DNA from: a virus
IMG/VR virus record: IMGVR_UViG_3300046782_000218
Location: 25,119-89,118 of that record
Length of the DNA: 64,000 bases
Strand: one strand, 5' to 3'
Both the position numbers and the translations under genes were made by a program. Of the stretch, positions 1 to 64,000 are shown in pieces; the first letter of the stretch is position 1, and each line of letters begins with the position of its first letter. Under the pieces are notes generated by a model. The model was not told the DNA's origin. It made no database searches and worked only from the letters and a program-made list of their open reading frames with translations.

Positions 1-233
1 GGCCGATCTACCCTGACGGCATCTTCCTGACGACTGTAACCCCAACCGGCCCTTCGAAAATGTCTCATCGCGAGATCTATCACCTTGGACTCCAAGGACG
101 ATATCAGCACGCCGTTGAGGGTGTACCTGACGCCGATACACACGACAACCGACCGGCCGAACACCGCCTCTACCTCCTGGAACACCTTGGACAACACTGG
201 GGCAGACTCGATGATGGAACGAGAGTACGTCAT
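1..233 (-). CDS. Hypothetical protein, 3' end cut by window edge
   Basis: An open frame of at least 77 codons starts at the ATG at 231-233 and runs off the left edge without a stop. It begins MTYSRSIIES and contains a short hydrophobic stretch (VVVCIGVRY). I do not recognise a family. The start is set by the upstream promoter: the -10 box TTTACT ends six bases before the ATG, so the message is probably leaderless. Only the amino-terminal part is visible. Confidence 0.6.
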   Translation of the reverse strand, partial: MTYSRSIIESAPVLSKVFQEVEAVFGRSVVVCIGVRYTLNGVLISSLESKVIDLAMRHFRRAGWGYSRQEDAVRVDR

Positions 234-239
234 GCCCTT

Positions 240-269
240 AGTAAAACACTCCTGTTGCGCAGCCGTCAA
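240..269 (-). promoter_or_regulatory. Promoter, TTGACG-18-TTTACT
   Basis: The -35 box TTGACG lies at 264-269 and the -10 box TTTACT at 240-245, with an 18 bp spacer. It matches the promoter family seen across the window. Transcription should start at or next to the ATG at 233. Confidence 0.6.
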
Positions 270-536
270 TTACCCTGTTCGCTCGGGCCAATGCCAGGTC
301 CGGCTCTGCTTGGTGACCTCGTCGTGACACACCGCGCGTAGGCTTACGCACTTGGTCGGCAGCATCACGTGCAACGCCACCCACTCGGACCCCTCGACGC
401 TTGGAATGATCTCTTCGTCGGGAAGGAAATTACCCTCTTCCCAAATTCGAGTGATCACTGCGGCTCGGCAGTGCGTTTCTCTGACCTGAATGTCGGTGTC
501 CACAAAGTGGACCATGCGGCCTACGCTCGGTGTCAT
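270..536 (-). CDS. Hypothetical actinophage protein
   Basis: This encodes 88 residues with MVHFVD near the start, then a CRAAVITRIW segment, and a histidine/cysteine-containing tail. The pattern resembles small actinophage proteins of unknown function. The start chosen is the ATG at 536, whose first bases overlap the stop of the upstream gene (ATGA), which implies translational coupling. An in-frame ATG three codons upstream is less likely. No function can be assigned. Confidence 0.7.
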   Translation of the reverse strand: MTPSVGRMVHFVDTDIQVRETHCRAAVITRIWEEGNFLPDEEIIPSVEGSEWVALHVMLPTKCVSLRAVCHDEVTKQSRTWHWPERTG

Positions 537-754
537 CGGTTCCACATTCCCGAAGCGATCTCGATGGCCAGGTCGTACAGCATTTTGCGCTCCACCTCGG
601 CGTCGTACCGATCCTTCTTTTCCTTGTCATTCATGTCCGGACTCATCTCCTGGCACCTGAACCAGAAGTCAAGCGTCGTCTCCCAGCAGTCCAGTTCCAT
701 GGGGTGGTAGTCTCCGTGCAGGAGGCAATACCCCGTCGCGGTGTCGGTCTTCAT
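533..754 (-). CDS. Hypothetical small protein
   Basis: This 73-residue acidic protein contains CLLHGDYHPMELDCWE, with two Cys and two His close together near the amino end, and a charged helical carboxy half. A metal site is possible but not shown. It starts three bases after the stop of the upstream coiled-coil gene and overlaps the next gene by four bases, so it belongs to a tightly packed cluster of small genes. I do not recognise the family. Confidence 0.7.
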   Translation of the reverse strand: MKTDTATGYCLLHGDYHPMELDCWETTLDFWFRCQEMSPDMNDKEKKDRYDAEVERKMLYDLAIEIASGMWNR

Positions 755-757
755 AGT

Positions 758-1129
758 TCATTCCTCGTCGTGCTCAGTGACGGCTCTGCGCAGTATGTCC
801 TGACAGTGGGTGGTGGCCGTGCGGATCTCCAGGATATCAGCCCGCTCGTTCCAGTACTTAACCCGCTCCGCCAATTCTTCAAACAAGCCCCGACGTTTCT
901 TTGCCCACTGCGTCAGGCGCCGGTTTTGACTTTCCAGGTCGGATACCCGACTTTCCAGCTGCGCTAGTTGTTCCAGCCCCAGCCTAAGCCGAGTGGCCTC
1001 GTAGCTACTGAGCTTGTCCCGTTCTGCTCGGTCGGCCAGCGCCCTCATTTGCTCCATGGTTACCGGCACGTTTTCCCGTGCGCTTGGCTCTTCCCAACCA
1101 TCCGCCCACGGCCTAGCCTTCTTGGGCAC
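758..1129 (-). CDS. Coiled-coil hypothetical protein
   Basis: This 123-residue protein is highly charged and mostly helical. Residues about 25-75 show heptad-like spacing of leucines (LGLEQLAQLESRVSDLES), typical of a coiled coil. It starts at a GTG with the ribosome site AAGGAGG eight bases upstream, and its first codons overlap the 3' end of the DUF4031 gene. Oligomerisation is likely. The biochemical role is unknown. Confidence 0.7.
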   Translation of the reverse strand: MPKKARPWADGWEEPSARENVPVTMEQMRALADRAERDKLSSYEATRLRLGLEQLAQLESRVSDLESQNRRLTQWAKKRRGLFEELAERVKYWNERADILEIRTATTHCQDILRRAVTEHDEE

Positions 1130-1412
1130 CGAGCGCCTCCTTGCGACGCTTGCTGATGATCTCGCCCATCTTGTGCATGTCCACCGGGACGGCCCCCGAC
1201 CGTATTGCCAAAACGCGTTTGGTCGGTACGATGTCGTAGTGCCAGGTGACGCCGTCCTTGTTCTGGAACCATGACCGCTTAAGCCCGATCAACTCGGCCA
1301 TTTCGTGCAGCTCGTCCATAGTGTCAGCGGTCATGTGACACCATTTGGCGTGACCCAACAGCTGTTTGACCGTGTCCCCGTAGTCCACGATTTCGTCAAC
1401 GTATACCACCAT
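1113..1412 (-). CDS. DUF4031 domain protein
   Basis: The start MVVYVDE, the core WCHMTADTMDELHEMA and the tail PTKRVLAIRSGAV match DUF4031, a short family common in actinobacteria and their phages. Its biochemical function is unknown to me. The protein is about 99 residues, the usual family length. The start was placed at the ATG at 1412 because GGAGG precedes it. A longer frame upstream reads through an intergenic hairpin and is rejected. It leads a four-gene cluster of small overlapping genes. Confidence 0.85.
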   Translation of the reverse strand: MVVYVDEIVDYGDTVKQLLGHAKWCHMTADTMDELHEMAELIGLKRSWFQNKDGVTWHYDIVPTKRVLAIRSGAVPVDMHKMGEIISKRRKEALGAQEG

Positions 1413-1431
1413 GTTGATGCCTCCAAACACG

Positions 1432-1475
1432 GCCGTGGCCGCCGTCTCCGGGGGGAAGAGAGCGGCGGCCACGGC
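1432..1475 (-). terminator. 13-bp inverted repeat after the DUF669 gene
   Basis: Arms at 1432-1444 and 1463-1475 are perfectly complementary (GCCGTGGCCGCCG). On the minus strand the hairpin sits between the stop at 1495 and the DUF4031 ribosome site and is followed by TGTTTGG. A weak intrinsic terminator or processing hairpin is likely. Confidence 0.55.
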
Positions 1476-1494
1476 GTCAAGGGGTGGTGGAACC

Positions 1495-2004
1495 TCAGAA
1501 AAGCGGTTCCTCGGTCGAGCCGCCGGTCACGGTGTCGGCACCGGGAGCCTCAGCGGGGTCGATCTTGCGCGGGCTGACGCCCAGGGTCTTGAGGGTCTCG
1601 TCGTCCGTGCCGGTCGGGCCGTCCTTGGGCAGCAGGCTCTCCAGGTTGTTGGACAGCTCGCCCATCCGGGCACCCTGGCCGATGATCTGGTGGCCGACGA
1701 CGCCCCGGACCTGACGGCCGATCAGGTCGTCGGTGTTCGTGGTGGTCGGGACCTCGAAGGCCGCGAAAACGGACTTGAGCCGGAAGAACGCGGCCTCGCT
1801 GAGCGAGGTGTTCTCGTAGAACCGGCGACCGGCGTTCTTCTGGCCCTCGGGGACGTCGAACCTCCACGACCAGTACGGCCCCTTCTGGCCCTCCTTGACG
1901 GTGACCTCGACGAGCTGCAGGAGATAGACCCCCGGGTCGAGGAGGGCGAACCCGTCCTCGGCGTTGTTGACCTTCTCGGCGATGGTTTCGTTGAGCTGAG
2001 GCAT
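1495..2004 (-). CDS. DUF669-like protein, candidate single-strand DNA-binding/recombination accessory
   Basis: This encodes 169 residues. The order GVYLLQLVEVTVKEGQKG, then WSWRFDVPEG, GRRFYENTSLSEAAFFRLK and DLIGRQVRGVVG matches DUF669, a phage family found beside Sak4/ERF-type recombination genes. It is probably an OB-fold-like single-strand binding protein. The start is the ATG at 2004 (MPQLNETIAEK), which has GGGAGCG upstream. The frame is open further, but that part overlaps the promoter at 2087-2116. It lies directly downstream of the Sak4-like ATPase gene, which supports a role in recombination or replication. Confidence 0.8.
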   Translation of the reverse strand: MPQLNETIAEKVNNAEDGFALLDPGVYLLQLVEVTVKEGQKGPYWSWRFDVPEGQKNAGRRFYENTSLSEAAFFRLKSVFAAFEVPTTTNTDDLIGRQVRGVVGHQIIGQGARMGELSNNLESLLPKDGPTGTDDETLKTLGVSPRKIDPAEAPGADTVTGGSTEEPLF

Positions 2005-2086
2005 TGACTGCGCTCCCTGATGTGTGCTAAACTTGGCTTGACGGATGTTTTCTGCCCGACTGTCCCCGGGCCGGGGTTGTTCTACC

Positions 2087-2116
2087 ATCCTACCATGCCG
2101 TGTGTTCTGTGCACAA
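2087..2116 (-). promoter_or_regulatory. Promoter, TTGTGC-18-TAGGAT
   Basis: The -35 box TTGTGC is at 2111-2116 and the -10 box TAGGAT at 2087-2092, with an 18 bp spacer. It drives the DUF669 gene separately from the Sak4-like gene. Confidence 0.7.
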
Positions 2117-2133
2117 TTACTGCACGTTACCGG

Positions 2134-2988
2134 TTAGGTAGAAGAGATCGCCGCGTTGGCGTTGGTACGAGCGCGGTAGGCTTCCTGGTACGGGTCCCCG
2201 GGAACGTCGCCGTCCTCGTTGACGTACTGCACGACCCTGTCGAACGTGGGGTTGACGAACGTGGACGGGAACACCCCGTACCGGTCCTTGCCACGGAATC
2301 GACCGGTGGGCACGGTGCTGGCCACGAACCTGGACAGGTCGCCGTCCTCGGTGTCCTCCTGACGGGTGCAGAACACCGCGTCGACGTAACCGATCAGGTC
2401 GGTGGAGAACGCCGGAGTAAGCGCCGGTCGGTAGAACACGCCGCCCGCGTCGTTGTCGACTTCCCGCTTGTCCAGGCAGACGAACGCCACATGGCACGGA
2501 AGGTCACGGAGACGACGGGCGACCCGTCGACACATCTCCGTCATCTTGCCCTGCTCCTTGATGTCCACCTCGAACGGGTCCACGATCATGGTAGCCGCTC
2601 GCTTGGCGTTGCGCGTGTCCACGATGTCTTCGATGAACCGCTTCTGCAGCTCGGTGAACGAGTCGATGATGATGCCGACCAGCCGGTCCGCCGGATCGAG
2701 GTCGCCAGCCGCCAACTGCTCGGCTTCCTTGATCAGCTTGGCTTCCATCTGACCGGTGAGCTTGTTCATGGCGTCGAAGTTGGAAACCGGGTACGGGTGG
2801 ATGTTCTCCACCGGTACGCCCATTCGCCGCAGGGGCCTCTTCTTGAGACCCGACTCGCAGTCGATGGCAACCACGTGGCCGCTCAGCTTGGCCATGTGAG
2901 CCGCATCGGTGCTCTTACCGGAACCGCCAGGCCCGAAATACAGGGCGTTGACGTATTCCTCCGTATCCGCCAGAGACGGAAGTGCCAT
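2134..2988 (-). CDS. Sak4-like RecA-fold ATPase (AAA_24 type), phage recombination
   Basis: This 284-residue protein begins MALPSLADTEEYVNALYF, followed by Walker A GPGGSGKST at about residue 19. A Walker B-like strand LVGIIIDSFTEL lies near residue 115, and HVAFVCLDKREVDN further on. This is the compact RecA-like fold of Sak4 single-strand annealing/recombination ATPases. The start is the ATG at 2988, eight bases after AAGGAGA. A longer frame upstream runs through a tRNA-like gene and is not coding. With the DUF669 and Cas4/RecB genes it forms the recombination part of the genome. Confidence 0.85.
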   Translation of the reverse strand: MALPSLADTEEYVNALYFGPGGSGKSTDAAHMAKLSGHVVAIDCESGLKKRPLRRMGVPVENIHPYPVSNFDAMNKLTGQMEAKLIKEAEQLAAGDLDPADRLVGIIIDSFTELQKRFIEDIVDTRNAKRAATMIVDPFEVDIKEQGKMTEMCRRVARRLRDLPCHVAFVCLDKREVDNDAGGVFYRPALTPAFSTDLIGYVDAVFCTRQEDTEDGDLSRFVASTVPTGRFRGKDRYGVFPSTFVNPTFDRVVQYVNEDGDVPGDPYQEAYRARTNANAAISST

Positions 2989-3106
2989 TGTTTGATTCTC
3001 CTTCATCCTGCAAGACACCGGTATTTCTACCGGCCGCGTGCGGTAAGGGAACGTCGAATCCCTACCCAAGTGTACTAGCCTGGGTGCGAACCTGCTACCG
3101 CCGTTC

Positions 3107-3125
3107 CGACCCCTGATCAGGGGGT
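3107..3125. repeat. Near-perfect palindrome GACCCC-TGATCA-GGGGGTC
   Basis: A short inverted repeat lies between the tRNA-like gene at 3156 and the Sak4-like gene. It could be an operator, a weak terminator for the tRNA transcript or a processing hairpin. No T run follows on either strand. Confidence 0.4.
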
Positions 3126-3155
3126 CAGTCCAAGAGACCTCTGCAGCGGTCTCCG

Positions 3156-3220
3156 TGGTGTGGACGGGATTCGAACCCGCGCCTCCGATGCCTCGGTGCT
3201 CTGCCATTGAGCTACACACC
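3156..3220 (-). tRNA. tRNA-like gene with aberrant anticodon arm
   Basis: The T arm (GCGGG-TTCGAAT-CCCGT), the D arm (GCTC...GAGC) and a 6-7 bp acceptor stem (GGTGTG with CACACC, discriminator A) are clear. Between the D and T stems there are only about 17 nt, against the usual 22-23, and they fold as CCGA-GGCA-TCGG. A normal 5 bp/7 nt anticodon loop cannot be drawn, so no amino acid is assigned. The gene is about 65 nt long. It may be a degenerate tRNA or a tRNA mimic. Confidence 0.55.
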
Positions 3221-3355
3221 CGTCAAGTGCCCTCGACGTTTACCATTTCCTGCTGGTTAGGCTAGGAAACTTTGACGACCGGTAGAGATGAACACCAACT
3301 CCGTCGAGTGGGGATCGATTAGGAGACTTTTACAGTGCCACCTCTACCAGCGCCG

Positions 3356-3431
3356 TGGACAGGTGAGGACTTGAACCTCGTCGGCCCGATCGCCAGCTCC
3401 CGTGTTTGCAACACGTCGACTGAGACCGTCC
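3356..3431 (-). tRNA. Candidate tRNA-Cys(GCA), unusual D and variable regions
   Basis: The loop TTGCAAA closed by CGTG/CACG gives anticodon GCA. A T arm (CGAGG-TTCAAGT-CCTCA) and a pairable acceptor (GGACGGT with CCTGTCC, then A) are present. Only eight nucleotides lie between acceptor and anticodon stem, so a D arm is missing, and the variable region is about 19 nt. It is either an atypical tRNA or a fragment with different true ends. Confidence 0.45.
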
Positions 3432-3483
3432 TTTGCCTGATGGCCCGACCTACTGGGCCCTGCCCTTGATTGAGTTGTTTTGA

Positions 3484-3531
3484 CGTGGCGGCTCCGGTGT
3501 CGTACCGACTTTGACGTCGGGCCGGAGCCGC
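3484..3531 (-). repeat. Long hairpin, 11-bp arms GGCGGCTCCGG/CCGGAGCCGCC
   Basis: A perfect outer stem encloses a second small stem (CCGAC...GTCGG). It sits between two tRNA-like genes and has no T run on the minus strand. It may be a processing signal or a structured RNA rather than a terminator. Confidence 0.5.
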
Positions 3532-3612
3532 CATCGGGCGACTTTCTTGCACCACCCGGCAAGGCCAATCCGGGTCCCGGGGCCGGTCTGCCTAAACAAA
3601 CCACCCGGTGCG

Positions 3613-3679
3613 TGATGTGAACGGGATTCGAACCCGCATCCCCGATGCCTCGGTGCTCTTGCCGTTGAGCTATCACATC
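3613..3679 (-). tRNA. tRNA-like gene with the same shortened anticodon region
   Basis: A seven-pair acceptor GATGTGA/TCACATC with discriminator A, the D arm GCTC...GAGC and the T arm GCGGG-TTCGAAT-CCCGT are intact. The segment between D and T arms is again only 17 nt and reads CCGAGGCATCGG, identical to the first tRNA-like gene. Total length is 67 nt. The anticodon cannot be assigned by normal rules. Confidence 0.55.
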
Positions 3680-3733
3680 GGCCGGATGCCTCCGGCTTTT
3701 ACCATGCCCGCGTGTTAGGCTGGGCAGTCTGTG

Positions 3734-3850
3734 TCAGTGCGGGTGGCCGTCCTCGCGGGCGGGCTGGTCCTCCCACTGCGGCGGGGCCTCGTCGTCGGTC
3801 TCCTCGTGCTCGTCGCCCTTGACGATGCTGCCGGTGATCTTGAGCTTCAT
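3734..3850 (-). CDS. Small acidic protein, 38 residues
   Basis: This small frame starts MKLKITGSIVKGDEHEE and ends EDGHPH. It is rich in acidic residues and has several histidines near the carboxy end. Support comes from its context: a promoter at 3896-3925, a GGGGT motif before the ATG and a stop close to the next tRNA-like gene. A frame in another phase over the same bases is arginine/proline-rich and looks like a shadow. No family is recognised. Confidence 0.55.
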   Translation of the reverse strand: MKLKITGSIVKGDEHEETDDEAPPQWEDQPAREDGHPH

Positions 3851-3895
3851 CGACTACCCCAATTCCCGAGGACCCTGTGCCCTCGTTCTGCGCCC

Positions 3896-3925
3896 ATTCT
3901 ATCATGGGAGGGGTTGCTCTGTCTA
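3896..3925 (-). promoter_or_regulatory. Promoter, TAGACA-18-TAGAAT
   Basis: The -10 box TAGAAT is at 3896-3901 and the -35 box TAGACA at 3920-3925. It serves the small gene at 3734-3850. Confidence 0.6.
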
Positions 3926-3934
3926 CCCCTGCTG

Positions 3935-4189
3935 TCAGCCGGTCTTGGTGAGCGTCTTGCCCACCTCAGGCGCGGTCTCCAGCGCCTTGCGGATCGCGGC
4001 CTCGCGCCGCTTGGTCACCGCGATGTTCCAGCGCGCCGAGTAGATATTGACGCACTTCGAGCAGTTGTCCGGGCTGTGCCGGTCACCGCAAACGCGCTTC
4101 TTCCACGCCTTGCCGTTCCGGCGGTTGGAGTTGCTACCGGTCTCGACCAGCTTCTTCGCGGGTGCGGCCTTCTGCAGCGAATTCGCCAT
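3935..4189 (-). CDS. Small basic cysteine-containing protein
   Basis: This 84-residue protein is strongly basic (KAWKKRV, TKRREAAIRK). Its central segment has three cysteines (CGDRHSPDNCSKC), which could hold zinc. Nucleic-acid binding is plausible from charge alone. The start at 4189 has GAGGGG upstream and its own promoter at 4221-4250. It sits inside the tRNA cluster. No known family is recognised. Confidence 0.7.
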   Translation of the reverse strand: MANSLQKAAPAKKLVETGSNSNRRNGKAWKKRVCGDRHSPDNCSKCVNIYSARWNIAVTKRREAAIRKALETAPEVGKTLTKTG

Positions 4190-4220
4190 TGCTAATCCCC
4201 TCGTCGTGTCCTGTGCCCCT

Positions 4221-4250
4221 ATTGTACCACGGGGGGTGTTGTGCTGTCTA
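4221..4250 (-). promoter_or_regulatory. Promoter, TAGACA-18-TACAAT
   Basis: The -10 box TACAAT is at 4221-4226 and the -35 box TAGACA at 4245-4250, the same -35 variant as the neighbouring promoter at 3896-3925. Confidence 0.65.
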
Positions 4251-4253
4251 GTG

Positions 4254-4333
4254 TGGACTCGACAGGATTCGAACCTGCAACCGCCGAGGTGGTGCCTCGG
4301 TCAACCAGCGTCTACCAATTCCGCCACGAGTCC
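4254..4333 (-). tRNA. Class II tRNA-like gene (Leu-type body)
   Basis: The acceptor GGACTCG/CGAGTCC with discriminator A, the D-arm text GGCGGAATTGGTAGACGC typical of leucine tRNAs, and the T arm GCAGG-TTCGAAT-CCTGT are clear; total length is 80 nt. The part between D and T arms contains a hairpin CCGAGG-CACCA-CCTCGG, which looks like a variable arm. Only about seven nucleotides then remain where the anticodon arm should be. Confidence 0.6.
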
Positions 4334-4369
4334 CGCTATTAAATTATGCCTTTGTGTAGTTGGTTTACC

Positions 4370-4414
4370 GGTCCACCGAGCACCACCGTCCCCACGTAAA
4401 ATGCTCGGTGGACC
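4370..4414. repeat. Hairpin with 13-bp perfect arms
   Basis: Arms GGTCCACCGAGCA at 4370-4382 and its complement at 4402-4414 enclose a 19-nt loop. It lies between two tRNA-like genes and has no following T run. A second, smaller inverted repeat (CCTCGGG...CCCGAGG) follows at 4418-4445. Confidence 0.55.
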
Positions 4415-4520
4415 AGACCTCGGGCAGGGACCCCGTTACCCGAGGGGCGGGAGTCACTCGACGGGGGGGACGAGATCTTCCCTGCTAGTGGACGGTGGCG
4501 CGCACAACCGGGGGTCTGCG

Positions 4521-4620
4521 TGGTCGTATCAGGAATCGAACCTGCATTGCCCTACGCTGGTCCTTCAACGATTTCCCGGGTTAGTTGGGCTCGGGTGGCT
4601 TACCATTAGCCGAAACGACC
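4521..4620 (-). tRNA. tRNA-like gene with expanded middle region
   Basis: The acceptor GGTCGT.../...ACGACC with discriminator A, the D arm GGCTAATGGTAAGCC and the T arm GCAGG-TTCGATT-CCTGA are visible. About 50 nt separate D and T arms, roughly twice the normal length, and no standard anticodon stem-loop is obvious. An intron, an unusually long variable arm or decay would each fit. Confidence 0.5.
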
Positions 4621-4637
4621 TCGGTATTTAATTAGCT

Positions 4638-4688
4638 CCGGTCCTGCCTCAAGGGAGAACGGACGGAAAACCCTTGAGGCAGGACCGG
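4638..4688. repeat. Hairpin with 18-bp perfect arms
   Basis: Positions 4638-4655 and 4671-4688 are perfectly complementary, with a 15-nt loop. This is the longest perfect inverted repeat I found in the window. It lies between two tRNA-like genes. On the minus strand the next bases are AGCTAATTAAAT, which gives only a weak terminator-like tail. Confidence 0.65.
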
Positions 4689-4755
4689 ACCGGCTGCTCG
4701 CGGTTTGGTAGCCAGAGACTTGCCCTACCGCGAACTCAGGGGCACCGAACCCCAG

Positions 4756-4880
4756 TGGCGGCCAGAGGAATCGAACCTCCACTTGAGACCCCAACGGGGA
4801 GAGAGTCTCGTGATCTCGATGCTGGCGTTTCAGGTGGGGTTCAGGGGGCCCCAACGCCTTGATCGAACCAGACAACCGCC
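4756..4880 (-). tRNA. Class II tRNA-like gene (Ser-type), overlong
   Basis: The acceptor GGCGGTT pairs with GGCCGCC (two G-U pairs), discriminator A. The T arm is GGAGG-TTCGATT-CCTCT, and a GAGAC...GTCTC hairpin resembles a serine variable arm. A stem TGGGG/CCCCA encloses a nine-base loop with TGA. The whole is 125 nt, about 35 nt longer than a normal class II tRNA, so it carries an insertion or the ends are misjudged. Confidence 0.45.
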
Positions 4881-4894
4881 TTGCTTTTCGGAAA

Positions 4895-4938
4895 ACCGGC
4901 CGGAACGCCATCATCGCCGTTCGAAACGTCCGGCCGGT
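4895..4938 (-). terminator. 10-bp inverted repeat followed by TTTT
   Basis: Arms ACCGGCCGGA and TCCGGCCGGT lie at 4895-4904 and 4929-4938. On the minus strand the hairpin ends in GGTTTTCC. It follows the gene that stops at 4955 and precedes the tRNA-like gene at 4880, so an intrinsic terminator is the simplest reading. Confidence 0.55.
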
Positions 4939-4954
4939 CCCCCTTCGCACCCTT

Positions 4955-5269
4955 CTAGGGTACCATACCGTTTGCCTGGCTGTCAATCCCTCCGGGACGC
5001 CAGCCGCGCACCTCCTTGGCAGCAGCTCTCCAACCGTCCTGCCACTCGCCGTATCCATCCTGGTTGAACCGACTGAACAGCATCTCGGCCGCTCCGTCCA
5101 CCGCCTCGGCCTGCCCGCTGGCGAAAGCCCGGTTCAGTTCCTCCGCCACCGCCTCAGCGATACGCTTGGTCTTGAACTGCAGAACCGAGATCTTAACGGT
5201 CTTGCCGTTCTCGTCCACAATGTCTATGGGGTGGGTTGCCCCACGAGCATTGACCTGATACTGTCTCAC
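4955..5269 (-). CDS. Hypothetical protein, 104 residues
   Basis: The start is the GTG at 5269, eight bases after GGAGG; the frame is open further upstream but crosses a promoter. The protein begins MRQYQVNARGATHPIDIVD, with a lysine-rich strand (KTVKISVLQFKTKRIAE) and a helical segment EAVAEELNRAF, and ends SQANGMVP. It has one promoter (5304-5333) and a terminator at 4895-4938, so it is a self-contained cassette. No family is recognised. Confidence 0.7.
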   Translation of the reverse strand: MRQYQVNARGATHPIDIVDENGKTVKISVLQFKTKRIAEAVAEELNRAFASGQAEAVDGAAEMLFSRFNQDGYGEWQDGWRAAAKEVRGWRPGGIDSQANGMVP

Positions 5270-5303
5270 TCGCTCATCCTCCGGTCTGTCCGTTCTGTGC
5301 CCT

Positions 5304-5333
5304 ATTGTACCATGCGGGTTGTCCCGGCAGCAA
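5304..5333 (-). promoter_or_regulatory. Promoter, TTGCTG-18-TACAAT
   Basis: The -10 box TACAAT is at 5304-5309 and the -35 box TTGCTG at 5328-5333. It reads into the gene starting at 5269. Confidence 0.7.
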
Positions 5334-5343
5334 GTAGGGCGGA

Positions 5344-5844
5344 TCAAGACGCGAGAGCCCAGGCTTCGTTGTCGGGAACTGCCCACACCGGATACCGGCC
5401 TCGCCGATAAATCAGGGTGGGCACACCGGATTTGACCGATCGGTGAATGCAGTCCCAGGTACCGTTGGAATGCTCCTGCCACACAAACCCAAGCGTGGCG
5501 AGGGGATGCTCGTCAACCATCCGCTGGTTGCGGTAGTTACCTTGAGCAGGACAGAAGTCGGACACACCGTTCCAACGGCGGTGCCTCGGGGTGCAGGTCG
5601 GCAAGCACGGGTCCGACCACCGAGCCTCTACTCGCTTGACCCGAACGCCTTCGTAGTACCGGTTCACCGCCCAGCCGTCCGCCAAGTTGTCGGCTCCGCT
5701 ACGGTTCTTCCCGTGCATCACCGTCATTAACGTGAACGGACCAGCCACTACCAGCGAGCAGTACGCTTCCCACAACGCGTTGTCCAACATGCCAGGGTCA
5801 GCCCACGTCCTGCTGCCGGTAACCAGTATTAGTGCTTCGCTCAC
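5344..5844 (-). CDS. SLOG-fold protein (DUF2493/YspA-type)
   Basis: This 166-residue protein begins LILVTGSRTWAD, the glycine/serine-rich loop after the first strand of DUF2493 (SLOG, DprA/LOG-like Rossmann) proteins. MTVMHGKNRSGADNLADGWA follows, corresponding to the second nucleotide-binding segment. SLOG domains bind or process nucleotide-derived ligands. In phages their role is unclear and may relate to nucleotide signals or defence. It starts at GTG with GAGGGGG upstream and lies 20 bases after the nuclease gene. Confidence 0.8.
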   Translation of the reverse strand: MSEALILVTGSRTWADPGMLDNALWEAYCSLVVAGPFTLMTVMHGKNRSGADNLADGWAVNRYYEGVRVKRVEARWSDPCLPTCTPRHRRWNGVSDFCPAQGNYRNQRMVDEHPLATLGFVWQEHSNGTWDCIHRSVKSGVPTLIYRRGRYPVWAVPDNEAWALAS

Positions 5845-5864
5845 GGTTCAGACCCCCTCACGGG

Positions 5865-7811
5865 TCAGTGTCGGGTGTGATCGATCTCCCAACCGGTGTC
5901 GAGCAGGAACCGCTCTTCCCGGTCGTCCCCCAGCTTACGGCCGGTGAGGCACGCCTCGCGCATCGAGCACATGCGCTTGCAGCGCTCGGCGTCCGGGTGT
6001 CGGGTGTGCTTGTTCGCCTTGGAATGCAGGTACCTGGCCGTTTCCAAGGTCTCCTGCAACAGCGTGCGGACCTCCTGGTCTGTGCGGTTGGTGGGGACTC
6101 GGGCGAACCTACCATCGATCGGCTGCGGCTTAGGCTGGGCACCCGGCTTGAGGCCAGCGGCCTTGTCGGCGTGCCATTGAGCCACGACGTCCGGATGATC
6201 ACCCTTGTTCCGGGTGGTCCGCACGCCGTTGTACAGGCAGGCAAAGATGTTCTTGTCGAGCAGATTCAAGGCACCTTTGTATACGCCGAACTGATCGTGG
6301 AAGTCGAGATCCTGGGTGTCCCCCGGCAAGTTGGCTGCACTGTTGTGGGTCATCACGCCGTTAACCGCAAACAGGCTATCAGCGGCTCGGACTTCCAAGT
6401 CGGTACACGCTCTCTCGCCTATCGGTTCAACACTTACTACCGACAGCCGTTCTTGCAGAGAAGCCTTAGACCGCTTCCACCGACTTAGTTTTTCCTCATG
6501 ATGGTACGGTGCGGGGAAGTCACTCGGAAACCGCATTTTGACTTCCCAGTTGGGGGCACCTACGCCGCCTTGATACTTTGGTCCCTTGTTACACCAAACG
6601 GTTGCCACCCCGCCCAGTGATTCAACCAGCTTTATTACATCATTGGCCAGCTGCTTGGAACCTGTCTGGTACAACGGGACACCCTTACGGTGAGATCCGT
6701 CCGTATCCATCAGTCCACGAAGCAGCTCCAAGCGCTGATTAAATGACCCCAGCAGGTATCCGGACGGGATGAACTTATGGGGGCCATCCGACCCGTGCAG
6801 TCCCAGAGACTTTACCACGTCCCCTAGGGTTCCTGCCAGTCGGTACGTGTCCGCTTTGGTCGGGTGTTTGTACACGCCGGACACGTAGCTGCCCTCGGGC
6901 AAAGCAGCTTTAACCCGAGCCACGGTCCCCGGGTGATTCTTAGTGAATGTTACGGGCAGAGAAGTGAACCCGCCGTCCCCCAACAGCGCTCCTAGCAAGT
7001 AGGGGTCTAGTTGGAAAGTGCGTTCCGGCCGGTCGGACCTCGGAGACTGCAACATCCGGTAGGTCACTCCGGAAGCAACGTTAGCAGCCATTTCGGCTGT
7101 AGTGATCTCTTCACGCACATACCGGCCGGTATGCACTGACCTGTCTACGGGCCACACGTGGTCTCCGGAACACACTACTTCAATCCCGTTTCGCAGAGTG
7201 ACCAGGTAACAGTCAAGCTGAATGCTGCGGCTAGCTGCGACAACCTCAGTCCAGGTCCCATCGGATGACAGCACCAGGTCTCCAGCCGTTACGTCGCCGA
7301 TGCGTGTCTTACCGGAGAACGTCTGTATGGGCGTATCGTCACTCAGGCACTTGTGATCCCACACCCAGCGGCGACCGGTCATCCGATGTTCGGCCACCAG
7401 GTCAACGCCGCCCTTGAGGGTGAATCCGGACAGCCGACCGCTGGCCGTCCTGAGCGGTACTTCGAACCGGTATTCGACCGCGAGGATCTTCCATTCCTCA
7501 TCGACGCCGTAATGTTCGACGTACCCTTCGAACATCCACCTTACCAGATCGATGGTGTCAGGGTCCTTGCCGGTGGCGGCCAGATCGGCGAACACCTGGT
7601 CAACCGACGACATGGCCACGGCCTTGTTGCCCGGAACCCGTAGCAATGATCGGTACCAGGTCTCCAACACGAGGTGGAACATGGACCCCTTGGCGAGAGG
7701 GCCGGTTCCGTCGTTCTCCTTGGTCCACCTTTGGGCGTATGTCCTCCAGTGATAGTGGGGGCACATCCTACCGCGTTGGATCTCGGAGTAGCTAACCGTT
7801 ACTGTCGACAC
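5865..7811 (-). CDS. Cas4/RecB-type PD-(D/E)XK nuclease containing an intein
   Basis: This 648-residue precursor joins two halves of a 312-residue nuclease around an intein at residues 155-490. The first half has GGVDLVAEH, giving the metal-binding aspartate, and ends VWDHK, the D-x-K of the active site. The second half ends CKRMCSMREAC. With Cys17 (RMCPHYHW) these cysteines match the four-Cys 4Fe-4S cluster of Cas4/AddB nucleases. After splicing, DHK joins SAAN. It starts at a GTG after AGGACGAC. A role in end resection with the nearby Sak4-like and DUF669 proteins is inferred. Confidence 0.85.
   Translation of the reverse strand: MSTVTVSYSEIQRGRMCPHYHWRTYAQRWTKENDGTGPLAKGSMFHLVLETWYRSLLRVPGNKAVAMSSVDQVFADLAATGKDPDTIDLVRWMFEGYVEHYGVDEEWKILAVEYRFEVPLRTASGRLSGFTLKGGVDLVAEHRMTGRRWVWDHKCLSDDTPIQTFSGKTRIGDVTAGDLVLSSDGTWTEVVAASRSIQLDCYLVTLRNGIEVVCSGDHVWPVDRSVHTGRYVREEITTAEMAANVASGVTYRMLQSPRSDRPERTFQLDPYLLGALLGDGGFTSLPVTFTKNHPGTVARVKAALPEGSYVSGVYKHPTKADTYRLAGTLGDVVKSLGLHGSDGPHKFIPSGYLLGSFNQRLELLRGLMDTDGSHRKGVPLYQTGSKQLANDVIKLVESLGGVATVWCNKGPKYQGGVGAPNWEVKMRFPSDFPAPYHHEEKLSRWKRSKASLQERLSVVSVEPIGERACTDLEVRAADSLFAVNGVMTHNSAANLPGDTQDLDFHDQFGVYKGALNLLDKNIFACLYNGVRTTRNKGDHPDVVAQWHADKAAGLKPGAQPKPQPIDGRFARVPTNRTDQEVRTLLQETLETARYLHSKANKHTRHPDAERCKRMCSMREACLTGRKLGDDREERFLLDTGWEIDHTRH
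6342..7349 (-). other. Intein with LAGLIDADG homing-endonuclease domain
   Basis: Residues 155-490 of the nuclease begin with CLSDDTPI (splicing block A), include SGDHVWPV (block B) and end SLFAVNGVMTHN, followed by Ser (blocks F and G). These give the nucleophiles Cys1, terminal His-Asn and Ser+1 needed for splicing. The middle has two LAGLIDADG-like motifs, YLLGALLGDGG and LLRGLMDTDGS, so the endonuclease may be active. At 336 residues it is a normal full-length intein. Confidence 0.9.
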
Positions 7812-7874
7812 TGTCGTCCTTCGTTAGATGTGGGCACGTTCCGCCGTTAAGATGCTTACCCAGAGTTCGCTTGT

Positions 7875-8354
7875 TCACGACAGCCGACCAGCAAGCTTGG
7901 CCTGCAGCTTCGGGCTGTCAACCAGCTCGGCAAGAGCATCGTCCCGAGACTTGGTGCCGGAGGTTACCTCCTGCTGCAAACGGCTCAGAAGCTTGGCGTC
8001 GTGACCGGGCCGGAACCGTCCTCCGCAAGTCTCCCCGCAGCCACACCCGCAGGTGCCCCCAGAGGCTCGTCCCGACGTCGTACGGGGGCTCCGGGGCGCT
8101 CTCGTAGCCGCCCGGGTCCTCAGTGCCGTGGTGGCCGTCGTAGGCGCGGAGAGGGGCCCTTCCGCCTCACGGCGGTTCTCGTTCTCTGCGTGCACCTGCG
8201 TGGCCTGGTAGGCGTGGCTCGGCGTACCGCATTCCTTGCCCGGGTACCCGCAACGGCACGCGCTACGGAACTTTACCCCGTACATCTCTGGGGGCCCCGG
8301 AACGTGTTTGATGTTGGGATCGATCTCCCTAGGCAGAATCGTGGGGACCGTCAT
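7875..8354 (-). CDS. PGHDA-motif zinc-type protein (paralogue 1)
   Basis: This 159-residue protein has a cysteine-rich amino part (CRCGYPGKECG), a threonine/arginine-rich linker, then CGCGCGETCGGRFRPGHDAKLLSRL near residue 100 and a helical tail. The C-x-C ... F-x-PGHDA-K motif is shared with three other proteins in this window. It probably binds zinc through the cysteines and histidine. Its function is unknown. The start at 8354 has AGGAGGT upstream and a promoter at 8388-8416 that lies inside the end of the HNH gene. Confidence 0.75.
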   Translation of the reverse strand: MTVPTILPREIDPNIKHVPGPPEMYGVKFRSACRCGYPGKECGTPSHAYQATQVHAENENRREAEGPLSAPTTATTALRTRAATRAPRSPRTTSGRASGGTCGCGCGETCGGRFRPGHDAKLLSRLQQEVTSGTKSRDDALAELVDSPKLQAKLAGRLS

Positions 8355-8365
8355 GGGCCGACCTC

Positions 8366-8950
8366 CTATTCTCCAGTGGTACTGTGCAGTCTATCATGGC
8401 CTTGCCCCGTGGGCAAGTTGTCCTGTTTGTGTCCCGTAACCGAGGCCCATATCCGGCCGTGCCAAATCCGGGATACAGTGGCGTGCGATACCCCAAACTG
8501 AGCAGCCACCTCGATACGCGTTGCCGTTCCTTTGAGCCTGTACACTGCCAACGCCTGTCCGGCTGACAGCCTGGCTTGGCTGCTGGTCTTCTCGAAGCTC
8601 CGATGTGCAGGACTAATGCACCGATAATCGCCGCAGGTCAGCGTCGTATACTGGTCGTTTATCGCGGGAAACCATTCATTCATCATCCACCAGAACGCGG
8701 AATGACGAGGGCTGGTTTTGCTCGGGCCGCGTGACCGGCAGTCGAACACCGGATACAGCGCACCGTTTTTGCGCTTGTTGAACCGACCGACCCACACCCA
8801 GCAGCCGTCAGGAGTTCTCTCAACTCGGGACAGCCAGCTGGCCCTAGGTCCTTCCAGTTTCTTGAACGTCAGTCGGTGCATATACGCAGGCCGAGCGGTC
8901 GGCCGGGACACTATCGCCCAAGCCGACCGCTCCGTGGTGGGAAACGCCAT
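8366..8950 (-). CDS. HNH homing-type endonuclease with C-terminal HTH
   Basis: This 194-residue protein shows DGCWVWVGRF, a conserved HSAFW helix region and CGDYRCISPAHRSF, as in HNH endonucleases whose second half reads C-x4-C-x3-H. Residues about 135-170 (EVAAQFGVSHATVSRIWHG) form a helix-turn-helix of the kind found at the end of free-standing homing endonucleases. The ATG at 8950 overlaps the stop of the DUF6011 gene (TGATG). It is probably a selfish free-standing endonuclease inserted between two genes. Confidence 0.75.
   Translation of the reverse strand: MAFPTTERSAWAIVSRPTARPAYMHRLTFKKLEGPRASWLSRVERTPDGCWVWVGRFNKRKNGALYPVFDCRSRGPSKTSPRHSAFWWMMNEWFPAINDQYTTLTCGDYRCISPAHRSFEKTSSQARLSAGQALAVYRLKGTATRIEVAAQFGVSHATVSRIWHGRIWASVTGHKQDNLPTGQGHDRLHSTTGE
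8388..8416 (-). promoter_or_regulatory. Promoter, TTGCCC-17-TAGACT
   Basis: The -10 box TAGACT is at 8388-8393 and the -35 box TTGCCC at 8411-8416. It lies within the last codons of the HNH gene and drives the PGHDA gene at 7875-8354. Confidence 0.55.
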
Positions 8951-9702
8951 CAGATCTTTCCCGCGCAAACCGGGCCCATACCGCGCTCGATCGATTCCTC
9001 ATCAGTAAGCAGAGCGGCACACCTTACACACCGCCCGTACAGCTTGCCGAATTCCCGGGCCTGCTCCATCGTCATCCGGTCAGCCGGGGCGATCTTCCGC
9101 ATGCCGCCCACGATCCGCTCGAAGAACCACTCGTCGCCGTCCTGCGTCAGCTTCTTGGCGTACAGTCGGCCGGACCCGTGCACCGCGCGCTGCACCTTGT
9201 AGATGTCGCCGTTCGCGGTCTTGTACATGCCCTCCGTGACCTCAGCCACGGGCTCGTCAGCAACGACCTTCTTCTTGTACGGCCACGGCTGGCTCAGCAT
9301 GTGCTCCCGAGCGGCGTCCACGTCGGCCATCTTCATCGCCCCAAGGAACGTCTCCAGCTCCTGGCCGAGATATTCCGTGATGTTCTTCGCGGCGGCCAGC
9401 TTGCGGATCATGTTCTTCTGGGGCTCGCTGGCCTCACGGTCGTTGCGGCGGGGGGTTTTCGAGGTGCCGAACCCGTTGCCGGAACCCTGCGGGCGGGGGG
9501 CGGTGGAGGCAACCGGCGTGCGGTGAGCCGCCGGACGGGCAGTCTGGGCGGTGAGTTGGCCGAGGACGATTTCCATGCCCTTGCGGAGGGTGCAGGGCTC
9601 GTTGGCGGTGCAGCACCCGGCGTCGTGCACCTGCAGACCCTCGCGGATCATCGTGGCCTGCTCGCTGGCTTCGGCCTTGGTGTTCGGGATGATGACCGGC
9701 AT
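8950..9702 (-). CDS. DUF6011 zinc-type protein
   Basis: The start is the ATG at 9702 (MPVIIPNTKAE) after AGGAGG. The protein is about 250 residues with an early CCTANEPC, an alanine/proline-rich linker, then SEPQKNMIRKLAAAKNITEY. The carboxy motif CVRCAALLTDEESIERGMGPVCAGKI is the hallmark of DUF6011, whose four cysteines probably bind zinc. Molecular function is unknown. It has its own promoter (9734-9763), directly behind a strong hairpin. Confidence 0.8.
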   Translation of the reverse strand: MPVIIPNTKAEASEQATMIREGLQVHDAGCCTANEPCTLRKGMEIVLGQLTAQTARPAAHRTPVASTAPRPQGSGNGFGTSKTPRRNDREASEPQKNMIRKLAAAKNITEYLGQELETFLGAMKMADVDAAREHMLSQPWPYKKKVVADEPVAEVTEGMYKTANGDIYKVQRAVHGSGRLYAKKLTQDGDEWFFERIVGGMRKIAPADRMTMEQAREFGKLYGRCVRCAALLTDEESIERGMGPVCAGKI

Positions 9703-9733
9703 TTTGTCCTCCTGGTGTCTCGCTGTTGATACT

Positions 9734-9763
9734 ATTTTATCATGCCCAGGAGTGCACGCACAA
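9734..9763 (-). promoter_or_regulatory. Promoter, TTGTGC-18-TAAAAT
   Basis: The -35 box TTGTGC (9758-9763) abuts a 15-bp hairpin, and the -10 box TAAAAT is at 9734-9739. It drives the DUF6011 gene. Confidence 0.8.
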
Positions 9764-9804
9764 GTCGGCCCCCGAGATCGTGTTGATGAATCTCGGGGGC
9801 CGAC
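9764..9804 (-). terminator. Terminator with 15-bp perfect stem
   Basis: Arms at 9764-9778 and 9790-9804 pair perfectly (GTCGGCCCCCGAGAT). It follows the stop at 9807 and directly precedes the next -35 box. There is no U tract, as is common in actinobacterial terminators. Confidence 0.75.
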
Positions 9805-9806
9805 CG

Positions 9807-9983
9807 TCAGGTTAGTTCGCGTTGCCACCGAGGAGGCATGTCGTCTATCTCGGTGTGCAGCTCGTCCGCGTTGGCCCAGGTTCGGACGCCCCACGTTCCG
9901 GTTTCCTTGTCAGCGTCTGCCGTGACGCCAATCAGGCATTTCCGGAGCTTGCGGGCCACCACCTTGGCCTGTTCCTCGGTCAC
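9807..9983 (-). CDS. Small hypothetical protein, 58 residues
   Basis: It starts at GTG, overlapping the TGA of the NlpC/P60 gene (GTGA), and reads MTEEQAKVVARKLRK to PRWQRELT. The middle has KETGTWGVRTWANADELH, a compact alpha/beta pattern. Coupled translation and the terminator immediately after its stop support a real gene. No family is recognised. Confidence 0.65.
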   Translation of the reverse strand: MTEEQAKVVARKLRKCLIGVTADADKETGTWGVRTWANADELHTEIDDMPPRWQRELT

Positions 9984-10465
9984 CACAGCCTGCCGTAGTA
10001 GGCGTGGCGGCCACCGCCGAGATACTCGCTAATCGGAGCGTATACGACGCGGTAACCTCGATAGGAGCCGGAGTTGGCGTTGATCATCCAGGACTTGCCC
10101 GACCAGTACCCGGCGTAGATACCGACGTGGGTAATGCGGCTTGACGAGTAGCCGATGGCCACCAGGTCACCGACCCTGCGGTAGCTCCACGAGATGTGAT
10201 GCATCGAGTTGTACTGGGACTGCGCCGTTCGCGGCACCGCATGACCCGCGTGTCCGAAGGCGTAGTAGGTCAGGCCGGAGCAGTCGAAGCGGTACGGACC
10301 GGCCGCGCCGTACTGATACGGGTAGCCGTTCTTGCTCTTGGCGATGCTGTATGCTTTGGTCTCGATCTGGGTCGGGGTAAGGGCCGACGAGGGCGTGGCT
10401 TCGGCCATTCCCAGAGCCGTCATCATTGCGGTGGCGACGGCCACGGTAACAAGCTTACTGTTCAC
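9980..10465 (-). CDS. Secreted NlpC/P60 peptidoglycan peptidase
   Basis: This 161-residue protein has a signal peptide (MNSKLVTVAVATAMMTALGMAEA). The NlpC/P60 core carries Cys62 in RFDCSGL, His113 in THVGIY and a polar third residue in the NANSG segment. These enzymes cut within or next to the peptide stems of peptidoglycan. A Sec-exported phage hydrolase would reach the wall without a holin pore. It starts at GTG with GGAGAT upstream. It might act in lysis timing or on the host surface. The family call is firm. Confidence 0.85.
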   Translation of the reverse strand: MNSKLVTVAVATAMMTALGMAEATPSSALTPTQIETKAYSIAKSKNGYPYQYGAAGPYRFDCSGLTYYAFGHAGHAVPRTAQSQYNSMHHISWSYRRVGDLVAIGYSSSRITHVGIYAGYWSGKSWMINANSGSYRGYRVVYAPISEYLGGGRHAYYGRLW

Positions 10466-10486
10466 GATCAGATCTCCAATGTGGGA

Positions 10487-10600
10487 CTACTGGGGGGCAA
10501 CACTGAACCTGCGAGCAGCTCGGCCTTCCTCTCGACGTGCCTCGTTGCGGTCCATCCGACGCTCGATGATCTCGGTCTGATCGAACTTCTCCTGGGCCAC
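10487..10600 (-). CDS. Small arginine/glutamate-rich protein, 37 residues
   Basis: The frame starts at GTG (MAQEKFDQTEIIERRMDRNE) eight bases after AGGA, overlapping the end of the upstream gene, and ends RFSVAPQ. It is a highly charged helix. It fills the gap between two genes at normal phage spacing. No family is recognised. Confidence 0.55.
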   Translation of the reverse strand: MAQEKFDQTEIIERRMDRNEARREEGRAARRFSVAPQ

Positions 10601-10601
10601 G

Positions 10602-10823
10602 TTAGCTATCCTTGGGGTCTTCCGCGTGGAGTTCCCACGCGTGGTATCGGAACCAGCCGTCGGTCCAGGGCTGCGGGTCGAACTTGGTCCTCGGCTCGTG
10701 GTGTACCGGATTTTGCAGCCCCCACACCGGCCGGATGACCTTGCCCGCAGCCGCTGCTTTCACCAGCTGCCGGGTGTTGGGACCCTTGCCCTTGAACGCT
10801 GCTCGGTACTCCATCGTCGCCAT
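10602..10823 (-). CDS. Hypothetical protein, 73 residues, leaderless
   Basis: It starts MATMEYRAAFKGKGPNT, has an alanine/lysine helix (LVKAAAAGKVIRP) and ends AEDPKDS, with several tryptophans near the end. The promoter -10 box TTTACT ends six bases before the ATG at 10823, so the transcript probably begins at the start codon. No family is recognised. Confidence 0.65.
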   Translation of the reverse strand: MATMEYRAAFKGKGPNTRQLVKAAAAGKVIRPVWGLQNPVHHEPRTKFDPQPWTDGWFRYHAWELHAEDPKDS

Positions 10824-10829
10824 ACCCCT

Positions 10830-10858
10830 AGTAAAACATAGGCTTGCCCCAGGCGCAA
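10830..10858 (-). promoter_or_regulatory. Promoter, TTGCGC-17-TTTACT
   Basis: The -35 box is at 10853-10858 and the -10 box at 10830-10835. The ATG is six bases after the -10 box, giving a leaderless transcript. Confidence 0.65.
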
Positions 10859-10872
10859 TCCCCCAGATACAC

Positions 10873-10911
10873 CAGCAGCCGGGGACCCCTCGACGGAGCC
10901 CCCGGCTGCTG
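10873..10911 (-). terminator. Terminator, 12-bp stem
   Basis: Arms CAGCAGCCGGGG at 10873-10884 and its complement at 10900-10911 follow the stop codon at 10918 on the minus strand. Confidence 0.7.
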
Positions 10912-10917
10912 GGTTTA

Positions 10918-11256
10918 TCAATGTGATACGGTGAACATGACGAGATCGAACCGGCCGATCAGCTTCCACACTTCGTTCAGCTCGCCGAACAGTCCCTGGA
11001 TCTTGATCACCTGGAACGGCTGATTGGCACGGCCTCGGTAGAACCGTACTGTGCCCTCGCCGTACACGTAGTTGGTTTCGATCTCGATGGGGCTGTCAGG
11101 CGCGATGAGCAAGTTGCGCCATCGGCCGTACTTGACCTGTTCGAAATCCACTCCGTTGAGCACGTTGACCAGATCGGTCATATGCTGCTGCACAAGCTTA
11201 CACCGCGACGCGTTGGTGTCGGTGTCCGCTGTTGCTGTCGCCACTCGGTTTCCCAT
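10918..11256 (-). CDS. Hypothetical protein
   Basis: It is about 112 residues from the ATG at 11256 (MGNRVATATADTD). The start is uncertain, because a GTG at 11244 and an ATG at 11271 are alternatives. The protein has VLNGVDFEQVKYGRWRNLL, a strand-rich middle (IEIETNYVYGEG) and a hydrophobic carboxy end (GRFDLVMFTVSH). It overlaps the end of the helix-turn-helix gene upstream and shares its promoter. No family is recognised. Confidence 0.6.
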   Translation of the reverse strand: MGNRVATATADTDTNASRCKLVQQHMTDLVNVLNGVDFEQVKYGRWRNLLIAPDSPIEIETNYVYGEGTVRFYRGRANQPFQVIKIQGLFGELNEVWKLIGRFDLVMFTVSH

Positions 11257-11482
11257 CCTGCTCGAAGACATTGACACGGAGGAAACGACCGAACGCGGTC
11301 TTGCCGGAAACGTACGCTTCGAGAGCTTCCTCCGGGTCGAGTCGGTACTCATGGACGATCCGGCCGAGTAGTTCCCGACCGGGAAGACGGCCCCCGGACT
11401 TGATCCGAGACACCGTGGTGAAATGACATCCCACTCGGGCAGCGAACTGCCCCAGCGTGACCACTTCCCTACTCATTTCCAT
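11198..11482 (-). CDS. Small HTH DNA-binding protein
   Basis: This protein of about 94 residues carries a helix-turn-helix: TLGQFAARVGCHFTTVSRIKSGGRLPGRELLGRIV resembles XRE/Cro-type domains, with FTTVSRIKSG as recognition helix. It is followed by LDPEEALEAYVSGKTAFG and a polar tail. It may regulate nearby lysis or accessory genes. The start is placed at the ATG at 11482 because the upstream ATG overlaps the -10 box. This leaves almost no leader. The ATG at 11476 is also possible. Confidence 0.75.
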   Translation of the reverse strand: MEMSREVVTLGQFAARVGCHFTTVSRIKSGGRLPGRELLGRIVHEYRLDPEEALEAYVSGKTAFGRFLRVNVFEQDGKPSGDSNSGHRHQRVAV

Positions 11483-11489
11483 GACTGCC

Positions 11490-11519
11490 ATGGTACCATA
11501 CCCCTTGTCTACGTAGCAA
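11490..11519 (-). promoter_or_regulatory. Promoter, TTGCTA-18-TACCAT
   Basis: The -10 box TACCAT is at 11490-11495 and the -35 box TTGCTA at 11514-11519. It serves the small HTH gene. Confidence 0.6.
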
Positions 11520-11527
11520 TGGTGTAT

Positions 11528-12046
11528 CTATTCGATCGACTCCAGCAGTTCGTACAGGCTGGATGGTGCGACATACCCAGGCCAACGGTTGTTGGTGAAC
11601 AACCGGTAACCGGCGTCGAGGTAGCACTGATCCACGATTTGGCTGCAGATCATGTGCTTGGAACTGGCGATGTATCGTTTGAGGCCCGGTGCCGGTAGGT
11701 GCAGCCGATGAGCGACCATGGCCCCGTAATCGAGGAAGCTGTACGGTACGCCAATGTACCCTTTGGCAGCGCTTACGATAGCTGCGCGCTGCTTGTCCTC
11801 GTCGGTCCAGTCCCGAAGCTTGCCCGAAGACCACAGAATCTCGCGATCACTGTACTCGGACAACAAGTTGAACTGTGCACCCCCCGGCATGGCCTCGACC
11901 ACATGACCATCACCGACGTACACAAAAGCGTGTTCCAGATCACGGAACGTACCGTCATACGCCCACTGGCCCAGCCGGATGGCCAACCCGACACCGCCCG
12001 TTATGCGGGTCAGACCGAAGTCTCCCAGTTTGAGTGCGGTTTTCAC
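11528..12046 (-). CDS. YiiX/permuted NlpC-type papain-fold hydrolase
   Basis: This 172-residue protein begins MKTALKLGDFGLTRITG. It contains EHAFVYVGDGHVVEAMPGG, with the active-site histidine strand first, and later HMICSQIVDQCYLDAG, with the cysteine helix. The His-before-Cys order fits circularly permuted NlpC/P60 (YiiX/YaeF) enzymes, which act on peptides or amides in cell-wall or lipid contexts. It starts at a GTG overlapping the stop of the DUF1906 gene, so the two are translationally coupled and probably work together on the wall. Confidence 0.75.
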   Translation of the reverse strand: MKTALKLGDFGLTRITGGVGLAIRLGQWAYDGTFRDLEHAFVYVGDGHVVEAMPGGAQFNLLSEYSDREILWSSGKLRDWTDEDKQRAAIVSAAKGYIGVPYSFLDYGAMVAHRLHLPAPGLKRYIASSKHMICSQIVDQCYLDAGYRLFTNNRWPGYVAPSSLYELLESIE

Positions 12047-12909
12047 GGTGCGGCCAGGAACGCGTGCCGGTGGGCCAGGCTGGTCAGGCTCTTGATGCCG
12101 GGATAGCCGTTGGCGTCCTTGCCGGAGTATCCGAGCTTGTGCTGCCATCCAGCGTACGCCGAAACAGTCATGCTGCCGAACGATCCGTCAACCCATTTGG
12201 ATGCCAGCAAACCCTCGGCGTTTAGCGCGTGCTCCACGATCTTGACCTCAGAAGCAAAGGTCGTGTGACCTTGTGGAGCCCTGGGGTCTCTGGCCGCCGC
12301 TGCCAGCAGATGCGACAGGTGGACCGTAGGGAGGACTACCGGCGACGCTGGGCGCGGGTACTGCCCGAAGTCGGTGGTGTGGGCGTAGTCGATGTCGGCT
12401 TTTCCGCCCAGCGCCGTTCCCTCTTGGGTGATGTTGGCATGAACCGACCACACGCCGTTGGACCACGCCTGAGTTTGCCACAGGTAGTGGATTCCTGAGG
12501 CGTGCGCACCCTCCATGATGCGAACTCCGCCGTATGCACCGACACGACCGATACCGATCTGTCGGATTACGCCCTGGAAATACGGCAGCACGCTGGCCCA
12601 GGACGTGTCTTCGTCCACCGCGAAGTACAGGACGTGGTTCGGGGGAAGCCCAACCGCTGCCCGCTGAGCATCGGCACTCTGGGCGTCGGTGACGCCTCCG
12701 CTATATCCGACCGTGGCTCTTCCCGCGCTGGTTTCCCAGATTGTGACGAGGCCCAAATCAGCAGCGTGGTAGGCCGTCACCTCGTCCTTGTGCAGGTCCT
12801 TGGAGTCGTCCCGAGAGAAGTACCGGGCCACCCAATGCGCCCCGGTTGCCTTGATGTCCGCGACACTGGGACGGTCCCAGGCCAGATCCAGGCCCTTGAC
12901 AGATGTCAT
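12043..12909 (-). CDS. Endolysin-like DUF1906 glycoside-hydrolase-fold protein with PG-binding tail
   Basis: This 288-residue protein starts MTSVKGLDLAWDRPSV and has VARYFSRDDSKDL, LVTIWETSAGRA, HVLYFAVDED and ADIDYAHT. This is the DUF1906 TIM-barrel pattern related to GH25-like muramidases. Residues about 225-285 (VKIVEHALNAEGLLASKWVDGSFG ... YSGKDANGYPG) resemble a peptidoglycan-binding domain. The combination is common in actinophage endolysins. The start has AAAGGAAAG upstream. It is the best candidate for the main lysin. Confidence 0.8.
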   Translation of the reverse strand: MTSVKGLDLAWDRPSVADIKATGAHWVARYFSRDDSKDLHKDEVTAYHAADLGLVTIWETSAGRATVGYSGGVTDAQSADAQRAAVGLPPNHVLYFAVDEDTSWASVLPYFQGVIRQIGIGRVGAYGGVRIMEGAHASGIHYLWQTQAWSNGVWSVHANITQEGTALGGKADIDYAHTTDFGQYPRPASPVVLPTVHLSHLLAAAARDPRAPQGHTTFASEVKIVEHALNAEGLLASKWVDGSFGSMTVSAYAGWQHKLGYSGKDANGYPGIKSLTSLAHRHAFLAAP

Positions 12910-12914
12910 CAGCG

Positions 12915-13946
12915 TTACTTTCCTTTCGCTGCTCGCCAAGCGGAGAACGCCGCGATGAGGTCGACGTCCGGGTCTCCCGTGGGGGTCGGAGATGGGGGGA
13001 CAGGGGCCGTGATCAGGTTGGGAACCGTTACGTCACCCTGTTGTGACAACAGCCAGGTGAGTTCGTCTGTGGTGACGTAACCCCAGCCGTCGAGGCCCCA
13101 ATCGGTGTCCCACGAGTTCGGGAACCAGTACCGCCCGGTTTCCAGCTCGAACCTCGGCAGCTCCAGCTCGTGGCCGCCAGCCTCTCCCGAGTTCTTGTCC
13201 ACCTTGATGTGACCGTCCGAGTCGGTGTTAAACATGGAGTTCATCCACACCGTGCCGACGATGACAGGGCCCTTCTGGAGAGCCGAGTTGACTGCTGCCA
13301 GGCTGAACGCGTGTGTGTATTTGTCGGCCAGGCCGAGGGCGACCAGCGCTTTCGCAACTCCCAGGCCGGATGAGCCGGTGTCGGTGGGCGGATACTGACC
13401 GGAGAACGAGTCGAGGATCGTGGCCAGTGAGTAGAGCTTCACCGCGAAGTCTTCGTTGAGCTGATGAACACCGGCCGCAAACACGCCGTGTGAAGCTGCA
13501 GCACCCGCAGCGCTGACGGTGACCGAGGTTGTAGCTGTGCGATTGGCGAAATCGGTGCCTAGCAGTCCCGTTGCCGCGTTGCCGGTGCACGACCCGAGGT
13601 TGCCCTGATTCAGGATCGGTATGCGCCTGGTCCAGTTGACCGAGCTGACAGCACCTTTCGGCAACACCGGTTCTGCGAAGGCCACCGACCGAGAGTCGTG
13701 GTTGATGTGTCGGCCAAGCCGCAGCGTGGCGTAATTGGCTTCGGGCAACCGGCGGTGGTTCGGGGTGTTCGTCTCTTCCACGGGCGGAGTCTCCTCGTTG
13801 CTGTTCTGTTCTTTGATCAGGTGGTGCAGTCGGCCAATATGCCGCCGCATCAACCAGTGGTGCAGCCCGACCAGGGGCACCCAGAGTAGGTTAGCTTCCA
13901 GGTTTGGCCAGACTTGACCCCAACTAGCTAGCGCCGACGACATCAT
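12915..13946 (-). CDS. Papain-like (C1-type) cysteine peptidase in lysis region
   Basis: This 343-residue protein has Gln114 and Cys120 in [14 protein letters not shown], His259 in GGHELEL and Asn277 in [10 protein letters not shown], the complete C1 papain constellation. The amino end ([16 protein letters not shown]) is a hydrophobic/basic helix that could anchor it to the membrane, followed by a charged linker. The carboxy end is proline-rich. It sits between a holin-like gene and the endolysin-like gene, so a lytic or maturation role is inferred. The substrate is unknown. Confidence 0.8.
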
Positions 13947-13955
13947 CCCCTACTT

Positions 13956-14303
13956 TCACATTTTCTTGAGCTGGAGTATCGCCAGTACGACTAGCAGAAC
14001 TGTCAGCAAAGTGGGAATGGACCACCTGCGCCACTCCGTGGTTTTAGACGCTACCTTGTCTTCTACCTCTTCGGCCTTGACAATCCCGTCGATTCGGGTG
14101 CGTTCGTGATGCAGCCGAGCGTCCAGGTCACGGACATCTCGTTGGAGTTGGCTGGTGATGCTCAAGACCTCTTCGCGGTCAGCTTTAGCCGTGAGCTTGA
14201 TATCCAGCCGGTCGATAGACGACTTGATTTCCCCCAACAGTTCCTTAACACTGTAACTGACTACACTGCTGCTGTCCCGATCTTCGTCGTGCGGCTGGGG
14301 CAT
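13956..14303 (-). CDS. XhlA/holin-associated-type membrane protein
   Basis: This 115-residue protein starts MPQPHDEDRDS after GGAGG. Residues 25-85 form a charged coiled coil (IKSSIDRLDIKLTAKADRE), and the carboxy end has a single membrane helix (IPTLLTVLLVVLAILQL) followed by KKM. This is the layout of XhlA-type proteins that assist holins. It is the only clear holin-like gene in the lysis region. The start upstream at 14342 is rejected because it lacks a ribosome site. Confidence 0.7.
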   Translation of the reverse strand: MPQPHDEDRDSSSVVSYSVKELLGEIKSSIDRLDIKLTAKADREEVLSITSQLQRDVRDLDARLHHERTRIDGIVKAEEVEDKVASKTTEWRRWSIPTLLTVLLVVLAILQLKKM

Positions 14304-14385
14304 CCTATTGCCTCCACCCCCTTCTAGCGTAGTGCATATCATTGACTAACCTCACCCCCCCTGGGGCGAGAGCTGGAGGTCGGGC

Positions 14386-16704
14386 CTACAGGATGACGAC
14401 TCCGTTGGCCTGAGCAGTAACGGAGTCGTAAGTTATCTGGGACACCGTGGCGAACGGCTTCACTGTCTCCGGAGACAGTTGCATCACTACGTCGGAGAAG
14501 AACACCGTGTTGCCAGCGGCAGGAGTTGCGATCTCGGTGGGCGCCAAGGTGGCCGACGCTGCCGTCAGAGGGGCCTGATACAGCTTGGCCACGTTGGTCC
14601 AGGTGGCAGCCGTTAGAGACACGATGGAGCTGCTGGTACTGATGAACCCGCCAGCGCTGTTGTACCAGTTTACCGACAGCGAGAAGTTGGCGTAGCCGCC
14701 GGGGGAGTAGAACCACCCATTGGGGGCTATCCAACGCTCGGTACCCAAGGCTGCGTTGCTGCTGCCGATTGGGATCTTCTCCGACTCCGCGTAGGCGATG
14801 CTGAAACCGCCCGTGGGGGTCAGCAGACCGGAGAACGGGAACCCACCGTGAGTCTGTGCCGCCGACTGCACGAAAGTGCCATTGTGGGCCGTCCACGAGG
14901 TAACGCCGCTGGTGAACGTGGGGTTTACGTTCAGCGCGTCGTTGGGCTGGGTGGTTGCTTCCAAGTACCCGATCGGCCGACGCAACTCGTCATACACGGT
15001 GGTGGTTACTCGGGCGGCCCGGTTGGAGGTGTACGCCGATCCGGTGTTGCTGGGGTCTTCCCAGGTGTGGTGCACCGAGTTGCTGACCGAGGTGTCGTAT
15101 ACCGACATCGGCATCGAGTTGCCCGCCGAGTAGGTGGACCAAGAGTTGGCGTTCCTCAGGCTGGACCGGGCATCGGTAGGCAAGCCAGCCGCGTTGATGC
15201 CGTAGGAAAGGTAACTAGACGCGCTTTCCGACTTGTTCTGTTGCAGCACCACGTGGTACGTTCCGCCGTTGGTCAGCCCTGTGGCGTAAAGTGGCACCGA
15301 GATCATCGGCACCGGGGTTAGCGTGGTGGCCTCGTAGTACTGATTTACAGGGTACAACCCGATCATGTCATACGAGCCGTCACCGTTGCTGAACGCGCCC
15401 ACCTGTGCATTGGTGGTGTGAGGCCAGGTTGTGGACACCCAGCCGTCAGCAGGTCCCGCCACGTCGTCGAACGTCAGCACGTTCACGTTGTTTGCCGGTA
15501 GCACCGGGTTTCCCACCAGCACCATGGCGCGGTCCGTGGTGGCCAGGTTCCATCCGTTTTGAGCGTCAGTGTACGCGGAAGGAAGAGAAGGAGCGGTCTG
15601 CCACCCGCCAAGCGACCCATCAGGGTATATCCTGGAATAGTACGTGGACGACAACCTCGCTCCGCCGTTGATGAACCCGCCCGCTACCACCAGCCAGGTG
15701 CCTATAACTTCGGCGAAGCACAGGTCAGTGCCCTGGAGCAGCGGCGCACAGGTCACCCAAGGCCCTATCTGGCCGTTGGTTATAGTGGCGGAATAGACCG
15801 TGTCCACCTGGGCGTTGGCCGCGTTGGACCCCCCGATTACGTACACGAAACTGTCGTTCCAGGTAACCATTTCTGCGGGAACGAGCGCCACCGGTAGCGG
15901 GGTTTGAGCGCTCCATGACCCCATTGCTCCGGTGGTAGGGTCCCAGCTAGCCACGTACACATTCTTGGTTGCTGAGGCCAGCGTGGTCCCGGTAGTGCCC
16001 CCCGCTGTCAGCACCAGACTGGAGGTGGTAGTGGACGCGGGCTGTGATATCCCTATGGGGAGGCTGGGCTGCGGTATCGGGAGATCAACCGATCCAGTGC
16101 CGGTGTGCTTGGTGGAGGTTACAACGCTTGCCGCAGCGCTGGTGCTCGGGTCTGCACCGCCCGCACTAACTATGAAGTTCCCCGAGGTGGTGGCAGCAGA
16201 GTCTATCGAGTTGCCCCCGCTGGTCGAGTTGGCGGACACCCAAGGCTTCTGTGTTATTCCCCCCGTCGTGTACATCGTGTTGGACTTGGAGGTGGCCAGC
16301 GGGGCGCCATCGGTTATTCCGTCCGGCGCGGCCAGCGCGTTTATCCACTCCTTGGGGATCATCGTGGACGACAGTACGTTGGTGATGTCCGGGTTGCCGC
16401 CGGAGTCTGGGTACAACGTTACCAGAAGGTCGGCGCCGTCACCCACTGGCAGGAGTGGCAGGGTAACCCGCCCAACCGAGGTTCCACTTAGGACGAACGG
16501 CTGGTCGAAGTCGGAGGTGTTCCCCAGATTTATCCACGAGAAACCGCCAGCGGAGCCGTTGGGGGTGAGCACCTGGGTGCCCTGGTAGATCGGGTACGCA
16601 ACGTGAGTGCCCAGCTCTTGGTCGACCTGGTTGGCCCGGTTGGTGGCGGTGAGGTCGCCCGGTAGGCCGTTTTTGGCTGCCTGCCAAGACGGGGTAGTGT
16701 TCAC
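14386..16704 (-). CDS. Large minor tail protein with Kelch-like beta-propeller repeats
   Basis: This 772-residue protein begins with a short segment (TPSWQAAKNGLPGD) also found at the start of the protein at 17199-17951. Residues about 280-420 contain Kelch-like blades with VYVIGGSN and LVVAGGFINGG, each followed by a GPW or GGW motif. The carboxy third looks like carbohydrate-binding beta sandwiches (WTAHNGTFVQSA, ERWIAPNGWFY). A receptor-binding or tail-tip adhesin is inferred. The GTG start overlaps the previous stop (GTGA). Confidence 0.75.
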   Translation of the reverse strand: MNTTPSWQAAKNGLPGDLTATNRANQVDQELGTHVAYPIYQGTQVLTPNGSAGGFSWINLGNTSDFDQPFVLSGTSVGRVTLPLLPVGDGADLLVTLYPDSGGNPDITNVLSSTMIPKEWINALAAPDGITDGAPLATSKSNTMYTTGGITQKPWVSANSTSGGNSIDSAATTSGNFIVSAGGADPSTSAAASVVTSTKHTGTGSVDLPIPQPSLPIGISQPASTTTSSLVLTAGGTTGTTLASATKNVYVASWDPTTGAMGSWSAQTPLPVALVPAEMVTWNDSFVYVIGGSNAANAQVDTVYSATITNGQIGPWVTCAPLLQGTDLCFAEVIGTWLVVAGGFINGGARLSSTYYSRIYPDGSLGGWQTAPSLPSAYTDAQNGWNLATTDRAMVLVGNPVLPANNVNVLTFDDVAGPADGWVSTTWPHTTNAQVGAFSNGDGSYDMIGLYPVNQYYEATTLTPVPMISVPLYATGLTNGGTYHVVLQQNKSESASSYLSYGINAAGLPTDARSSLRNANSWSTYSAGNSMPMSVYDTSVSNSVHHTWEDPSNTGSAYTSNRAARVTTTVYDELRRPIGYLEATTQPNDALNVNPTFTSGVTSWTAHNGTFVQSAAQTHGGFPFSGLLTPTGGFSIAYAESEKIPIGSSNAALGTERWIAPNGWFYSPGGYANFSLSVNWYNSAGGFISTSSSIVSLTAATWTNVAKLYQAPLTAASATLAPTEIATPAAGNTVFFSDVVMQLSPETVKPFATVSQITYDSVTAQANGVVIL

Positions 16705-17183
16705 GAGGTCGCCAAACTGACCAGCACCAGGCCAAACCGGAAGGTGGTGATGGTGATGGTTCCGCCCGAGTTCTGGTTTGCATACACCTCGATGTAGTCT
16801 CCGGCTTGAAGAACTTCAAGGCCGGAGCACACGGCAGCCACGTTACCCACGCTTCCTGCTACGGTGTTAAACTTGGTGTTCGTGATGGTCACGCCGTTTA
16901 CCTCAATCTGGGCGCGGCCCAGATTGGTCGCCCCCAGAGCGCCTGGCCACACCATAGTGCCGGAAACCTGATAGGTGCCGCCCACTATCGCTGTTACCCT
17001 GGATGGGTTGGTACCAGAGGACCAGGTTATGTTGCCGCTTTTGGACAGTTGGGTAGTCAGAGGCAACGCGAAGTACGTGGACGCGTTAGACGCCAGAGAA
17101 GGAGCACCCGACAGGTTTACCATGGGGGGGTTGCGCAACGCGGCTATCTGCGCCGCGTTCAGCACTTCAAGTGTGGTGGCCAT
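16701..17183 (-). CDS. Small tail protein with C1q/TNF-like beta domain
   Basis: This 160-residue protein has a short helix (LEVLNAAQIAALRN) and then an all-beta domain ending in QAGDYIEVYANQNSGGTIT and FRFGLVLVSL. This pattern resembles the trimeric jelly-roll (C1q/TNF-like) tips of phage fibres. It precedes the Kelch-like tail protein with a four-base overlap, so the two are made together. Receptor contact is possible. Confidence 0.65.
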   Translation of the reverse strand: MATTLEVLNAAQIAALRNPPMVNLSGAPSLASNASTYFALPLTTQLSKSGNITWSSGTNPSRVTAIVGGTYQVSGTMVWPGALGATNLGRAQIEVNGVTITNTKFNTVAGSVGNVAAVCSGLEVLQAGDYIEVYANQNSGGTITITTFRFGLVLVSLATS

Positions 17184-17198
17184 GCTGTTCCCTCCCGG

Positions 17199-17951
17199 TC
17201 AGGCTATCGACGCCAGCATACCGCTGCTGTACGTGTAGGTTCTGAGAGACTGCAGGTACCCGGTGGCCGTCTGACCGGCAGTGTACTCGGCGTACGTGGA
17301 TATCTGCTGGGTTGCGTTGTACGTGGTGGCTGTCCAGCGAGCGCCGGAGTCGTCCCAGGTGCTGGTGAGCAGCCCGGTAGCCGACTGGTCGAAGACTCGG
17401 TACTGGAACCCGTAGGCTTGAGCGGCCCAGGTGGTTCCGTTGGCAGAAGTAGACGCGCCGGACGCCTGGTTGGATCGGTACCAGTTGTAATGGTCCGTTC
17501 CGTTTCCGGCCGCCGGAGTGACCAACCAGTACGTAGTGGACGCCGTCAACCCGCTGACCGGAAGCGGGTAGATGATCGGAGTGTTCAGGACAGCCGTGGT
17601 GGCGTACTCTAGTGTGATGGTGACACTAGCCAATGGGGCTCCGGTGGGAGCGCCGCCGGAGTTTGCGTACAGCCGCAGCGTGGTAGGGGCCAGGTTGGCA
17701 GCCGTAACCGATGCTGTTCTCACCGGCACGATCACGTAGCCGATTTGCGTCTGACCTACCGCTGTAGTGAATGATTCGGCCAACCAGGTGCCGCTGGTGT
17801 TGGTGGAGGTGGCGCCAGCGGTGGCCTGGGCTGCGGTCTGGGTGGCCGCGTACAAGACCGTGGACGCGTGGCCGCCAAGCAACTGGTTGACGTGACCGGC
17901 TAGCGGGGGCTGCCCGCTGGTGGCGGCTTGCCAGGTAGGTACGATCGGCAC
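17199..17951 (-). CDS. Minor tail protein
   Basis: This 250-residue beta-rich protein starts at GTG with GGGAG upstream. The amino end PTWQAATSGQPPLAGHVNQ resembles the start of the Kelch-like protein, which suggests a shared docking peptide. The middle (TTLRLYANSGGAPTG ... LTASTTYWLVTPA) resembles fibronectin/choice-of-anchor-type domains. It belongs to the tail-tip gene run. The exact role is unknown. Confidence 0.65.
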   Translation of the reverse strand: MPIVPTWQAATSGQPPLAGHVNQLLGGHASTVLYAATQTAAQATAGATSTNTSGTWLAESFTTAVGQTQIGYVIVPVRTASVTAANLAPTTLRLYANSGGAPTGAPLASVTITLEYATTAVLNTPIIYPLPVSGLTASTTYWLVTPAAGNGTDHYNWYRSNQASGASTSANGTTWAAQAYGFQYRVFDQSATGLLTSTWDDSGARWTATTYNATQQISTYAEYTAGQTATGYLQSLRTYTYSSGMLASIA

Positions 17952-17952
17952 G

Positions 17953-18495
17953 TCACACTCCCGATATACTGAACGTAGCCTGCAGAATCAGGGTGTCCGA
18001 CGTGGGCACGCTGACCGTAGGCGAGAAGGCCCAGTGGTCCAGCAACACGCCAGCGGTGATTACCGAGGTGTCATCGGAGCTTCCGTTGGCGAACACTCCG
18101 GCCTCCGTTACCGTCCAGGTGGACACAGGGGACGGGAAGTAGAACAGCCAGGTGACCTCAGACCCGAGGGTGGACGTTGCCGGGGACGACGCTCCGGCGC
18201 CTACCGGCTGCCTGCCCAGCTCACTGAACAGCAGCGTGTCGGAGGCAGCTACAGTTCCGGCTCCGGAACCTACCGCGCCCCACAGCGGGGTTAGGTAGGT
18301 GGGCTGGGTAACACCCTGGCTGGCTGCCACGTCCTGGATTCCCGACCACACCAGGGCTGAGGCCAGCACTGTCAGGCCCGCAGTGCACATGATGTTGTTG
18401 CCTTCTCGACGGTCCCGGATCGATCCGTCTGGCTTCACCACCGTGACCGACAGCCTGCCGTGAATCCCTATCAGCCCCGACGCTTTTATCCCCAC
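17953..18495 (-). CDS. Minor tail protein
   Basis: A GTG at 18495 starts MGIKASGLIGIHG, about 180 residues. It has SVTVVKPDGSIRDRREGNNIMCTAG and a beta-rich rest ending ILQATFSISGV. This profile resembles short tail-tip or fibre-adaptor proteins. It overlaps the previous gene by ten bases and ends one base before the next GTG. Function is inferred from position only. Confidence 0.65.
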   Translation of the reverse strand: MGIKASGLIGIHGRLSVTVVKPDGSIRDRREGNNIMCTAGLTVLASALVWSGIQDVAASQGVTQPTYLTPLWGAVGSGAGTVAASDTLLFSELGRQPVGAGASSPATSTLGSEVTWLFYFPSPVSTWTVTEAGVFANGSSDDTSVITAGVLLDHWAFSPTVSVPTSDTLILQATFSISGV

Positions 18496-18701
18496 GTGAG
18501 AGCCCCCCACACTCCGGCGTCGTACACCGAGTTTAGTTGCACGGTTGTAGCCATCGAATCGGCCATTGACGCGGTTTCGTCCGTTTCGGCGAAAACTCCC
18601 AGCCCGTTTACGATGGCGTCACTGCCGATGTTGGCTGTGGATTGGTCGTTTAGAGTGCCCAGCACATCGACCAGGGTATAGGGCCGGAATACTCCGGGCA
18701 C
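18486..18701 (-). CDS. Small tail-region protein, 71 residues
   Basis: It starts at GTG with GGGAG upstream (MPGVFRPYTLVDVLGTLND). It is rich in serine, threonine and alanine and ends WGALTWG. It sits between the tail hub and the next minor tail gene. No family is recognised. Confidence 0.6.
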   Translation of the reverse strand: MPGVFRPYTLVDVLGTLNDQSTANIGSDAIVNGLGVFAETDETASMADSMATTVQLNSVYDAGVWGALTWG

Positions 18702-18713
18702 TGTGTACTCCCA

Positions 18714-20123
18714 TCAACTAAACAGCCTGATTCCCTTGAGGCTGGCCTGCCGGTACCCGCCTGCCCCGAAGTTAATCGAGTTACTGATCACCAGGAAGGT
18801 ATCATTGATGCCAGGCAAGTAGCTGTTGGTGGAATCAGGTATGAACTGGTTCACGACTTGACACGCTTCACCCGCTCGCACCCAACCGGCCCACGACTCG
18901 TCGGTGGTCCACGTCAGTCGCTCAGCCGGGAATGAGTATTCCTGTCGTTCTCGTTGGGCCCGGCTGAGTGCCATCGGCACCGTAGTTAGGCTTGTGTCGT
19001 TTATGTACTCGCCAAAAACGCCGTTGTTAGGCCCAGTGTACTTAGCCTGCGACGAGAAGTCATTAACCTGGGCCACCACCGGCACCTGGTAGTCGTACCA
19101 GAGCCGAATCACCACGCCCTGCGCGGGTGTCAGGGTGGTGCTGGTGAGGAACCATCCTCCGACGCTGTTCTGAGTTATCTGCCACTTGCTAGAACTTGGT
19201 GCGCTACCTGCGCTGACCAAATCCACGGGGGTCTTAGTCCCGTTCACTGTCAGCGCGGGGGACCCACTAACCGTGTACCGGAGAGGCCACGACTGCTGAG
19301 CCCCGTTACCCTGCCAAGTGTCGGTTGGTGGGTTTTTGGTGCTACCAAAAGACACGGTCTGGGTGGCTCCCTGTACCAAGATCCGGTTGTACAACGAGGT
19401 GCCGTCCCACTCGTAGCCAAAACTTCCGTCTAGCATAAAGTGGCCTTGCGTGGCTGACCCACCCGTGCCGGTGGGCGCGGTGGTGAAAGTAACTCCGGAA
19501 CTTTGCGCCGATTGAACGTCGAAGAAGTGTAGCGCCAGGTTTTCGTCTACGTACCAACCGTACGGGATGGCCTGTCCGGCCAACTGAGCTAGCTTGCGCC
19601 ACGCACCCGACAGGCTGGTGTAGTTCAGCACGAAGCTGGCCAACTGCGGCCCGGGACTGACGAATCCACCGTTGGCCACGGTGTCGGCTGTGATGCCGCA
19701 ACCGGCCTGCTGAGTCAAGGCTATAACTATTTGGTCCACGGTCTTGCCATAGAACACGCCGTGTACGATGCTTTTGTCAGCGTAGAACGTGAAGTCGGTA
19801 CACTGCAACGACCACTCGTTGCGGGTGGGGGCGGTTACGGAAAACTGAGGGTTATTACACACCCCAGCGAATAGGGTGGTGGAGATGCTGTTGTCCACCA
19901 GCTTTACCACTGACAGAGCCGGTATGTTTACCGTTGGGCTGCCGGTGCCGTAGTCGTCGACCAGCGGCATTGTCGCCGTGTCGCCCTGTCTTCCGAAGTT
20001 TTGCGTGATGATTGGTGTCTGGGCGGTTCCCGACCAAGCCAGTTTGCTGGTGTAGTTGGTCGGGGAACCGCCCGGCGGCGTGACGGTGAAAGTCAGGTTA
20101 GGTGAAGCTACCGGACCAGGCAT
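18714..20123 (-). CDS. Tail hub/baseplate protein (Tal/gp27-like)
   Basis: This 469-residue protein directly follows the tape measure gene. It opens with PNLTFTVTPPGGSPTNYTSKL, then FGRQGDTATMPLVDDYG and LFAGVCNNPQFSVT, the beginning of the barrel-type domains of siphovirus tail-tip hubs. TVDQIVIALTQQAGC resembles the D-protein-like segment of hub proteins. Length and position match Dit/Tal-type genes. It should form the ring or hub at the tail end. Confidence 0.7.
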   Translation of the reverse strand: MPGPVASPNLTFTVTPPGGSPTNYTSKLAWSGTAQTPIITQNFGRQGDTATMPLVDDYGTGSPTVNIPALSVVKLVDNSISTTLFAGVCNNPQFSVTAPTRNEWSLQCTDFTFYADKSIVHGVFYGKTVDQIVIALTQQAGCGITADTVANGGFVSPGPQLASFVLNYTSLSGAWRKLAQLAGQAIPYGWYVDENLALHFFDVQSAQSSGVTFTTAPTGTGGSATQGHFMLDGSFGYEWDGTSLYNRILVQGATQTVSFGSTKNPPTDTWQGNGAQQSWPLRYTVSGSPALTVNGTKTPVDLVSAGSAPSSSKWQITQNSVGGWFLTSTTLTPAQGVVIRLWYDYQVPVVAQVNDFSSQAKYTGPNNGVFGEYINDTSLTTVPMALSRAQRERQEYSFPAERLTWTTDESWAGWVRAGEACQVVNQFIPDSTNSYLPGINDTFLVISNSINFGAGGYRQASLKGIRLFS

Positions 20124-20126
20124 CCG

Positions 20127-22841
20127 TCACATCCTAATGTGTGTTCCGCCAGCGGGCAAGGTGCGCGTAGCCAGCCGGTTACCGATCTTGTTGACCAGGG
20201 CGTCCATGTCCCTGTCGGACATAACCTGAGATCCGCGAAGGTCAAGGTAAGTTACGTTTCCGCCACCTCCTGCTCCGCCGGACAGAGCGGCCAGCGACGT
20301 GCCGGACATCCGGATGCTAGACCCAGACGCTTGTCCGGCTATAGCGTTGGTGACGTGGTGCATGGCCTGAGTGGCCAACGGGGCGTTGTCCATCATGCCT
20401 TTAGTAAGCATCTTGATGATTGTTCGGCCGCTCAGCTCGGGGCTGCCGCTACCGGAAAGCGGGCCTTCCTTGACTGGCGAGTGGGGCAGGTGGTTCCAAA
20501 TGGTGCTAGCCACATTGCTGATGATGTCCTTCACCCCGCCGATCATAGACTTCATCCCGCCGATCAGGCCCTTGATGACGTTCTGGCCAGCGTCCCACAG
20601 CAGCGTACCGAACCCGGATGCGGCGTCCTTGATGGCGGTTACGGCGTTGCTCATGGCGTCGCTGGCCAGCTTCTTGAGGTCCTTCCAAGCCTTACCCCAG
20701 TGGCCGGTGATGACGTCCAGAACGACGGTGATGAAATCGCGGATGTAGTCCACCCAGAACTTAATCACGTTGCCGATGTTGGTCCAGATCATTTTGGTGG
20801 CGTCGCGGATGAAGTCCCACGTGGTTATGAAAGCCCGCTTCCAGATGGTCAGCATTGGCTTAAGCACCACGTTCCACCAGACGGTAACTATCACCTTGCA
20901 ATAGTCCCATAGTGCGTGCCAAACCTGCTTGACCTCGGACGCATTGGTCTTCCACCAGCTCTTGAACCCGTTCATGACGGACCGCAGTTTGCCCATCACG
21001 TCGGTGGAGAACCACTGCACCACTGCGCCAACAGCTTGCCAAGCGCCCACGAACACGGTCTTCATGAACGTGCCGATATCGGCCAGGATGGTGCGGAAGG
21101 TGCTGAAATGTGTGTAGCAGTAGTACACGCCGAGGGCCAGGGCAGCGATGGCCAGGACTATCAGGCCCACCTCGCTGAACAGCACCGTGACCACGGCCGT
21201 GATGGCAGATATGGCCAAGGTGAGCACACCCAACGCTATCGCGCCGATCAGGATGTACCTGGTCAACGTCTGGTGCTTGGCGATCCACTGTGTTAGCGGC
21301 ACCAGCATTTTGGCCACCTCGCCGATGATCCGGGTAACCACCGGCAGCATCACGGTGCCCAGTTCCACACCTGCGTTGTGAATGGCAGCCTTGGCCTGGT
21401 CCACCTTGAACCCCATGGTCTCCTGGATCTCTCCGAAGCCCTTGACGTCCTGGCCCGCCTTAGTGGTGGTGCCCGCCATCTGGTTGATGATGTCCTGAGT
21501 GGCGGCGAAGTTCTCACCCGTGGTTCCAAGTGCTGCGTTGGCACCCGCTGCGGTGCCGACCAGGTTCTTTAGTGCCGCCGCAAACTCGGGAGTGCCTTCC
21601 TTGCCCGCCTTGGTAGCTAGGGTGGACAGGTACTGCATCGCGTCGCTAAGGCCGTTAGGCCCGTGCAGCTTCTCCCGCAGTGTCTTGGTCGACCCACCGA
21701 ACTGGTCTAGCGCCTTCTTCATGGTGTTGGTGGGGTTCAGCAGGGAACGCAGCGCCTGGGCCAAGTTCATGGCCGCTCGGCGCGCGGTGAAGCCGTGGTT
21801 GGTCATTTCGGCCAGGGTAGCGCCTGCGTCGTTGAAGCTGATGCCTGCAGCGCTGGCCGCCGGGATGATGCTAGCGAATGCGCCGGAGAATTCCTCCAGG
21901 TTGGTCTTACCGTGCGAGATGGCCACAACCATCTTGGAGGTGACGTCAGCCGCCGCACCCGCCTTGAGGTGGTAGTCAACCAGGACGTCGGTCAGTGCCT
22001 TGGACACGGTAGTGACGTCGGCACCCTCGGCCTTGGCGCCTTGAGATGCGGCCTTGAGGACCTCCAGGCCCTGTGCGGCGTGGTACCCGGCGGCCTCGAC
22101 GTAATACATCGCCTTGGCTTCCTCGTTGGACGAGGTGGCCGTCTCGTTGGAGATGTCCAGCATGCCCTTGCGGACCAGCCCCAGCTTGCTCATCTGCTCG
22201 CCAGCGGAGGTCACCAAGCGGGTGGTGAGAGTCTGGTACTCGGTGGCGGCCTTGATCGACTCGTAGGTGATGGCAGCAGCTCCGGCAGCGACGAACAAGC
22301 TGCCCTTGTGTGCTGCAGACGCTGCCGCAACCATCCCGCGTTGTGCGCTGGCCAGCCGGGTAGAAGACGCTGCGGCGGCGTCGGTCCGGCCGGTGGCGGC
22401 GGTAACTGCAGCGGCCTGGCTGGTCTCAGCGTCTCGCAGCCCTCGGGCCGCTGCAGCGGCTTCCCGCTGAGCCACGTTGAACCGGTTTATGGCAGCTACT
22501 TGGGCATTGAGTACCTCGGCGTCGGTTTGGCCGGACGCTGCCACCTGACGCTGAATGTTGATTAGCTGTAGTTCAGCCTCAGCTTGAGCCCGAGTGGCCG
22601 CCTCCAGTTTGGTTCTGGAAGCAGACACTCGGGCGTTGGCCACGTCGAGAGCGTCAGCGCCGGAGGCAGTCCGCAGCATGCTCTCGTCGATGATGGTTCC
22701 CGCTTCGGCCGCCGTGTCAGCGGTGGCTCTGGCGGTACCAGCGAAGTGCTGGAAGGACTCGTCTACCCGGCTCATTATCTCGGAGGCCCTGTCGCGGGCT
22801 TCCAGTACCGCCAGGATGGTGAATTCCTCAACCCCGGGCAT
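20127..22841 (-). CDS. Tail tape measure protein
   Basis: This 904-residue protein has long helical regions (residues 60-150). A conserved tape-measure core at about 195-400 includes ATEYQTLTTRLVTSAGE and NLEEFSGAFASIIPAAS. A hydrophobic segment lies at 528-575 (YILIGAIALGVLTLAISAI), followed by tryptophan-rich amphipathic helices. At about 1.5 angstrom per residue it predicts a tail of roughly 130 nm. It lies between tail chaperones and hub as expected. The ATG at 22841 has GGGAG upstream. Confidence 0.92.
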   Translation of the reverse strand: MPGVEEFTILAVLEARDRASEIMSRVDESFQHFAGTARATADTAAEAGTIIDESMLRTASGADALDVANARVSASRTKLEAATRAQAEAELQLINIQRQVAASGQTDAEVLNAQVAAINRFNVAQREAAAAARGLRDAETSQAAAVTAATGRTDAAAASSTRLASAQRGMVAAASAAHKGSLFVAAGAAAITYESIKAATEYQTLTTRLVTSAGEQMSKLGLVRKGMLDISNETATSSNEEAKAMYYVEAAGYHAAQGLEVLKAASQGAKAEGADVTTVSKALTDVLVDYHLKAGAAADVTSKMVVAISHGKTNLEEFSGAFASIIPAASAAGISFNDAGATLAEMTNHGFTARRAAMNLAQALRSLLNPTNTMKKALDQFGGSTKTLREKLHGPNGLSDAMQYLSTLATKAGKEGTPEFAAALKNLVGTAAGANAALGTTGENFAATQDIINQMAGTTTKAGQDVKGFGEIQETMGFKVDQAKAAIHNAGVELGTVMLPVVTRIIGEVAKMLVPLTQWIAKHQTLTRYILIGAIALGVLTLAISAITAVVTVLFSEVGLIVLAIAALALGVYYCYTHFSTFRTILADIGTFMKTVFVGAWQAVGAVVQWFSTDVMGKLRSVMNGFKSWWKTNASEVKQVWHALWDYCKVIVTVWWNVVLKPMLTIWKRAFITTWDFIRDATKMIWTNIGNVIKFWVDYIRDFITVVLDVITGHWGKAWKDLKKLASDAMSNAVTAIKDAASGFGTLLWDAGQNVIKGLIGGMKSMIGGVKDIISNVASTIWNHLPHSPVKEGPLSGSGSPELSGRTIIKMLTKGMMDNAPLATQAMHHVTNAIAGQASGSSIRMSGTSLAALSGGAGGGGNVTYLDLRGSQVMSDRDMDALVNKIGNRLATRTLPAGGTHIRM

Positions 22842-23064
22842 GTCCGGCTCCCTTGGGCTGCCTAGCCGCCTGCGCGGTTTCTTCCCTGGCGATCATTTCG
22901 ATGTAAGTCAGATAATCCTCCACCTCTCGCCAGGGCCGTTTCAGCAGGTCGTCACGTCGTAGGCCGAGCTGCTTCCACAGTTCCCGTTCGAGCAAGAACG
23001 TGCCCAGCGATGACGGTGTGCCTTCCACCGTCGTTCCCATCCTGATGGTCGCCGACACCGCCAT
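22828..23064 (-). CDS. Tail assembly chaperone, second frame (gpT-like)
   Basis: The frame MAVSATIRMGTTVEG ... FLLERELWKQLGL ... RPWREVEDYLTYIEMI matches the second half of tail chaperone pairs, with the W-x-E-V-x-D-Y-L signature. It is open upstream of its ATG and overlaps the first-frame gene, so it is probably made as a fusion by frameshifting rather than from its own start. It overlaps the tape measure start by 14 bases. Confidence 0.8.
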   Translation of the reverse strand: MAVSATIRMGTTVEGTPSSLGTFLLERELWKQLGLRRDDLLKRPWREVEDYLTYIEMIAREETAQAARQPKGAGHARG

Positions 23065-23431
23065 CAGGAAACTGACGCTTTTCCGGACCCGTGGCCGGTT
23101 TGTTGCTGTCGTTGATGATGGTGAACAGTCGGTCGAACTCGATGCCGGGCATGCGCTTGACGTTGGCCATCGTCACGTCCCAGACGGTGCCGTCTTCCTC
23201 GTCCAGGTTCCAGGCGATGATGGACGCCAACACCATCTCCTGACGGAACGTGGTGGTGTCCATTTCGATCTGGACACCTCGGTCGCCGTCCACGTGGCCG
23301 CTGGTCAGGGCCCTTTCCGCTTGTTCCTTGTCCCCCTGGGACAGTACCTCTCGGATCTCTACCCAGTACCCAGAACCCTCGGAGCCGATCGGAACCCTGC
23401 GGGTGCCGGAGTAGGCGGAAAGGAATCCCAT
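22952..23431 (-). CDS. Tail assembly chaperone, first frame (gpG-like)
   Basis: This 159-residue protein begins MGFLSAYSGTRRVPIG and contains DTTTFRQEMVLASIIAWNLDEEDG and PGIEFDRLFTIIND, typical of tail chaperones that bind the tape measure. After about residue 118 the composition becomes unnatural (GVGDHQDGNDGG), while the +1 frame carries the conserved gpT part. This supports programmed frameshifting near 23077-23086. Confidence 0.85.
   Translation of the reverse strand: MGFLSAYSGTRRVPIGSEGSGYWVEIREVLSQGDKEQAERALTSGHVDGDRGVQIEMDTTTFRQEMVLASIIAWNLDEEDGTVWDVTMANVKRMPGIEFDRLFTIINDSNKPATGPEKRQFPDGGVGDHQDGNDGGRHTVIAGHVLARTGTVEAARPTT
23077..23086 (-). other. Candidate +1/-2 frameshift site in tail chaperone genes
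   Basis: The first frame reads CCG GAA AAG CGT; the gpT-like frame is +1 (equal to -2) and the -1 frame meets a stop within a few codons. The run GGAAAAG would let a lysine tRNA slip back two bases from AAG to AAA. The exact site is inferred and could lie elsewhere in the overlap. Confidence 0.45.
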
Positions 23432-23444
23432 CGCAGCCTTCTTT

Positions 23445-24881
23445 CTAGTACGGGAGGTAAACGCTGTTGTTGATGATCGCGCGAATCGTGTACTGATTCG
23501 CGCCGCTGAGCGGGCGGCTGGCCTCGTAGGTGAGCGTGGACATGACCACGTCGTCGATCTTGAGATCGTTCGCGTACTTGCTCAAGGCGATCTGCGGCAT
23601 CTGGATGTCGATGGTGCCGCCGTTGGCCGGGTGCACCAGGGTGAAGTCCAGGGCGCCCAGGGTGCCGTTGGCCATGCGGCTGAAGTCGCCGTAGGTGGCG
23701 TCGTTGAGGCTGTCGAACACCACATCGAGAGCGCCACTGGTGTGGATCGTGAGCGGGGTGATGAACGAGGGTCCGTGCTGGCCGGAGTAGGTGTACGTCT
23801 CCTTGAGCCCGTTGTCCACGCTGACACTGATGTTGCTGGCCTCAGTGCGCAGCGTGCCGTAGATGGACAGGTTGGCCTCGGCGAAGACGTAGGGCATCTC
23901 GTCGACTATGTTGATGCCGGTCGGGCTGCCCAGGATGGCCACCGACTGGCCGGAGATGTCCAGCGACATCTCCACGGCGGTGTTGCCTACGGGAGCCTTG
24001 AGGTCCCACTTGCCGACCTTACACCCGGCAAACTGGAGGGACTGAAACCCGCCGATGTTCTTCTCTACCGTCAGGGACGACAACGTGTTGGCCTGCGTCA
24101 CGGTGTGCGTGAACGGGGTCGACACAATGATGACCTGAGCTGCCGATGCGTGGTTGAACGTCAGCGGCGAGTCCAGGGTAAGTGTGTTGGTCACCACGTT
24201 GGTAACCTTGCGCACCTCGGACGTGATGCCGCCAGCCACCGTGTTGACGTCGATCTGGATGATCGTTCCGGTGACGATGCCGGTGGCCGAGGTGACATCG
24301 GCTGTGGACGTCGGAGCGGTTATCGGGGCCGACAGGGTGGTGGTGGTTCCCGTGACAGCCGGGTCCAGGGCGGCGTGCGCGTATGTGAACGCGTCCGGCA
24401 CCGTGACGACCGATCCGACCAGGTTGGAGATCAGCCGAGCTTCTCGGGTGCTGCCCGACCCGATGATGATCTCCTGGCCGATGGCGAATCCGGTGGGAGA
24501 CGTCAGCGTGGCGGTGAAGGTGCCAGCGGCTGCGGTTCCGGTGATCGTAGTAGACACCGGGGTGGTGATGGTGCCGTAGACGCCCCACCCGACAGCCGAG
24601 TCAGCGCCGATGGACGCTACGGTGACTTCCATGGCGTTGGACGGGAAGATCGGGCCGGTCACGGTGCCGGTGAACTTGGCCTCGCCGTACAGGTTGTAGA
24701 TCTGCTTGTCTCGCACGCCCTGCATCAGCGCCGGAGAGAACCAACCGGGGTCCTCCTCCATGGTGTTGGACGCCATGGGCAGGAACGTGTTGGCCGCTAT
24801 CGGAGTGCCGAAGGTTGTCTCCTTGGCGAATCCGGTGGCGGAAAGAGACCCGTACTTTTCCAGGCTCGTGGGGTATGCCAC
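23445..24881 (-). CDS. Major tail tube protein with inserted domain
   Basis: This 478-residue protein lies between connectors and tail chaperones. It begins MAYPTSLEKYGSLSATGFAK and ends with a tail-tube-like strand region (IKIDDVV/YTIRAIINNSV). Residues about 110-260 are threonine/valine-rich beta repeats (TITGTAAAGTFTATLTSPTG), which look like an inserted Ig-like decoration on the tube. The GTG start has AGGAGG upstream. The size is large for a tube protein because of the insert. Confidence 0.8.
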   Translation of the reverse strand: MAYPTSLEKYGSLSATGFAKETTFGTPIAANTFLPMASNTMEEDPGWFSPALMQGVRDKQIYNLYGEAKFTGTVTGPIFPSNAMEVTVASIGADSAVGWGVYGTITTPVSTTITGTAAAGTFTATLTSPTGFAIGQEIIIGSGSTREARLISNLVGSVVTVPDAFTYAHAALDPAVTGTTTTLSAPITAPTSTADVTSATGIVTGTIIQIDVNTVAGGITSEVRKVTNVVTNTLTLDSPLTFNHASAAQVIIVSTPFTHTVTQANTLSSLTVEKNIGGFQSLQFAGCKVGKWDLKAPVGNTAVEMSLDISGQSVAILGSPTGINIVDEMPYVFAEANLSIYGTLRTEASNISVSVDNGLKETYTYSGQHGPSFITPLTIHTSGALDVVFDSLNDATYGDFSRMANGTLGALDFTLVHPANGGTIDIQMPQIALSKYANDLKIDDVVMSTLTYEASRPLSGANQYTIRAIINNSVYLPY

Positions 24882-24889
24882 AGACCTCC

Positions 24890-25189
24890 TCAGCGGTCGA
24901 TGTCGTCAGCAGAACCGCTGCTGTCGGTCTTGGCGGCTGGCCGCTTGCGGATGGGGGCGTCCCGGGGCGGGACGGGGGTCTCTGCGACCTCGGACGGCGT
25001 GGCGGGGCTCTCGGCCGTAGGCAGCTCTTCTAGGCCCTCGGTGCCCCCTTCTACGGCTTCTACGTCCGTCCGGTGTATCAGGCGATCAATGTCGTCATCA
25101 GACACCCAGAATTCCTGGCCGGGTTCGACGGTTCCTATCGGAGGCGAAAGGAACGTCACGGTTTTGTCTCCGGTGTACCTCAGCTTCAC
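24890..25189 (-). CDS. Small head-tail region protein
   Basis: A GTG at 25189 starts MKLRYTGDKTVTFLSPPIGTV, about 99 residues. The amino half is a small beta domain with PGQEFWVSDDDIDRLI, resembling short phage neck proteins. The carboxy half is acidic and proline-rich with a basic end. It sits between the gp10-like gene and the tail tube gene. Function is inferred from position. Confidence 0.65.
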   Translation of the reverse strand: MKLRYTGDKTVTFLSPPIGTVEPGQEFWVSDDDIDRLIHRTDVEAVEGGTEGLEELPTAESPATPSEVAETPVPPRDAPIRKRPAAKTDSSGSADDIDR

Positions 25190-25193
25190 AGTG

Positions 25194-25652
25194 TCACCTT
25201 CTCCTGAACTCGGCCAGCATGGCATCTCGGTACTGCTGCCGAAGTGACGGCATCATCGGCATCATCGCTCTGCGCGGGAACGGATCGGGCCTGGTGCCCG
25301 GGTGATTAACCCGTTTGGCGAAACGGCCGTGGCCGTCCCTGCCCGTCCAGTGCAGCGCTTTGGCGCGTTTCGCTTCGATGATGTGAGGAGGGGTGCCATT
25401 CAACACATATTTGGCGTATGGTACCGAGGTAGTGAAGATCACCGACACGCCGAGCATCGAATGGGACATGGTCCGATAGATGATGCTGTCTCGCAGCCTA
25501 CCACCCTCCGGACCAGGAGCCACGGGGGCAAACTGCTTGAGCACCATCCTGCTCCGAGGTGCAGCCTGATTGGCCCAGGTAACGGCGGCTCGCTGCCACT
25601 TGAACCCGTGGATCGGGTTGTTTTCGGTTCCGGACACCATGACGCTGATCAT
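25194..25652 (-). CDS. HK97 gp10-like neck/tail completion protein
   Basis: This 152-residue protein contains LRDSIIYRTM and PYAKYVLNGTPPHIIEAKRAKALHW, the conserved Y-x-x-Y-V-x-x-G-T-P-P-H-x-I segment of HK97 gp10-like proteins that join head and tail. It overlaps the previous gene by four bases and belongs to the connector block. Confidence 0.8.
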   Translation of the reverse strand: MISVMVSGTENNPIHGFKWQRAAVTWANQAAPRSRMVLKQFAPVAPGPEGGRLRDSIIYRTMSHSMLGVSVIFTTSVPYAKYVLNGTPPHIIEAKRAKALHWTGRDGHGRFAKRVNHPGTRPDPFPRRAMMPMMPSLRQQYRDAMLAEFRRR

Positions 25653-26128
25653 ATCTGCACCGCCTCGTACACATCGAGCCCGATCCTAGCAGTGTAATAC
25701 AACATCCGGAGAGTGGACGGAGTACGTTCCGGCGGATATTCCAGCTCGAAGTCCTCGCCGATGGCCAGAATTTGCGACACCACACCGGTTGTTGGGTCGG
25801 TGATGAACAGCGGCATCGTTGTCGTCCAAGTCTTGGTCATCACCGCATCAACAATCAGCGGGAATTCTTGATCGACGCTCGGCTCATCAGGCATCGTCTC
25901 CCACGACAGATAGACGTCAACCATCCAGTTCAGGCGTTTGAATCCGGGGCCGCGAGGAGCCGACTGCCGCATACCGCGAAGTCGGGCCCCGTAGATGTAC
26001 GCCTTGGGTCGGTCGATGTCCTCGACGGTGGGGGGCGTGATGTACGCCTCCAAATTTCGGTCGAGAGCTGGAATGGGAAGGTCAGCCAACAGTGACTGCA
26101 CGTATATCTGTACCGAGTTGAGCGGCAT
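25649..26128 (-). CDS. Head-tail connector/tail terminator-like protein
   Basis: This protein of about 159 residues begins MPLNSVQIYVQSLLADLP. It contains KAYIYGARLRGMRQSAPRG and a strand-rich end (TLRMLYYTARIGLDVYEAVQI). The length, composition and place between the connector and gp10-like genes match tail terminator or neck proteins. The ATG overlaps the previous stop (TGATG). Confidence 0.7.
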   Translation of the reverse strand: MPLNSVQIYVQSLLADLPIPALDRNLEAYITPPTVEDIDRPKAYIYGARLRGMRQSAPRGPGFKRLNWMVDVYLSWETMPDEPSVDQEFPLIVDAVMTKTWTTTMPLFITDPTTGVVSQILAIGEDFELEYPPERTPSTLRMLYYTARIGLDVYEAVQI

Positions 26129-27114
26129 CAAATCACCCGCTTGTACGGCTTGAGCAGTTCCTTGTACTGATCCATCAGATCCTCGGTTCCGTGGCCGCCC
26201 ACGGTTTGCGATCCAGGCAGGTTCTGAATCGACACCGACGTGATGCCCGCGTCGAGAGCCTGGGTAGTGGCCGCCAACGTGGCCGCCCAGATTACATCAG
26301 CCGGAAGGGACGACACCAGTACCGTAGCCGGGTTGCCTCCGTTGTGTCCGAACATCAGAGGTTCAGCCAACTGCAACGTTCCGGGACCGGCCGGAGCCGT
26401 TCCGCCACCATTGGGCAAAACCGTTGGGTTGGTGGCCGTTACAGATAGTACGTTTATCACCTCGGTGGATGATCCGTCGTAGATGAACGCTGCGGCTCCC
26501 GTGAACCCAGTTACGTTGTCAACCGTCAGCGTCGTAGCTCCGGCCGTAGCATCGGACATAAGGCCGCTGTGAGGCCAGCCGTTGACGTACGAGCAGGCAA
26601 ACCGGAAGCCGTTCCGCCCAAGAGTCCACCCGGCAAACCCTGGAGCAATGAGAATAGACTGACCACCGGCACCGCCAGAACCCGAGGGTACGTTAGACCC
26701 GTACACGCCGATCACTGGGTTTTCGATGTCGGTCATCGTCGGAGGAACTTGGTTCCACTGCCGAGGGAACGTGCCGTTGGGCGAAATCTGTACGGCCAAC
26801 ACCTCGGTAACAGGCCACCGGCTTAGCACCCATCGAATATTTCCGGTGCCCTGCTCCAAATTGATCCGAAAATCGCCCGGTCCGGATCGTTGCTCGTTAT
26901 CGACCGTGGCTCTCAGCGCCTGGTTGCAGTATCCATCAACGATCGTCGTAGCTCGCCAGCAGATGTTCTGTTGTTCCGCCAACTGGTCGGCTGTAGACGC
27001 CTTGGGAAACGGGATGATCGACCAGCTGATGCCTGTAGGAGCGTTGCTGATGATGTTGGGGGTTATGTAGGGAGTAGCGATATACCCTCCTCCTTGGCCA
27101 GCCGCCGAGCGCAT
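26128..27114 (-). CDS. Head-tail connector protein
   Basis: This protein of about 328 residues has YITPNIISNAPTGISWSIIP, then ICWRATTIVDGYCNQALRATVD, typical of actinophage connector proteins with a helical core. A beta region follows (ATTLTVDNVTGFTGAAAFIYDG). The start is unclear: ATGs at 27150 and 27114 have weak ribosome sites, while a strong GGAGGAGGG precedes TATATCGCT, where homologues would be expected to begin. The 27114 start is a compromise. Confidence 0.7.
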   Translation of the reverse strand: MRSAAGQGGGYIATPYITPNIISNAPTGISWSIIPFPKASTADQLAEQQNICWRATTIVDGYCNQALRATVDNEQRSGPGDFRINLEQGTGNIRWVLSRWPVTEVLAVQISPNGTFPRQWNQVPPTMTDIENPVIGVYGSNVPSGSGGAGGQSILIAPGFAGWTLGRNGFRFACSYVNGWPHSGLMSDATAGATTLTVDNVTGFTGAAAFIYDGSSTEVINVLSVTATNPTVLPNGGGTAPAGPGTLQLAEPLMFGHNGGNPATVLVSSLPADVIWAATLAATTQALDAGITSVSIQNLPGSQTVGGHGTEDLMDQYKELLKPYKRVI

Positions 27115-27251
27115 TGAGAGCACAACCAGCGCTCGTTGGTCGAGTCCCATGTCCCGTGTCGGTCACAGAATGACGATCGGCAGCTATCGCAGTTCCCGAC
27201 CGGAGGGCGTCCCCGTTGGGGGCACAACTTGCACGAATTCCGGCCCCTCAA
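27063..27251 (-). CDS. Small double zinc-finger protein, TTG start
   Basis: This 62-residue protein has CKLC, CDSC, FCDRHGTW and CSQC, enough ligands for two zinc ions in a treble-clef or B-box-like fold. It starts at TTG with a very strong ribosome site (AAGGAGGTGA). The end overlaps the connector gene. It is one of several zinc proteins in the structural operon. A role in assembly or nucleic-acid contact is possible but unproven. Confidence 0.65.
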   Translation of the reverse strand: MRGRNSCKLCPQRGRPPVGNCDSCRSSFCDRHGTWDSTNERWLCSQCARRLAKEEGISLLPT

Positions 27252-27270
27252 CGGGTCACCTCCTTCGGCG

Positions 27271-27810
27271 TCAGCTGCTGGCGGGAGGCTTGCGGGCAGG
27301 TGCTGCTGCCTTCTTGGCCGGAGCCGGTGCCTGCTTGACAAGGGGCGGGGTGTTGTCCGGCGCCACCAGCATCGACACGCCGCATTCCGGGCAGAACTTG
27401 GTGCCGGTCGGAACCACGTGGCCACTCGGGCACTCCTCGGTGGTGGGTCCGGTCTGACCCTGGAGAGTACCACCGGTCATGATCTGAGCCAACTGCTCGA
27501 TGGCCTTGGGAAGGTCGCCGAGCTTGGACAGCTCCTGAATGGCGTCATGGGTCGAGTTCTCTCGCTGACGCTTGCCTGCGCGCTGGTCGGATTCGCGCCG
27601 CATCTGCTCGTCGGGAGTCTCGGGGATGTCGTCCGGGTGCCCCGCCCAGTGCGGGTCACTGCGAAGGATGTCTTCGCAGGGGCCGCAGGTCAGAGCCCAG
27701 ATCTTGTCAGGCGCACCCTCGCGTACGGGTCGGCTGTGAGTTTCTCCACAGCCTCCGTGCTGGGGCGAAATCGAAACGCCCATCACGTCGCTACGAGCGT
27801 AAGCGGTCAT
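27271..27810 (-). CDS. Zinc-ribbon protein in structural operon
   Basis: This 179-residue protein has an amino CGETH...CGPCED metal site and a helical middle (AIQELSKLGDLPKAIEQLAQIM). Near residue 126 is ECPSGHVVPTGTKFCPECG, a zinc ribbon, followed by an alanine/proline/lysine tail. It lies between head decoration genes and connectors. Function is unknown. The basic tail could touch DNA or another protein. Confidence 0.7.
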   Translation of the reverse strand: MTAYARSDVMGVSISPQHGGCGETHSRPVREGAPDKIWALTCGPCEDILRSDPHWAGHPDDIPETPDEQMRRESDQRAGKRQRENSTHDAIQELSKLGDLPKAIEQLAQIMTGGTLQGQTGPTTEECPSGHVVPTGTKFCPECGVSMLVAPDNTPPLVKQAPAPAKKAAAPARKPPASS

Positions 27811-27840
27811 CGCAACCTCATTTTCCTACTTGTCAAGCGC

Positions 27841-28119
27841 TTAAACAGCGCGAGTCGGTTCCCCGCAGCGGGGGCAGATCTTGTTCCAGGCATTCCACAG
27901 CCGACCACACGGGTCGCACCGTTGGCCGTTCTTAGTTCCGAAAGAGACGGCACCCTTGGCCTCTACCAGGCCGGTAGACCCGAACTGGCCACGGTTGATA
28001 GCGGAAGCGTGACGGTCATCGACCGTAATCGATCCGCCGGGTCGAGACGCCGTGTACTTGGTGCCGTCCTTGCAGTCGAACCCAGAACAGCCGGGGGGTA
28101 GCTGAACCTTCACGCTCAC
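27841..28119 (-). CDS. Small zinc-ribbon protein
   Basis: This 92-residue protein opens MSVKVQLPPGCSGFDCKDGTKY and ends RCDPCGRLWNAWNKICPRCGEPTRAV, a clear two-CxxC zinc ribbon. The amino part resembles small phage head-associated proteins. It starts at GTG with GGGAG upstream. It directly precedes the other zinc-ribbon gene in the same operon. Confidence 0.7.
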   Translation of the reverse strand: MSVKVQLPPGCSGFDCKDGTKYTASRPGGSITVDDRHASAINRGQFGSTGLVEAKGAVSFGTKNGQRCDPCGRLWNAWNKICPRCGEPTRAV

Positions 28120-28131
28120 TGCGCGACTCCC

Positions 28132-28425
28132 TTACTGTGCGGTTGATATGAACGCGCCGACCGGAGTCGGACCGGCAACCGATCCGATGCCGTACAGGGT
28201 GACACCCTTGGAGCCTACGAAAGTGGTCAGAGTGACAGACTGGCCGCCCACTATGGGCGCTCCGTTGGCCGTGGTGACGTTGGCGGAGGTGCCTATGTAC
28301 ACGATGGTGGTGCTGGCTGCCCCTACGGTCAAGGTGACGCTGCTGGCCCCTGGAGGAACGTCGCAGATCTTGACGGCAGACGCCGTCACGGAAGCCTGAT
28401 ACGCGGTTATGGCCACGGAGGTCAT
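28132..28425 (-). CDS. Small beta-rich capsid-associated protein
   Basis: This 97-residue protein reads MTSVAITAYQASVTASAVKICDVPPGASSVTLTVG... and is almost all beta strand, rich in Ser/Thr/Val. It resembles the two upstream genes in composition and size. These genes follow the major capsid gene, the usual place for decoration or head-fibre proteins. It overlaps the previous stop by four bases. Decoration is inferred. Confidence 0.6.
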   Translation of the reverse strand: MTSVAITAYQASVTASAVKICDVPPGASSVTLTVGAASTTIVYIGTSANVTTANGAPIVGGQSVTLTTFVGSKGVTLYGIGSVAGPTPVGAFISTAQ

Positions 28426-28907
28426 ACCCCGCTGACCACGCGCACCGCGCCGTTGTTGGAAGCACTGAGCTGGCCGAAAGTTACGCCGGTACCGTGGTCG
28501 AAAGCCAGAGCAGACACGACCACGCTAGTGCCAGTGGACCCAGCACCTACCGTGACCACCTCGGTGCTGTTACCGTCCTGGACCACTACCACCATGCCGT
28601 TGGTGTAGCTTGCGCCGCCGGAAGCCACGGGGAGGGCGGTACCGGTGGCCACCACACTGCCGGACGTTACGCTGGTGGGAGCCTTGACTGCGCCTGCACC
28701 CGACACGGCGTAGATGGACTGCGCCACGGACGGCAGGCTGATCTCCTGGTTGGGCGCCAGGGGGAACCCGGTGGCCGACGTCACACCGGTCTGACCGAGG
28801 TACACAGTCACCGGGCTGGTGTTGGTGATGATGAAGTTCTGGGCGTTCGCCTGCGGAGCAAAAACCAGAACCGGAGCCGTGCCGACCGTTGCGGTCGAGG
28901 TCGCCAT
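28422..28907 (-). CDS. Capsid decoration-like protein
   Basis: This 161-residue protein begins MATSTATVGTAPVLVFAP after AAAGG. It has FIITNTSPVTVYLGQTGVTSATGFPLAPNQE and a second beta domain with VVVVQDGNSTEVVTVG. The motif of a NTG/NTS loop, then V-x-L-G, then L-x-P-G/N-Q-x-I is shared with the next upstream gene, which suggests duplication. A head decoration or fibre role is inferred from position after the capsid gene. Confidence 0.65.
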   Translation of the reverse strand: MATSTATVGTAPVLVFAPQANAQNFIITNTSPVTVYLGQTGVTSATGFPLAPNQEISLPSVAQSIYAVSGAGAVKAPTSVTSGSVVATGTALPVASGGASYTNGMVVVVQDGNSTEVVTVGAGSTGTSVVVSALAFDHGTGVTFGQLSASNNGAVRVVSGV

Positions 28908-28929
28908 ACTGTAGCCTTTCTTGGCCAAC

Positions 28930-28958
28930 GCCCGACCCCCGCACACCAGGGGTCGGGC
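28930..28958 (-). terminator. Hairpin, 10-bp stem, in the capsid operon
   Basis: GCCCGACCCC (28930-28939) pairs with 28949-28958, just after the stop at 28972. It probably tunes read-through between decoration genes. Confidence 0.6.
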
Positions 28959-28971
28959 TGCTGCGGGCGGA

Positions 28972-29292
28972 CTAGTCGACGACGTTGCCGGTGGCGAAAC
29001 CGGCCTCGATCGTGGTTGTTCCGGACGCGGTGATGGCGTACACGTCGCCGAGGGTGTTGCCCTTGACGTACTTGTAGCCGTTGATCACGATCTGCTGGCC
29101 GGGAGCCAGCCGCAGGCCGGTGACGGTCACAGCCGCGATGCCGACGAAGCAGGTCGTGGTGCCGGTGTTGATGATGGTAAGGTCAGTCAAATTGGCACCT
29201 GTGGAGTACAGGGCCGAGGTGGTGTCGAACACCTTGGTCGCCGAGTTGGTGACGGTGGTGTTCTGCACCGTAGATGCAGCAAAGATGGCCAT
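28972..29292 (-). CDS. Capsid decoration-like protein
   Basis: This 106-residue beta-rich protein begins MAIFAASTVQNTTVTNSATK and has LTIINTGTTTCFVGIAAVTVTGLRLAPGQQIVING, parallel to the downstream gene. It is bounded by hairpins on both sides, so its expression can be set apart from the capsid gene. High expression as a capsid decoration is a reasonable inference. Confidence 0.65.
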   Translation of the reverse strand: MAIFAASTVQNTTVTNSATKVFDTTSALYSTGANLTDLTIINTGTTTCFVGIAAVTVTGLRLAPGQQIVINGYKYVKGNTLGDVYAITASGTTTIEAGFATGNVVD

Positions 29293-29330
29293 GCCGCTGG
29301 TTCCTCTCTACACGAGCCGAAGGAGGGCAA

Positions 29331-29370
29331 CCGGGCGACCTGCTCCACCCTCGAAGAGCAGGTCGCCCGG
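29331..29370 (-). terminator. Strong hairpin after major capsid gene, 15-bp stem
   Basis: CCGGGCGACCTGCTC (29331-29345) pairs with 29356-29370, ten bases after the capsid stop codon. It probably partly terminates or stabilises the abundant capsid message. Confidence 0.75.
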
Positions 29371-29379
29371 TAGTGTGCG

Positions 29380-31206
29380 TCAGCTAAACGGGGTGACGTC
29401 GCTGACCTGGAGGCCCTGGATCAGGCCGGAGTAGAACGGGGCGTGGCTGACCAGCGCGCCGTACATGAAGATCGAGTAGCGGAACGTAGCGTCGATGACG
29501 GGCCAGGCGATGGACACATAGTCCTGCACCATGGTCATCTCCCACGCGTTGGCGACGTTGGTCCACGTCTGCGGGAGCTGGTAGGTCATGAGCATCGCCG
29601 TGCCCTGGGTGAGCCACGGGTGGACGACGAGCTTGAGCACCGACCGGGTGATCGGGTTCTGGAACTCGGAGACCGCAGCGCCGACGCGAACGCCGGGAAC
29701 CTCGGACTGTTCCAGGAACAGCCGGTAGTTCGTGGCCGAACCCTGCGCGATCACGTCGTTGGACAGGCGCATGATGTCGCCACCATCGCCGACGATCTCG
29801 GCCGGGTCGGCACGGAACGCACCCGGGTTGTTGCTGCTCTGGTTCTCCCACAGGGAGTCGAGCGCGGTGTACAGAACGTTGTAGTTCAGGTGGCTGGCCG
29901 CCGACGGGTTGTAGTACCCGCCCTGCCATCCCGAGGGGTAGATGCCCGAACCGGCGGACTTGCCCGCCAGCGTCGGGATGATGCCCTCCATGCGGGTCGG
30001 GGAACCCGTGGTGGTGTCGGAGGTCGGGGGGATCGGCTGGGTGGAGAGAGCCGCCGCGCCCTGCAGGGTGTACTTGACACCGCCCACGCCGGTCGCGAAG
30101 CGGTACCAGTTGGTGCCGTCCGTCGAGGTGTAGATGTTGTAGGTGAGAGCACCGGTCGAGGGGCCGATGGTGAGGTCCACCACCTGGCTGGCCGCTACGG
30201 TGGTGGCGGTGGACGCCGAGGGGACGGTCTCGCCGTAGTAGTTCGCGGCGGTGACCTTGACCGAGGTGACCGAGGTCGCCAGCGCGGTTTCGCCGGAACC
30301 CGCCGCGCGCACGACTGCCGACACGATGGTCGGAGCGGCCAGCGTGGTTGAGGTTGCCGCCAGCATTTGGTATTCCTCGCCGAGCATCATCTCCTGCAGG
30401 AGGATGAGGTTGGCGAGGGCCGACACGTCCTCGAAGCCCTGACCGGCGAACTGCGCCAGCCACGACAGCGATTCCGTCAGACCGAAGAACCGGTAGGGCA
30501 CGTTGATCGTGACCTCGGTCTGGCTGCCGGACTGCGGGAGGTTGAGCGGCCACGAGGTCATGCTCGGGTTGCCGGTCTGGACCAGCTCGGGGATCGAGAT
30601 GTCGAGCACGCCCTGACCGCCGGTCTGAGAACCGGAGATGCCCGTGAACACCTTCTCGATACGGCTGGTACCCTGACCGGCCGGTCGCGGAAGCTTGTTC
30701 CGGAATACCGTGTACATCGGGTAGATCAGCCGGGACGGAGCCAGTAGGTCGAACGGGACCAGGCCGGAGACCGTGCCGATGCCGAGGTTACCGGCAGTGA
30801 ACGACTTCAGCGCGTCTGCACCGCCCGGCATGTTGCCGAGGACCTGGGAGAGCTGCTCTCCGAGCGACGGGGTGTTGAGCGCGGTCTTGAGGTAACCGAA
30901 CTGGTTGAGGAAACCCGGGTTCAGACCCTTGACCACGTCCGACTTGGCGTAGAACCCGCGCTGCGTCTCTGCCCGCAGGTCCATGGCCGCCTGGTGCGAC
31001 TTGGTCATGATGGCGACCGGGTCGGTCAGCGGCTCGTTGCCGCCACCTGCATACCCGGCACCCTTGACCATGAACGGCATGCGAGCCTTGAGCATGTCGC
31101 CCGAGTGGTTGTAGCGCGTGGATTCCGCCTCAGCGGCCTTCACGACCTGTCCGGCCTGAGCAGCCGGGGCAGCCGGGGCAGGGTCCATGGTGAGGATGTC
31201 AGCCAC
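29380..31206 (-). CDS. Major capsid protein (HK97 fold) with inserted beta domain
   Basis: This 608-residue protein follows the prohead protease gene. The amino region is alanine-rich, then DLRAETQRGFYAKSDVVKGLNPGF. VPYRFFGLTESLSWLAQFAGQGFEDVSALANLILLQEMM fits the E-loop/P-domain spine. Residues about 300-390 (VVRAAGSGETALATSVTSV ... YNIYTSTDGTNWYRFATG) look like an inserted fibronectin/Ig domain. The end (WPVIDATFRYSIFMYGALVSHAP) is typical of actinophage capsid proteins. It starts at GTG after AAGGAGA. Confidence 0.88.
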   Translation of the reverse strand: MADILTMDPAPAAPAAQAGQVVKAAEAESTRYNHSGDMLKARMPFMVKGAGYAGGGNEPLTDPVAIMTKSHQAAMDLRAETQRGFYAKSDVVKGLNPGFLNQFGYLKTALNTPSLGEQLSQVLGNMPGGADALKSFTAGNLGIGTVSGLVPFDLLAPSRLIYPMYTVFRNKLPRPAGQGTSRIEKVFTGISGSQTGGQGVLDISIPELVQTGNPSMTSWPLNLPQSGSQTEVTINVPYRFFGLTESLSWLAQFAGQGFEDVSALANLILLQEMMLGEEYQMLAATSTTLAAPTIVSAVVRAAGSGETALATSVTSVKVTAANYYGETVPSASTATTVAASQVVDLTIGPSTGALTYNIYTSTDGTNWYRFATGVGGVKYTLQGAAALSTQPIPPTSDTTTGSPTRMEGIIPTLAGKSAGSGIYPSGWQGGYYNPSAASHLNYNVLYTALDSLWENQSSNNPGAFRADPAEIVGDGGDIMRLSNDVIAQGSATNYRLFLEQSEVPGVRVGAAVSEFQNPITRSVLKLVVHPWLTQGTAMLMTYQLPQTWTNVANAWEMTMVQDYVSIAWPVIDATFRYSIFMYGALVSHAPFYSGLIQGLQVSDVTPFS

Positions 31207-31245
31207 AGACTTCTCCTTAACATTATGGTGTAGCGGGAAGGTGGT

Positions 31246-33912
31246 TCAGGTGGTGGGCAGCCCGCGCATCTTGACGAGCGCGTTCCAGGCAGCTTCCCGC
31301 TGCGCCGGGTCAGGGCTGGCGCGGAACTGAGATTCCAGTTCGCGCATCATCATCATCTGGGTCCGCTCTGCGGTCTCAGCGACTGTGGCAATGCCGGTCA
31401 AACCGGCAGACTTGGTGACCGGATTCTGTCCGGCCCCCTTGAAAGCAGCGACCCGGGGGTCAGGCAGGTCACCCAGAGCATCGACGTTCTTGGACAGGCT
31501 GGCGACCTGCTCACTGAGCGAGGTTACCTGCTTGAGCAGTTCGGTGATGACCGGGTCCTGCGCGTGTTCGGCCTTGAGAAGCTTGGCCTTCTTGTGCTTC
31601 TTGGCCTTGGGCTCCGCGTTCTTGCCGACCCCCATGGGAGCGGGCCGAGCGCCGACCGGAGGAGTTCCCGCGAGTCCCGGTGCCACCATGGGGCAGAGGT
31701 CGGGGAATGTCTGGGAGATGTGGTCGTGCATGCTTCGCATGGCGTTGGCTGCCGCGTTGCGAATCGAAGACGCGTACTCGACACGGCTGATGATGCCGGT
31801 GTTCTTGTTGGACGGGCTGTCCGAAGCGTGGCCTCCGGCGAGGTACCCTCGGGTGTAGTCGCTGGCGTCCATGTGTCGAGTGGGCACGTTGGCCGTGTTG
31901 GGGCCGCTGGCTCCCGGACTGTTGTCCGCGTGACCGGCCGAGATGTACGGACGGTTGAACTTGGACGGGCTTAGTTCGGTGGGCGTCGGGAAGGTTGCCG
32001 GGCCCTGGTTCGCGTCGCGGAATGCCTTGTGCGATTCGATCCGCAGATCGTTGATGACCTCGTCACCGGCCATCTTGAGCGTGTCGGCCTCCTGCCAGAG
32101 CGCCGTTGCCTTGGTCGCCTGTTCCAGGGTGCCGCCCGTGGCTGCGTCCAGAGCTGCCGACTGCCAGTACCCGAGGTCCATGCCGCTGACCTTGAACGAG
32201 GGGTGAGACTTAGCCACGTCGTCCGGGTGGTACCCCGCGCACAGAGTGTCGTGCAAGGCAGCCAGGTCGTAGGGGACACCGATCGTCTTGATGCGGGTCA
32301 GCGACTTCATGGCCGCCGTGTCCGGGTCGGTCGGCAGACCAGCGTCGTGTTCGAGCGCTTCCACCGCTTCTCCGTCCGGCTCACGGTGTGCAGGCACCGG
32401 CTTGACGTCCGATGCACCTTCACCGACCACGCCAGCACCCGGGGTAGGCTTTCCCGCCTTGTTGTTCATGCCCTCGTACCCCGGGTTCTGCTTTCCGCAC
32501 CTCGGGCAATACTTCTCGTCGTCGTCCAGCTCGCGACCGCACCCGAGGCAGTTGAAGTCGTGCCCCTTCTGGGCCTTCATGCAACCGTCGCACCCGCAAG
32601 TGCACCCAGTCTGGCACGAGCAATCGGGACCGCAACCGCAGTCGCACTTGTTGGCCGCCTTCACAGCCGACATGTCGTTGCCGCACTCCGGGCAGAAGTT
32701 GTGATCAGCATCGATATTGGCACCGCAGCCAGCGCACATGCACTTGATCTTGTCGCCCTTGACGGCCGTGGAGTCCTCAACTCCCTTGGCCATGGGCAGG
32801 CCCGTGCCGCACTTGTCGCACTTACGGAGCTTCGAGTCAGCGTGGAACGACTTGCCGCAGTTGGGGCAGTCCTTCGCACCCTTGGTTGACTCGGCCGGAG
32901 GCTGGTGTTCACTGGAGAACGTCGGGTGCGCTCCGGCGAACGGGGAAGAGCCGCCGCTCATCTCGTCAGCCTTCTTCTTGCGCTTGTCCTTCTTCTTCTC
33001 GACCAGCGTGTCGGTCGTAGATTCTCCCTTCCAGCTCTCCGGAAGCTCTTGTACGAACTCCGGTCCGAGTCGCCTCGCAATCCGGATGATGTTCTCCTTG
33101 AGCTTGTCCGAACTGTAGTTGTCCGTACCTGCCCGACCGATCGAACTGGCCGCGTCGGACACATCGCCCGGCTTGACGATCGGGAACGATCGGTCACGTC
33201 CGGCAAAGTTGGCCGCCGGGATCTTGTCCCGGTCCACGCCACCGCCAACGCTGGGGTCCATCTGGCGCTTTTCCGCCAGCGCACGATGTTCGAGCAGCTT
33301 GGCCAGATCAGCCGGGCTGAACGTCGAGTGGGCGGGAAGCTCGACGGTCTTCACATCGTCGGCTGCCTTCTGGATGAGCGTACTGTTGCCGAACACCTTG
33401 CCGACCCATTCGGCATGGCCGTCGTCGCCAGCTGACTTGACCAGTTGGATGCCGCAGTTCTTGTTGGCCGGACGATCCACGAGGCTGATCTCGACGATCT
33501 CGCCGCCGACGATCCGGCCACCTCGGGCCACAGAATCCCGGACGATCTTGGGCCGAGCGATGCCGACCGAGTACGCTCGGAGAGCACCCTTCTCGACCAG
33601 ACGCTTGGCTACCGGTTCGATCACCAGTGATTTTACCCAGGTCTCTCCGTCGCCGCCGGAGTTGACCTCGATTCCCACGCCTGCCGGGTCTCGCTGGGCA
33701 TTGTGCTGAACACGTACGTTGGCTCCACTAGACAGCCAATCGGCGATGGCCTTGGAACTGAAATCCGGGTCAACGATCTGTTCGTCGGAGTCCACGCTGC
33801 CGTCAGTGGCCTTGCCGTAAACCAGCAGGTCACCATCGGGGGTGGTCTCAGTCTTCTCGATGGGGAAGCTGACGTAGGTCAGCTCCGAATTGGGCGTTAG
33901 AGTCGCAGCCAT
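31246..33912 (-). CDS. Prohead protease/scaffold fusion with four zinc-ribbon modules
   Basis: This 888-residue protein carries a herpes-type prohead protease in residues 1-160 (VRVQHNAQRDPAGVG with His70, LRAYSVGIARP with Ser115, EISLVDRPAN). A helical segment KENIIRIARRLG lies near 275. Residues 348-475 hold cysteine pairs: CPNC/CDKC, CMCAGC/CPEC, a very Cys-rich run (CDCGCGPDCSCQTGC) and CLGC/CPRC. The carboxy part has a basic stretch and a coiled coil (LLKQVTSLSEQVASLSK), fitting a scaffold. The zinc region in the middle is unusual. Confidence 0.85.
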   Translation of the reverse strand: MAATLTPNSELTYVSFPIEKTETTPDGDLLVYGKATDGSVDSDEQIVDPDFSSKAIADWLSSGANVRVQHNAQRDPAGVGIEVNSGGDGETWVKSLVIEPVAKRLVEKGALRAYSVGIARPKIVRDSVARGGRIVGGEIVEISLVDRPANKNCGIQLVKSAGDDGHAEWVGKVFGNSTLIQKAADDVKTVELPAHSTFSPADLAKLLEHRALAEKRQMDPSVGGGVDRDKIPAANFAGRDRSFPIVKPGDVSDAASSIGRAGTDNYSSDKLKENIIRIARRLGPEFVQELPESWKGESTTDTLVEKKKDKRKKKADEMSGGSSPFAGAHPTFSSEHQPPAESTKGAKDCPNCGKSFHADSKLRKCDKCGTGLPMAKGVEDSTAVKGDKIKCMCAGCGANIDADHNFCPECGNDMSAVKAANKCDCGCGPDCSCQTGCTCGCDGCMKAQKGHDFNCLGCGRELDDDEKYCPRCGKQNPGYEGMNNKAGKPTPGAGVVGEGASDVKPVPAHREPDGEAVEALEHDAGLPTDPDTAAMKSLTRIKTIGVPYDLAALHDTLCAGYHPDDVAKSHPSFKVSGMDLGYWQSAALDAATGGTLEQATKATALWQEADTLKMAGDEVINDLRIESHKAFRDANQGPATFPTPTELSPSKFNRPYISAGHADNSPGASGPNTANVPTRHMDASDYTRGYLAGGHASDSPSNKNTGIISRVEYASSIRNAAANAMRSMHDHISQTFPDLCPMVAPGLAGTPPVGARPAPMGVGKNAEPKAKKHKKAKLLKAEHAQDPVITELLKQVTSLSEQVASLSKNVDALGDLPDPRVAAFKGAGQNPVTKSAGLTGIATVAETAERTQMMMMRELESQFRASPDPAQREAAWNALVKMRGLPTT

Positions 33913-33920
33913 AAGGCCCC

Positions 33921-34088
33921 CTAATTGTCGGTCGACAGCACGTCAGCGACCGTGTCCACGATGTTGTTGACAGCGTCAACAACGGAAATTCCCGCTGCAT
34001 CGGCCGCTGCCTGGAGGTCCGACAGGGTAACGTGCCTGTCGTCACCATGACCAGCCTCGGGCTTATGACACCCGCAGCTCAGGCACAT
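33921..34088 (-). CDS. Small CxC-HxxE protein, 55 residues
   Basis: It reads MCLSCGCHKPEAGHGDDRHVTLSDLQ and then an alternating hydrophobic helix to VLSTDN. The start MCLSCGCxKP resembles a recurrent small actinophage protein. The cysteine/histidine cluster probably binds a metal. A GGGAGG motif lies 12 bases upstream. It lies between the portal fusion and the protease in the head operon. Confidence 0.65.
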   Translation of the reverse strand: MCLSCGCHKPEAGHGDDRHVTLSDLQAAADAAGISVVDAVNNIVDTVADVLSTDN

Positions 34089-34108
34089 ATTGCGCTCAAC
34101 CTCCCGGG

Positions 34109-34339
34109 TCAGTCGTCTTCGTCGTCAGGTGGCGCAAGCTCGGTGTAGAGCAGCGTACGGGCCACCCATCGGTCATTTTCGACCGGCAGTATGTAGCCAG
34201 CCCTGGTGTACGCTGCTCCGTGTTTGAACTTCACCTTTATGCCCGCGTCAGTGCATTTGTTCAACACGTCGGCAAGAGCAGTTAGCAGGGCAGCAGCGTC
34301 AGTCGCCGAGGATTCCCCGATAGACTCGCGGCCAGTCAC
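34109..34339 (-). CDS. Small hypothetical protein in head operon
   Basis: A GTG at 34339 preceded by GAGGAG starts MTGRESIGESSATDAAALLT; the frame then reads ALADVLNKCTDAGIKVKFKHGAAYTRAGYILPVEND and ends PPDDEDD. It overlaps the last codons of the portal fusion. It has the helix-strand-strand look of small phage head proteins. No family is recognised. Confidence 0.6.
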   Translation of the reverse strand: MTGRESIGESSATDAAALLTALADVLNKCTDAGIKVKFKHGAAYTRAGYILPVENDRWVARTLLYTELAPPDDEDD

Positions 34340-37300
34340 CAGCCAGCTCCTCACGAATTGCCGGGTTATCTATCATGTCCTGCGGGGACCACCAGGCCAG
34401 AGCCTCGACGCTGTCACCGTCCGGATCGTCCGGGTTAGTTACACTGTCGAATCGGCCATCAAATATCGGCAGCTGATCCTCGTGGCTGATGAGGAAGATG
34501 AACCCTGCGTAGACGCCGTTCTCCGACAGCCATTGGCCGACCAACTTGGCGTCTTCCGGGAATATCATCCCGGTCTCTTCGGACCATTCCCGAGTTGCTG
34601 CGGCTTGAGGCAGTTCGCCGTCTTCCAGGCACCCGCTTGGGAATTCCCAGCTACCGGCTGCCGGGTCGTCCTCGTCGTACGCTCGTTGGAGCAGGAGCAC
34701 TCGTTCTGTGTCCTCGGCCACCACGCAGACACCGGCCGCTTTCGGACCTTCTGACTTGTCCTGATAGGCGTACTCGCTGGTTCCGGCGTCACCCTCAGTG
34801 CGCTGATACGAATGGGTTTCGTCCCAAGGGCCGTCCTCCGTGGGAACCTTGCCGACGTACGCCCTGACGGGTTTACCCACGAGCCGAGAAGCCAGGGCAC
34901 GGTGGTGCCCATCAACAATTACGGCCTTGGACCGGCCTGGCTTCTCGACCAGCAGGATCGGCCGGAGATCCTCGCCATCGGCGAGTTTCCGAGCGAACTT
35001 GGCGACCTTTTTGGGCTCGTGGCTGGCTGCCCACGACTTGACATCTTCGAAGTCGATGTCCTCCGTGTTGACCTCTTCTGGACCCCGCCACGGAATGGAC
35101 GGTATCCAGGTCAGAGCGTGCGCCGGAAAATCGTCCTTCATGCTGTCCATCGGGCCGCGCCACGCGACCTGGTCAGCTCGCCCGCAATGCGGACAACCCG
35201 CGTCGTGCATCGTTGGGTCACGGAACATTTCGTCACAGTTGGGAGTGCCTTCATCAGACGGATAGAGAGTTCCGCTTGCGTCACATCGGTAGCACTCGTG
35301 CCCGGTAACGTGTTCGCCCGTTCCGTTGCAGCAGTCACACAATGGACGCGCGTTCTTGTGCACTTCGGCGTCAATGAATAGACCGCATATAACACACCTA
35401 CTGCCAGCCTTAGGATTGCCAAACGAGTGGGCTACGTCCTGGGCGTCACCGGCTGTTCCGTCAATACCAGCTGCCAACCGTTGACGATCGCCGTCGTCTC
35501 CTGACGCCTCGTCTGCGCTCTTGGCGTGATAAATACCGTCAGCGTCGTGCGGAGCTAGGAACGGGCCGCCTCCGCCTGCCGGGTTGGACCAGGGCTTGAC
35601 ACCCTCTTCCGTCCAGAACTCGACGCCGTTGGTGTCAACCCACCTGGTGGCCATGGTCTGCCGGGCGGCTTCCTTGTAGCTAACGCCCTCGTTCAGGAGC
35701 CGATAAAGCTCCAAGGTGTCGCCTGAGGTTACACTACGCTTGTTCCAGTCTTCCGGGGCGAGACCCTTGCTGAGGTGCCGAGCCAACGCCTCCATCTCGG
35801 AGTAAATCGTTCGGTACTTGGTGCTGGCCAGCAGGTCGCGATGGCTGGGGGGATTCGATACCGATGACAAAAACTGCTTGCCGTCGTCCGCTGACCCTCC
35901 GTGCAGAGCCTGCATTTCAGCCGTGTGGGTCCGGTAATAATCGGTCTCGGCCTGTTCCGACTGTGCCGGTTGGCCGTACCGAGTGACCTCGTCTTCCCGC
36001 TTGATGTACTCCAAGCTGCAGTTACAGTTTGGGCCACCGAGGCAGAAACCACCGAAACCGCTGTCACCCGGGTACCCAGGCAGACTGTCGAACGTGAACA
36101 CCTGGCCGTCGCGGTTGACACACAGCATGCAGTTTTGTTCTACTATGCCGATGTGCCAAATGATGTCGTAGTCGCCGGAAGCCTGAACGGTCTTACCGAA
36201 CGCCGCGTTATACGCCGCGATGAGAGACCGGCCGTAAAGGGCAAGACGACTCTTGAGCTTAGCCAGCGGGGTGGTTGAGTCGCTGCCGGACAGGTCCTTG
36301 AACAAACCCATCAGGAACGGTCGCTGAGATTCGGCCCGTGTACGGGCGTCGCTGGACATGTCAACCGCAGTAACTGCAGCTTTGGCCGCTGTGTGGTCGT
36401 GCTTGGCGTCGCGAGATGCAGCGCTCATCACGGAGTCGTAACCAGCCGCCAAGTGCTGCACGGCCAGGTCGGTGGCGGTATTGGCGTCGAACACTCCGTC
36501 CTGGAACTGACGAACCAATCGATCCAATGACGCAACTACACGGGCCGACGCTGTGTCTACCCGGGTGCCCCGCCGTGCCTGGTGGCGTGCTGCTGCCGGG
36601 TGCGGGGGCCGTGTGGTCTTCTGTGCCCCCGTCGTGACGCGGGAGGGGGCCGAGGAGGCACTCTCATGCCCCTCTGCGGCCTCATGCCCGGGAGACTGGG
36701 CAGAGGTCGCGGGAGACCCCCCCGGAGGCTTCTGGCCGCCGGGAGCTGACGAACCACCGCCGGGCGTAGCCGGTGCTCCCGGCTTGGGCGGACGTTCGCC
36801 GATACCGGCAGCAGCCAGAATGCCCGCTTGCCGAGCCTTCGAAGCTTCGTCCAGGGTGACAAAGCCGGTGGTTGTGGTGGACCATCCAGGGTCGGACGTC
36901 TCGGGCAGCCCCCAAGGCTGCAGATTGAGTTCCTCGCGCGCCTCGTCAATCGACCGCAGGCCCGTGCTGACCTGTCTGGCCAGCATCTCGGTACGGGTGT
37001 TCTCGTCCTCTTCCTCGGCCTGACCTTCGAAGATGAACTGCATATCTTCTTGGCCGCAGATGCCCTGAATCACGGCGTTGAATATGTCAGACAGGAAATT
37101 GAGAGTTGGCTTGGTGGCCTTGCGCTCCGAGATGGAGCTTGTCATCTTGGACATCTGGTTGGCCGCGCCGGGTGACTGCGTGGTGCTGACCTTGGGGGAA
37201 ATTCCCAGCTCCATCGGCATAACGTCGAACGCCATGCACACCTGGTTCATCACCACTTCGTCAAACTGGTCAGCAATCTGCGGGGGCCGCTGAGGGTCCA

Positions 37301-38462
37301 CCTTGCTGCCAGCCGGAAGAACCAGGATTTTGTGCTTCCATGCCGGGTCGCCAGCGATTGCGTTAAGCGCATCCTGTAGTTCCCGGATCTGGTTCGGTGT
37401 CATGGCGTTTGCGTCGCCCGGAGAAACGTACACTGCCGGAACAGTGCCTTCGCGGAAGTAATCGAGTTGATAACCTTGCTTCTGCAGACCGGCCATCACT
37501 GGGATCAGTGCACGTTCGATGGGCGGGAATCCGTACGGGGTCCATCTCCTCGGAGTCATCGGCAGGTAGACCATTTGGTCAGCCTTGAAACTGGCGACCT
37601 CGGCCCCAGTCAACCCGCCGTATTCGAGGTCTCTGTCCGTGACCAGGGTCATCAGGTCTACGCGAGGAACACCGTACAGGAACTGCTGATAGGCCGGAGC
37701 CGGGGGCCGAGGGGTCTCGCCGTGCATGCCGAGCAGCGGCCGGATGGTCTGACCGGACAGCAGCGACAGTGAATCGAGATCGGACCCGAGCAGGCCGCGA
37801 CCCTGGTTCTTGGCCCACTTGTTCCGGAACAGCAACGACAACGCGTCGAACACGAACACCTCTTCCATGAAGGCGTCGATGAACGTGTTCCACGAGAAAT
37901 AGTCGGGGTCCGGCTTCTTGAAAAACTTGACGGCCTGAGCCTTGCGTTCCCCGAAGTCGCGCATTGCCTTGGGGTCGCCCCGCATCGCTTTCGACGCTTC
38001 CTTGGTAGGCATGATGTCCCACTCAAGCGACCGAATCTCGGACTTCCGAAGTTGAATCGCTGCTCGGGCCACCGAGTACACGTCGGCCAGCGTACGCAGA
38101 GTGTTGAAGTCCGCCAGCTTGATGCCCTCGGAGCCAGGCTGGCCGACCGGAAGGTTCCACCCAACCTCGTACTGGAACAACCGGGGGTCAGGGAGGTTAG
38201 ACCCCTCCGACGGTGCGTCTACCGGGACCGGAAGAATCGGACTGAACGGGCCGAAGGCGCCGTCTGTGAAGGTGTCCGCCGGGCGAGGAAGATACGACCG
38301 GTACGCACTGGACCAAGTGCCGGAGGAGCCCCCGGCGTCCAGCTCCCTGGCCAGCGGCGACAACGGGGCCGACCCGATCCCCGGCAGCCCCTGGTTGGCC
38401 GACGTAGGGCTCTGCTGGCCCGGTATGGCCTTGATGCTGCTGATTATCGACCCTCTAGCCAC
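34299..38462 (-). CDS. Portal-MuF-zinc-ParB-Nudix fusion protein
   Basis: This protein of about 1387 residues joins several phage modules. Residues 95-525 are the portal (DFNTLRTLADVYSVARAAIQL ... QPWGLPE). Residues 640-825 are a MuF minor-head domain with CMLC and HIGIVEQ/GPNCNC. Residues 1025-1097 hold six cysteine pairs or singles, partly DnaJ-like (CDCCNGTGE, CYRCDASGT). Residues 1130-1206 resemble ParB/sulfiredoxin folds (VDGHHRALA). Residues 1245-1385 are a Nudix hydrolase with a complete Nudix box (GCLEDGE, REWSEETG). The GTG at 38462 follows GGAGGTGA. Confidence 0.85.
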   Translation of the reverse strand: MARGSIISSIKAIPGQQSPTSANQGLPGIGSAPLSPLARELDAGGSSGTWSSAYRSYLPRPADTFTDGAFGPFSPILPVPVDAPSEGSNLPDPRLFQYEVGWNLPVGQPGSEGIKLADFNTLRTLADVYSVARAAIQLRKSEIRSLEWDIMPTKEASKAMRGDPKAMRDFGERKAQAVKFFKKPDPDYFSWNTFIDAFMEEVFVFDALSLLFRNKWAKNQGRGLLGSDLDSLSLLSGQTIRPLLGMHGETPRPPAPAYQQFLYGVPRVDLMTLVTDRDLEYGGLTGAEVASFKADQMVYLPMTPRRWTPYGFPPIERALIPVMAGLQKQGYQLDYFREGTVPAVYVSPGDANAMTPNQIRELQDALNAIAGDPAWKHKILVLPAGSKVDPQRPPQIADQFDEVVMNQVCMAFDVMPMELGISPKVSTTQSPGAANQMSKMTSSISERKATKPTLNFLSDIFNAVIQGICGQEDMQFIFEGQAEEEDENTRTEMLARQVSTGLRSIDEAREELNLQPWGLPETSDPGWSTTTTGFVTLDEASKARQAGILAAAGIGERPPKPGAPATPGGGSSAPGGQKPPGGSPATSAQSPGHEAAEGHESASSAPSRVTTGAQKTTRPPHPAAARHQARRGTRVDTASARVVASLDRLVRQFQDGVFDANTATDLAVQHLAAGYDSVMSAASRDAKHDHTAAKAAVTAVDMSSDARTRAESQRPFLMGLFKDLSGSDSTTPLAKLKSRLALYGRSLIAAYNAAFGKTVQASGDYDIIWHIGIVEQNCMLCVNRDGQVFTFDSLPGYPGDSGFGGFCLGGPNCNCSLEYIKREDEVTRYGQPAQSEQAETDYYRTHTAEMQALHGGSADDGKQFLSSVSNPPSHRDLLASTKYRTIYSEMEALARHLSKGLAPEDWNKRSVTSGDTLELYRLLNEGVSYKEAARQTMATRWVDTNGVEFWTEEGVKPWSNPAGGGGPFLAPHDADGIYHAKSADEASGDDGDRQRLAAGIDGTAGDAQDVAHSFGNPKAGSRCVICGLFIDAEVHKNARPLCDCCNGTGEHVTGHECYRCDASGTLYPSDEGTPNCDEMFRDPTMHDAGCPHCGRADQVAWRGPMDSMKDDFPAHALTWIPSIPWRGPEEVNTEDIDFEDVKSWAASHEPKKVAKFARKLADGEDLRPILLVEKPGRSKAVIVDGHHRALASRLVGKPVRAYVGKVPTEDGPWDETHSYQRTEGDAGTSEYAYQDKSEGPKAAGVCVVAEDTERVLLLQRAYDEDDPAAGSWEFPSGCLEDGELPQAAATREWSEETGMIFPEDAKLVGQWLSENGVYAGFIFLISHEDQLPIFDGRFDSVTNPDDPDGDSVEALAWWSPQDMIDNPAIREELAGDWPRVYRGILGD

Positions 38463-38477
38463 GGTCACCTCCCTCGC

Positions 38478-40274
38478 TTATCGCTTGTACCAGGACCAAA
38501 CTGTACTTACTCTCGCTGGGAACAGGTTGACGCTACTCCACTGCGCGGGAAGAGACGCCGTAGCAGCTCCGTCAATGGTCTCTCCAGCCTGAGCCGCCAC
38601 GGTAACCGCGTTGGCACTGGCGTCGATCTTCTTGACAGTGTACACGTTGGGGGTCCATGCTGCGCTGATCAGCGTTATGGTTACGGGACCGGCGGTGGCG
38701 TCCACCAAAACCGTGTCGTCCAGCACCGTTACCGTGTAGTTAGCAGAGTGTACGTTGGAGACGAAACCCTGCTGGCCGTTGACTATCTTCAACCCAGTAG
38801 GGTTGGTGACGGTGATGGTGTCCACGCTGACCAGACCCACCAGGTTGATTTCTCCCAGTAGAGCGGCCAACCCCGCACCGGAGTTGTTATCCGTCAGCGT
38901 GATGGTTCCCTCGGTGTCGAAGGTTCCGTACAACCAAGGGCCGATGCCCTGCTGCCCCTCGCCGAACACCTGGATGACGTTGGTGCACGACTCCACCGAG
39001 GTCTGGCCCACGTTGATGGCGTGGCTGGCCCCCACCGAGCCGTCGAACACCCCGATGATGGCCCAAGCCGTCCAGCAGTAGAGCAACGCTACCCGATCAC
39101 CCACGAAATGCTCCGTGGCGAATATGGCGTAAGTGTGGCCGCCCTGACAACTGACGTTGCTGGTCCAGCAGTTGTCGTTGTTCCCGCTGGCGGGCATCAT
39201 TACGCCCTTGGAAACTCCGTCGGCCAGCAGGTTTTGGTTGGAGTAATCCCCGGCCACCACGTTGCCGTTGGTGCCCCAGGTGAAATTCTGCAGGCTGGCC
39301 TCGGCGCATCCGTAGAAGTTGGCTTCCCCGTAGGACCAACCGTGGCTGCTGTGCGAGGTGCGTATAGCCAGGTTGCTCAGGACCACGTACACGTTGTTGA
39401 ACAGGGCGGCCCTGCCGTACCCGTTGACCGTGGTGGGGCCACCGATCACCGAAGGGTCGCCGTTGGCGTCGATGTTGGCGAACTGAGCGGCCTGACTGGC
39501 GAACACACCGAAACTTACCAGGGTCGCACCGGACTTCTGCATCGCGGTCTGCTGCCAGTGCTGGAACGCGGAGGCGTTGCCGGGACCCTCGAATATCAGG
39601 GTGACCTTGTTCTCGGTGGTTGGGATGACGGGCAACGGGATCTGCGCGTTGCCCAGTGTGGCCCCACCTGTGATCAGGGCGCCAGCGATGCAGTAAAACT
39701 GACCGGCGGACGCCGGGATGTACACCTTGGCCAGCCCGCCGTGGGAACGGGCGTACGCGGTGGCTGCGGTTACAGCGTCGTTGAACGCCTGAGTGTCGTC
39801 GGTGCCGAACTGCACCTGCAGGCCGGTCAGTGATGACCCGGACGCATTGCTGACCGACAGGACCACGTGCCCGCTGTCGGTTACCGTGTTGATAACCCCC
39901 ACCAGGGAGGTTTCGCCGGTCAGTCCTGCGCCCTTCACCTGGACGGGCATCCCGGGCTTGGCTGCTCCGAACGGCAGGGAAGTCGAGCAGGTGAGCGTCG
40001 AGCTTCCGATGCCCATAGCGCCGTCCTGCACCTCGACGCCGTTTCCCTTGGCACCGTAGGTAGTGACGTCGAACACCCAATCGGCGCTGGTAGTGGCACC
40101 ACCCAACGGATGACTGACACCCCAGCTACCGGCGAACTTAGGGCCATAGTAAACCGAGGTGTTGGCGGTGTCGATGTAGTAGTCACCCTCGTACCCGACG
40201 TCTCCCGCCGGTACTCCGGTGCCGCCTCGCCAGGTAGAGTTAAACGGCCCTAGAGGCCCAGCGCCAACTGCCAT
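38478..40274 (-). CDS. Tail fibre/tailspike-like protein with beta-helix
   Basis: This 598-residue protein has a short collagen-like start (GAGPLGPFNSTWRGGTG), then DYYIDTANTSVYYGPK, a motif shared with the 1027-residue fibre nearby. Residues 65-500 carry DVTTYGAKGNG, an opening typical of pectate-lyase-like beta helices, and many NxxV turns. A small carboxy domain (TVKKIDASANAVTVAAQAGETIDG) resembles phage fibre tips. Glycan binding or depolymerase activity is plausible. Catalytic residues cannot be named. Confidence 0.75.
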   Translation of the reverse strand: MAVGAGPLGPFNSTWRGGTGVPAGDVGYEGDYYIDTANTSVYYGPKFAGSWGVSHPLGGATTSADWVFDVTTYGAKGNGVEVQDGAMGIGSSTLTCSTSLPFGAAKPGMPVQVKGAGLTGETSLVGVINTVTDSGHVVLSVSNASGSSLTGLQVQFGTDDTQAFNDAVTAATAYARSHGGLAKVYIPASAGQFYCIAGALITGGATLGNAQIPLPVIPTTENKVTLIFEGPGNASAFQHWQQTAMQKSGATLVSFGVFASQAAQFANIDANGDPSVIGGPTTVNGYGRAALFNNVYVVLSNLAIRTSHSSHGWSYGEANFYGCAEASLQNFTWGTNGNVVAGDYSNQNLLADGVSKGVMMPASGNNDNCWTSNVSCQGGHTYAIFATEHFVGDRVALLYCWTAWAIIGVFDGSVGASHAINVGQTSVESCTNVIQVFGEGQQGIGPWLYGTFDTEGTITLTDNNSGAGLAALLGEINLVGLVSVDTITVTNPTGLKIVNGQQGFVSNVHSANYTVTVLDDTVLVDATAGPVTITLISAAWTPNVYTVKKIDASANAVTVAAQAGETIDGAATASLPAQWSSVNLFPARVSTVWSWYKR

Positions 40275-40300
40275 ATGCCACGATGCCTCTCGTTTGTCCG

Positions 40301-40597
40301 TCAGCCCGCGTGAACGACCAGGTGTACTGCTACCCCGGACCCCACCGGCAGCCCGGTCGCTGTGTTGAACACTGCGCCCTCGACGATGTCCGGCGCGAAC
40401 GTGTAGATCGAGTGGTGCATGGCGGCTGCAGCGGTGCTGTCGGCTGCCACCAGCGTGACGATGGCCCCGAGGAACGTCCCGAACCCGTAGTCGCTCAGGT
40501 CCGCCGAGAAGTGGCCGGACGAGTTGGTTGTGGTGGTGACAGTCATGAGACTGCCGTTCGGGTACGGGGTACCGTCGATCCCCTGCGTAGCTGTCAT
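40301..40597 (-). CDS. Small beta protein between fibre genes
   Basis: This 98-residue protein reads MTATQGIDGTPYPNGSLMTVTT and continues as a beta sandwich with FSADLSDYGFGTFLGAIVTL. It lies between the two fibre genes with AGGGG upstream. It may be a fibre adaptor, chaperone or capsid fibre component. No family is recognised. Confidence 0.6.
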   Translation of the reverse strand: MTATQGIDGTPYPNGSLMTVTTTTNSSGHFSADLSDYGFGTFLGAIVTLVAADSTAAAAMHHSIYTFAPDIVEGAVFNTATGLPVGSGVAVHLVVHAG

Positions 40598-40607
40598 GCT
40601 GAACCCC

Positions 40608-43600
40608 TTACGGGATAGAAAGCCGATACGCGAAGTTGAACATCGCCTGAGCGGCGTTGGTCAGCTGGGTGGCGTTCTTGACCGCAGCTATGTAACCGAT
40701 CAAGGCTGCCTTGTTCCCTAGATCAGGGTTGATAACGAAGTTCTCGGTCAGATGGTTGGTGTCTGCCGTAGTCAGGTTGGTGTACTGCGCCTGACCGTAC
40801 TGGATGATGATCTGCGCTCCGGCCACCGCTGTCGGCAGCAGCCACACTCGGTGCACGCCTGCGTTGCCGTTAGCTGTCAGGGGCGTGATTGTGCCGCCGA
40901 CGTCGATGTTGGCCACGTCCAGCGTGGTGCGGGTGGCCGACTCCGAGTTGGTGAGCTGGGTGACGTACCGGAAGGTGGCCGCCGTCTCCAGCGGGCTGGT
41001 AACCTGGTCCGGGTTGTTGGCGCCGTTCTGGAAGTAACCGATGCCAGGTCCGAAGATCGTTCCGGCGGTCTTGTTGATATTCAGGTTCGCGCCGTTAGCT
41101 GACACCACATTGCCAGATACATTAACGGTGCCCAGCGCCTCAGCCAACCCGTTCCGGGTGGGAGCGGGTTGGTTCTGGACGATTGCCGCCGAGATGATGT
41201 TGTAGATAACCCCGGTACCGGTGGCCGACCAGGTCACACCTAGGTCTATGTTCTGACGCTTCTGCACCGAAGTGAGCGGCGTGGTCTGGGTCTGCACTGT
41301 CCCAGTGGAATCGGCGTACCAGTAGTTGACCACGTTGGTCAGAGCACCGCCTGTCAGGGTAACCACCTGGGAGGCGATGTTGACCTGCTGTACCGTGGGT
41401 GTTGCGGGGGTGGTCACGTAGTCCGCGATGTACGCCGTGCCCGCCGACAGGTTGAAGCTGTTTGTAGCGTTGAACGTCATCACAGCGCCGGTAAGTATGC
41501 CGGTACTGAGGAAGTTAGGCAGGAAGCTCCACGAGGCAGCCGAGGCGGTAGTGGCCCGAATGGCGTTACCGAACGCCGGAGTGCCGCTTACCGTGACCCC
41601 GTTTATCTTGAGAACGCTAGGCGAGGTAGCCGTGCCGCCCAGGTCACCCGCCAGTTGAACCACGCCAAGAACGCCAGTTGTGGCCGACGGAAGTGAAGGA
41701 GCGCCGTGCACGTGGTCCGAGTGGCTTACCGTGGATGCTGTGCCGGTAGCGGACGGGGTGTTGAAGGCAGACAACGCGGTGACTGCGCCGAACCCCTCAC
41801 GGCCGTGTACGTGATTGGACGACGCGAATGTGGTGGCTGCGCCAGTTGCGTTGGTGTCAGTTACCGCCGAGTTGGTCGGAGGAGCCGCTGCCGCCATGGG
41901 GTGGACGTGGTCGTCCCGAGCCGGGGTCAAAGAGACACCCACCGACGCCACGGTGCCTATCCCCTCGGTTACTCCGGGGGCCGTGTTGGTGAGCGGAGGC
42001 GTTCCGTGGGTGTGATCACTGTGGCTTACCGTGGTGGCGGTGCCCGAGGTGGACGACTGCCCGTAGGTAAGCTCGGTAACCACAGTGCCGAATCCTTCGC
42101 GGCCGTGCATGTGGTCGCTGGCCGCGAAGGTGGTAGCGCCGCCCGTGTTGGCCGTGTCTCCGGGTGCCGAGTTGCCGGGTACGCCAGCTACCGACATCGG
42201 GTGAACGTGGTCAGACCTTGACGGCGTGCTGCCTATTCCTGCTGAGGCTGCAGTGCCGATGGCCTCGACCACAGACGGGGCGGTGTTGCTAACGATCGGG
42301 GTGCCGTGAGAGTGGTCCTCACGGGCGTACGTGGTGTCAGTTCCGACCACCGTGGGCAGGCCGTAGCTGGTTCCGTCTGTGACCGTGGTGGCAGCGTCGG
42401 TCATCAGCACAACGCCGTCAGTCGGGTGGACGTGGCCAGCGTCGGCCACCTTGCCGGTGGCGCCCAGGGCTGCCGTGCCGATGGGGTTGATGACTACCGG
42501 GTTGTTGTTGAACTCCACGATACCGAAAGCGGAGGTGCTGCCGGTAGGCAGGTTGGCCGCCGACACCGGAACAATCAGGCTCATTACGTTGCCGACGAGG
42601 CTAAGGCCGGTGCCTGCGTTGATCGTGGCTCCGGTGCCTTGAGTCCAGTTGATCGGAGTGGTGCCGATGACGAACGGGCCGGAGCCTACGACAATCCAAC
42701 CGGTGGTGGCCAGCGTGCTGCCGTTACTGATGAAAGTGAACGACCCGGGTATCTCGCTGGCCTCGTCCAGGTCGATGGATCGGGTCAGCACGTACGGCAC
42801 ACTGACGGTACCCAGTGTGGTCACGTCGTAGATGCCGTTGTTCTCGGCGGCAACCTCGTTCTTGATGAGCACGCGATCACTCAGCAGTACTGTGTACCCG
42901 TCGAGAACGAGCACTCCCGGGGCGTTGGCTGTCAGGGTCGCCCCAACGCCACTGGTCCCGTTGTTGTATGTGCTGGCGGGCAGAGGCACCGTGGTCCCGG
43001 CGGCCACCGACGCGTGGATCTTGAGACCACCGGAGCTGGTGAGATCTACATATTCCTTGGTAGCGGCATCCAACGGATTGATCGGGGTGGGCACCTCGAT
43101 CTCTCCGGTGAAGTTCTTGAGACCGCCGATGCTCTGCGTAGTGGTCAGGTCCACGAAGTTTTGCAGGGAACTTCCGGTACCGCCCTGCACTACGGGCAGC
43201 GGAACCGTCAAGCTGGTTGACAGCACCGTAGGATTGGGGTACGTTCCGCCCAGGTCGCCAGCCGCAGCAGCGCCGGTTTGCAGCGCTCCGACGATCCGGG
43301 AGTCATTGCCAGCGGCCACGGTTCCGCTTATCACTCCGACGGGCAGCACGGGAACCCACACCGCAGCGCCAGTGTCCACGCTGTTGGCCACGAAGTACAC
43401 GTTCGTGCCGGTGGTGTTCACCCAGAACGAGCCGACCACGTACCCCAGCGTGTTGTCATCGTTGGGGGTGGGGTTTACCGTGGCAAACGGGTTAGACTTG
43501 AGGATCGTGAACTGGTTGGGGGCGCCCCAGACACCGGCCGTTTTCGGCCCGTAGTACACGCCCGTGTTGGTGGTATCGAGATAGAAATCCCCGTTTTGCC

Positions 43601-43691
43601 CGAGCGTGTTGGACGGAGGTCCTACACCGCTGAGCCACCCGGTGCCCGCAGGGCCGGAAGTACCGGCCGAAGAAACTACGACTACAGTCAT
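40608..43691 (-). CDS. Long tail fibre with histidine-rich HxH repeats
   Basis: This 1027-residue protein starts at the ATG at 43691 with AAGGGA upstream. It has a short collagen-like start and DFYLDTTNTGVYYGPKTAG, shared with the 598-residue fibre. Residues about 430-680 hold eight HxH units (HVHP, HSHG, HVHP, HMHG, HTHG, HVHP, HVHG, HVHG) in a duplicated pattern. In T4-type fibres such HxH motifs bind iron along a trimeric needle. The protein is inferred to be a receptor-contacting fibre. Confidence 0.75.
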   Translation of the reverse strand: MTVVVVSSAGTSGPAGTGWLSGVGPPSNTLGQNGDFYLDTTNTGVYYGPKTAGVWGAPNQFTILKSNPFATVNPTPNDDNTLGYVVGSFWVNTTGTNVYFVANSVDTGAAVWVPVLPVGVISGTVAAGNDSRIVGALQTGAAAAGDLGGTYPNPTVLSTSLTVPLPVVQGGTGSSLQNFVDLTTTQSIGGLKNFTGEIEVPTPINPLDAATKEYVDLTSSGGLKIHASVAAGTTVPLPASTYNNGTSGVGATLTANAPGVLVLDGYTVLLSDRVLIKNEVAAENNGIYDVTTLGTVSVPYVLTRSIDLDEASEIPGSFTFISNGSTLATTGWIVVGSGPFVIGTTPINWTQGTGATINAGTGLSLVGNVMSLIVPVSAANLPTGSTSAFGIVEFNNNPVVINPIGTAALGATGKVADAGHVHPTDGVVLMTDAATTVTDGTSYGLPTVVGTDTTYAREDHSHGTPIVSNTAPSVVEAIGTAASAGIGSTPSRSDHVHPMSVAGVPGNSAPGDTANTGGATTFAASDHMHGREGFGTVVTELTYGQSSTSGTATTVSHSDHTHGTPPLTNTAPGVTEGIGTVASVGVSLTPARDDHVHPMAAAAPPTNSAVTDTNATGAATTFASSNHVHGREGFGAVTALSAFNTPSATGTASTVSHSDHVHGAPSLPSATTGVLGVVQLAGDLGGTATSPSVLKINGVTVSGTPAFGNAIRATTASAASWSFLPNFLSTGILTGAVMTFNATNSFNLSAGTAYIADYVTTPATPTVQQVNIASQVVTLTGGALTNVVNYWYADSTGTVQTQTTPLTSVQKRQNIDLGVTWSATGTGVIYNIISAAIVQNQPAPTRNGLAEALGTVNVSGNVVSANGANLNINKTAGTIFGPGIGYFQNGANNPDQVTSPLETAATFRYVTQLTNSESATRTTLDVANIDVGGTITPLTANGNAGVHRVWLLPTAVAGAQIIIQYGQAQYTNLTTADTNHLTENFVINPDLGNKAALIGYIAAVKNATQLTNAAQAMFNFAYRLSIP

Positions 43692-43699
43692 ACCATCCC

Positions 43700-44071
43700 T
43701 TACGGCACCGTAGTGGGCTGAAGTAGATAGGGGCCTTGAACCAGAGCGGTGGCGTCTACCAACCCAGGGTTCATCCACAGAGTGTAGGTTCCGCCGGTCC
43801 ATCCGGAATTGGCCGACGCGTTAACCACCACTTCCACGGTAGCCGCCGTCACGTTCACGTTGACTTCGCCCTGTGCGGTGTTAGTGACGCTGGTCACTTC
43901 GACCTGAGGAGGAGTCGACCGGTTGGTCACGGCCGGTCGAGCAACGAACTCGAACGTTTTTCCCGCGATATCCATCGGGGTGCCGTCGTCGTTCTGCAGA
44001 GCAAAAACTGCGCTCCATGCCGACCCTTGAGAGGAGATTATCGTGTAGTAGTTCGGCAGAACCGTCGGCAC
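43700..44071 (-). CDS. Small beta-rich fibre-associated protein
   Basis: This 123-residue protein begins MPTVLPNYYTIISSQGSAW and has FALQNDDGTPMDIAGKTFEFVARP and a beta domain ending WMNPGLVDATALVQGPYLLQP. This resembles the amino domain of some baseplate or fibre upper proteins. It starts at GTG with GGGGAG upstream and is immediately upstream of the long fibre, so it probably attaches to it. Confidence 0.6.
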   Translation of the reverse strand: MPTVLPNYYTIISSQGSAWSAVFALQNDDGTPMDIAGKTFEFVARPAVTNRSTPPQVEVTSVTNTAQGEVNVNVTAATVEVVVNASANSGWTGGTYTLWMNPGLVDATALVQGPYLLQPTTVP

Positions 44072-44080
44072 ATCTCCCCT

Positions 44081-44341
44081 TTACTCAGCGTCGTAAACGT
44101 CCTGCGGGAAGATGACGTTACCTTCCCACGAGTGGTCCCACGGCCAGTATTCGACCGACACCACTTGCCCGGTAGCGGCGTAATCGATCTTCTTGATCCG
44201 AGGGCACGGCTGACGGTCGATGGGTACCTTCGCCACGGCGGCATGAATGCCTGCGCAATGGTAGCAGGCCGATTTTCCCTCTACCTCGCCTTCAAAGATC
44301 TTCCGGGCGTCTTCCTTCTCCTGATCGGTCAGTTCCGCCAT
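44081..44341 (-). CDS. Small protein with CxxC motif
   Basis: This 86-residue protein reads MAELTDQEKEDARKIFEGEVEGKSACYHCAGIH and ends YDAE. A CYHC site and another Cys/His pair could bind zinc. It overlaps the 3' end of the neighbouring zinc-ribbon gene. Function is unknown. It belongs to the zinc-rich cluster between terminase and fibres. Confidence 0.6.
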   Translation of the reverse strand: MAELTDQEKEDARKIFEGEVEGKSACYHCAGIHAAVAKVPIDRQPCPRIKKIDYAATGQVVSVEYWPWDHSWEGNVIFPQDVYDAE

Positions 44342-44483
44342 CTTCCGGGTTCTCCTTTGCGCTGACGCTGGCCGTACCGCACCGGTTGCAGAACTCGTAA
44401 TGCTCCTGGAACACGTTCCGGCACTTAGAATTCTTGCACCGAACCAACCCGTATGCGTACAGCCAGTCGCCAGCGGAGGGCAT
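44292..44483 (-). CDS. Zinc-ribbon protein, 63 residues
   Basis: It reads MPSAGDWLYAYGLVRCKNSKCRNVFQEHYEFCNRCG, a zinc ribbon with two cysteine pairs, then a charged tail. The ATG overlaps the stop of the upstream gene (TGATG). It may bind nucleic acid or the terminase. Evidence is motif only. Confidence 0.65.
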   Translation of the reverse strand: MPSAGDWLYAYGLVRCKNSKCRNVFQEHYEFCNRCGTASVSAKENPEDGGTDRSGEGRRPEDL

Positions 44484-44755
44484 CAGTTCAGGGTGACACG
44501 CGGGAAGGGAACCGCCGACCGACTGAGAGCTTCGGTGATCTTGCCTCGGCCCTCCATCAGGGAAGCGCACAGAACCTCGTGCACTTCACGTTGTTTCACG
44601 AACTCCTCGTACTGCTCCATGGTGTTCGCTGTCCACGTCCGGCCGCAGAACTGCTCTGCTGTCGAGTTGCACAGAAGCACCCGAGGTAGCGGCCTCGGAG
44701 TACCGAAAAACGGCCGGTCGGCCGGAGCCACCATCTTTGCTGCTCGGTTGGCCAT
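44483..44755 (-). CDS. Hypothetical protein next to terminase
   Basis: This 90-residue protein begins MANRAAKMVAPADRPFFGTP and has LLCNSTAEQFCGRTWTA and a helical EQYEEFVKQREVHEVLCASL. It overlaps its neighbours by a few bases on both sides, so it is translationally coupled in the terminase operon. No family is recognised. Confidence 0.6.
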   Translation of the reverse strand: MANRAAKMVAPADRPFFGTPRPLPRVLLCNSTAEQFCGRTWTANTMEQYEEFVKQREVHEVLCASLMEGRGKITEALSRSAVPFPRVTLN

Positions 44756-45006
44756 TAGGGCACCCACAGTCCTAGCCCGTGTGCGCGGGCTCGCAGTTTC
44801 CATCGGTCTACGGCTTCCAGCACTTTTTCGCTAGCAACTCGTGACTGGTTTAACGCCTCGGCCGTCCGGTGCGCGTCGTCCGTGTTGGCGCATTGTCGAT
44901 GAGCTACCCCGGACAGGTAAAGTTTCCGGTCGTCCATCGCCATCGGGTGGTCGCACACATTGCACGACCTGGCCCGGTTCCGACGACGTTTGTCTTGTTT
45001 GTTCAT
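44755..45006 (-). CDS. Small Cys-containing basic protein
   Basis: This 83-residue protein starts at the ATG overlapping the terminase stop (ATGA). It reads MNKQDKRRRNRARSCNVCDHPMAMDDRKLYLSG ... CANTDDAHRTAEALN and ends GLWVP. The CxxC...HxxC layout suggests one zinc site behind a very basic tail. A DNA-packaging accessory role is possible from its position. Confidence 0.65.
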   Translation of the reverse strand: MNKQDKRRRNRARSCNVCDHPMAMDDRKLYLSGVAHRQCANTDDAHRTAEALNQSRVASEKVLEAVDRWKLRARAHGLGLWVP

Positions 45007-46625
45007 GACTCTCGGTTCCGCTTGCAGTGTGGGCACCGGATCGGGTGATACTCGCCGAGGTAGGTCCGGTTGCAGTGATCGCAGGTGATGACACCGTAGG
45101 CGTCGGCCCATCCGCCGGACTGCGGCCAAAACGCCATAATAACGGCGTCCGCGCGGTCGGTCGATCGGCCAATGCGCTTGCGGATGTCGTCCTTGGACTC
45201 CACCTGGATGTTTCCACCTGACATTATCCGCCAGTGCGGGGCTGTAAGGTCGCCCAGCATGATGTCATCTGGTGGCAGCATGAGGTCATACCCGTTGCCC
45301 GGGTCTAGCATCTCCCGAAGGTTCCACCAGCTAGCTGACCGGCAGTTGACGAACCCCATGTTGCCGGAGCTGTCCCGGCGGTTGGTCCGAGCGGCGGCAT
45401 TGAATGGGTCCACGGACTTGCGCAGCTCACGCAGTCGGTCGACCACGCCAGCACCGATGCCGATCACGTCTACCACAGCCACCATGCCCTCGCCCGACTC
45501 CAGGATTCCGACCGTGCGACCAGTGGTCTGCATAGTGTCTTCCTTGGACGTCTCGCGGATCTCGGCGATGATGTTGTCATGCCGGATGGCCATCATGGTC
45601 TTATCAGTGCCGGAACGAGCCACGTCCACACCGACCACCTGCATGCCCGTTTCCGGCACCGGCCTGCCAGCCTCGTCCCACGCCTTCCATCGGTCGATGG
45701 CCTGCTCGATCCAGGACAGCGGAACAACGCCGTCTTCATCAGACGAGTAGAACTCGCCGAGCACGCGGTTTTGATACGCGGCGGTCTTCTCGCCCCACTG
45801 CTTCTTGCGCTGGTCGGCCCACTGCATCGATACCCGCTTGGCTGCCACTGCCTCAGCCAGGGTGACGTGTCGAGTCCACCAGTCTTCAAGCCCCGAGGCC
45901 TTGCGGTGAATCTCGTAGAACGTGCCGTTGGGCTCACCGGGGGTGCTGGCCGCCAACGCGAACGCCTCGGGCAGACCGCCCTCAGGGTTAGCACCGGAGA
46001 ACGCGCCCTCGGCGGCTTCAAACGTCTTGGCACCGATCGCCTTCGACTCGTCGAAAACGTACAACACGCTGTCCGCGTGGACGCCCTCGATAAGCTCGGA
46101 GTTGTTGGACGCCACCGCGAACGCTGCGCCATGGTTAAGCTTGATGTTCAGGCTGAGCAGCTCGGATCGCTCATCGAGCGGACCACGACCCAGCTCCGAC
46201 CACTTGATGCGCTTGGCCCACTTGTGGATCTCGGGCCACAAGTACTTTTCGAGCTGTCGCCACGCTCCGGCGGTACTGGCCACCTTCCAGTCCACCCCTG
46301 CAGCGTCCCGGGTAACCACGAACCACAGGATGGCTATCGCTGAGGTGGTGGACTTGCCCAGACCGTGAGGCCCCCGAACTGCTACCCGGCGCTTTACCGG
46401 CAGCGCTGACAGGATCTCGTTCTGGTAGGCGGTCAGACCGCCCTCTTTGCCCCAGTCGATGCAGTTTTGGGCGAAACCGGCGGGGTCACTGTAGTACCGG
46501 TTGGCGTCTCCGGTGTACTCGCTAGGCTCCGGTACCGACTGCTCCTCAGCGTCCACCAGCATTTTGCGTAGCTGCTGCAGCTTCTGGAGCTTGGCCATCA
46601 ACAACTGGTCGTTGGTGGGAGCCAT
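45003..46625 (-). CDS. terL: Terminase large subunit with C-terminal zinc ribbon
   Basis: This 540-residue protein has Walker A RGPHGLGKST (residues 84-93) and Walker B VLYVFDES (187-194, Asp191-Glu192). RNase H-type nuclease acidic positions lie at Asp334 (VVGVDVARSG), Asp386 (VVDVIGIG) and Asp492 (RADAVIMAFW). It pumps and cuts the phage DNA through the portal. The last 30 residues (CDHCNRTYLGEYHPIRCPHC) add a zinc ribbon not present in most terminases. It starts at ATG after GAGG. Confidence 0.92.
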   Translation of the reverse strand: MAPTNDQLLMAKLQKLQQLRKMLVDAEEQSVPEPSEYTGDANRYYSDPAGFAQNCIDWGKEGGLTAYQNEILSALPVKRRVAVRGPHGLGKSTTSAIAILWFVVTRDAAGVDWKVASTAGAWRQLEKYLWPEIHKWAKRIKWSELGRGPLDERSELLSLNIKLNHGAAFAVASNNSELIEGVHADSVLYVFDESKAIGAKTFEAAEGAFSGANPEGGLPEAFALAASTPGEPNGTFYEIHRKASGLEDWWTRHVTLAEAVAAKRVSMQWADQRKKQWGEKTAAYQNRVLGEFYSSDEDGVVPLSWIEQAIDRWKAWDEAGRPVPETGMQVVGVDVARSGTDKTMMAIRHDNIIAEIRETSKEDTMQTTGRTVGILESGEGMVAVVDVIGIGAGVVDRLRELRKSVDPFNAAARTNRRDSSGNMGFVNCRSASWWNLREMLDPGNGYDLMLPPDDIMLGDLTAPHWRIMSGGNIQVESKDDIRKRIGRSTDRADAVIMAFWPQSGGWADAYGVITCDHCNRTYLGEYHPIRCPHCKRNRES

Positions 46626-46638
46626 CGCGACCTCGTTA

Positions 46639-46899
46639 CTAGCTGGCCGGAGGAGCGCCGACGCCCAGCTCGGTCAGCACCTCGCGGAGCGCGTCCTTGA
46701 GAACCGGCTTGAGGGCAGCGGCCAGTCCCTCGACGTCCAGCTTGACGCCGTCCACGGCGGTGGTGACGATGCCCTCTACGTCCTGCTTGAAGTGGTCGAA
46801 CAGCGGAAGAGCAGCCTCGGCGATCTTGTGCGCCTCGTCGTCGCCGACGTCCACGATGTGGCCGAAAAACGTCTTGAGCTTGGCCAGCAGCGATCCCAT
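46639..46899 (-). CDS. Small amphipathic helical protein
   Basis: This 86-residue protein begins MGSLLAKLKTFFGHIVDVGDDEA and is mainly amphipathic helix, ending LGVGAPPAS. It has AAGGAGGTAGCG just before the start. It lies between the two terminase genes. It may be a head-associated or membrane-peripheral protein. No family is recognised. Confidence 0.65.
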   Translation of the reverse strand: MGSLLAKLKTFFGHIVDVGDDEAHKIAEAALPLFDHFKQDVEGIVTTAVDGVKLDVEGLAAALKPVLKDALREVLTELGVGAPPAS

Positions 46900-46937
46900 C
46901 GCTACCTCCTTAGTAAGGGATTAAGGTCTATCAAGCG

Positions 46938-46984
46938 TTGCGCGGGCTGGGAGCAGTGGCCAGACCGGAGACCAGCCCGCGCAA
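46938..46984 (-). terminator. Hairpin with 13-bp stem after small terminase gene
   Basis: TTGCGCGGGCTGG (46938-46950) pairs perfectly with 46972-46984, immediately after the stop at 46987. It probably reduces read-through into the helical-protein and large terminase genes. Confidence 0.65.
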
Positions 46985-46986
46985 GA

Positions 46987-47436
46987 TTAGTTGAGAAGGT
47001 CGAAGTCCTGTTCTGCCCGCTTCGACATCTCTTCGGTGAGCTTGGCGATCTGTGCGTCAACGTCATCAACGGTGAGCAGTTGCACCTTGGTGGCGCTGTC
47101 CAGACCGAGCATCTTGGCTCGACGTTCGAGAATCCGGATCGCGATCTCGACCGACCTCGGGTTGCCTCGCTCGATACCGGGCTGCAGAGCCAACAGCATC
47201 TGGTCCATCCGGCGGCATTCGATCTCTCGAAGCACCTCGATGCTGTGATCCGGCGTGGTCAGCTGCTTGGCCAGAGCCTCGTAAATATCGGCACTGGCCG
47301 CCGCTGGACTGACGTAATTCAGCTCAGTCGCTATGTCCTCGGGGGAGTAACCCGCGATTCGCATTTTGACAGCCTTGCCGCGCCTGATCTGCCGTCTCGA
47401 CCGGGTTGACCGAGCTACCTCTATTTCGACGCTCAC
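46987..47436 (-). CDS. terS: Terminase small subunit (probable)
   Basis: This 149-residue protein begins MSVEIEVARSTRSRRQIRRGKAVKMR and has YSPEDIATELNYVSPAAASADIYEAL, a helix-turn-helix of the small terminase/homeodomain type. A long helical region follows (IECRRMDQMLLALQPGIERGNPRSVEIAIRILERRAKMLGL) with the R-x-x-x-L-L-G-L end common in small terminases. It should bind the packaging start site. It starts at GTG after AAGGAGGTAA. Confidence 0.8.
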   Translation of the reverse strand: MSVEIEVARSTRSRRQIRRGKAVKMRIAGYSPEDIATELNYVSPAAASADIYEALAKQLTTPDHSIEVLREIECRRMDQMLLALQPGIERGNPRSVEIAIRILERRAKMLGLDSATKVQLLTVDDVDAQIAKLTEEMSKRAEQDFDLLN

Positions 47437-47657
47437 GCTGGGGTTACCTCCTTAAGGACCTTGTTGTGCGGAAGGGGTGGCGCAACGGCCGGACCGTCCT
47501 CGGTCTTGGCCGGAAGCTCCATTAGGTTGTACCGAGTGCCTTGCCGGGTGGCGTGTCTGGTTATCCGTCCCTCGCTGGCCCAACGCCAGATAGTTCCTTG
47601 CGGGCGACCAGTCCAGACCGAAGCCTCGACCGAAGTAACCAAGACAGCGTCAGCCAC
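47433..47657 (-). CDS. Small winged-helix/MerR-like DNA-binding protein
   Basis: This 74-residue protein reads MADAVLVTSVEASVWTGRPQGTIWRWASEGRITRHATRQGTRYNLMEL, the pattern of excisionase/MerR-like helix-turn-helix domains (GTIWRW recognition helix, GRI wing). It is the first gene of the structural operon behind the promoter at 47750-47779. It may help packaging-site recognition or regulate the operon. Confidence 0.75.
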   Translation of the reverse strand: MADAVLVTSVEASVWTGRPQGTIWRWASEGRITRHATRQGTRYNLMELPAKTEDGPAVAPPLPHNKVLKEVTPA

Positions 47658-47749
47658 GGCAACCCCCGAACATAGCTTGGGCCCCCCTGTTCCGCAGTTT
47701 AATCAAGCGGAAAAGAGAGGCCCAGAGTGCTGTGTACCCATCCAGTAGA

Positions 47750-47779
47750 ACTATAGCCTTCGGAGCAAGCCGAACACAA
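47750..47779 (-). promoter_or_regulatory. Structural-operon promoter, TTGTGT-18-TATAGT
   Basis: The -10 box TATAGT is at 47750-47755 and the -35 box TTGTGT at 47774-47779. It reads left into the HTH, terminase and head genes. The -35 boxes of this and the divergent promoter are only five bases apart. Confidence 0.7.
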
Positions 47780-47784
47780 GATTA

Positions 47785-47813
47785 TTGCGTTCGTGCGAAT
47801 GACATGGTAAACT
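47785..47813 (+). promoter_or_regulatory. Divergent promoter, TTGCGT-17-TAAACT, leaderless
   Basis: The -35 box is at 47785-47790 and the -10 box at 47808-47813. The ATG of the HTH-HNH gene begins six bases after the -10 box, so the transcript should start at the codon itself. Confidence 0.7.
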
Positions 47814-47819
47814 GGTACC

Positions 47820-48641
47820 ATGGCTCATGTGCATGTGGTTACGATCAACGTTCCCGAATTCGATCGCAGGGTAAAAGAGGCCGGACTAAGCCTTAATAAG
47901 CTTGCGGTAGCGGCCGGAATCAACCGGACCACTTTGGCTAGGTGGCGCAACGCAGGGTACCGGCCTAACCTGGACACTCTGTCCCGGGTTATCGACATCC
48001 TGGGCTGCTCTCTGGACGACGTCACCTCGTCAGACGTCGTGACGGTTCCCGACCGGCAGCCGCCCAAGTCCACAGGCAACTCGATGCAGCCGCCACAGAA
48101 TCACGCTGTTCTGCGAGCCATGGCCCTGATGAAATACGGGCTCGAATGCGCGTGCTGCGGTGAACCCGAGTACATTTTCCTTACCATAGACCACATCGTG
48201 CCAGGCAAACCGGACACGGGTCCCCGTACCAGGCTGTACCGCTGGCTGAAAGTGAACGGGTACCCTGCGGGGTTCCAGACGTTGTGTTTCAATTGCAACA
48301 CGGCCAAGGGCGTTAAGAGGCACTGTCCCCACCGATACCGAGAGCCGATGTCCGACGCGGCTCGACGTACCAGGGGCCTCAAGATAGACGCGCTGATGGC
48401 GTACGGCAGTAAGGTATGCGTCTGCTGCGGGGAGGCCGGTCTTGAGTTCCTGGCGTTGGACCACGTCAACGGGGGTGGTAAAGAACACCGAGCCACCCTG
48501 ACTGGTGACGGTAAGCTTGGCGGAAACGCCTTTTACAGAGCGCTAAAGAAGTTGGGCTGGCCCAACGATCCGCCGTTGCGAGTGCTGTGCCACAACTGCA
48601 ACCACGCGGTTAGTATGGGTGCCTGTCCCCACACTTGGTAA
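47820..48641 (+). CDS. XRE-type HTH fused to two tandem HNH-like domains
   Basis: This 273-residue protein has an XRE helix-turn-helix (residues 14-70: LSLNKLAVAAGINRTTLARWRNAG). Two similar zinc-HNH-like modules follow. The first has CACC (110-113), DH (124-125), CFNC (156-159) and a CPH end. The second has CVCC (200-203), DH (214-215), CHNC (257-260) and a CPH end. The usual final HNH histidine is not in its standard place, so nuclease activity is uncertain. It may act as a DNA-binding regulator or site-specific nuclease. Confidence 0.8.
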   Translation: MAHVHVVTINVPEFDRRVKEAGLSLNKLAVAAGINRTTLARWRNAGYRPNLDTLSRVIDILGCSLDDVTSSDVVTVPDRQPPKSTGNSMQPPQNHAVLRAMALMKYGLECACCGEPEYIFLTIDHIVPGKPDTGPRTRLYRWLKVNGYPAGFQTLCFNCNTAKGVKRHCPHRYREPMSDAARRTRGLKIDALMAYGSKVCVCCGEAGLEFLALDHVNGGGKEHRATLTGDGKLGGNAFYRALKKLGWPNDPPLRVLCHNCNHAVSMGACPHTW

Positions 48642-48649
48642 AACAGTGA

Positions 48650-48671
48650 GCCCCCGGGTCTCCCCGGGGGC
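48650..48671. terminator. Bidirectional terminator
   Basis: GCCCCCGGG pairs with CCCGGGGGC (48650-48658 and 48663-48671). It is followed by GTCTTGT on the plus strand and TGTTTTACC on the minus strand. It lies between two convergent genes. Confidence 0.75.
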
Positions 48672-48698
48672 GTCTTGTCAAGTGGGCATGTACTGGTG

Positions 48699-49133
48699 CT
48701 AACGTCGTCGCATCGGGAGGTGGTCGTCAGGTCCGCGCCGGTAGCCAACGATGGCCCACACAATGCCCATCAGTATCGCCAGAGCGGCGACAACGACTAT
48801 CATGATCAGCGCGACCATACCCAGCATGGCGACCATGAGGGGCGCCAGCAGGACGCTGCCGAGAATCAGCGCAGTGAACGCCACGACCAGGGCAACTACC
48901 TTATCCAGCAGGGGCGCACCCTGGTTGGCTACCGGCAGAGGACGAGGGTCACAATCCCGGCAACGGCACCCAGGTCCGTGGCTCCGGTACTCCTGCGGGT
49001 AGTAGTACGGTGCCTGTCGTTCTTGCGGGTGATAGGAAACCCGGATGGCGGGAACCGATGGCGGAGCAGGTCGTGTGACCTGACCGTAATGCAGCTCCTC
49101 GTCCTCCTTCGCCCAATCGTAAGGTTCGTCCAT
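48699..49133 (-). CDS. Membrane protein with cytoplasmic proline-rich start
   Basis: This 144-residue protein starts MDEPYDWAKEDEELHYGQ after GGAAGAGGGAG. It has a proline/tyrosine-rich part, a CRCRDCD cysteine motif and two or three membrane helices (VVALVVAFTALILG, VAMLGMVALIMIVVV, ILMGIVWAIVGY), ending in basic residues. No known family. Roles in membrane potential, host takeover or superinfection control are open. Confidence 0.7.
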   Translation of the reverse strand: MDEPYDWAKEDEELHYGQVTRPAPPSVPAIRVSYHPQERQAPYYYPQEYRSHGPGCRCRDCDPRPLPVANQGAPLLDKVVALVVAFTALILGSVLLAPLMVAMLGMVALIMIVVVAALAILMGIVWAIVGYRRGPDDHLPMRRR

Positions 49134-49167
49134 GGCTCTCCCTCTTCCGGTCTGGCGGTGTCTCCCC

Positions 49168-49196
49168 ATTGTACCATGCACCACGCGCACGCGCAA
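49168..49196 (-). promoter_or_regulatory. Promoter, TTGCGC-17-TACAAT
   Basis: The -10 box TACAAT is at 49168-49173 and the -35 box TTGCGC at 49191-49196. It serves the membrane-protein gene. Confidence 0.75.
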
Positions 49197-49277
49197 GAAA
49201 GCCACGGACGGCTCTCCCGTGACCTCTCGCCAGCCGGGTGGCACTGGGGGACCGGTACGGCCTCCGGGCACGCCGGA

Positions 49278-49304
49278 GCCCCCGCCGGATGTCCGGACGG
49301 GGGC
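49278..49304 (-). terminator. Hairpin after gene at 49325-49663
   Basis: GCCCCCG (49278-49284) pairs with 49298-49304, with further pairing CCGG/CCGG in between. It lies before the next promoter. Confidence 0.6.
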
Positions 49305-49324
49305 CCTGTGGGCTGGCGCTGTGA

Positions 49325-49663
49325 TCAGTCTTGCGGTACGGCCAGGCACGAGACGGGAGAGAACACGAACACGTCGCTCGTAAGCCAGTAGTCACCGGCC
49401 CACATCACGTACGCGATCACGAACCTGCCGGTCACCTCCTGGCCCGCGTACCCTGCCGGGTTGCCCGCCGGTACCACATCGTCGCCGGTAACGGTCGCGG
49501 TGATGATCACCGATCCGTCGTTGCTCGGGGTGGCGGTCACGTCGTCCCAGTCGTACAGTCCGGGAACCAGCACGCTGGCCGCTCCCGTGATGTGGGCCGC
49601 GACGTAATCGGCCGTGTTGTCTCCCAGCAGGTCGCCGACGATGGTTACGAGGAACTTGCTCAT
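49325..49663 (-). CDS. Hypothetical beta-rich protein
   Basis: This 112-residue protein begins MSKFLVTIVGDLLGDNTADYVAAHITGA and has YDWDDVTATPSNDGSVIITATVTGDDVV and GRFVIAYVMWAGDYWLTSDV. It starts after AAGGAGACATCGC with its own promoter. It is a single-gene cassette. The family is unknown. Confidence 0.65.
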   Translation of the reverse strand: MSKFLVTIVGDLLGDNTADYVAAHITGAASVLVPGLYDWDDVTATPSNDGSVIITATVTGDDVVPAGNPAGYAGQEVTGRFVIAYVMWAGDYWLTSDVFVFSPVSCLAVPQD

Positions 49664-49703
49664 GCGATGTCTCCTTGTTCCCGGGGTGTTTCCCCGTATA
49701 CCA

Positions 49704-50018
49704 CTATCGTATCATGGTCGGAGCGGTTCCGTGAAGCTCGAACAGGTGCCACACCGGGCCGTTCGGAATCTCTACCGTGCCGATATAGGCAATCCGCGAG
49801 TCGTCGGGAAGAGGGGCACCGCTGCCAAACGCCTTGAACGATCGAGACACCGGCTCGACGTCGGTGTTGACAAGTGCCCAGAAAGACACCATGAACGATC
49901 CGTTAGCGCCAACTCCGACGTGTAGGATCTTGCCGTTGAGCCCGATGTCGTGCCACCTGCCGTCAGCCGGTACTACGAATTTATTGACGTGATGATGTCG
50001 TAACTTGCCACTGACGAT
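49704..50018 (-). CDS. Hypothetical protein with no canonical start codon
   Basis: The open frame from about 50018 to 49704 encodes about 100 residues (SGKLRHHHVNKFVVPADGRWHDIGLNG... ending HLFELHGTAPTMIR). It looks like a real actinophage protein: V-P-x-D-x-x-W-H-D-I-G and LVNTD/PVWHLFEL segments. A GGAG ribosome site lies at its start, but between an upstream stop and residue 15 there is no ATG, GTG or TTG. An internal ATG at 49892 would lose the conserved front. The coordinate of the start is therefore approximate. Confidence 0.55.
   Translation of the reverse strand: MVSGKLRHHHVNKFVVPADGRWHDIGLNGKILHVGVGANGSFMVSFWALVNTDVEPVSRSFKAFGSGAPLPDDSRIAYIGTVEIPNGPVWHLFELHGTAPTMIR
49706..49735 (-). 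promoter_or_regulatory. Promoter, TTCACG-18-TACGAT
   Basis: The -10 box TACGAT is at 49706-49711 and the -35 box TTCACG at 49730-49735, in the 3' end of the preceding gene. It serves the gene at 49325-49663. Confidence 0.5.
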
Positions 50019-50030
50019 CTCCTAAGGTTG

Positions 50031-50058
50031 GGGGCCGGACCGACTGAGGTCCGGCCCC
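50031..50058 (-). terminator. Terminator, 11-bp stem
   Basis: GGGGCCGGACC (50031-50041) pairs with 50048-50058. It lies between the wHTH gene stop and the next gene. Confidence 0.65.
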
Positions 50059-50077
50059 GGGTTGGGTGCTGCCGATG

Positions 50078-50476
50078 TCACATCGGCTTGAGAATGAACA
50101 GGTACCCGTTGCCGTCCCGGACTATGGTCTCCTTGGCTCGGGTAGTGCCGACGATGGTGATCGGTTCGGCGATCTCGTTACCGGTCTTCCGCCTCGGGAT
50201 GGTGACCACCGGCTTGGCGGTTTCCGTAGGCACAGTGGTCAGGTTGGGCTTCGGTTCCGGCGTGGCCTCGGCGACAGCGTCCGAATTGTACCGCCACGCG
50301 TTGGACCGTACCATTACCTCGATCGGGAGACCGGCCTGAATGGCGCGGTTGATGGACCCCCGGATAGACCCCTCGCTGGCCTCCAGATGGGCGACCAGGT
50401 CGGACAGGAGGACGGTCTTACCCGCGTGCTCCCCCAGGTACTTGATGACGTTCTTGGTGATGTGCGGTGATCCCAC
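50078..50476 (-). CDS. Winged-helix DNA-binding protein (candidate regulator)
   Basis: This 132-residue protein begins MGSPHITKNVIKYLGEHAGKTVLLSDLVAHLEASEGSIRGSINRAIQAG, a winged helix-turn-helix (VLLSDLVAHLEASEGSIRGSI as HTH). A flexible proline-rich linker and a basic region with PRRKTG follow. It starts at GTG after AGGAGC. It may regulate neighbouring cassettes. Confidence 0.7.
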   Translation of the reverse strand: MGSPHITKNVIKYLGEHAGKTVLLSDLVAHLEASEGSIRGSINRAIQAGLPIEVMVRSNAWRYNSDAVAEATPEPKPNLTTVPTETAKPVVTIPRRKTGNEIAEPITIVGTTRAKETIVRDGNGYLFILKPM

Positions 50477-50497
50477 GTTATTGCTCCTATGCTCCGG

Positions 50498-50914
50498 TTA
50501 CCATCCCGCGCTGGCTTCGCGGTCCTGAATCTTGCGTCGTTCAGCCGCGCGAAATTCCTCGTCGGACCTACGCGCAGCTTCGGCTAGCTCGTTGCTGGCC
50601 TTGGGCTCACGAGCTTTACCCAGATCGTCCAGGCTTCGGGCAGTCCTGCGGGCGACCTCGCGGTCTATTCCGTCAGTGACTTTCACACTGTACCCGAGAT
50701 CTGCAGCGTGGCTGACCGCGTCAGCCGTTACACTAGTATCAGCCAACTGTCGGATTACCTGCTCGCCGTCAGCACCGGCCTGAATCAGGAAGGACTTCAC
50801 CTTGGCGTCATGCCCTGGCGCAAACCGCCCCGTAGTGGTTTGGGTGCAGCCGGTGGTCTTGCCAGACGCTGTCCGGAACTCGCTGCACGTGCACGGTTGG
50901 GGCTGCTTGGCCAT
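50498..50914 (-). CDS. PGHDA-motif protein (paralogue 2)
   Basis: This 138-residue protein begins MAKQPQPCTCSEFRTASGKTTGCTQTTTGRFAPGHDAKVKSFLIQAG, then a variable region and a charged helical tail (EEFRAAERRKIQDREASAGW). CTC...C...FAPGHDAK matches the motif of the genes at 7875, 53173 and 53819. The start follows AGGAGGACTCC. It may bind zinc and nucleic acid. The function is unknown. Confidence 0.75.
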   Translation of the reverse strand: MAKQPQPCTCSEFRTASGKTTGCTQTTTGRFAPGHDAKVKSFLIQAGADGEQVIRQLADTSVTADAVSHAADLGYSVKVTDGIDREVARRTARSLDDLGKAREPKASNELAEAARRSDEEFRAAERRKIQDREASAGW

Positions 50915-50950
50915 TGGAGTCCTCCTAATCAGGCCGGTGGTGATGACCCT

Positions 50951-50980
50951 ATTCTACCATGCTCCCAGGGTCACTCACAA
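50951..50980 (-). promoter_or_regulatory. Promoter, TTGTGA-18-TAGAAT
   Basis: The -10 box TAGAAT is at 50951-50956 and the -35 box TTGTGA at 50975-50980, overlapping the stop of the upstream gene. It drives the PGHDA gene at 50498-50914. Confidence 0.7.
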
Positions 50981-51526
50981 GTCGTCGTCTCGCGCAGCCT
51001 CAGCCAATGTCTTGGCGTTGGTCAGCAGCCACGGCGGGGGCGTTGGCGTCTCAGGCACGGGCAGTTTACTGAACCCCTCCTCGCGCGAAAACCGGAACCC
51101 GTCCGCCCTGGCCCATTCGGGGATAGCCGGAAGCGCAGAGGGTCCGGGCGGAAGAGCTTTCGGGCTGTTGGTTACCACAACCGGAACGGGGGCAGCCGTA
51201 GCATCGGCCAGTCGGGCAATCAGGTCAAGCCGGTGTTGCTCCGTGGTCTCGTTATCTCTGCGCAGTACGCTCAAAGTGCGTTCGAGGTCGGTCACCCGCT
51301 GGTTAGCTGCGGCGGCTGCCTTGACCGCGTCGTCTCGCTCGCGCACAGTTCGCAACATGTAGGATTCGAGCGCTCTTAGGTGCCTGGCAAGCTCATCTCG
51401 ATCGTCCATGTAGTAGACGCGCTGACCATTCGCTTTGCTGAGTTTGTCAGTCAGCTCCTCTATCTGACGTTGCAACTCGTTCACGTCGCTGGACCGGTGC
51501 GACCCCCTACCGGAAAACCACTTCAT
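50975..51526 (-). CDS. Coiled-coil protein, about 183 residues
   Basis: It starts MKWFSGRGSHRSSDVNELQRQIEELTDKLSKANG and has a long coiled coil to residue 110 (ERDDAVKAAAAANQRVTDLERTLSVLRRDN). An alanine/proline-rich part follows, ending AKTLAEAARDDDL. It overlaps its upstream gene by four bases. It may be structural or a cytoskeletal or DNA-associated scaffold. No family is recognised. Confidence 0.65.
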   Translation of the reverse strand: MKWFSGRGSHRSSDVNELQRQIEELTDKLSKANGQRVYYMDDRDELARHLRALESYMLRTVRERDDAVKAAAAANQRVTDLERTLSVLRRDNETTEQHRLDLIARLADATAAPVPVVVTNSPKALPPGPSALPAIPEWARADGFRFSREEGFSKLPVPETPTPPPWLLTNAKTLAEAARDDDL

Positions 51527-51822
51527 GGTCTTACGCCTTTCTTGACCCGCCGATTTCCGACGTGGAAGTTTTCGCCCATGTTGCACCCCAGAGCGTCAGG
51601 ATCGGGAACCAAGCCCACAGCCATGAGTACCTCGCGAAGGCCCGTGAGGGCATCTTCCCGGCTCTCCGGATGAGCGGCCAGGGCTTGGGCCGACAATGTC
51701 AGCGCGGTGGCCTGGATGATGTCTTTCGCGGCTTCTTCGACACCCCTCGGGGTACTGGCCGGGTCAATCAACCCGTCCAGTACCCCGAGGTTTTCCGTGC
51801 CCGCGATGTTGCGGTTGGTCAC
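51523..51822 (-). CDS. Hypothetical protein
   Basis: This 99-residue protein starts at GTG overlapping the previous stop (MTNRNIAGTENLGVLDG). It is mainly helical with ATALTLSAQALAAHPESREDALTGLREVLMAVGL and a basic carboxy end (NRRVKKGVRP). It belongs to a three-gene coupled unit (52250 to 50975). The family is not recognised. Confidence 0.6.
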   Translation of the reverse strand: MTNRNIAGTENLGVLDGLIDPASTPRGVEEAAKDIIQATALTLSAQALAAHPESREDALTGLREVLMAVGLVPDPDALGCNMGENFHVGNRRVKKGVRP

Positions 51823-52250
51823 TTGGCCTCTCCGTCGAAAATGGCGTCGATCAGCGCGTGCGTCAGGGCTCGTGCCTGATTGGGGTCGTCGCCGTCGAAG
51901 TCCTCGGGGGCCGGAATGGACGCCAGGCAGGCCCCGTCAGGGCCGACCGCGTGCAAAGTGCCCATCATGTCCGTCTCGACCGCGAACGCCATGAACCCGC
52001 TGTCGTGAGCGGTGTACCGATGCGGCGTGACCTGCGGCTCGAAGCTCTCGCCGAGTTCCTCGATCGTGGGGAGCGCCACCACGTGCAGCGAGACGCCGAT
52101 GGGCGACAGCTCCGGGTTGATCCGTTCCACTGCGCTGTACACGTTGGCCGGGTCGTCCACGAAGTGATAGCACCACACCTCCGGGTTGATGGTGGCCGCC
52201 AGCCGATGCGTGGGCTTGCCGATGTTCCTGACAGCGGGGGTGCTCTCCAC
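51819..52250 (-). CDS. Hypothetical acidic protein
   Basis: A GTG at 52250 after AGGAGGACACCC starts a 143-residue protein, VESTPAVRNIGKPTHR. It has INPEVWCYHFVDDPANVYSAVERINPEL and IGVSLHVVALPTIEELGESF, ending DAIFDGEAK. The alternation of strand and helix suggests a small globular enzyme-like fold, but no family is known to me. A promoter lies at 52285-52313. Confidence 0.65.
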   Translation of the reverse strand: MESTPAVRNIGKPTHRLAATINPEVWCYHFVDDPANVYSAVERINPELSPIGVSLHVVALPTIEELGESFEPQVTPHRYTAHDSGFMAFAVETDMMGTLHAVGPDGACLASIPAPEDFDGDDPNQARALTHALIDAIFDGEAK

Positions 52251-52284
52251 GGGTGTCCTCCTGAGTACGGTTCTGAGTAGAACG

Positions 52285-52313
52285 ATCTTATCACACAACG
52301 GCCGGTCACACAA
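52285..52313 (-). promoter_or_regulatory. Promoter, TTGTGT-17-TAAGAT
   Basis: The -10 box TAAGAT is at 52285-52290 and the -35 box TTGTGT at 52308-52313. It drives the three-gene unit 52250-50975. Confidence 0.65.
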
Positions 52314-52323
52314 CCCCAGCCGC

Positions 52324-52560
52324 CTACAGGTGCTGGCCGCCCATTCCGTACTCGCTGATAATCCGCAGTCCGTCAGCCACGGTGAGCTTATTCACCCGCT
52401 GGATGGCCTCAGCGTCGTACAGAATCTCGATCCCGAGATCCACCTTGACGCCGTCCTCGTCGAACGTGTACGTCTCGAACTCGGTCGAGTAGCGACCGTC
52501 CTCGGTGAACGGCAGCGCCGTGGTCCGCACCCGGGTTCCGTCCAGCATCTTGAAAATCAT
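52324..52560 (-). CDS. Hypothetical protein, 78 residues
   Basis: It begins MIFKMLDGTRVRTTALPFTEDGRYSTEF and continues ETYTFDEDGVKVDLGIEILYDAEAIQRVNKLTVADG, a small alpha/beta protein. The start follows AAGGAGTAATCGC. It belongs to a pair with the gene at 52572-52775. The family is unknown. Confidence 0.65.
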   Translation of the reverse strand: MIFKMLDGTRVRTTALPFTEDGRYSTEFETYTFDEDGVKVDLGIEILYDAEAIQRVNKLTVADGLRIISEYGMGGQHL

Positions 52561-52571
52561 GCGATTACTCC

Positions 52572-52775
52572 TTAGCTGAATTTGGGAGGAAGGATCTTGC
52601 CCGAGGCTCCGATCCGGATGAACGTGGCGCCGGATCTCGTGTAGTAGTTCACCGCGATCACCGACGGCTTGGATCGGTTGGCGTAAGCCGACTCCGGGTC
52701 GTTCATCAGGTTGACAAACTCCGGGTCGGTGGTGATTTGCCGTAGTACCGCCTGCTGTGCCTCGGTGAGTGCCAC
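52572..52775 (-). CDS. Hypothetical protein, 67 residues
   Basis: A GTG at 52775 after GGGAGG begins VALTEAQQAVLRQITTDPEFVNLMND. It has IAVNYYTRSGATFIRIGASGKILPPKFS, a small folded protein. A weak promoter sits at 52819-52848 (TAGCGT-18-TAAAAT). The family is unknown. Confidence 0.6.
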   Translation of the reverse strand: MALTEAQQAVLRQITTDPEFVNLMNDPESAYANRSKPSVIAVNYYTRSGATFIRIGASGKILPPKFS

Positions 52776-52856
52776 CGTGCCTCCCAACATTGGGGGCCGA
52801 AACCGGCCCGTTGGTACTATTTTACCACCCGGGTAGCGACTAACGCTACCCTCGTG

Positions 52857-53120
52857 TCACGCGAGGTGCTTCGGCTCACGCCAGTGCTGTGCTCGGCCTT
52901 TCAGGAACACCGGATACGACGCGGTGTCGCGCCGGATGTACCCCTCAGCCTCCAGCAGGAACAGTGCCCGGCTTATGGTCGTCGGCGAGGTTTCCCACCG
53001 CGCGGCCATCGCCCGGGTTCCCGGCAGCGTGTCCCCGATCCCTACGTCTCCGTGCCGGGTTCCGGCCACGTAGTGAGCGAAGATTTGGGCAAACAGCGGA
53101 ACGGCGGGTCGCTTCGGCAT
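52857..53120 (-). CDS. GntR-family transcription regulator (short form)
   Basis: This 87-residue protein reads MPKRPAVPLFAQIFAHYVAGTRHGDVGIGDTLPGTRAMAARWETSPTTISRALFLLEAEGYIRR, the DNA-binding winged helix of GntR regulators with P-x-T/L-R-x-M-A and T-I-S-R-A-L. It lacks the ligand-binding half. Short GntR regulators of this kind (KorSA type) control transfer genes on Streptomyces conjugative elements. The TraB/FtsK-like gene lies 2.3 kb away. Confidence 0.8.
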   Translation of the reverse strand: MPKRPAVPLFAQIFAHYVAGTRHGDVGIGDTLPGTRAMAARWETSPTTISRALFLLEAEGYIRRDTASYPVFLKGRAQHWREPKHLA

Positions 53121-53140
53121 TTCGGCCTCTCATCGGGTCG

Positions 53141-53166
53141 GGGGCCCGTCCGGTCGGACGGGCCCC
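53141..53166 (-). terminator. Terminator, 12-bp stem
   Basis: GGGGCCCGTCCG (53141-53152) pairs with 53155-53166. It follows the stop at 53173. Confidence 0.65.
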
Positions 53167-53172
53167 GGGGGG

Positions 53173-53679
53173 TCAGGCCAGGGTGAACGAGGTCACCGTC
53201 TGGGTGTTGCCCTTCTTGTCGGTGTAGGTGAACTGCGGGCCCCACTCGGGCGAGTCGGTGACGGTGCCTTCGTAGGTCCAGCGACCGACCTTGGCGGTAA
53301 CTACCGGCTTGGCCTCCACGGGCTTCCGTGCCATCTTCGCGGCCTTCGCCTGCCGCTTCGCGACATCCGCGTCCACCATGGCGTCGAAGTCGCTCGTGAC
53401 CGCCTTCGCGGCCTTCTTGGCGGTACCCCGCGCGATCCCGTCCGTGACCTTGCCCAGGAACCCGAACCGGCTGGCGGTGCTCTCGGGGGTGTGCTCACCC
53501 GTGATGCCATCAGAGATCTTGTGACCCGCGACACCCGCCCGGATCAGCAGGCCCTTGAGCTTGGCATCGTGTCCGGGGGCGAAAAGGTTCTTGGTGTCCG
53601 AGAAGCAGCCGGTGTTCTCGCCGGTCGCGATGTTGGTGAACGCGGAGCAGATGCAGGGCTTGTTGGCGAGGTTCGTCAT
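53173..53679 (-). CDS. PGHDA-motif protein (paralogue 3)
   Basis: This 168-residue protein begins MTNLANKPCICSAFTNIATGENTGCFSDTKNLFAPGHDAKLKGLLIRAGVAGHKI and ends VGRWTYEGTVTDSPEWGPQFTYTDKKGNTQTVTSF. Both ends match paralogue 4 (53819-54355). The end VGRW-Y-G ... YTDKKGNTQ is a second shared domain. The start at 53679 follows AAGGAGC; a longer frame includes the promoter. The family has no known biochemical function. Confidence 0.8.
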   Translation of the reverse strand: MTNLANKPCICSAFTNIATGENTGCFSDTKNLFAPGHDAKLKGLLIRAGVAGHKISDGITGEHTPESTASRFGFLGKVTDGIARGTAKKAAKAVTSDFDAMVDADVAKRQAKAAKMARKPVEAKPVVTAKVGRWTYEGTVTDSPEWGPQFTYTDKKGNTQTVTSFTLA

Positions 53680-53725
53680 TTCGGGCTCCTTCGGTTTTGG
53701 GGGCTTCCCCCCGGCTTGTAGAACA

Positions 53726-53755
53726 ATTATAACATGCCGACGCGGGTTGGCACAA
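53726..53755 (-). promoter_or_regulatory. Promoter, TTGTGC-18-TATAAT
   Basis: The -10 box TATAAT is at 53726-53731 and the -35 box TTGTGC at 53750-53755, the closest match to the family consensus. The leader starts TTGTTCTACAAGCCGG. Confidence 0.85.
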
Positions 53756-53776
53756 GTTAGGTTGGCAAACAAGCCT

Positions 53777-53808
53777 CGGGCCCGGTTCCTCTGGGGGAAC
53801 CGGGCCCG
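53777..53808 (-). terminator. Terminator, 13-bp stem
   Basis: CGGGCCCGGTTCC (53777-53789) pairs with 53796-53808, between two paralogous genes. Confidence 0.7.
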
Positions 53809-53818
53809 TCGCGGGGGG

Positions 53819-54355
53819 TCAGATCTGCACGAACTTCATGGTGTCCTGCGTGTTGCCCTTCTTGTCCGTGTACCGGAAGACCGGCTGCCCGTCGCCAGCG
53901 GCGAGGATGACGCCGAAGTATTCCCAACGCCCGACCTTGGCCTTCACGACGAGGGCGTCAGCCTTCGCGGCCTCGTCCTCGGACTTGTTGGCGACCAGGC
54001 CCGCACCCTCGGCCAGCTTGCGCTCGGCGGTCTTCGCGGCCTTCTTGGTGGCCTTGGCCTGCGCCTTCTCGATGCCCCGACGGATGCCGTCCGCCACCAT
54101 GTGGCCGAACCCGAAGAGGCTGGCGATGTATTCGCAGCTCACGACCTCGCCGGACGGCATCCGGACCACGTCACCGGCCAGGCCGCGCCGGATCAGCTCG
54201 CCCTTGAGACGGGCGTCGTGGCCCGGGGCGAAAGTCCGCTTGGTGGTGGCGGTGCAGACCGTCTTGGTGTCCTCGCCGAAGTTGGTGAAGGTGACGCCGC
54301 CGCAGGCGCAAGCGTGGGTCTCGGTGGCCTTCGCGTTCTTCGTGGTGTTCGTCAT
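53819..54355 (-). CDS. PGHDA-motif protein (paralogue 4)
   Basis: This 178-residue protein begins MTNTTKNAKATETHACACGGVTFTNFGEDTKTVCTATTKRTFAPGHDARLKGELIRRG and has MPSGEVVSCEYIASLFGFGHMV, a basic middle (KATKKAAKTAERK) and an end VGRWEYFGVILAAGDGQPVFRYTDKKGNTQ shared with paralogue 3. It starts after AAGGAGC. The tandem pair suggests a duplication. Zinc binding by the CxC cluster and His is inferred. Confidence 0.8.
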   Translation of the reverse strand: MTNTTKNAKATETHACACGGVTFTNFGEDTKTVCTATTKRTFAPGHDARLKGELIRRGLAGDVVRMPSGEVVSCEYIASLFGFGHMVADGIRRGIEKAQAKATKKAAKTAERKLAEGAGLVANKSEDEAAKADALVVKAKVGRWEYFGVILAAGDGQPVFRYTDKKGNTQDTMKFVQI

Positions 54356-54410
54356 CTGGACCAGCTCCTTCGTTCCGTCCGGGGGGCCGTTCCCCCCGGC
54401 TGGTAGAACC

Positions 54411-54440
54411 ATTCTAACATGCCAACGCAGATCGGCACAA
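54411..54440 (-). promoter_or_regulatory. Promoter, TTGTGC-18-TAGAAT
   Basis: The -10 box TAGAAT is at 54411-54416 and the -35 box TTGTGC at 54435-54440. A CRP-type palindrome lies upstream. Confidence 0.8.
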
Positions 54441-54463
54441 CCCATGTCCGCAATGTGACCCGC

Positions 54464-54479
54464 GTCACATCTCGGGAGC
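54464..54479. promoter_or_regulatory. CRP/FNR-type palindrome TGTGA-N6-TCACA
   Basis: A perfect 16-bp site lies between divergent promoters, centred about 67 bases upstream of the expected start for the minus-strand promoter, a typical class I activator distance. Host Crp-family control is inferred. Confidence 0.5.
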
Positions 54480-54527
54480 GCCCTCGTACGTAAAAAAGAA
54501 ACCGCCACAGCGCCCCAGTGGCGGGAC

Positions 54528-54557
54528 TTGTGCGGGCACCTCTGGCAGTGTTTTACT
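54528..54557 (+). promoter_or_regulatory. Plus-strand promoter, TTGTGC-18-TTTACT
   Basis: The -35 box TTGTGC is at 54528-54533 and the -10 box TTTACT at 54552-54557. It reads into the three-gene plus-strand operon. Confidence 0.75.
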
Positions 54558-54586
54558 GGTGGCACACCGAGAGAGAGGCGCACGAC

Positions 54587-54724
54587 ATGACCAAGGAAGA
54601 GGCACAGACCGCCCGAGAGATCGAGTGGGAGAGGCTCATCCGGCTTGTGGACAGTGGCAACATCACGATCCACGAGGCCAACCGCCGCTTCGACGCCTGG
54701 GTTGCCTGTACGGACGCCCACTGA
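54587..54724 (+). CDS. Small acidic protein, first of plus-strand operon
   Basis: This 45-residue protein reads MTKEEAQTAREIEWERLIRLVDSG and NITIHEANRRFDAWVACTDAH. It has a ribosome site (GAGAGAGG) and the promoter at 54528-54557. The stop overlaps the next ATG (TGATG). It is probably a helical hairpin. No family is recognised. Confidence 0.7.
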   Translation: MTKEEAQTAREIEWERLIRLVDSGNITIHEANRRFDAWVACTDAH

Positions 54725-54876
54725 TGGCCGGGATGCTGGCCGACAGCCGCGACTACTCCGGTTTCGATCGGGAGTTCGCCAACGGCAACAAGATCCGCAG
54801 CATGATCCGGCGCAAGATGAAGCGCCAGGAAACCAACGACGTCCGCCGCATGATCGACGAGGAGACCCGGCACTGA
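54724..54876 (+). CDS. Small basic protein, second of plus-strand operon
   Basis: This 50-residue protein reads MAGMLADSRDYSGFDREFANG and NKIRSMIRRKMKRQETNDVRRMIDEETRH, with a strongly basic helix. It overlaps both neighbours by TGATG, so it is translated by coupling. A nucleic-acid or protein-binding role is possible. Confidence 0.7.
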   Translation: MAGMLADSRDYSGFDREFANGNKIRSMIRRKMKRQETNDVRRMIDEETRH

Positions 54877-55142
54877 TGAGCACTACCTACGAGCAAGGCG
54901 AACGCGAGATCCAGGCTGTCCGCGAGGCCACCGAGAAGGCCGCTGTCGACGCGCGACTCGACCGCGAGGCCAGCGCACGGGCCAAGGGCGTGGAGCTGGC
55001 CATCAAGAACGCGGAGTTCCTCGACACCACGCACCCCGAGTGGGTAGACGTGTTCGAGTACGCGGACCGCGTCACTACCTACATCCTGACCGGTTCTCAC
55101 GGTCCCGACGACCACAGCGCCCCCCACCACCGTTCTCGCTGA
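54876..55142 (+). CDS. Small helical protein, third of plus-strand operon
   Basis: This 88-residue protein begins MSTTYEQGEREIQAVREATEKAAVDARLDREASARAKGVE and has HPEWVDVFEYADRVTTYILTG and a histidine-rich end. It is coupled to the gene before it. The family is unknown. Confidence 0.7.
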   Translation: MSTTYEQGEREIQAVREATEKAAVDARLDREASARAKGVELAIKNAEFLDTTHPEWVDVFEYADRVTTYILTGSHGPDDHSAPHHRSR

Positions 55143-55149
55143 ACACGCA

Positions 55150-55180
55150 GCGACCCCCGACCACTCCGGTCGGGGGTCGC
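55150..55180 (+). terminator. Terminator of plus-strand operon, 13-bp stem
   Basis: GCGACCCCCGACC (55150-55162) pairs with 55168-55180. It lies between convergent genes and may act in both directions. Confidence 0.75.
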
Positions 55181-55193
55181 GCTGTGTCCGGGG

Positions 55194-55373
55194 TCAGTCG
55201 GCAGGTCGCGCCCACGGCTGACAGTGCGTCACCAGGTCGTACATGTTCATGACGGTCCCGGTAGTGGCAACCCTGGCCGGGTGGGTGCCGTCGCACTCCT
55301 TGGGGTCTTCCGGCCACAGGGGCACGATCTGGGTCGACACGGAGCCTACGGATACTATCTGGTCGTCGGGCAT
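55194..55373 (-). CDS. Small hypothetical protein after the TraB/FtsK-like gene
   Basis: This 59-residue protein starts at the ATG that overlaps the stop of the translocase gene (TGATG). It reads MPDDQIVSVGSVSTQIVPLWP ... CDGTHPARVATTGTV and ends WARPAD. A Cys-Asp-Gly-x-His and a second Cys could bind a metal. Coupling to the translocase suggests a linked role. Confidence 0.65.
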   Translation of the reverse strand: MPDDQIVSVGSVSTQIVPLWPEDPKECDGTHPARVATTGTVMNMYDLVTHCQPWARPAD

Positions 55374-57496
55374 CAGTTGCCACCCTTCTTGGGCTTCACC
55401 GCGTAGTGACCGAAAGAGGGCTGGTAGACCCGTTCGTCGGCTTGCAGCCAGCGGGTGATGGTCTTGATGACCGGGGTGTTCCTGCCCGGAAACGCCTTGG
55501 TCAGCGCGCGCTGAATGTCGGCAGGCTTGATGCCATCTTCACCAGCAGCCTTAACCACACCGAACACAACCGACTTGAAGTCCACCCCGGAATCATCGCT
55601 GGCGTCGATGTTGGGGTCCGGGTCTTCCGGCGGGAGAGCTGCTCCCCAGGTGGCCGGATCTCCCCAGTCGGCCAAGCCCTCTCGACGCATGATGTTCTCG
55701 AACTCGTCGTTGTAGTTCGTCACTTCGTCACCTCCCCCAGCTTCCTCGATAGCCTTCATTAGATTTGCCCGCACCTCTTCCGAGGTCTTCTCGGTCTTGT
55801 CGAACGCGTCGGCCACGGGGTCCGCCGGTTCGGGGGTGACAGGCTCAGCCGGTACGGACACCGAAGACGCGACGACAGCCACGGGGGAAAGCTTCATAGC
55901 CTTCATCCACGTTGCCCTCGACCACCGGTCGGCGTACGCTTCCCCCGCCGCGTTGCGGGATTCCGCGTCCAGTTCGGCCCGAAGACCGGCAGTGCCAACC
56001 GTGATGGCTTTCATGTGCTCGGGAAGGACGCGGTATCCCTTGAACGCCCGAACGACTCCAGTTTCACCATCGGCGTACACGCCGTACCCTTGTCCGGGCA
56101 TGTCCTCCGGCGTGACCTTGGCGTCCCAGCCGACCAGGTAGGCAATCTCGTCTTGATTCTCCATCATCAAGCCGATCTTGACCCGGGACTGCGACTTGAT
56201 CATCGAGTCGCCGAAAACATCGGTCGTCGCCCGGAGACCGCACGTCAGTTCGTTGACACCAACCGACCTCGCGATGCGCAGAGTCTCGACATAGTTGCCA
56301 GCAATCTTGCGCTTGGCCGCGTTGTCGGCTCCGGTCTGGGTCTGCATGCCGAGGAATTCGGCACCCTCGTCCGAGATCATCAGGATGCCCGGGATTTCCG
56401 GCGTCATGGGGAGCAGGTCCGTGTTGGCCTCGTACATCAGCTCCTGGTACACGATCTTCCGGTGTTTGGCGATCTCGACTGCCGCAGCTGTCATCAACAG
56501 AGCCTCGTCATCGTCCGATGCCACCCAGTCAATGGGAGGGCGTCCCGGTCGTCCGGCCTGGTCCCAAGCCTTCATCCAGGGGAGCGCCAGCGAGCCGCTG
56601 TTGTAGTCGATGATCCAGATCAACAGGTTGGGCATCCGGAGAAGTCGAGTCATGATCGCTCGGAGCTGATTGGTCTTACCGGCACCCTTCTGCCCGACCA
56701 GCATCCCGGAATATTCCCGCATGTTGATGAGTGCCGGGCTGCTGTCCCTCTCCTTGCCAATATCGAAGTGCTCTTCGAAGCTGAGCGGGGTGACATCGAG
56801 AGGCACGTCGTGAATGCCGTCCAGCGCGTTGATGAGAGATACCTTGACGATGCAAGTGCCTCGATTGACACCGGGACCGACCTCGATACCGCAGCCCTCG
56901 GGAAGCTTGGCGTCACTGGCCATGCCGTCGCTAAACGCCTTGATGTTCCGGTAGGTGTGACCGCCCGGAGGCAGTTCAACTTCGAGGGTGAATCCGGCAC
57001 CGGTAGGCCAACTCTTGTCATCAACCGCGATGACCTTGGACCCCGTGATGTTGCACACGCGGTCGATGCGCTCTTGCCACTCGGTGGCAACGCCAACCCG
57101 ACCGAGGTACGCGGCGATGGCGGCTTCCTTCTCCTCGCGCTTGCGTTTGCGGTGAGCCAGCTTGCCGCCAATCAGGCCCATGAACACCGCTGCTCCGGCG
57201 AGGGTGCCGACAGTGGCTTTATTGAGCGGGTTGGGGTAAGTGAGAGCGAAGCTGAGCCACCCTGCCGACTCTAGCCAGCATGCCGCCCGGAACACCAACG
57301 CGCCTCGGGTAAGCTTCTCATCGTCCTCACGGGCAAGGCCACCGATGGTGCCTCCGATCACCATTACACCACCTGCCAGCAGCGGCCAGCCGGGATCGAC
57401 GTGCGCCAGTGATGCCAGTGCCGAAGTGGCCATCAGGCCGGTAGCTGCGTTGAACGTACCAGATGCCGGACCGTGTTTGGCTGACCAATCTGCCAT
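55373..57496 (-). CDS. TraB/FtsK/SpoIIIE-like DNA translocase with C-terminal winged helix
   Basis: This 707-residue protein has amino-terminal membrane segments between about residues 17 and 112 (WPLLAGGVMVIGGTIGGLA, VGTLAGAAVFMGLIGG). An FtsK-type ATPase follows with Walker A VGQKGAGKTN (267-276), Walker B GILMISDEGAEF (Asp376) and downstream sensor-like motifs. Residues 640-702 form a winged helix (GIKPADIQRALTKAFPG), as in Streptomyces TraB and FtsK gamma domains. It pumps double-stranded DNA. Overlap with a small downstream gene and proximity to the SpdB-like gene fit a conjugation module. Confidence 0.85.
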   Translation of the reverse strand: MADWSAKHGPASGTFNAATGLMATSALASLAHVDPGWPLLAGGVMVIGGTIGGLAREDDEKLTRGALVFRAACWLESAGWLSFALTYPNPLNKATVGTLAGAAVFMGLIGGKLAHRKRKREEKEAAIAAYLGRVGVATEWQERIDRVCNITGSKVIAVDDKSWPTGAGFTLEVELPPGGHTYRNIKAFSDGMASDAKLPEGCGIEVGPGVNRGTCIVKVSLINALDGIHDVPLDVTPLSFEEHFDIGKERDSSPALINMREYSGMLVGQKGAGKTNQLRAIMTRLLRMPNLLIWIIDYNSGSLALPWMKAWDQAGRPGRPPIDWVASDDDEALLMTAAAVEIAKHRKIVYQELMYEANTDLLPMTPEIPGILMISDEGAEFLGMQTQTGADNAAKRKIAGNYVETLRIARSVGVNELTCGLRATTDVFGDSMIKSQSRVKIGLMMENQDEIAYLVGWDAKVTPEDMPGQGYGVYADGETGVVRAFKGYRVLPEHMKAITVGTAGLRAELDAESRNAAGEAYADRWSRATWMKAMKLSPVAVVASSVSVPAEPVTPEPADPVADAFDKTEKTSEEVRANLMKAIEEAGGGDEVTNYNDEFENIMRREGLADWGDPATWGAALPPEDPDPNIDASDDSGVDFKSVVFGVVKAAGEDGIKPADIQRALTKAFPGRNTPVIKTITRWLQADERVYQPSFGHYAVKPKKGGN

Positions 57497-57522
57497 TTGA
57501 CTTTCCTCCTGTCCAAGGTTAA

Positions 57523-57553
57523 GCCGGGGGTCCGGACCGTCCGGACCCCCGGC
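57523..57553 (-). terminator. Hairpin with 14-bp stem
   Basis: GCCGGGGGTCCGGA (57523-57536) pairs with 57540-57553, with a three-base loop. It follows the stop at 57567. Confidence 0.7.
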
Positions 57554-57566
57554 AGTTGCCGGAACA

Positions 57567-58913
57567 TCACCGGTTTGCGGTGACGTCCCACTTCTGCTCG
57601 TTCTTGCGGGGAGCCTCCAGCCGCTGAATGTCCACAGCGTGCAGGTTGCGGAACGCAGGGTAGAGGTCCTCGGCCTTGGTGCCTGCGGCCAGCAGGGTCT
57701 TGTAGATCTCGCCCAACAGGTCGATGATTGCCGGGTGGATCGGGTCGTTGTCGTTGGATCGCTGTGTCATGATCCGGATGGTTTCCGCGAAGTTGCGGAC
57801 TGCCACCGGCAGTTGACTCAGGTCGGTGCCGACCTGCATCATGCCCTGAGGGTCGTAGACAGCAGCCGCCCCCATCATCTCGGCAGTTGCCTGAACGTAA
57901 GCTGCGACAGTCATGCTCGGTTGTCCTCCAGTGTTGGAAACTCGACCGAGACCACCGTCTGCCGCCGAGCCGCTATTTTTGGGTGTACGTACCGTGTCCT
58001 TAACGTCGATTTCGACAGTGTCGCTTGTCTGGTCGTCGGACGATTTGCGCTTGTTCTTCCATGCCTCGACCGCTGCCGCCCAAGACCTCTTGCGAAGTCC
58101 GGTCAGCATGGCCACTACAGCAGGCCAAGCAATGCGCCTGCCGAGTTTCTTGATCTGTTCTTTGGTCAACCTGCGGACCGGAGCAGTCTTGCGCCAACCC
58201 TTGCGAGCGGTCCGGCCAGCGGTGATGACTTTGCCCGTTCCGGACCGCAGCCGGTCCGTGGTCCGCTTCTTCTTGCGGTGCCTGGTCCGCTCCGGACCAC
58301 TGGTGTTGGCGCCTGGTCCGCTGCGCGGTCCCGGGCTGGTCCGTGGTCCGGTGGTCCGGTGGTCCGGTCCGGTCTTGGTCCGCTGGTCCCGGGTGCTGGT
58401 CCGGTCCGGGCGTGGTCCGCTCGGGCTGGTCCGTGGTCCGTCGCTGGTCCGGGCGTGGTCCGGGCCAGCGGTCCGCCCTCCCGGTCCGGACCGCTGGTCC
58501 GGGCTTGGTCCGTTGGTCCGGCCTCCCGGACCATTGTTGGTCCGTGGTCCGCTCGGGACCAGAGACCGGACCGCTGCAGCAGGTCCGGACCACGGGGTCC
58601 GGCGGTATCGAGCGTTAGACCGCATGGCGTAAACTCCAGCGGCTAGTGCCGCCAGGGCAGCCGCAGCGCCAGCTTCCGGACCTGCAGCCATCGTGACCTC
58701 AGCGCCAGCGGTGGTAACCACATTGACCACACCCACCGCCAACGGTACTCCGGGCATCCCCTTCGTCTTCCGCTGGCCACGGGAGCGCCTGGAAGCACCC
58801 GGGGGGGCCGGAGTACCGGGGGCCACCTGCTGTGCCGCCGGAGGGGCCACGGGAGCCACGGGCGGGGGTGTCCCGGGGATCTGGATGGTGGGCGTCTGCG
58901 TCTGATTGTCCAT
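57567..58913 (-). CDS. Proline/arginine-rich membrane protein of the transfer module
   Basis: This 448-residue protein has a proline-rich amino part, a hydrophobic region at 53-95 (VPLAVGVVNVVTTAGAE, AAAALAALAAGVY) and a low-complexity Arg/Thr/Gly/Pro stretch to residue 220. A basic helical part (AVVAMLTGLRKRSWAAAVEAW) and a globular end (TDLSQLPVAVRNFAETIRIM ... DLLGEIYKTLLAAG) follow. It lies between SpdB-like and TraB-like genes. The low-complexity part is dominated by the DNA word CGGACC (GGTCCG). A spread-type accessory role is inferred. Confidence 0.7.
   Translation of the reverse strand: MDNQTQTPTIQIPGTPPPVAPVAPPAAQQVAPGTPAPPGASRRSRGQRKTKGMPGVPLAVGVVNVVTTAGAEVTMAAGPEAGAAAALAALAAGVYAMRSNARYRRTPWSGPAAAVRSLVPSGPRTNNGPGGRTNGPSPDQRSGPGGRTAGPDHARTSDGPRTSPSGPRPDRTSTRDQRTKTGPDHRTTGPRTSPGPRSGPGANTSGPERTRHRKKKRTTDRLRSGTGKVITAGRTARKGWRKTAPVRRLTKEQIKKLGRRIAWPAVVAMLTGLRKRSWAAAVEAWKNKRKSSDDQTSDTVEIDVKDTVRTPKNSGSAADGGLGRVSNTGGQPSMTVAAYVQATAEMMGAAAVYDPQGMMQVGTDLSQLPVAVRNFAETIRIMTQRSNDNDPIHPAIIDLLGEIYKTLLAAGTKAEDLYPAFRNLHAVDIQRLEAPRKNEQKWDVTANR
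58207..58606 (-). repeat. Dense array of GGTCCG/CGGACC words
   Basis: About 30 copies of GGTCCG occur on either strand in 400 bases, many as TGGTCCG on the plus strand. They are read as Arg-Thr, Gly-Pro and Pro-Asp in the overlapping gene, that is in all three phases. Selection therefore appears to act on DNA. They may be binding sites for the translocase or another repeat-binding protein. Confidence 0.75.
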
Positions 58914-58955
58914 GTCTTACCTCCTTTCGTTACTTCGCGTTACTGGGACATGGTC

Positions 58956-59062
58956 TGTCCCGGTTGTCCAATCGGACACCCCCAGGGGGGTCTTAGGCCC
59001 TCCGACTGGGGGCGGGAGGGTGTCTCACCCGTGTCCCAGTTGTCGGAGCTGTCCTGGTTGTC
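58956..59062. repeat. Three 13-bp direct repeats TGTCCYRGTTGTC
   Basis: Copies are at 58956-58968, 59032-59044 and 59050-59062, in the gap between the SpdB-like and proline-rich genes, with a further TGTCC hairpin. Operator or iteron sites are likely. No good -10 box is apparent here. Confidence 0.6.
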
Positions 59063-59087
59063 CAATTAGAACATTAACTACGAGTGA

Positions 59088-60272
59088 TCAAACCGCCTTC
59101 AGGTGGCCGTCGGAGCTGTCCTGAGACCGTCCCCACGCGGCTACCTGCCCCGCTCGGGTGGTGTTGATAGCCACTTTGAACCCTTCGTGCGTCCGGATGA
59201 CCTCGCCAACGTTACGGCGATTGATCCGGATGTCGTTGTCGATCATGTACCGGATAGCTCTACGCTCGATCTCCAGAGGTTCGAAGCTGTCCGCTGTCGG
59301 TATCGGTCGAACCGGCTTGCTGACGGGCGACGCTTCCAGCTCGGGCACCTGGTCCGGCTGCTCGATCTCCGGGGTCCGGTCCTGGTCCGGTCCCGGCCAC
59401 GCGCCGGTCAGTTCAGCGTGGTCCGGTCCGCTCTGGTCCGGCTGGTCCAGCCGCTGGACCGCCCATTCCGGCAGTGGTCCAGGCTGGTCCGGAGCCACGT
59501 CCTGTGGTCCGCTGGTCCGGTCCGGCTGGACCAGGGGGGCGGACCGCTCCTTGGACCACGGCCAACGGCTGGTCCGGCGGGATTCGACCACGGACCAAGC
59601 GCGGTCCAGGTCTCGGCTTCCGGTCCGGATCATCTCGGACCAAGCGGACCACGCCAGCCGAGGGAATCGAACCCAGCGGACCACGCCGAGCTTGGGCATC
59701 GGCTTGGACCGCATGTTGTTCTTGCGAAGTTCACGGCGGTGAATCAGTCGAGCGTACAGTTCCCACACGATCAGACCGATCATAGTCATCGACGCGAACG
59801 TGACCGACCTCGGCGTTGCGGACCAGTGGTCCGAGTAGTGCCACCACTGCTGGGTGGCCGATCCGCTGGCAAAAGCCCAGGTCGCGAACCGGTATTCAAG
59901 GCCGGTGTCGCCATCCTTGCGAGCCTCATGATACATCCAGCCGCAGAACGCGGTGGTGAGTTCGTAAGCCGCTGCATAGACAATGGCAGCGGGGAAGGTC
60001 CAGCCGATGACCTTCATGGCGAATCCGGCCTGTCCGGTCCACGCGACGGCCATGGGTGCCATGATCGGCCCGGTCGTGATGACAACCTTGGTGGCGGATG
60101 CCAGCTTGTCCATGCGCTGGCGGGTCAACGCGTCCCGGTCGTCACGACGCTTGATCTTGTACTGCAGCTTCTCCCGGTCGTCCATGCGCTCAAGCTGACG
60201 CTTCCGCATCTTGCGATCGACACGGCGGTCAAGCCAGCCGGAGCCGGTTGCCGGGTTGTTGTCCTCGGACAC
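59088..60272 (-). CDS. SpdB/DUF2637-like membrane protein of the transfer module
   Basis: A GTG at 60272 after AAGGAG starts a 394-residue protein (VSEDNNPATGSGW). It has a basic amino part and four predicted membrane segments (VVITTGPIMAPMAVAW, GWTFPAAIVYAAAY, FATWAFASGSATQQWW, ASMTMIGLIVWELYARL), resembling DUF2637/SpdB proteins of Streptomyces plasmids. A Pro/Gln-rich linker and a carboxy helical domain (RRAIRYMIDNDIRINRRNVGEVIRTH) follow. A role in DNA spread or pore formation is inferred. Confidence 0.7.
   Translation of the reverse strand: MSEDNNPATGSGWLDRRVDRKMRKRQLERMDDREKLQYKIKRRDDRDALTRQRMDKLASATKVVITTGPIMAPMAVAWTGQAGFAMKVIGWTFPAAIVYAAAYELTTAFCGWMYHEARKDGDTGLEYRFATWAFASGSATQQWWHYSDHWSATPRSVTFASMTMIGLIVWELYARLIHRRELRKNNMRSKPMPKLGVVRWVRFPRLAWSAWSEMIRTGSRDLDRAWSVVESRRTSRWPWSKERSAPLVQPDRTSGPQDVAPDQPGPLPEWAVQRLDQPDQSGPDHAELTGAWPGPDQDRTPEIEQPDQVPELEASPVSKPVRPIPTADSFEPLEIERRAIRYMIDNDIRINRRNVGEVIRTHEGFKVAINTTRAGQVAAWGRSQDSSDGHLKAV
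59350..59675 (-). repeat. Second array of GGTCCG/CGGACC words
   Basis: About 17 copies in 330 bases fall in the linker region of the SpdB-like gene, with the same TGGTCCG preference on the plus strand as the first array. The two arrays flank the operator-type repeats. Confidence 0.7.
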
Positions 60273-60316
60273 TAGACGCTCCTTGGCAGATTGTATTGGG
60301 GAGAGTGTAAGCCTCC

Positions 60317-60346
60317 ATTCTATCATATCGGTTGCGCATAAAGCAA
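60317..60346 (-). promoter_or_regulatory. Promoter of the transfer module, TTGCTT-18-TAGAAT
   Basis: The -10 box TAGAAT is at 60317-60322 and the -35 box TTGCTT at 60341-60346. It reads into the SpdB-like gene and probably on to the translocase. Confidence 0.7.
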
Positions 60347-60384
60347 CCCCCCAACCCAGGCCCTGGGGCCCAAGTGGGGGGTTG
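60344..60384 (-). terminator. Terminator, 10-bp stem, touching the -35 box
   Basis: CAACCCCCCA (60344-60353) pairs with 60375-60384. It follows the stop at 60408 and overlaps the -35 box of the next promoter by three bases. Confidence 0.65.
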
Positions 60385-60407
60385 TCGGTGTGGCTTTCGT
60401 CACGCGG

Positions 60408-60617
60408 TCAGTTCTCGTTGCGGGCCTTACGGGCTCCCTTCACCCAGTTGCTCGCCACGGTGCCCGACCGACGAGCGGCTGCCTTGACCGCCCGCTCGTC
60501 GCTGACCTTGCCCGCCTCGGTCTTGGTCGCGGCCATCTCGGCGTCCGTCATGGCCAGACGACGTCCGGCGCCGGAACGGGCCGCTACGGTCATCGTGTGC
60601 GCGGTGATCTTCGCCAT
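60408..60617 (-). CDS. Small basic protein, 69 residues
   Basis: It reads MAKITAHTMTVAARSGAGRRLAMTDAEMAATKTEAGKVSDERAVKAAARRSGTVASNWVKGARKARNEN. It is rich in Ala, Lys and Arg. Binding to nucleic acid is plausible from composition. It starts after GAGGAGCAC with its own promoter. No family is recognised. Confidence 0.65.
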   Translation of the reverse strand: MAKITAHTMTVAARSGAGRRLAMTDAEMAATKTEAGKVSDERAVKAAARRSGTVASNWVKGARKARNEN

Positions 60618-60654
60618 TTTGTGCTCCTCAGTTTGTTTCCGGCCTTGTAGAACA

Positions 60655-60684
60655 ATTCTAACACGGCACGGCCCCCGGTGTCAA
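60655..60684 (-). promoter_or_regulatory. Promoter, TTGACA-18-TAGAAT, inside a hairpin
   Basis: The -10 box TAGAAT is at 60655-60660 and the -35 box TTGACA at 60679-60684. The -35 box lies in the loop region of the hairpin GGCCCCCGGTGT/ACACCCGGGGGCC (60670-60695) that ends the upstream gene. Confidence 0.8.
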
Positions 60685-60703
60685 CACCCGGGGGCCGCTC
60701 TCG

Positions 60704-60868
60704 TCAGCCGTGATTGTGGCCGCAGCACCGGAGGCAAATGGCCTCGTACCGGCTGTCAATGCCGTCTTCCTGGACGGGACCGTTGTCGGCCACGGCCTCC
60801 CGGTTGCAGATAAACGAAACGGGGAGGGTGTCTCGGTGGCACTGGATGCAGTAAGCGGACTCGTACAT
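60704..60868 (-). CDS. Small zinc-type protein, 54 residues
   Basis: It reads MYESAYCIQCHRDTLPVSFICNREAVADNG and ends YEAICLRCCGHNHG. CIQC, CLRCC and histidines can bind one or two zinc ions. It starts after AAGGGGCAC with the promoter at 60910-60939. No known family. Confidence 0.65.
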   Translation of the reverse strand: MYESAYCIQCHRDTLPVSFICNREAVADNGPVQEDGIDSRYEAICLRCCGHNHG

Positions 60869-60909
60869 TTTGTGCCCCTTAAGTTTGTGTTTCCCTGCCT
60901 TACGGTTCT

Positions 60910-60939
60910 ATTTTAACATGTCTCGGCCCCCTCGCGCAA
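60910..60939 (-). promoter_or_regulatory. Promoter, TTGCGC-18-TAAAAT
   Basis: The -10 box TAAAAT is at 60910-60915 and the -35 box TTGCGC at 60934-60939, overlapping the loop of the hairpin at 60924-60956. Confidence 0.8.
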
Positions 60940-60956
60940 TGTTAGCGAGGGGGCCG
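60924..60956 (-). terminator. Terminator overlapping the next promoter
   Basis: CGGCCCCCTCGC (60924-60935) pairs with 60945-60956. It ends the gene stopping at 60969 and contains the -35 box of the next gene. Confidence 0.75.
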
Positions 60957-60968
60957 GTTGTCAGCGGG

Positions 60969-61286
60969 TCAGAAGGACCAGGCTGCCGCCCGACGCTCGT
61001 CCTCCTCGACTTCCCACCGGTACTGGTCGTTGGTCTCAGCTGCCCGGAGCCAAGCTCCCTCAGCGTAGGACTCCTCGCGGTACGTGTCGTAAGCCTCCTG
61101 AGTTTCCCTAGCGTCCTCGACCGTCTCGCCGGTGATGCCGTCCAGCTCTTCAATGAACAGGTCCGGAAGGGTCACGAACCGCTCCGGGTGGGTCGTGGTC
61201 TGGTTGCCGAATTCCCGGCACGGCTGGTTCTTCCGCGCGCCGCAGAATCCGCAGCGGTCGAGCTTCACGGTGATGGTCTTCGACAT
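60969..61286 (-). CDS. Small zinc-binding acidic protein
   Basis: This 105-residue protein begins MSKTITVKLDRCGFCGARKNQPCREFGNQTTTHPERFV, with CGFCG and a second Cys/His pair, then a very acidic helical end (EDARETQEAYDTYREESYAEG). It starts after AAGGAGCCC. It may bind zinc through the front part. No family is recognised. Confidence 0.7.
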   Translation of the reverse strand: MSKTITVKLDRCGFCGARKNQPCREFGNQTTTHPERFVTLPDLFIEELDGITGETVEDARETQEAYDTYREESYAEGAWLRAAETNDQYRWEVEEDERRAAAWSF

Positions 61287-61324
61287 TTTGGGCTCCTTCG
61301 TCCGTTTCCCTGCCTTACAGTTCT

Positions 61325-61354
61325 ATTATAACATGGGTTGGCCCCACCGCGCAA
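61325..61354 (-). promoter_or_regulatory. Promoter, TTGCGC-18-TATAAT
   Basis: The -10 box TATAAT is at 61325-61330 and the -35 box TTGCGC at 61349-61354, reaching into the loop of the hairpin at 61340-61370. Confidence 0.85.
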
Positions 61355-61370
61355 GTTCAGCGGTGGGGCC
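61340..61370 (-). terminator. Terminator overlapping the next promoter
   Basis: GGCCCCACCGC (61340-61350) pairs with 61360-61370, after the stop at 61377. Its arm and loop carry the -35 box of the next gene. Confidence 0.75.
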
Positions 61371-61376
61371 GGTCCG

Positions 61377-61844
61377 TCAGAGCTTGTACGCCGTGACCGT
61401 GCAGGGGAGACCCAGCACGTCGCGCGACCGAGAGCCCACGATCATCGCGTTGCCGAATCCGTCGTGGGTCATCCGAGCGTTCACCAGCTCCCCCAGGTCC
61501 TCGCCACCATCCAGGAGCCAACCCGCAAGCTGCGGTCCCTCGGTGTCGATGTTGTCAGCCGTCAGTCGGACGACCTTCACGTCGGTAGGAACCTGTCGCG
61601 ACCGCCAGTCGGCAGCCACCTTCTCGGCCACAACATTGGCCATGGCGGCTTCGACGGCTTGCAACTTGGTGCGACGCGTCCGTCCCTGCTTCCATTCGTA
61701 CGCGTCCTTCGGCATCGCCGAGTATGACCGGCCTTCGCCAGCCACCCAACCCCAGAACTCGCCGCCCACGTGCACCTCGTAGACCTTGCCCTCGGTGATG
61801 CTGTACGAACGGATCTTGCCGGTGCGGGTGAAGGTGGCGTTCAT
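61377..61844 (-). CDS. Hypothetical protein, about 155 residues
   Basis: The start is the ATG at 61844 (MNATFTRTGKIRSYSITEGKVYEVHVGGEFWGWVAGEGRSY) after GAGGAGG. The front is beta-rich, the middle helical (KLQAVEAAMANVVAEKVAADW), and the end has DNIDTEGPQLAGWLLDGGEDLG. It may be a small enzyme or binding protein. No family is recognised. Confidence 0.65.
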   Translation of the reverse strand: MNATFTRTGKIRSYSITEGKVYEVHVGGEFWGWVAGEGRSYSAMPKDAYEWKQGRTRRTKLQAVEAAMANVVAEKVAADWRSRQVPTDVKVVRLTADNIDTEGPQLAGWLLDGGEDLGELVNARMTHDGFGNAMIVGSRSRDVLGLPCTVTAYKL

Positions 61845-61888
61845 GAAGTTCCTCCTCGGTTGGGGCCGGTGTTCCGGCTTGTAGAACA

Positions 61889-61917
61889 ATTATAACATAC
61901 GCCTCGGCCCCCCACAA
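61889..61917 (-). promoter_or_regulatory. Promoter, TTGTGG-17-TATAAT
   Basis: The -10 box TATAAT is at 61889-61894 and the -35 box TTGTGG at 61912-61917, overlapping the arm of the hairpin at 61904-61937. The leader begins TTGTTCTACAAGCCGG, as at 53726. Confidence 0.8.
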
Positions 61918-61937
61918 TTCCCAACGTGGGGGGCCGA
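61904..61937 (-). terminator. Terminator overlapping the next promoter
   Basis: TCGGCCCCCCAC (61904-61915) pairs with 61926-61937. It ends the gene stopping at 61949. Confidence 0.75.
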
Positions 61938-61948
61938 GATTGTGCGGG

Positions 61949-62266
61949 TCAGACGAGGTCGAGCAGGCGCAACCGGAACAGCAGGGCGTCTGTCCGGGTC
62001 TCCATCCGGAGCTGCAGGCACTCGATGCACTCCGGAACGTTAACGACCGGGGTGTGCACCGGGCACTCACCGACACGGGTCATCTCGTCGGCGTACGCCA
62101 CCATGGGCGGGTCGAACGGCTTGCCGCTGTGGTGGAGTACCTCGACAGTGTACACGGTACCTCGCGTAGACCACGGGCGGACGTCAGCGCCAACAACGGT
62201 GCCCGCGATCGTCGTGTTGTACAGAGTGCTTACCTCGACCTCGTCGCCGATCTCGAAGTTCGTCAT
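61949..62266 (-). CDS. Hypothetical protein, 105 residues
   Basis: The start is the ATG at 62266 (MTNFEIGDEVEVSTLYNTTIAGTVVGADVRPWSTRGTVYTVEVLHHSG) after GGGAG. The front looks like a small SH3-like barrel, and the end has CIECLQLR. It has its own promoter and terminator. No family is recognised. Confidence 0.65.
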   Translation of the reverse strand: MTNFEIGDEVEVSTLYNTTIAGTVVGADVRPWSTRGTVYTVEVLHHSGKPFDPPMVAYADEMTRVGECPVHTPVVNVPECIECLQLRMETRTDALLFRLRLLDLV

Positions 62267-62310
62267 TGCGTCTCCCGACGTCACGGGGGCTGGCCGCCCC
62301 ATCTACTACT

Positions 62311-62340
62311 AGTAAAACACACAACGGACACCGGGCACAA
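62311..62340 (-). promoter_or_regulatory. Promoter, TTGTGC-18-TTTACT
   Basis: The -10 box TTTACT is at 62311-62316 and the -35 box TTGTGC at 62335-62340, directly after the stop codon at 62342. Confidence 0.75.
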
Positions 62341-62341
62341 G

Positions 62342-62626
62342 TCAGCTGAGCGTTTCCGGCGTGTCCGGCAACTCGATGCCCATGGTGACTTCCTGAAACT
62401 CGGTCTCCTCCTTGATGGCATTAACTACATGACTCATATTGAGATGCAGAACCATTACCGCTGGAGTCACCGTGGCCAGCCTTCCCCGCTCCACCAACCC
62501 ACCTCCGGGAGCCAGCGTCAGCAGATACGCTTCTAGGATCTTCTTGGCAGCTTCCAGCTCGTTAAGAGCCTGCTCTACTGTACGGGCCGACCACTCGTAG
62601 TGTGGGGGGTCAAATCGTGTTGCCAT
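62342..62626 (-). CDS. Hypothetical helical protein, 94 residues
   Basis: It begins MATRFDPPHYEWSARTVEQALNELEAAKKILEAYLLTLAPGGGLVERG and continues with a helix (LHLNMSHVVNAIKEETEFQEV), ending PDTPETLS. It starts after GGGAGAC. It follows the lipoprotein gene behind a terminator. No family is recognised. Confidence 0.65.
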   Translation of the reverse strand: MATRFDPPHYEWSARTVEQALNELEAAKKILEAYLLTLAPGGGLVERGRLATVTPAVMVLHLNMSHVVNAIKEETEFQEVTMGIELPDTPETLS

Positions 62627-62652
62627 GTTAAGTCTCCCAGGTTGAAACACGG

Positions 62653-62692
62653 GTCGGCCCCCACCCTCGATTCGCTGCGGGTGGGGGCCGAC
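62653..62692 (-). terminator. Terminator, 14-bp stem
   Basis: GTCGGCCCCCACCC (62653-62666) pairs with 62679-62692. It follows the lipoprotein stop at 62698. Confidence 0.75.
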
Positions 62693-62697
62693 GTTGA

Positions 62698-63312
62698 TCA
62701 CGGCTTCGGAGTCGCCGTGGGGGTGGTGGCCGACTTGTTGGCCGGTGCGTCCAGCTCCGGAACGTCGGAGTAGATCTTGATGGGCTGGTTGCTCACCACG
62801 AACGGCTGGTCGGTCTCGATGAGGTTGCCGTTGGCAGTGAAGAAGAACACGCCCTTGTCGCCGCCTTCGGACGGCCCGTAGCTGCCGTCGTCGCCGATGG
62901 CGAGGTTGGTGCAGGTGGAGTGGTCGCCACCGTATCCGCAGTGCACGTTGATGTCGGTGCTCGTCATCTGGGAGCCGGTCGAGGAGACCTTGCCCTGAAT
63001 GACGTAGTAGCCGATGACCTTGTCGGTCATGCCCGCGAAGATGTAGACGTAGTTGGTGGAGCCCTTAGAGTTGTAGTAGGTCAGCCGACGCGAGAGGTTC
63101 TTGCGCTCCAGCGGGTCGGACGGTGCCTGGTTGGCGAACGGGTACGGAACCGCCCGGCTGAATTCGGTCGACTCCGTGGCCGCAAGGCCGTTCTGCACGG
63201 CCTGAGCGCTGCTGGCCTTGTGGCCGCCGCAAGCCGACAGACCGATGGTTCCGGCGATCACGAGGGCGATGGCGCTGGCAACGGTGGCCTTCTTGCGCTT
63301 GAGCGAACTCAT
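62698..63312 (-). CDS. Phage-encoded lipoprotein
   Basis: This 204-residue protein has a basic amino end, a hydrophobic signal (ASAIALVIAGTIG) and lipobox LSAC at residues 25-28, so Cys28 should be lipid-modified and the protein held outside the cell membrane. The mature part has INVHCGYGGDHSTCTNLAIGDDG (a likely disulfide) and a Thr/Pro tail. Phage lipoproteins often block superinfection; this one may too. The start follows GAGGAG. Confidence 0.8.
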   Translation of the reverse strand: MSSLKRKKATVASAIALVIAGTIGLSACGGHKASSAQAVQNGLAATESTEFSRAVPYPFANQAPSDPLERKNLSRRLTYYNSKGSTNYVYIFAGMTDKVIGYYVIQGKVSSTGSQMTSTDINVHCGYGGDHSTCTNLAIGDDGSYGPSEGGDKGVFFFTANGNLIETDQPFVVSNQPIKIYSDVPELDAPANKSATTPTATPKP

Positions 63313-63325
63313 CTGGTTGATCTCC

Positions 63326-63733
63326 TCAGTTGCTGGGGCAGTAGTCGGCGATGTTGACGCCGGTCGGAAGTCCCGAAGGAATCCACTGACGGCCGAGCAC
63401 GTTCTGCGCGTCCGCGTTGTACGTAGCCACGTCCTGTGCGCAGTTCATGACCGCACCGACCAGGTTCATTTGGTCCTGCTCGGTCGATCCCGGGGCGTTC
63501 CGGACAGCGGTAAGGGCGGCAATGTTGGACTTGTCGGCCTGCAGGCTGTTGTAGTCGCCGTTGTATACCGCCGACCAATGCTCTCGGTTCTTGGCGTTGT
63601 TCTGGTCCTTGTGGACACCCCCGGCACCTCCGATGCCGGAGAACCCGACAGTTAGGGCCCAGATGCCTACTCCGACCACCGCCAGCCCGAAAGCCGCCAG
63701 CAGCGACAATCCGATTGCCTTACCGGTACTCAT
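63326..63733 (-). CDS. Single-pass exported membrane protein
   Basis: This 135-residue protein begins MSTGKAIGLSLLAAFGLAVVGVGIWALTVGFSG, one membrane helix, then a hydrophilic outer domain with NNAKNREHWSAVYNGDYNSLQ and two cysteines (CAQDVATYN, DYCPSN) that may pair. It starts at the ATG at 63733 after GGGAG. It shares an operon with the lipoprotein, which supports a surface role. Confidence 0.7.
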   Translation of the reverse strand: MSTGKAIGLSLLAAFGLAVVGVGIWALTVGFSGIGGAGGVHKDQNNAKNREHWSAVYNGDYNSLQADKSNIAALTAVRNAPGSTEQDQMNLVGAVMNCAQDVATYNADAQNVLGRQWIPSGLPTGVNIADYCPSN

Positions 63734-63773
63734 CATATGGTCTCCCAACCAATGGAGCTTGTGTGGTGCCCCT

Positions 63774-63803
63774 GGTAAAACACACCTACGGGATACCACA
63801 CAA
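63774..63803 (-). promoter_or_regulatory. Promoter, TTGTGT-18-TTTACC
   Basis: The -10 box TTTACC is at 63774-63779 and the -35 box TTGTGT at 63798-63803. It drives the membrane-protein and lipoprotein pair. Confidence 0.7.
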
Positions 63804-63809
63804 GTGCTG

Positions 63810-63977
63810 TTATCGACCGGGCGTAGTCCACTTGGGCGGATACTGCGCGCCGTCTTGAGTCCATCGATCCGGACTGTGCGTGACCGGCGTTGGTGAGGTC
63901 GTCAGTCCTTTGACCAGCACTGAAACGCTGAAACATACAGACAGAGTCAGAAACGCCACGCTGATTTTGAGCTTCAT
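63810..63977 (-). CDS. Small membrane/secreted protein, 55 residues
   Basis: It reads MKLKISVAFLTLSVCFSVSVLVKG and LTTSPTPVTHSPDRWTQDGAQYPPKWTTPGR. The amino end is a signal or anchor helix, and the rest is proline/threonine-rich and hydrophilic. GAAAGGG precedes the ATG at 63977. It is the rightmost gene seen and belongs with the surface-protein group. Confidence 0.65.
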   Translation of the reverse strand: MKLKISVAFLTLSVCFSVSVLVKGLTTSPTPVTHSPDRWTQDGAQYPPKWTTPGR

Positions 63978-64000
63978 CACAACCCTTTCGCCAGCTTGGG

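Follow-up and report, generated by a model that had tools for sequence, protein, structure and literature searches.

Locus organisation and genome setting

We analysed a 64,000-nt window of DNA (positions 25119-89118 of an 89,118-base record) from a tailed, actinobacteriophage-like phage of soil type, in which a gene encoding an XRE domain and two HNH domains diverges from the terminase/structural operon (Table 1). Gene calling placed nearly all genes of the 89-kb record on the minus strand. The earlier note had singled out the XRE-HNH-HNH gene as the only large one on the plus strand, and codon-usage gene calling agrees, since it is the sole plus-strand gene in the record longer than 100 aa and the other plus-strand calls span 45-90 aa. 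The PHROG 645 name given to the 149-aa protein encoded upstream of the large terminase may be wrong, as the position of its gene favours a small terminase.

Table 1. Features of the XRE-HNH-HNH locus (window coordinates)
Feature	Position	Strand	Details
Terminase large subunit	45003..46625	-	PHROG 2, 1.1e-29
149-aa protein, likely small terminase	46987..47436	-	PHROG 645 ('Rnase E'); terminase role inferred
74-aa small HTH protein (excisionase/HTH_17-like), first structural-operon gene	47433..47657	-	homologues upstream of terminase genes in Keanu and Galactica
Stem-loop in structural-operon 5' leader	47678..47724	-	z -2.5; Keanu and Galactica have far longer stem-loops here
Putative terminase/structural-operon promoter, TTGTGT-18-TATAGT	47750..47779	-	8/12 match
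Dyad TTCGG-N6-CCGAA, weak operator candidate	47759..47774		minus-promoter spacer
Putative XRE-HNH-HNH promoter, TTGCGT-17-TAAACT	47785..47813	+	7/12 match
Dyad TTCG-TG-CGAA, weak operator candidate	47790..47799		plus-promoter spacer
XRE-HNH-HNH gene, 273 aa	47820..48641	+	ATG start, probably leaderless, no Shine-Dalgarno
Cro/C1-type (XRE) helix-turn-helix, residues 19-67	47874..48020	+	Pfam HTH_3, E 8.7e-10, above curated cut-off
Disordered Pro/Ser/Gln-rich linker, residues 68-94	48021..48101	+	pLDDT <50 over residues 67-92
HNH copy 1, residues 95-171	48102..48332	+	C110, C113, D124, H125, C156, C159, N160
HNH copy 2, residues 179-271	48354..48632	+	C200, C203, D214, H215, C257, C260, N261; canonical HR loop
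Terminator-like GC-rich stem	48650..48671		between convergent ends of the XRE-HNH-HNH gene and the upstream operon

The replication and accessory genes are like those of the Streptomyces phages Keanu and Galactica (Hiyaavirus), whereas the large terminase is of another, widespread group, with 212 viral relatives found. The sole megablast match was a stretch of 470 bp, to Keanu. Elsewhere in the record, outside the window, a PurA-like protein (G000:C1:12050-13153, minus strand) has GSEGKG in place of the PurA motif GDEGKG, and a dUTPase-like protein (G000:C1:10313-11236, minus strand) is, at 307 aa, as long as the DmtZ-DutZ of Wayne. From these PurZ-like and DmtZ-DutZ-like genes, the phage DNA may contain 2-aminoadenine. 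A second, small XRE-like protein (97 aa; window 11198-11491, minus strand) falls below the Pfam cut-off, and related small paralogues lie at 50498-50914, 53173-53679 and 53819-54355 (all minus strand), with several matching copies in Keanu and Galactica.

The equivalent locus in related phages

The records of Keanu and Galactica both end with a gene for a membrane protein, a strongly structured leader and a small HTH gene, after which come the terminase genes (in Keanu, across the record start). Neither phage has an HNH gene between the leader/small HTH gene and the terminase side, and their HNH relatives, Keanu gp110 and Galactica gp103, are found at other genome positions. The pattern of an optional gene absent from the equivalent locus, as for homing genes, is therefore seen in these two phages, both of which are distant relatives; we found no empty-site/filled-site pair among close relatives, and a scan of IMG/VR with the FtsK-like neighbour returned no near relative, whether carrying or lacking the gene here. 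The window phage has the gene outside the leader, flanked by the terminator-like stem and the structural promoter, a position consistent with an optional gene having been inserted at the edge of an operon. The leader stem-loop, for which z is -8.8 in Keanu (L088 41780-41855) and -6.5 in Galactica (L089 30900-30970), might act as a site of processing or of packaging initiation, or as a stabilising leader.

Domain organisation of the XRE-HNH-HNH protein

The fusion proposed in the earlier note, of a repressor-type helix-turn-helix to two related zinc-HNH-like domains, was borne out by Pfam, PHROG and self-alignment. In an AlphaFold2 model of the protein (mean pLDDT 71, built from 14 sequences), the XRE part has helices at residues 11-20, 25-31, 36-44 and 51-60, with low confidence in this region, and its resemblance to SinR, C.EcoT38IS and 434 Cro in a fold search came with non-significant E-values. 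While the protein has the XRE domain of a C1-type repressor, its C-terminus consists of the two HNH domains in place of a dimerisation/peptidase domain, and we found no lysogeny module with an integrase in the 89-kb record, which is possibly incomplete (no PF00589 or PF00239 match). The lack of a tyrosine or serine integrase in the record disfavours a lysogeny repressor and weakens the previously suggested switch, if taken as one of lysogeny. For an immunity factor, also suggested, nothing positive was found.

Alignment of the two HNH copies with each other gave 38% identity (E 2e-12), with C-x2-C / DH / C-x2-C-N in each. The PHROG matches of the protein include 'HNH endonuclease' and 'endonuclease VII', of which PHROG 2255 ('HNH endonuclease') matched in two stretches at 1.7e-14; the Pfam models HNH (17.5 bits vs 21.4) and Endonuclease_7 (7.6 vs 23.6) remained below cut-off. 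Both copies carry the features of an Endo VII-like HNH (His-Me finger) domain, namely the zinc CxxC pair, the DH and an N after the second CxxC, and these conserved zinc/catalytic positions are arranged as in Endo VII. All of the residues listed for each copy in Table 1 are the same in every one of 14 aligned tandem HNH-HNH proteins, comprising the window protein and 13 from other viral contigs. Copy 1 may be weaker, inactive or non-cutting, as its loop after the DH is shortened and without the HR that is present in copy 2 and in 61 of 112 domain units. The two copies are not each other's nearest relatives (partner rank 65) on a rough tree of the 112 units, which is weak and drawn from a short alignment, and we therefore rejected a recent duplication; an old duplication, or the joining of two HNH domains, appears likelier. 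The HNH part had no sequence match among solved structures, and searching the model against the PDB gave no significant fold match. In BFVD, the model matched viral HNH proteins, the best at 9e-9.

The XRE fusion among viral and plasmid relatives

A repressor-nuclease fusion of this form had been called unusual, in keeping with our scans: the window protein was the only one of 94 aligned relatives with an HTH_3 match, and no fused relative was found in phages, plasmids or IMG/VR. Instead, a CxxC...CxxC ribbon precedes the HNH in 46 of 99 proteins. When the XRE part alone was used as query, phage records returned ordinary repressor HTHs only and IMG/VR returned nothing, while the plasmid search produced one single-HNH match and no XRE fusion. 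We found no described XRE-HNH-HNH protein in the literature. The relative scans were pattern-based and miss distant relatives, so 'unique' here means unique within the viral and plasmid data searched. On these sequence comparisons the XRE-HNH-HNH fusion is a singleton in the phages, plasmids and IMG/VR data covered.

So far, then, it is the XRE fusion that is new in the data searched; the tandem HNH-HNH arrangement is not unique, being already present in 13 other viral proteins. In these (e.g. L093, L094, L097 and L101) the same nuclease family is duplicated with its residues conserved, but their N-termini are Cys-rich or Lys-rich where the window protein has the XRE domain. The single-HNH genes of Hiyaavirus and Korravirus phages (Keanu gp110, Galactica gp103 and Pterodactyl gp46) also belong to this nuclease family, but encode one HNH and no XRE, and occupy different genome positions.

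The intergenic region and possible regulation

The -35-like hexamers of the two divergent genes, TTGTGT (47779-47774, minus strand) and TTGCGT (47785-47790, plus strand), are separated by five bases, exactly as the earlier note had claimed. While the geometry of a divergent promoter pair thus held, promoter strength did not, the match scores being at chance level: equal or better matches occur in the genome 12.7 (7/12) and 1.9 (8/12) times per kb per strand. The best sigma-70-like match in the region is in fact a minus-strand TTACCA-18-AATAAT (47810-47781, 9/12) that overlaps the plus promoter. Both putative promoters are supported by context, namely their divergent orientation, an AT-rich dip at 47730-47819 (48% GC vs about 62%) and, for the plus one, a -10 box that lies six bases upstream of the ATG of the XRE-HNH-HNH gene. 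Consistent with this spacing and the lack of a Shine-Dalgarno sequence, the mRNA is probably leaderless. Some actinobacteriophage repressors also have leaderless starts.

The two dyads share TTCG/CGAA arms, and neither occurs elsewhere in the 89 kb. Because equally good arm-sharing pairs turn up in 16% of genome windows of equal length and in 4% of Markov-generated sequences, we consider the dyads candidate operators only, no better than chance. Control of both promoters by one bound protein is geometrically possible, on weak promoter matches and chance-level dyads, and control of the structural promoter by the XRE-HNH-HNH protein is unsupported.

If the protein were a true regulator, its XRE domain would bind the intergenic region and control its own and the structural-operon promoters as an early/late or lysis timing switch, and the HNH domains would serve as a dimerisation or DNA-bending scaffold, or provide a second activity. 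The closely spaced divergent layout, the complete XRE domain with its score exceeding the Pfam cut-off, the presence of one dyad in each promoter spacer and nowhere else, and the leaderless start are all in line with such a role. However, no integrase was found, the structural operon and its leader occur in Keanu and Galactica with no such gene, the dyads and promoter matches are at chance level, and the catalytic residues are kept in both HNH copies, which is unexpected for a mere scaffold. We therefore think it unlikely that the protein is primarily a regulator.

Other homing-type elements in the same phage

A single-HNH relative of the same family (G000:C1:17363-17956, minus strand), outside the window, adjoins the DNA polymerase I gene and has the lowest codon adaptation of 74 genes. 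The XRE-HNH-HNH gene ranks 9th lowest, a property that is also common to several ordinary genes of the phage. Within the window, a Cas4-like PD-(D/E)XK exonuclease (5865-7811, minus strand), both flanks of which are about 45% identical to Keanu gp40, is interrupted exactly at its DHK motif by a LAGLIDADG_3 insert of roughly 330 aa. The insert has intein-like ends (C...VMTHN/S) and is an apparent intein. As the phage carries several homing-type elements, homing is the leading explanation for the XRE-HNH-HNH gene.

Discussion

Overall, we favour, at somewhat better than even confidence, the view that the XRE-HNH-HNH gene encodes a site-specific endonuclease of the free-standing homing type, in which an XRE domain does the targeting and the HNH domains are chained. 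Cutting, site-specificity and homing are what we infer for the protein; its domain make-up, its intact HNH residues, the absence of the gene from the syntenic spot in two relatives and the other homing-type elements are observed directly. The earlier note had raised a domesticated homing enzyme. The homing-type part of that suggestion stands, and the domesticated part gives way to a mobile element, which fits better because the gene is absent from the Keanu/Galactica syntenic spot and its single-HNH relatives lie in variable places.

In the mechanism that we propose, the gene would have entered where the upstream operon meets the structural operon. Its XRE domain, replacing the N-terminal parts of relatives (often a Cys ribbon), would target a DNA site, and the two Endo VII-like HNH domains would cut there, plausibly one strand each. 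A single chain could then break both strands of a co-infecting genome without the gene, and repair would copy the gene across. More speculatively, the XRE domain may bind between the divergent promoters and repress its own transcription as I-TevI does, with control of the structural promoter as a by-product.

There is precedent for parts of this mechanism. F-CphI, from cyanophage S-PM2, has been proven to be a homing endonuclease and uses an Endo VII motif, in which D101 and H102 are essential for cleavage (PMC6083498). Like the window protein, F-CphI is phage-encoded and free-standing, with the Endo VII-like nuclease motif C-terminal to another domain (PMC6083498), but by its description it has one nuclease domain and no XRE, as opposed to two nuclease domains and an XRE. 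I-TevI of phage T4 is both an endonuclease and a transcriptional autorepressor with an HTH module; it binds an operator that overlaps its own promoter as well as its homing site, and its cutting is about 100-fold less efficient at the operator (PMC2988022). The likeness to I-TevI is one of working, in that both are modular endonucleases with an HTH module and a DNA-binding part joined to the nuclease by a linker. I-TevI differs in being an intron-encoded GIY-YIG nuclease with the domain order reversed, and its autorepression is demonstrated where that of the window protein is conjectured. Given the I-TevI precedent, autorepression by the XRE-HNH-HNH protein is plausible; structural-operon control is an added guess. 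The XRE domain might even read one kind of sequence in two settings, serving between the divergent promoters as an operator at which the protein represses its own gene and the structural operon but does not cut, and in the genomes of rivals as a cleavage site, an extension that we regard as very doubtful.

Clearly less probable than a regulator is a weapon against competing DNA, in which sequence-directed cutting would degrade host DNA or exclude co-infecting phages without homing, and 2-aminoadenine, if present in the DNA of the phage itself, may protect that DNA. Lactococcal phage HNH proteins have exclusion activity when expressed (PMC12724721), and the PurZ-like and DmtZ-DutZ-like genes suggest that phage and host DNA may differ, but nothing specific points to this role and the PADLOC matches are weak and to HTH parts only. 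Slightly less probable still is a nuclease accessory to packaging, of the kind of HK97 gp74 or GVE2 HNHE, working with the neighbouring terminase: terminase-linked HNH proteins form a known class (PMC5304195), a few genes separate this gene from that of the large terminase, and an HNH relative, AnClar gp1, is likewise encoded a few genes from its own terminase, but the XRE-HNH-HNH gene is on the opposite strand and transcribed away from the terminase genes rather than co-directional with them, the protein has no sequence match to any solved HNH packaging structure, Keanu and Galactica have no such gene at the terminase locus, and among the large-terminase relatives fetched an HNH ORF of the general pattern occurs only in L023 and tblastn gave no match to the gene.

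Returning to the homing-type endonuclease, genome-invading endonucleases need a DNA-reading part, a role into which, as the window protein suggests, an ordinary Cro/C1 repressor domain can be drawn. The protein also suggests that, by chaining HNH domains, one polypeptide might cut both strands. If the dual reading of operator and cut site were true, the protein would be a Cro/C1-type counterpart of the dual role of I-TevI, coupling a homing element to late-gene timing in a phage possibly with 2-aminoadenine DNA. Binding between the divergent promoters as well, if it occurs, would make the protein an example of how a selfish nuclease becomes wired into late-gene control.
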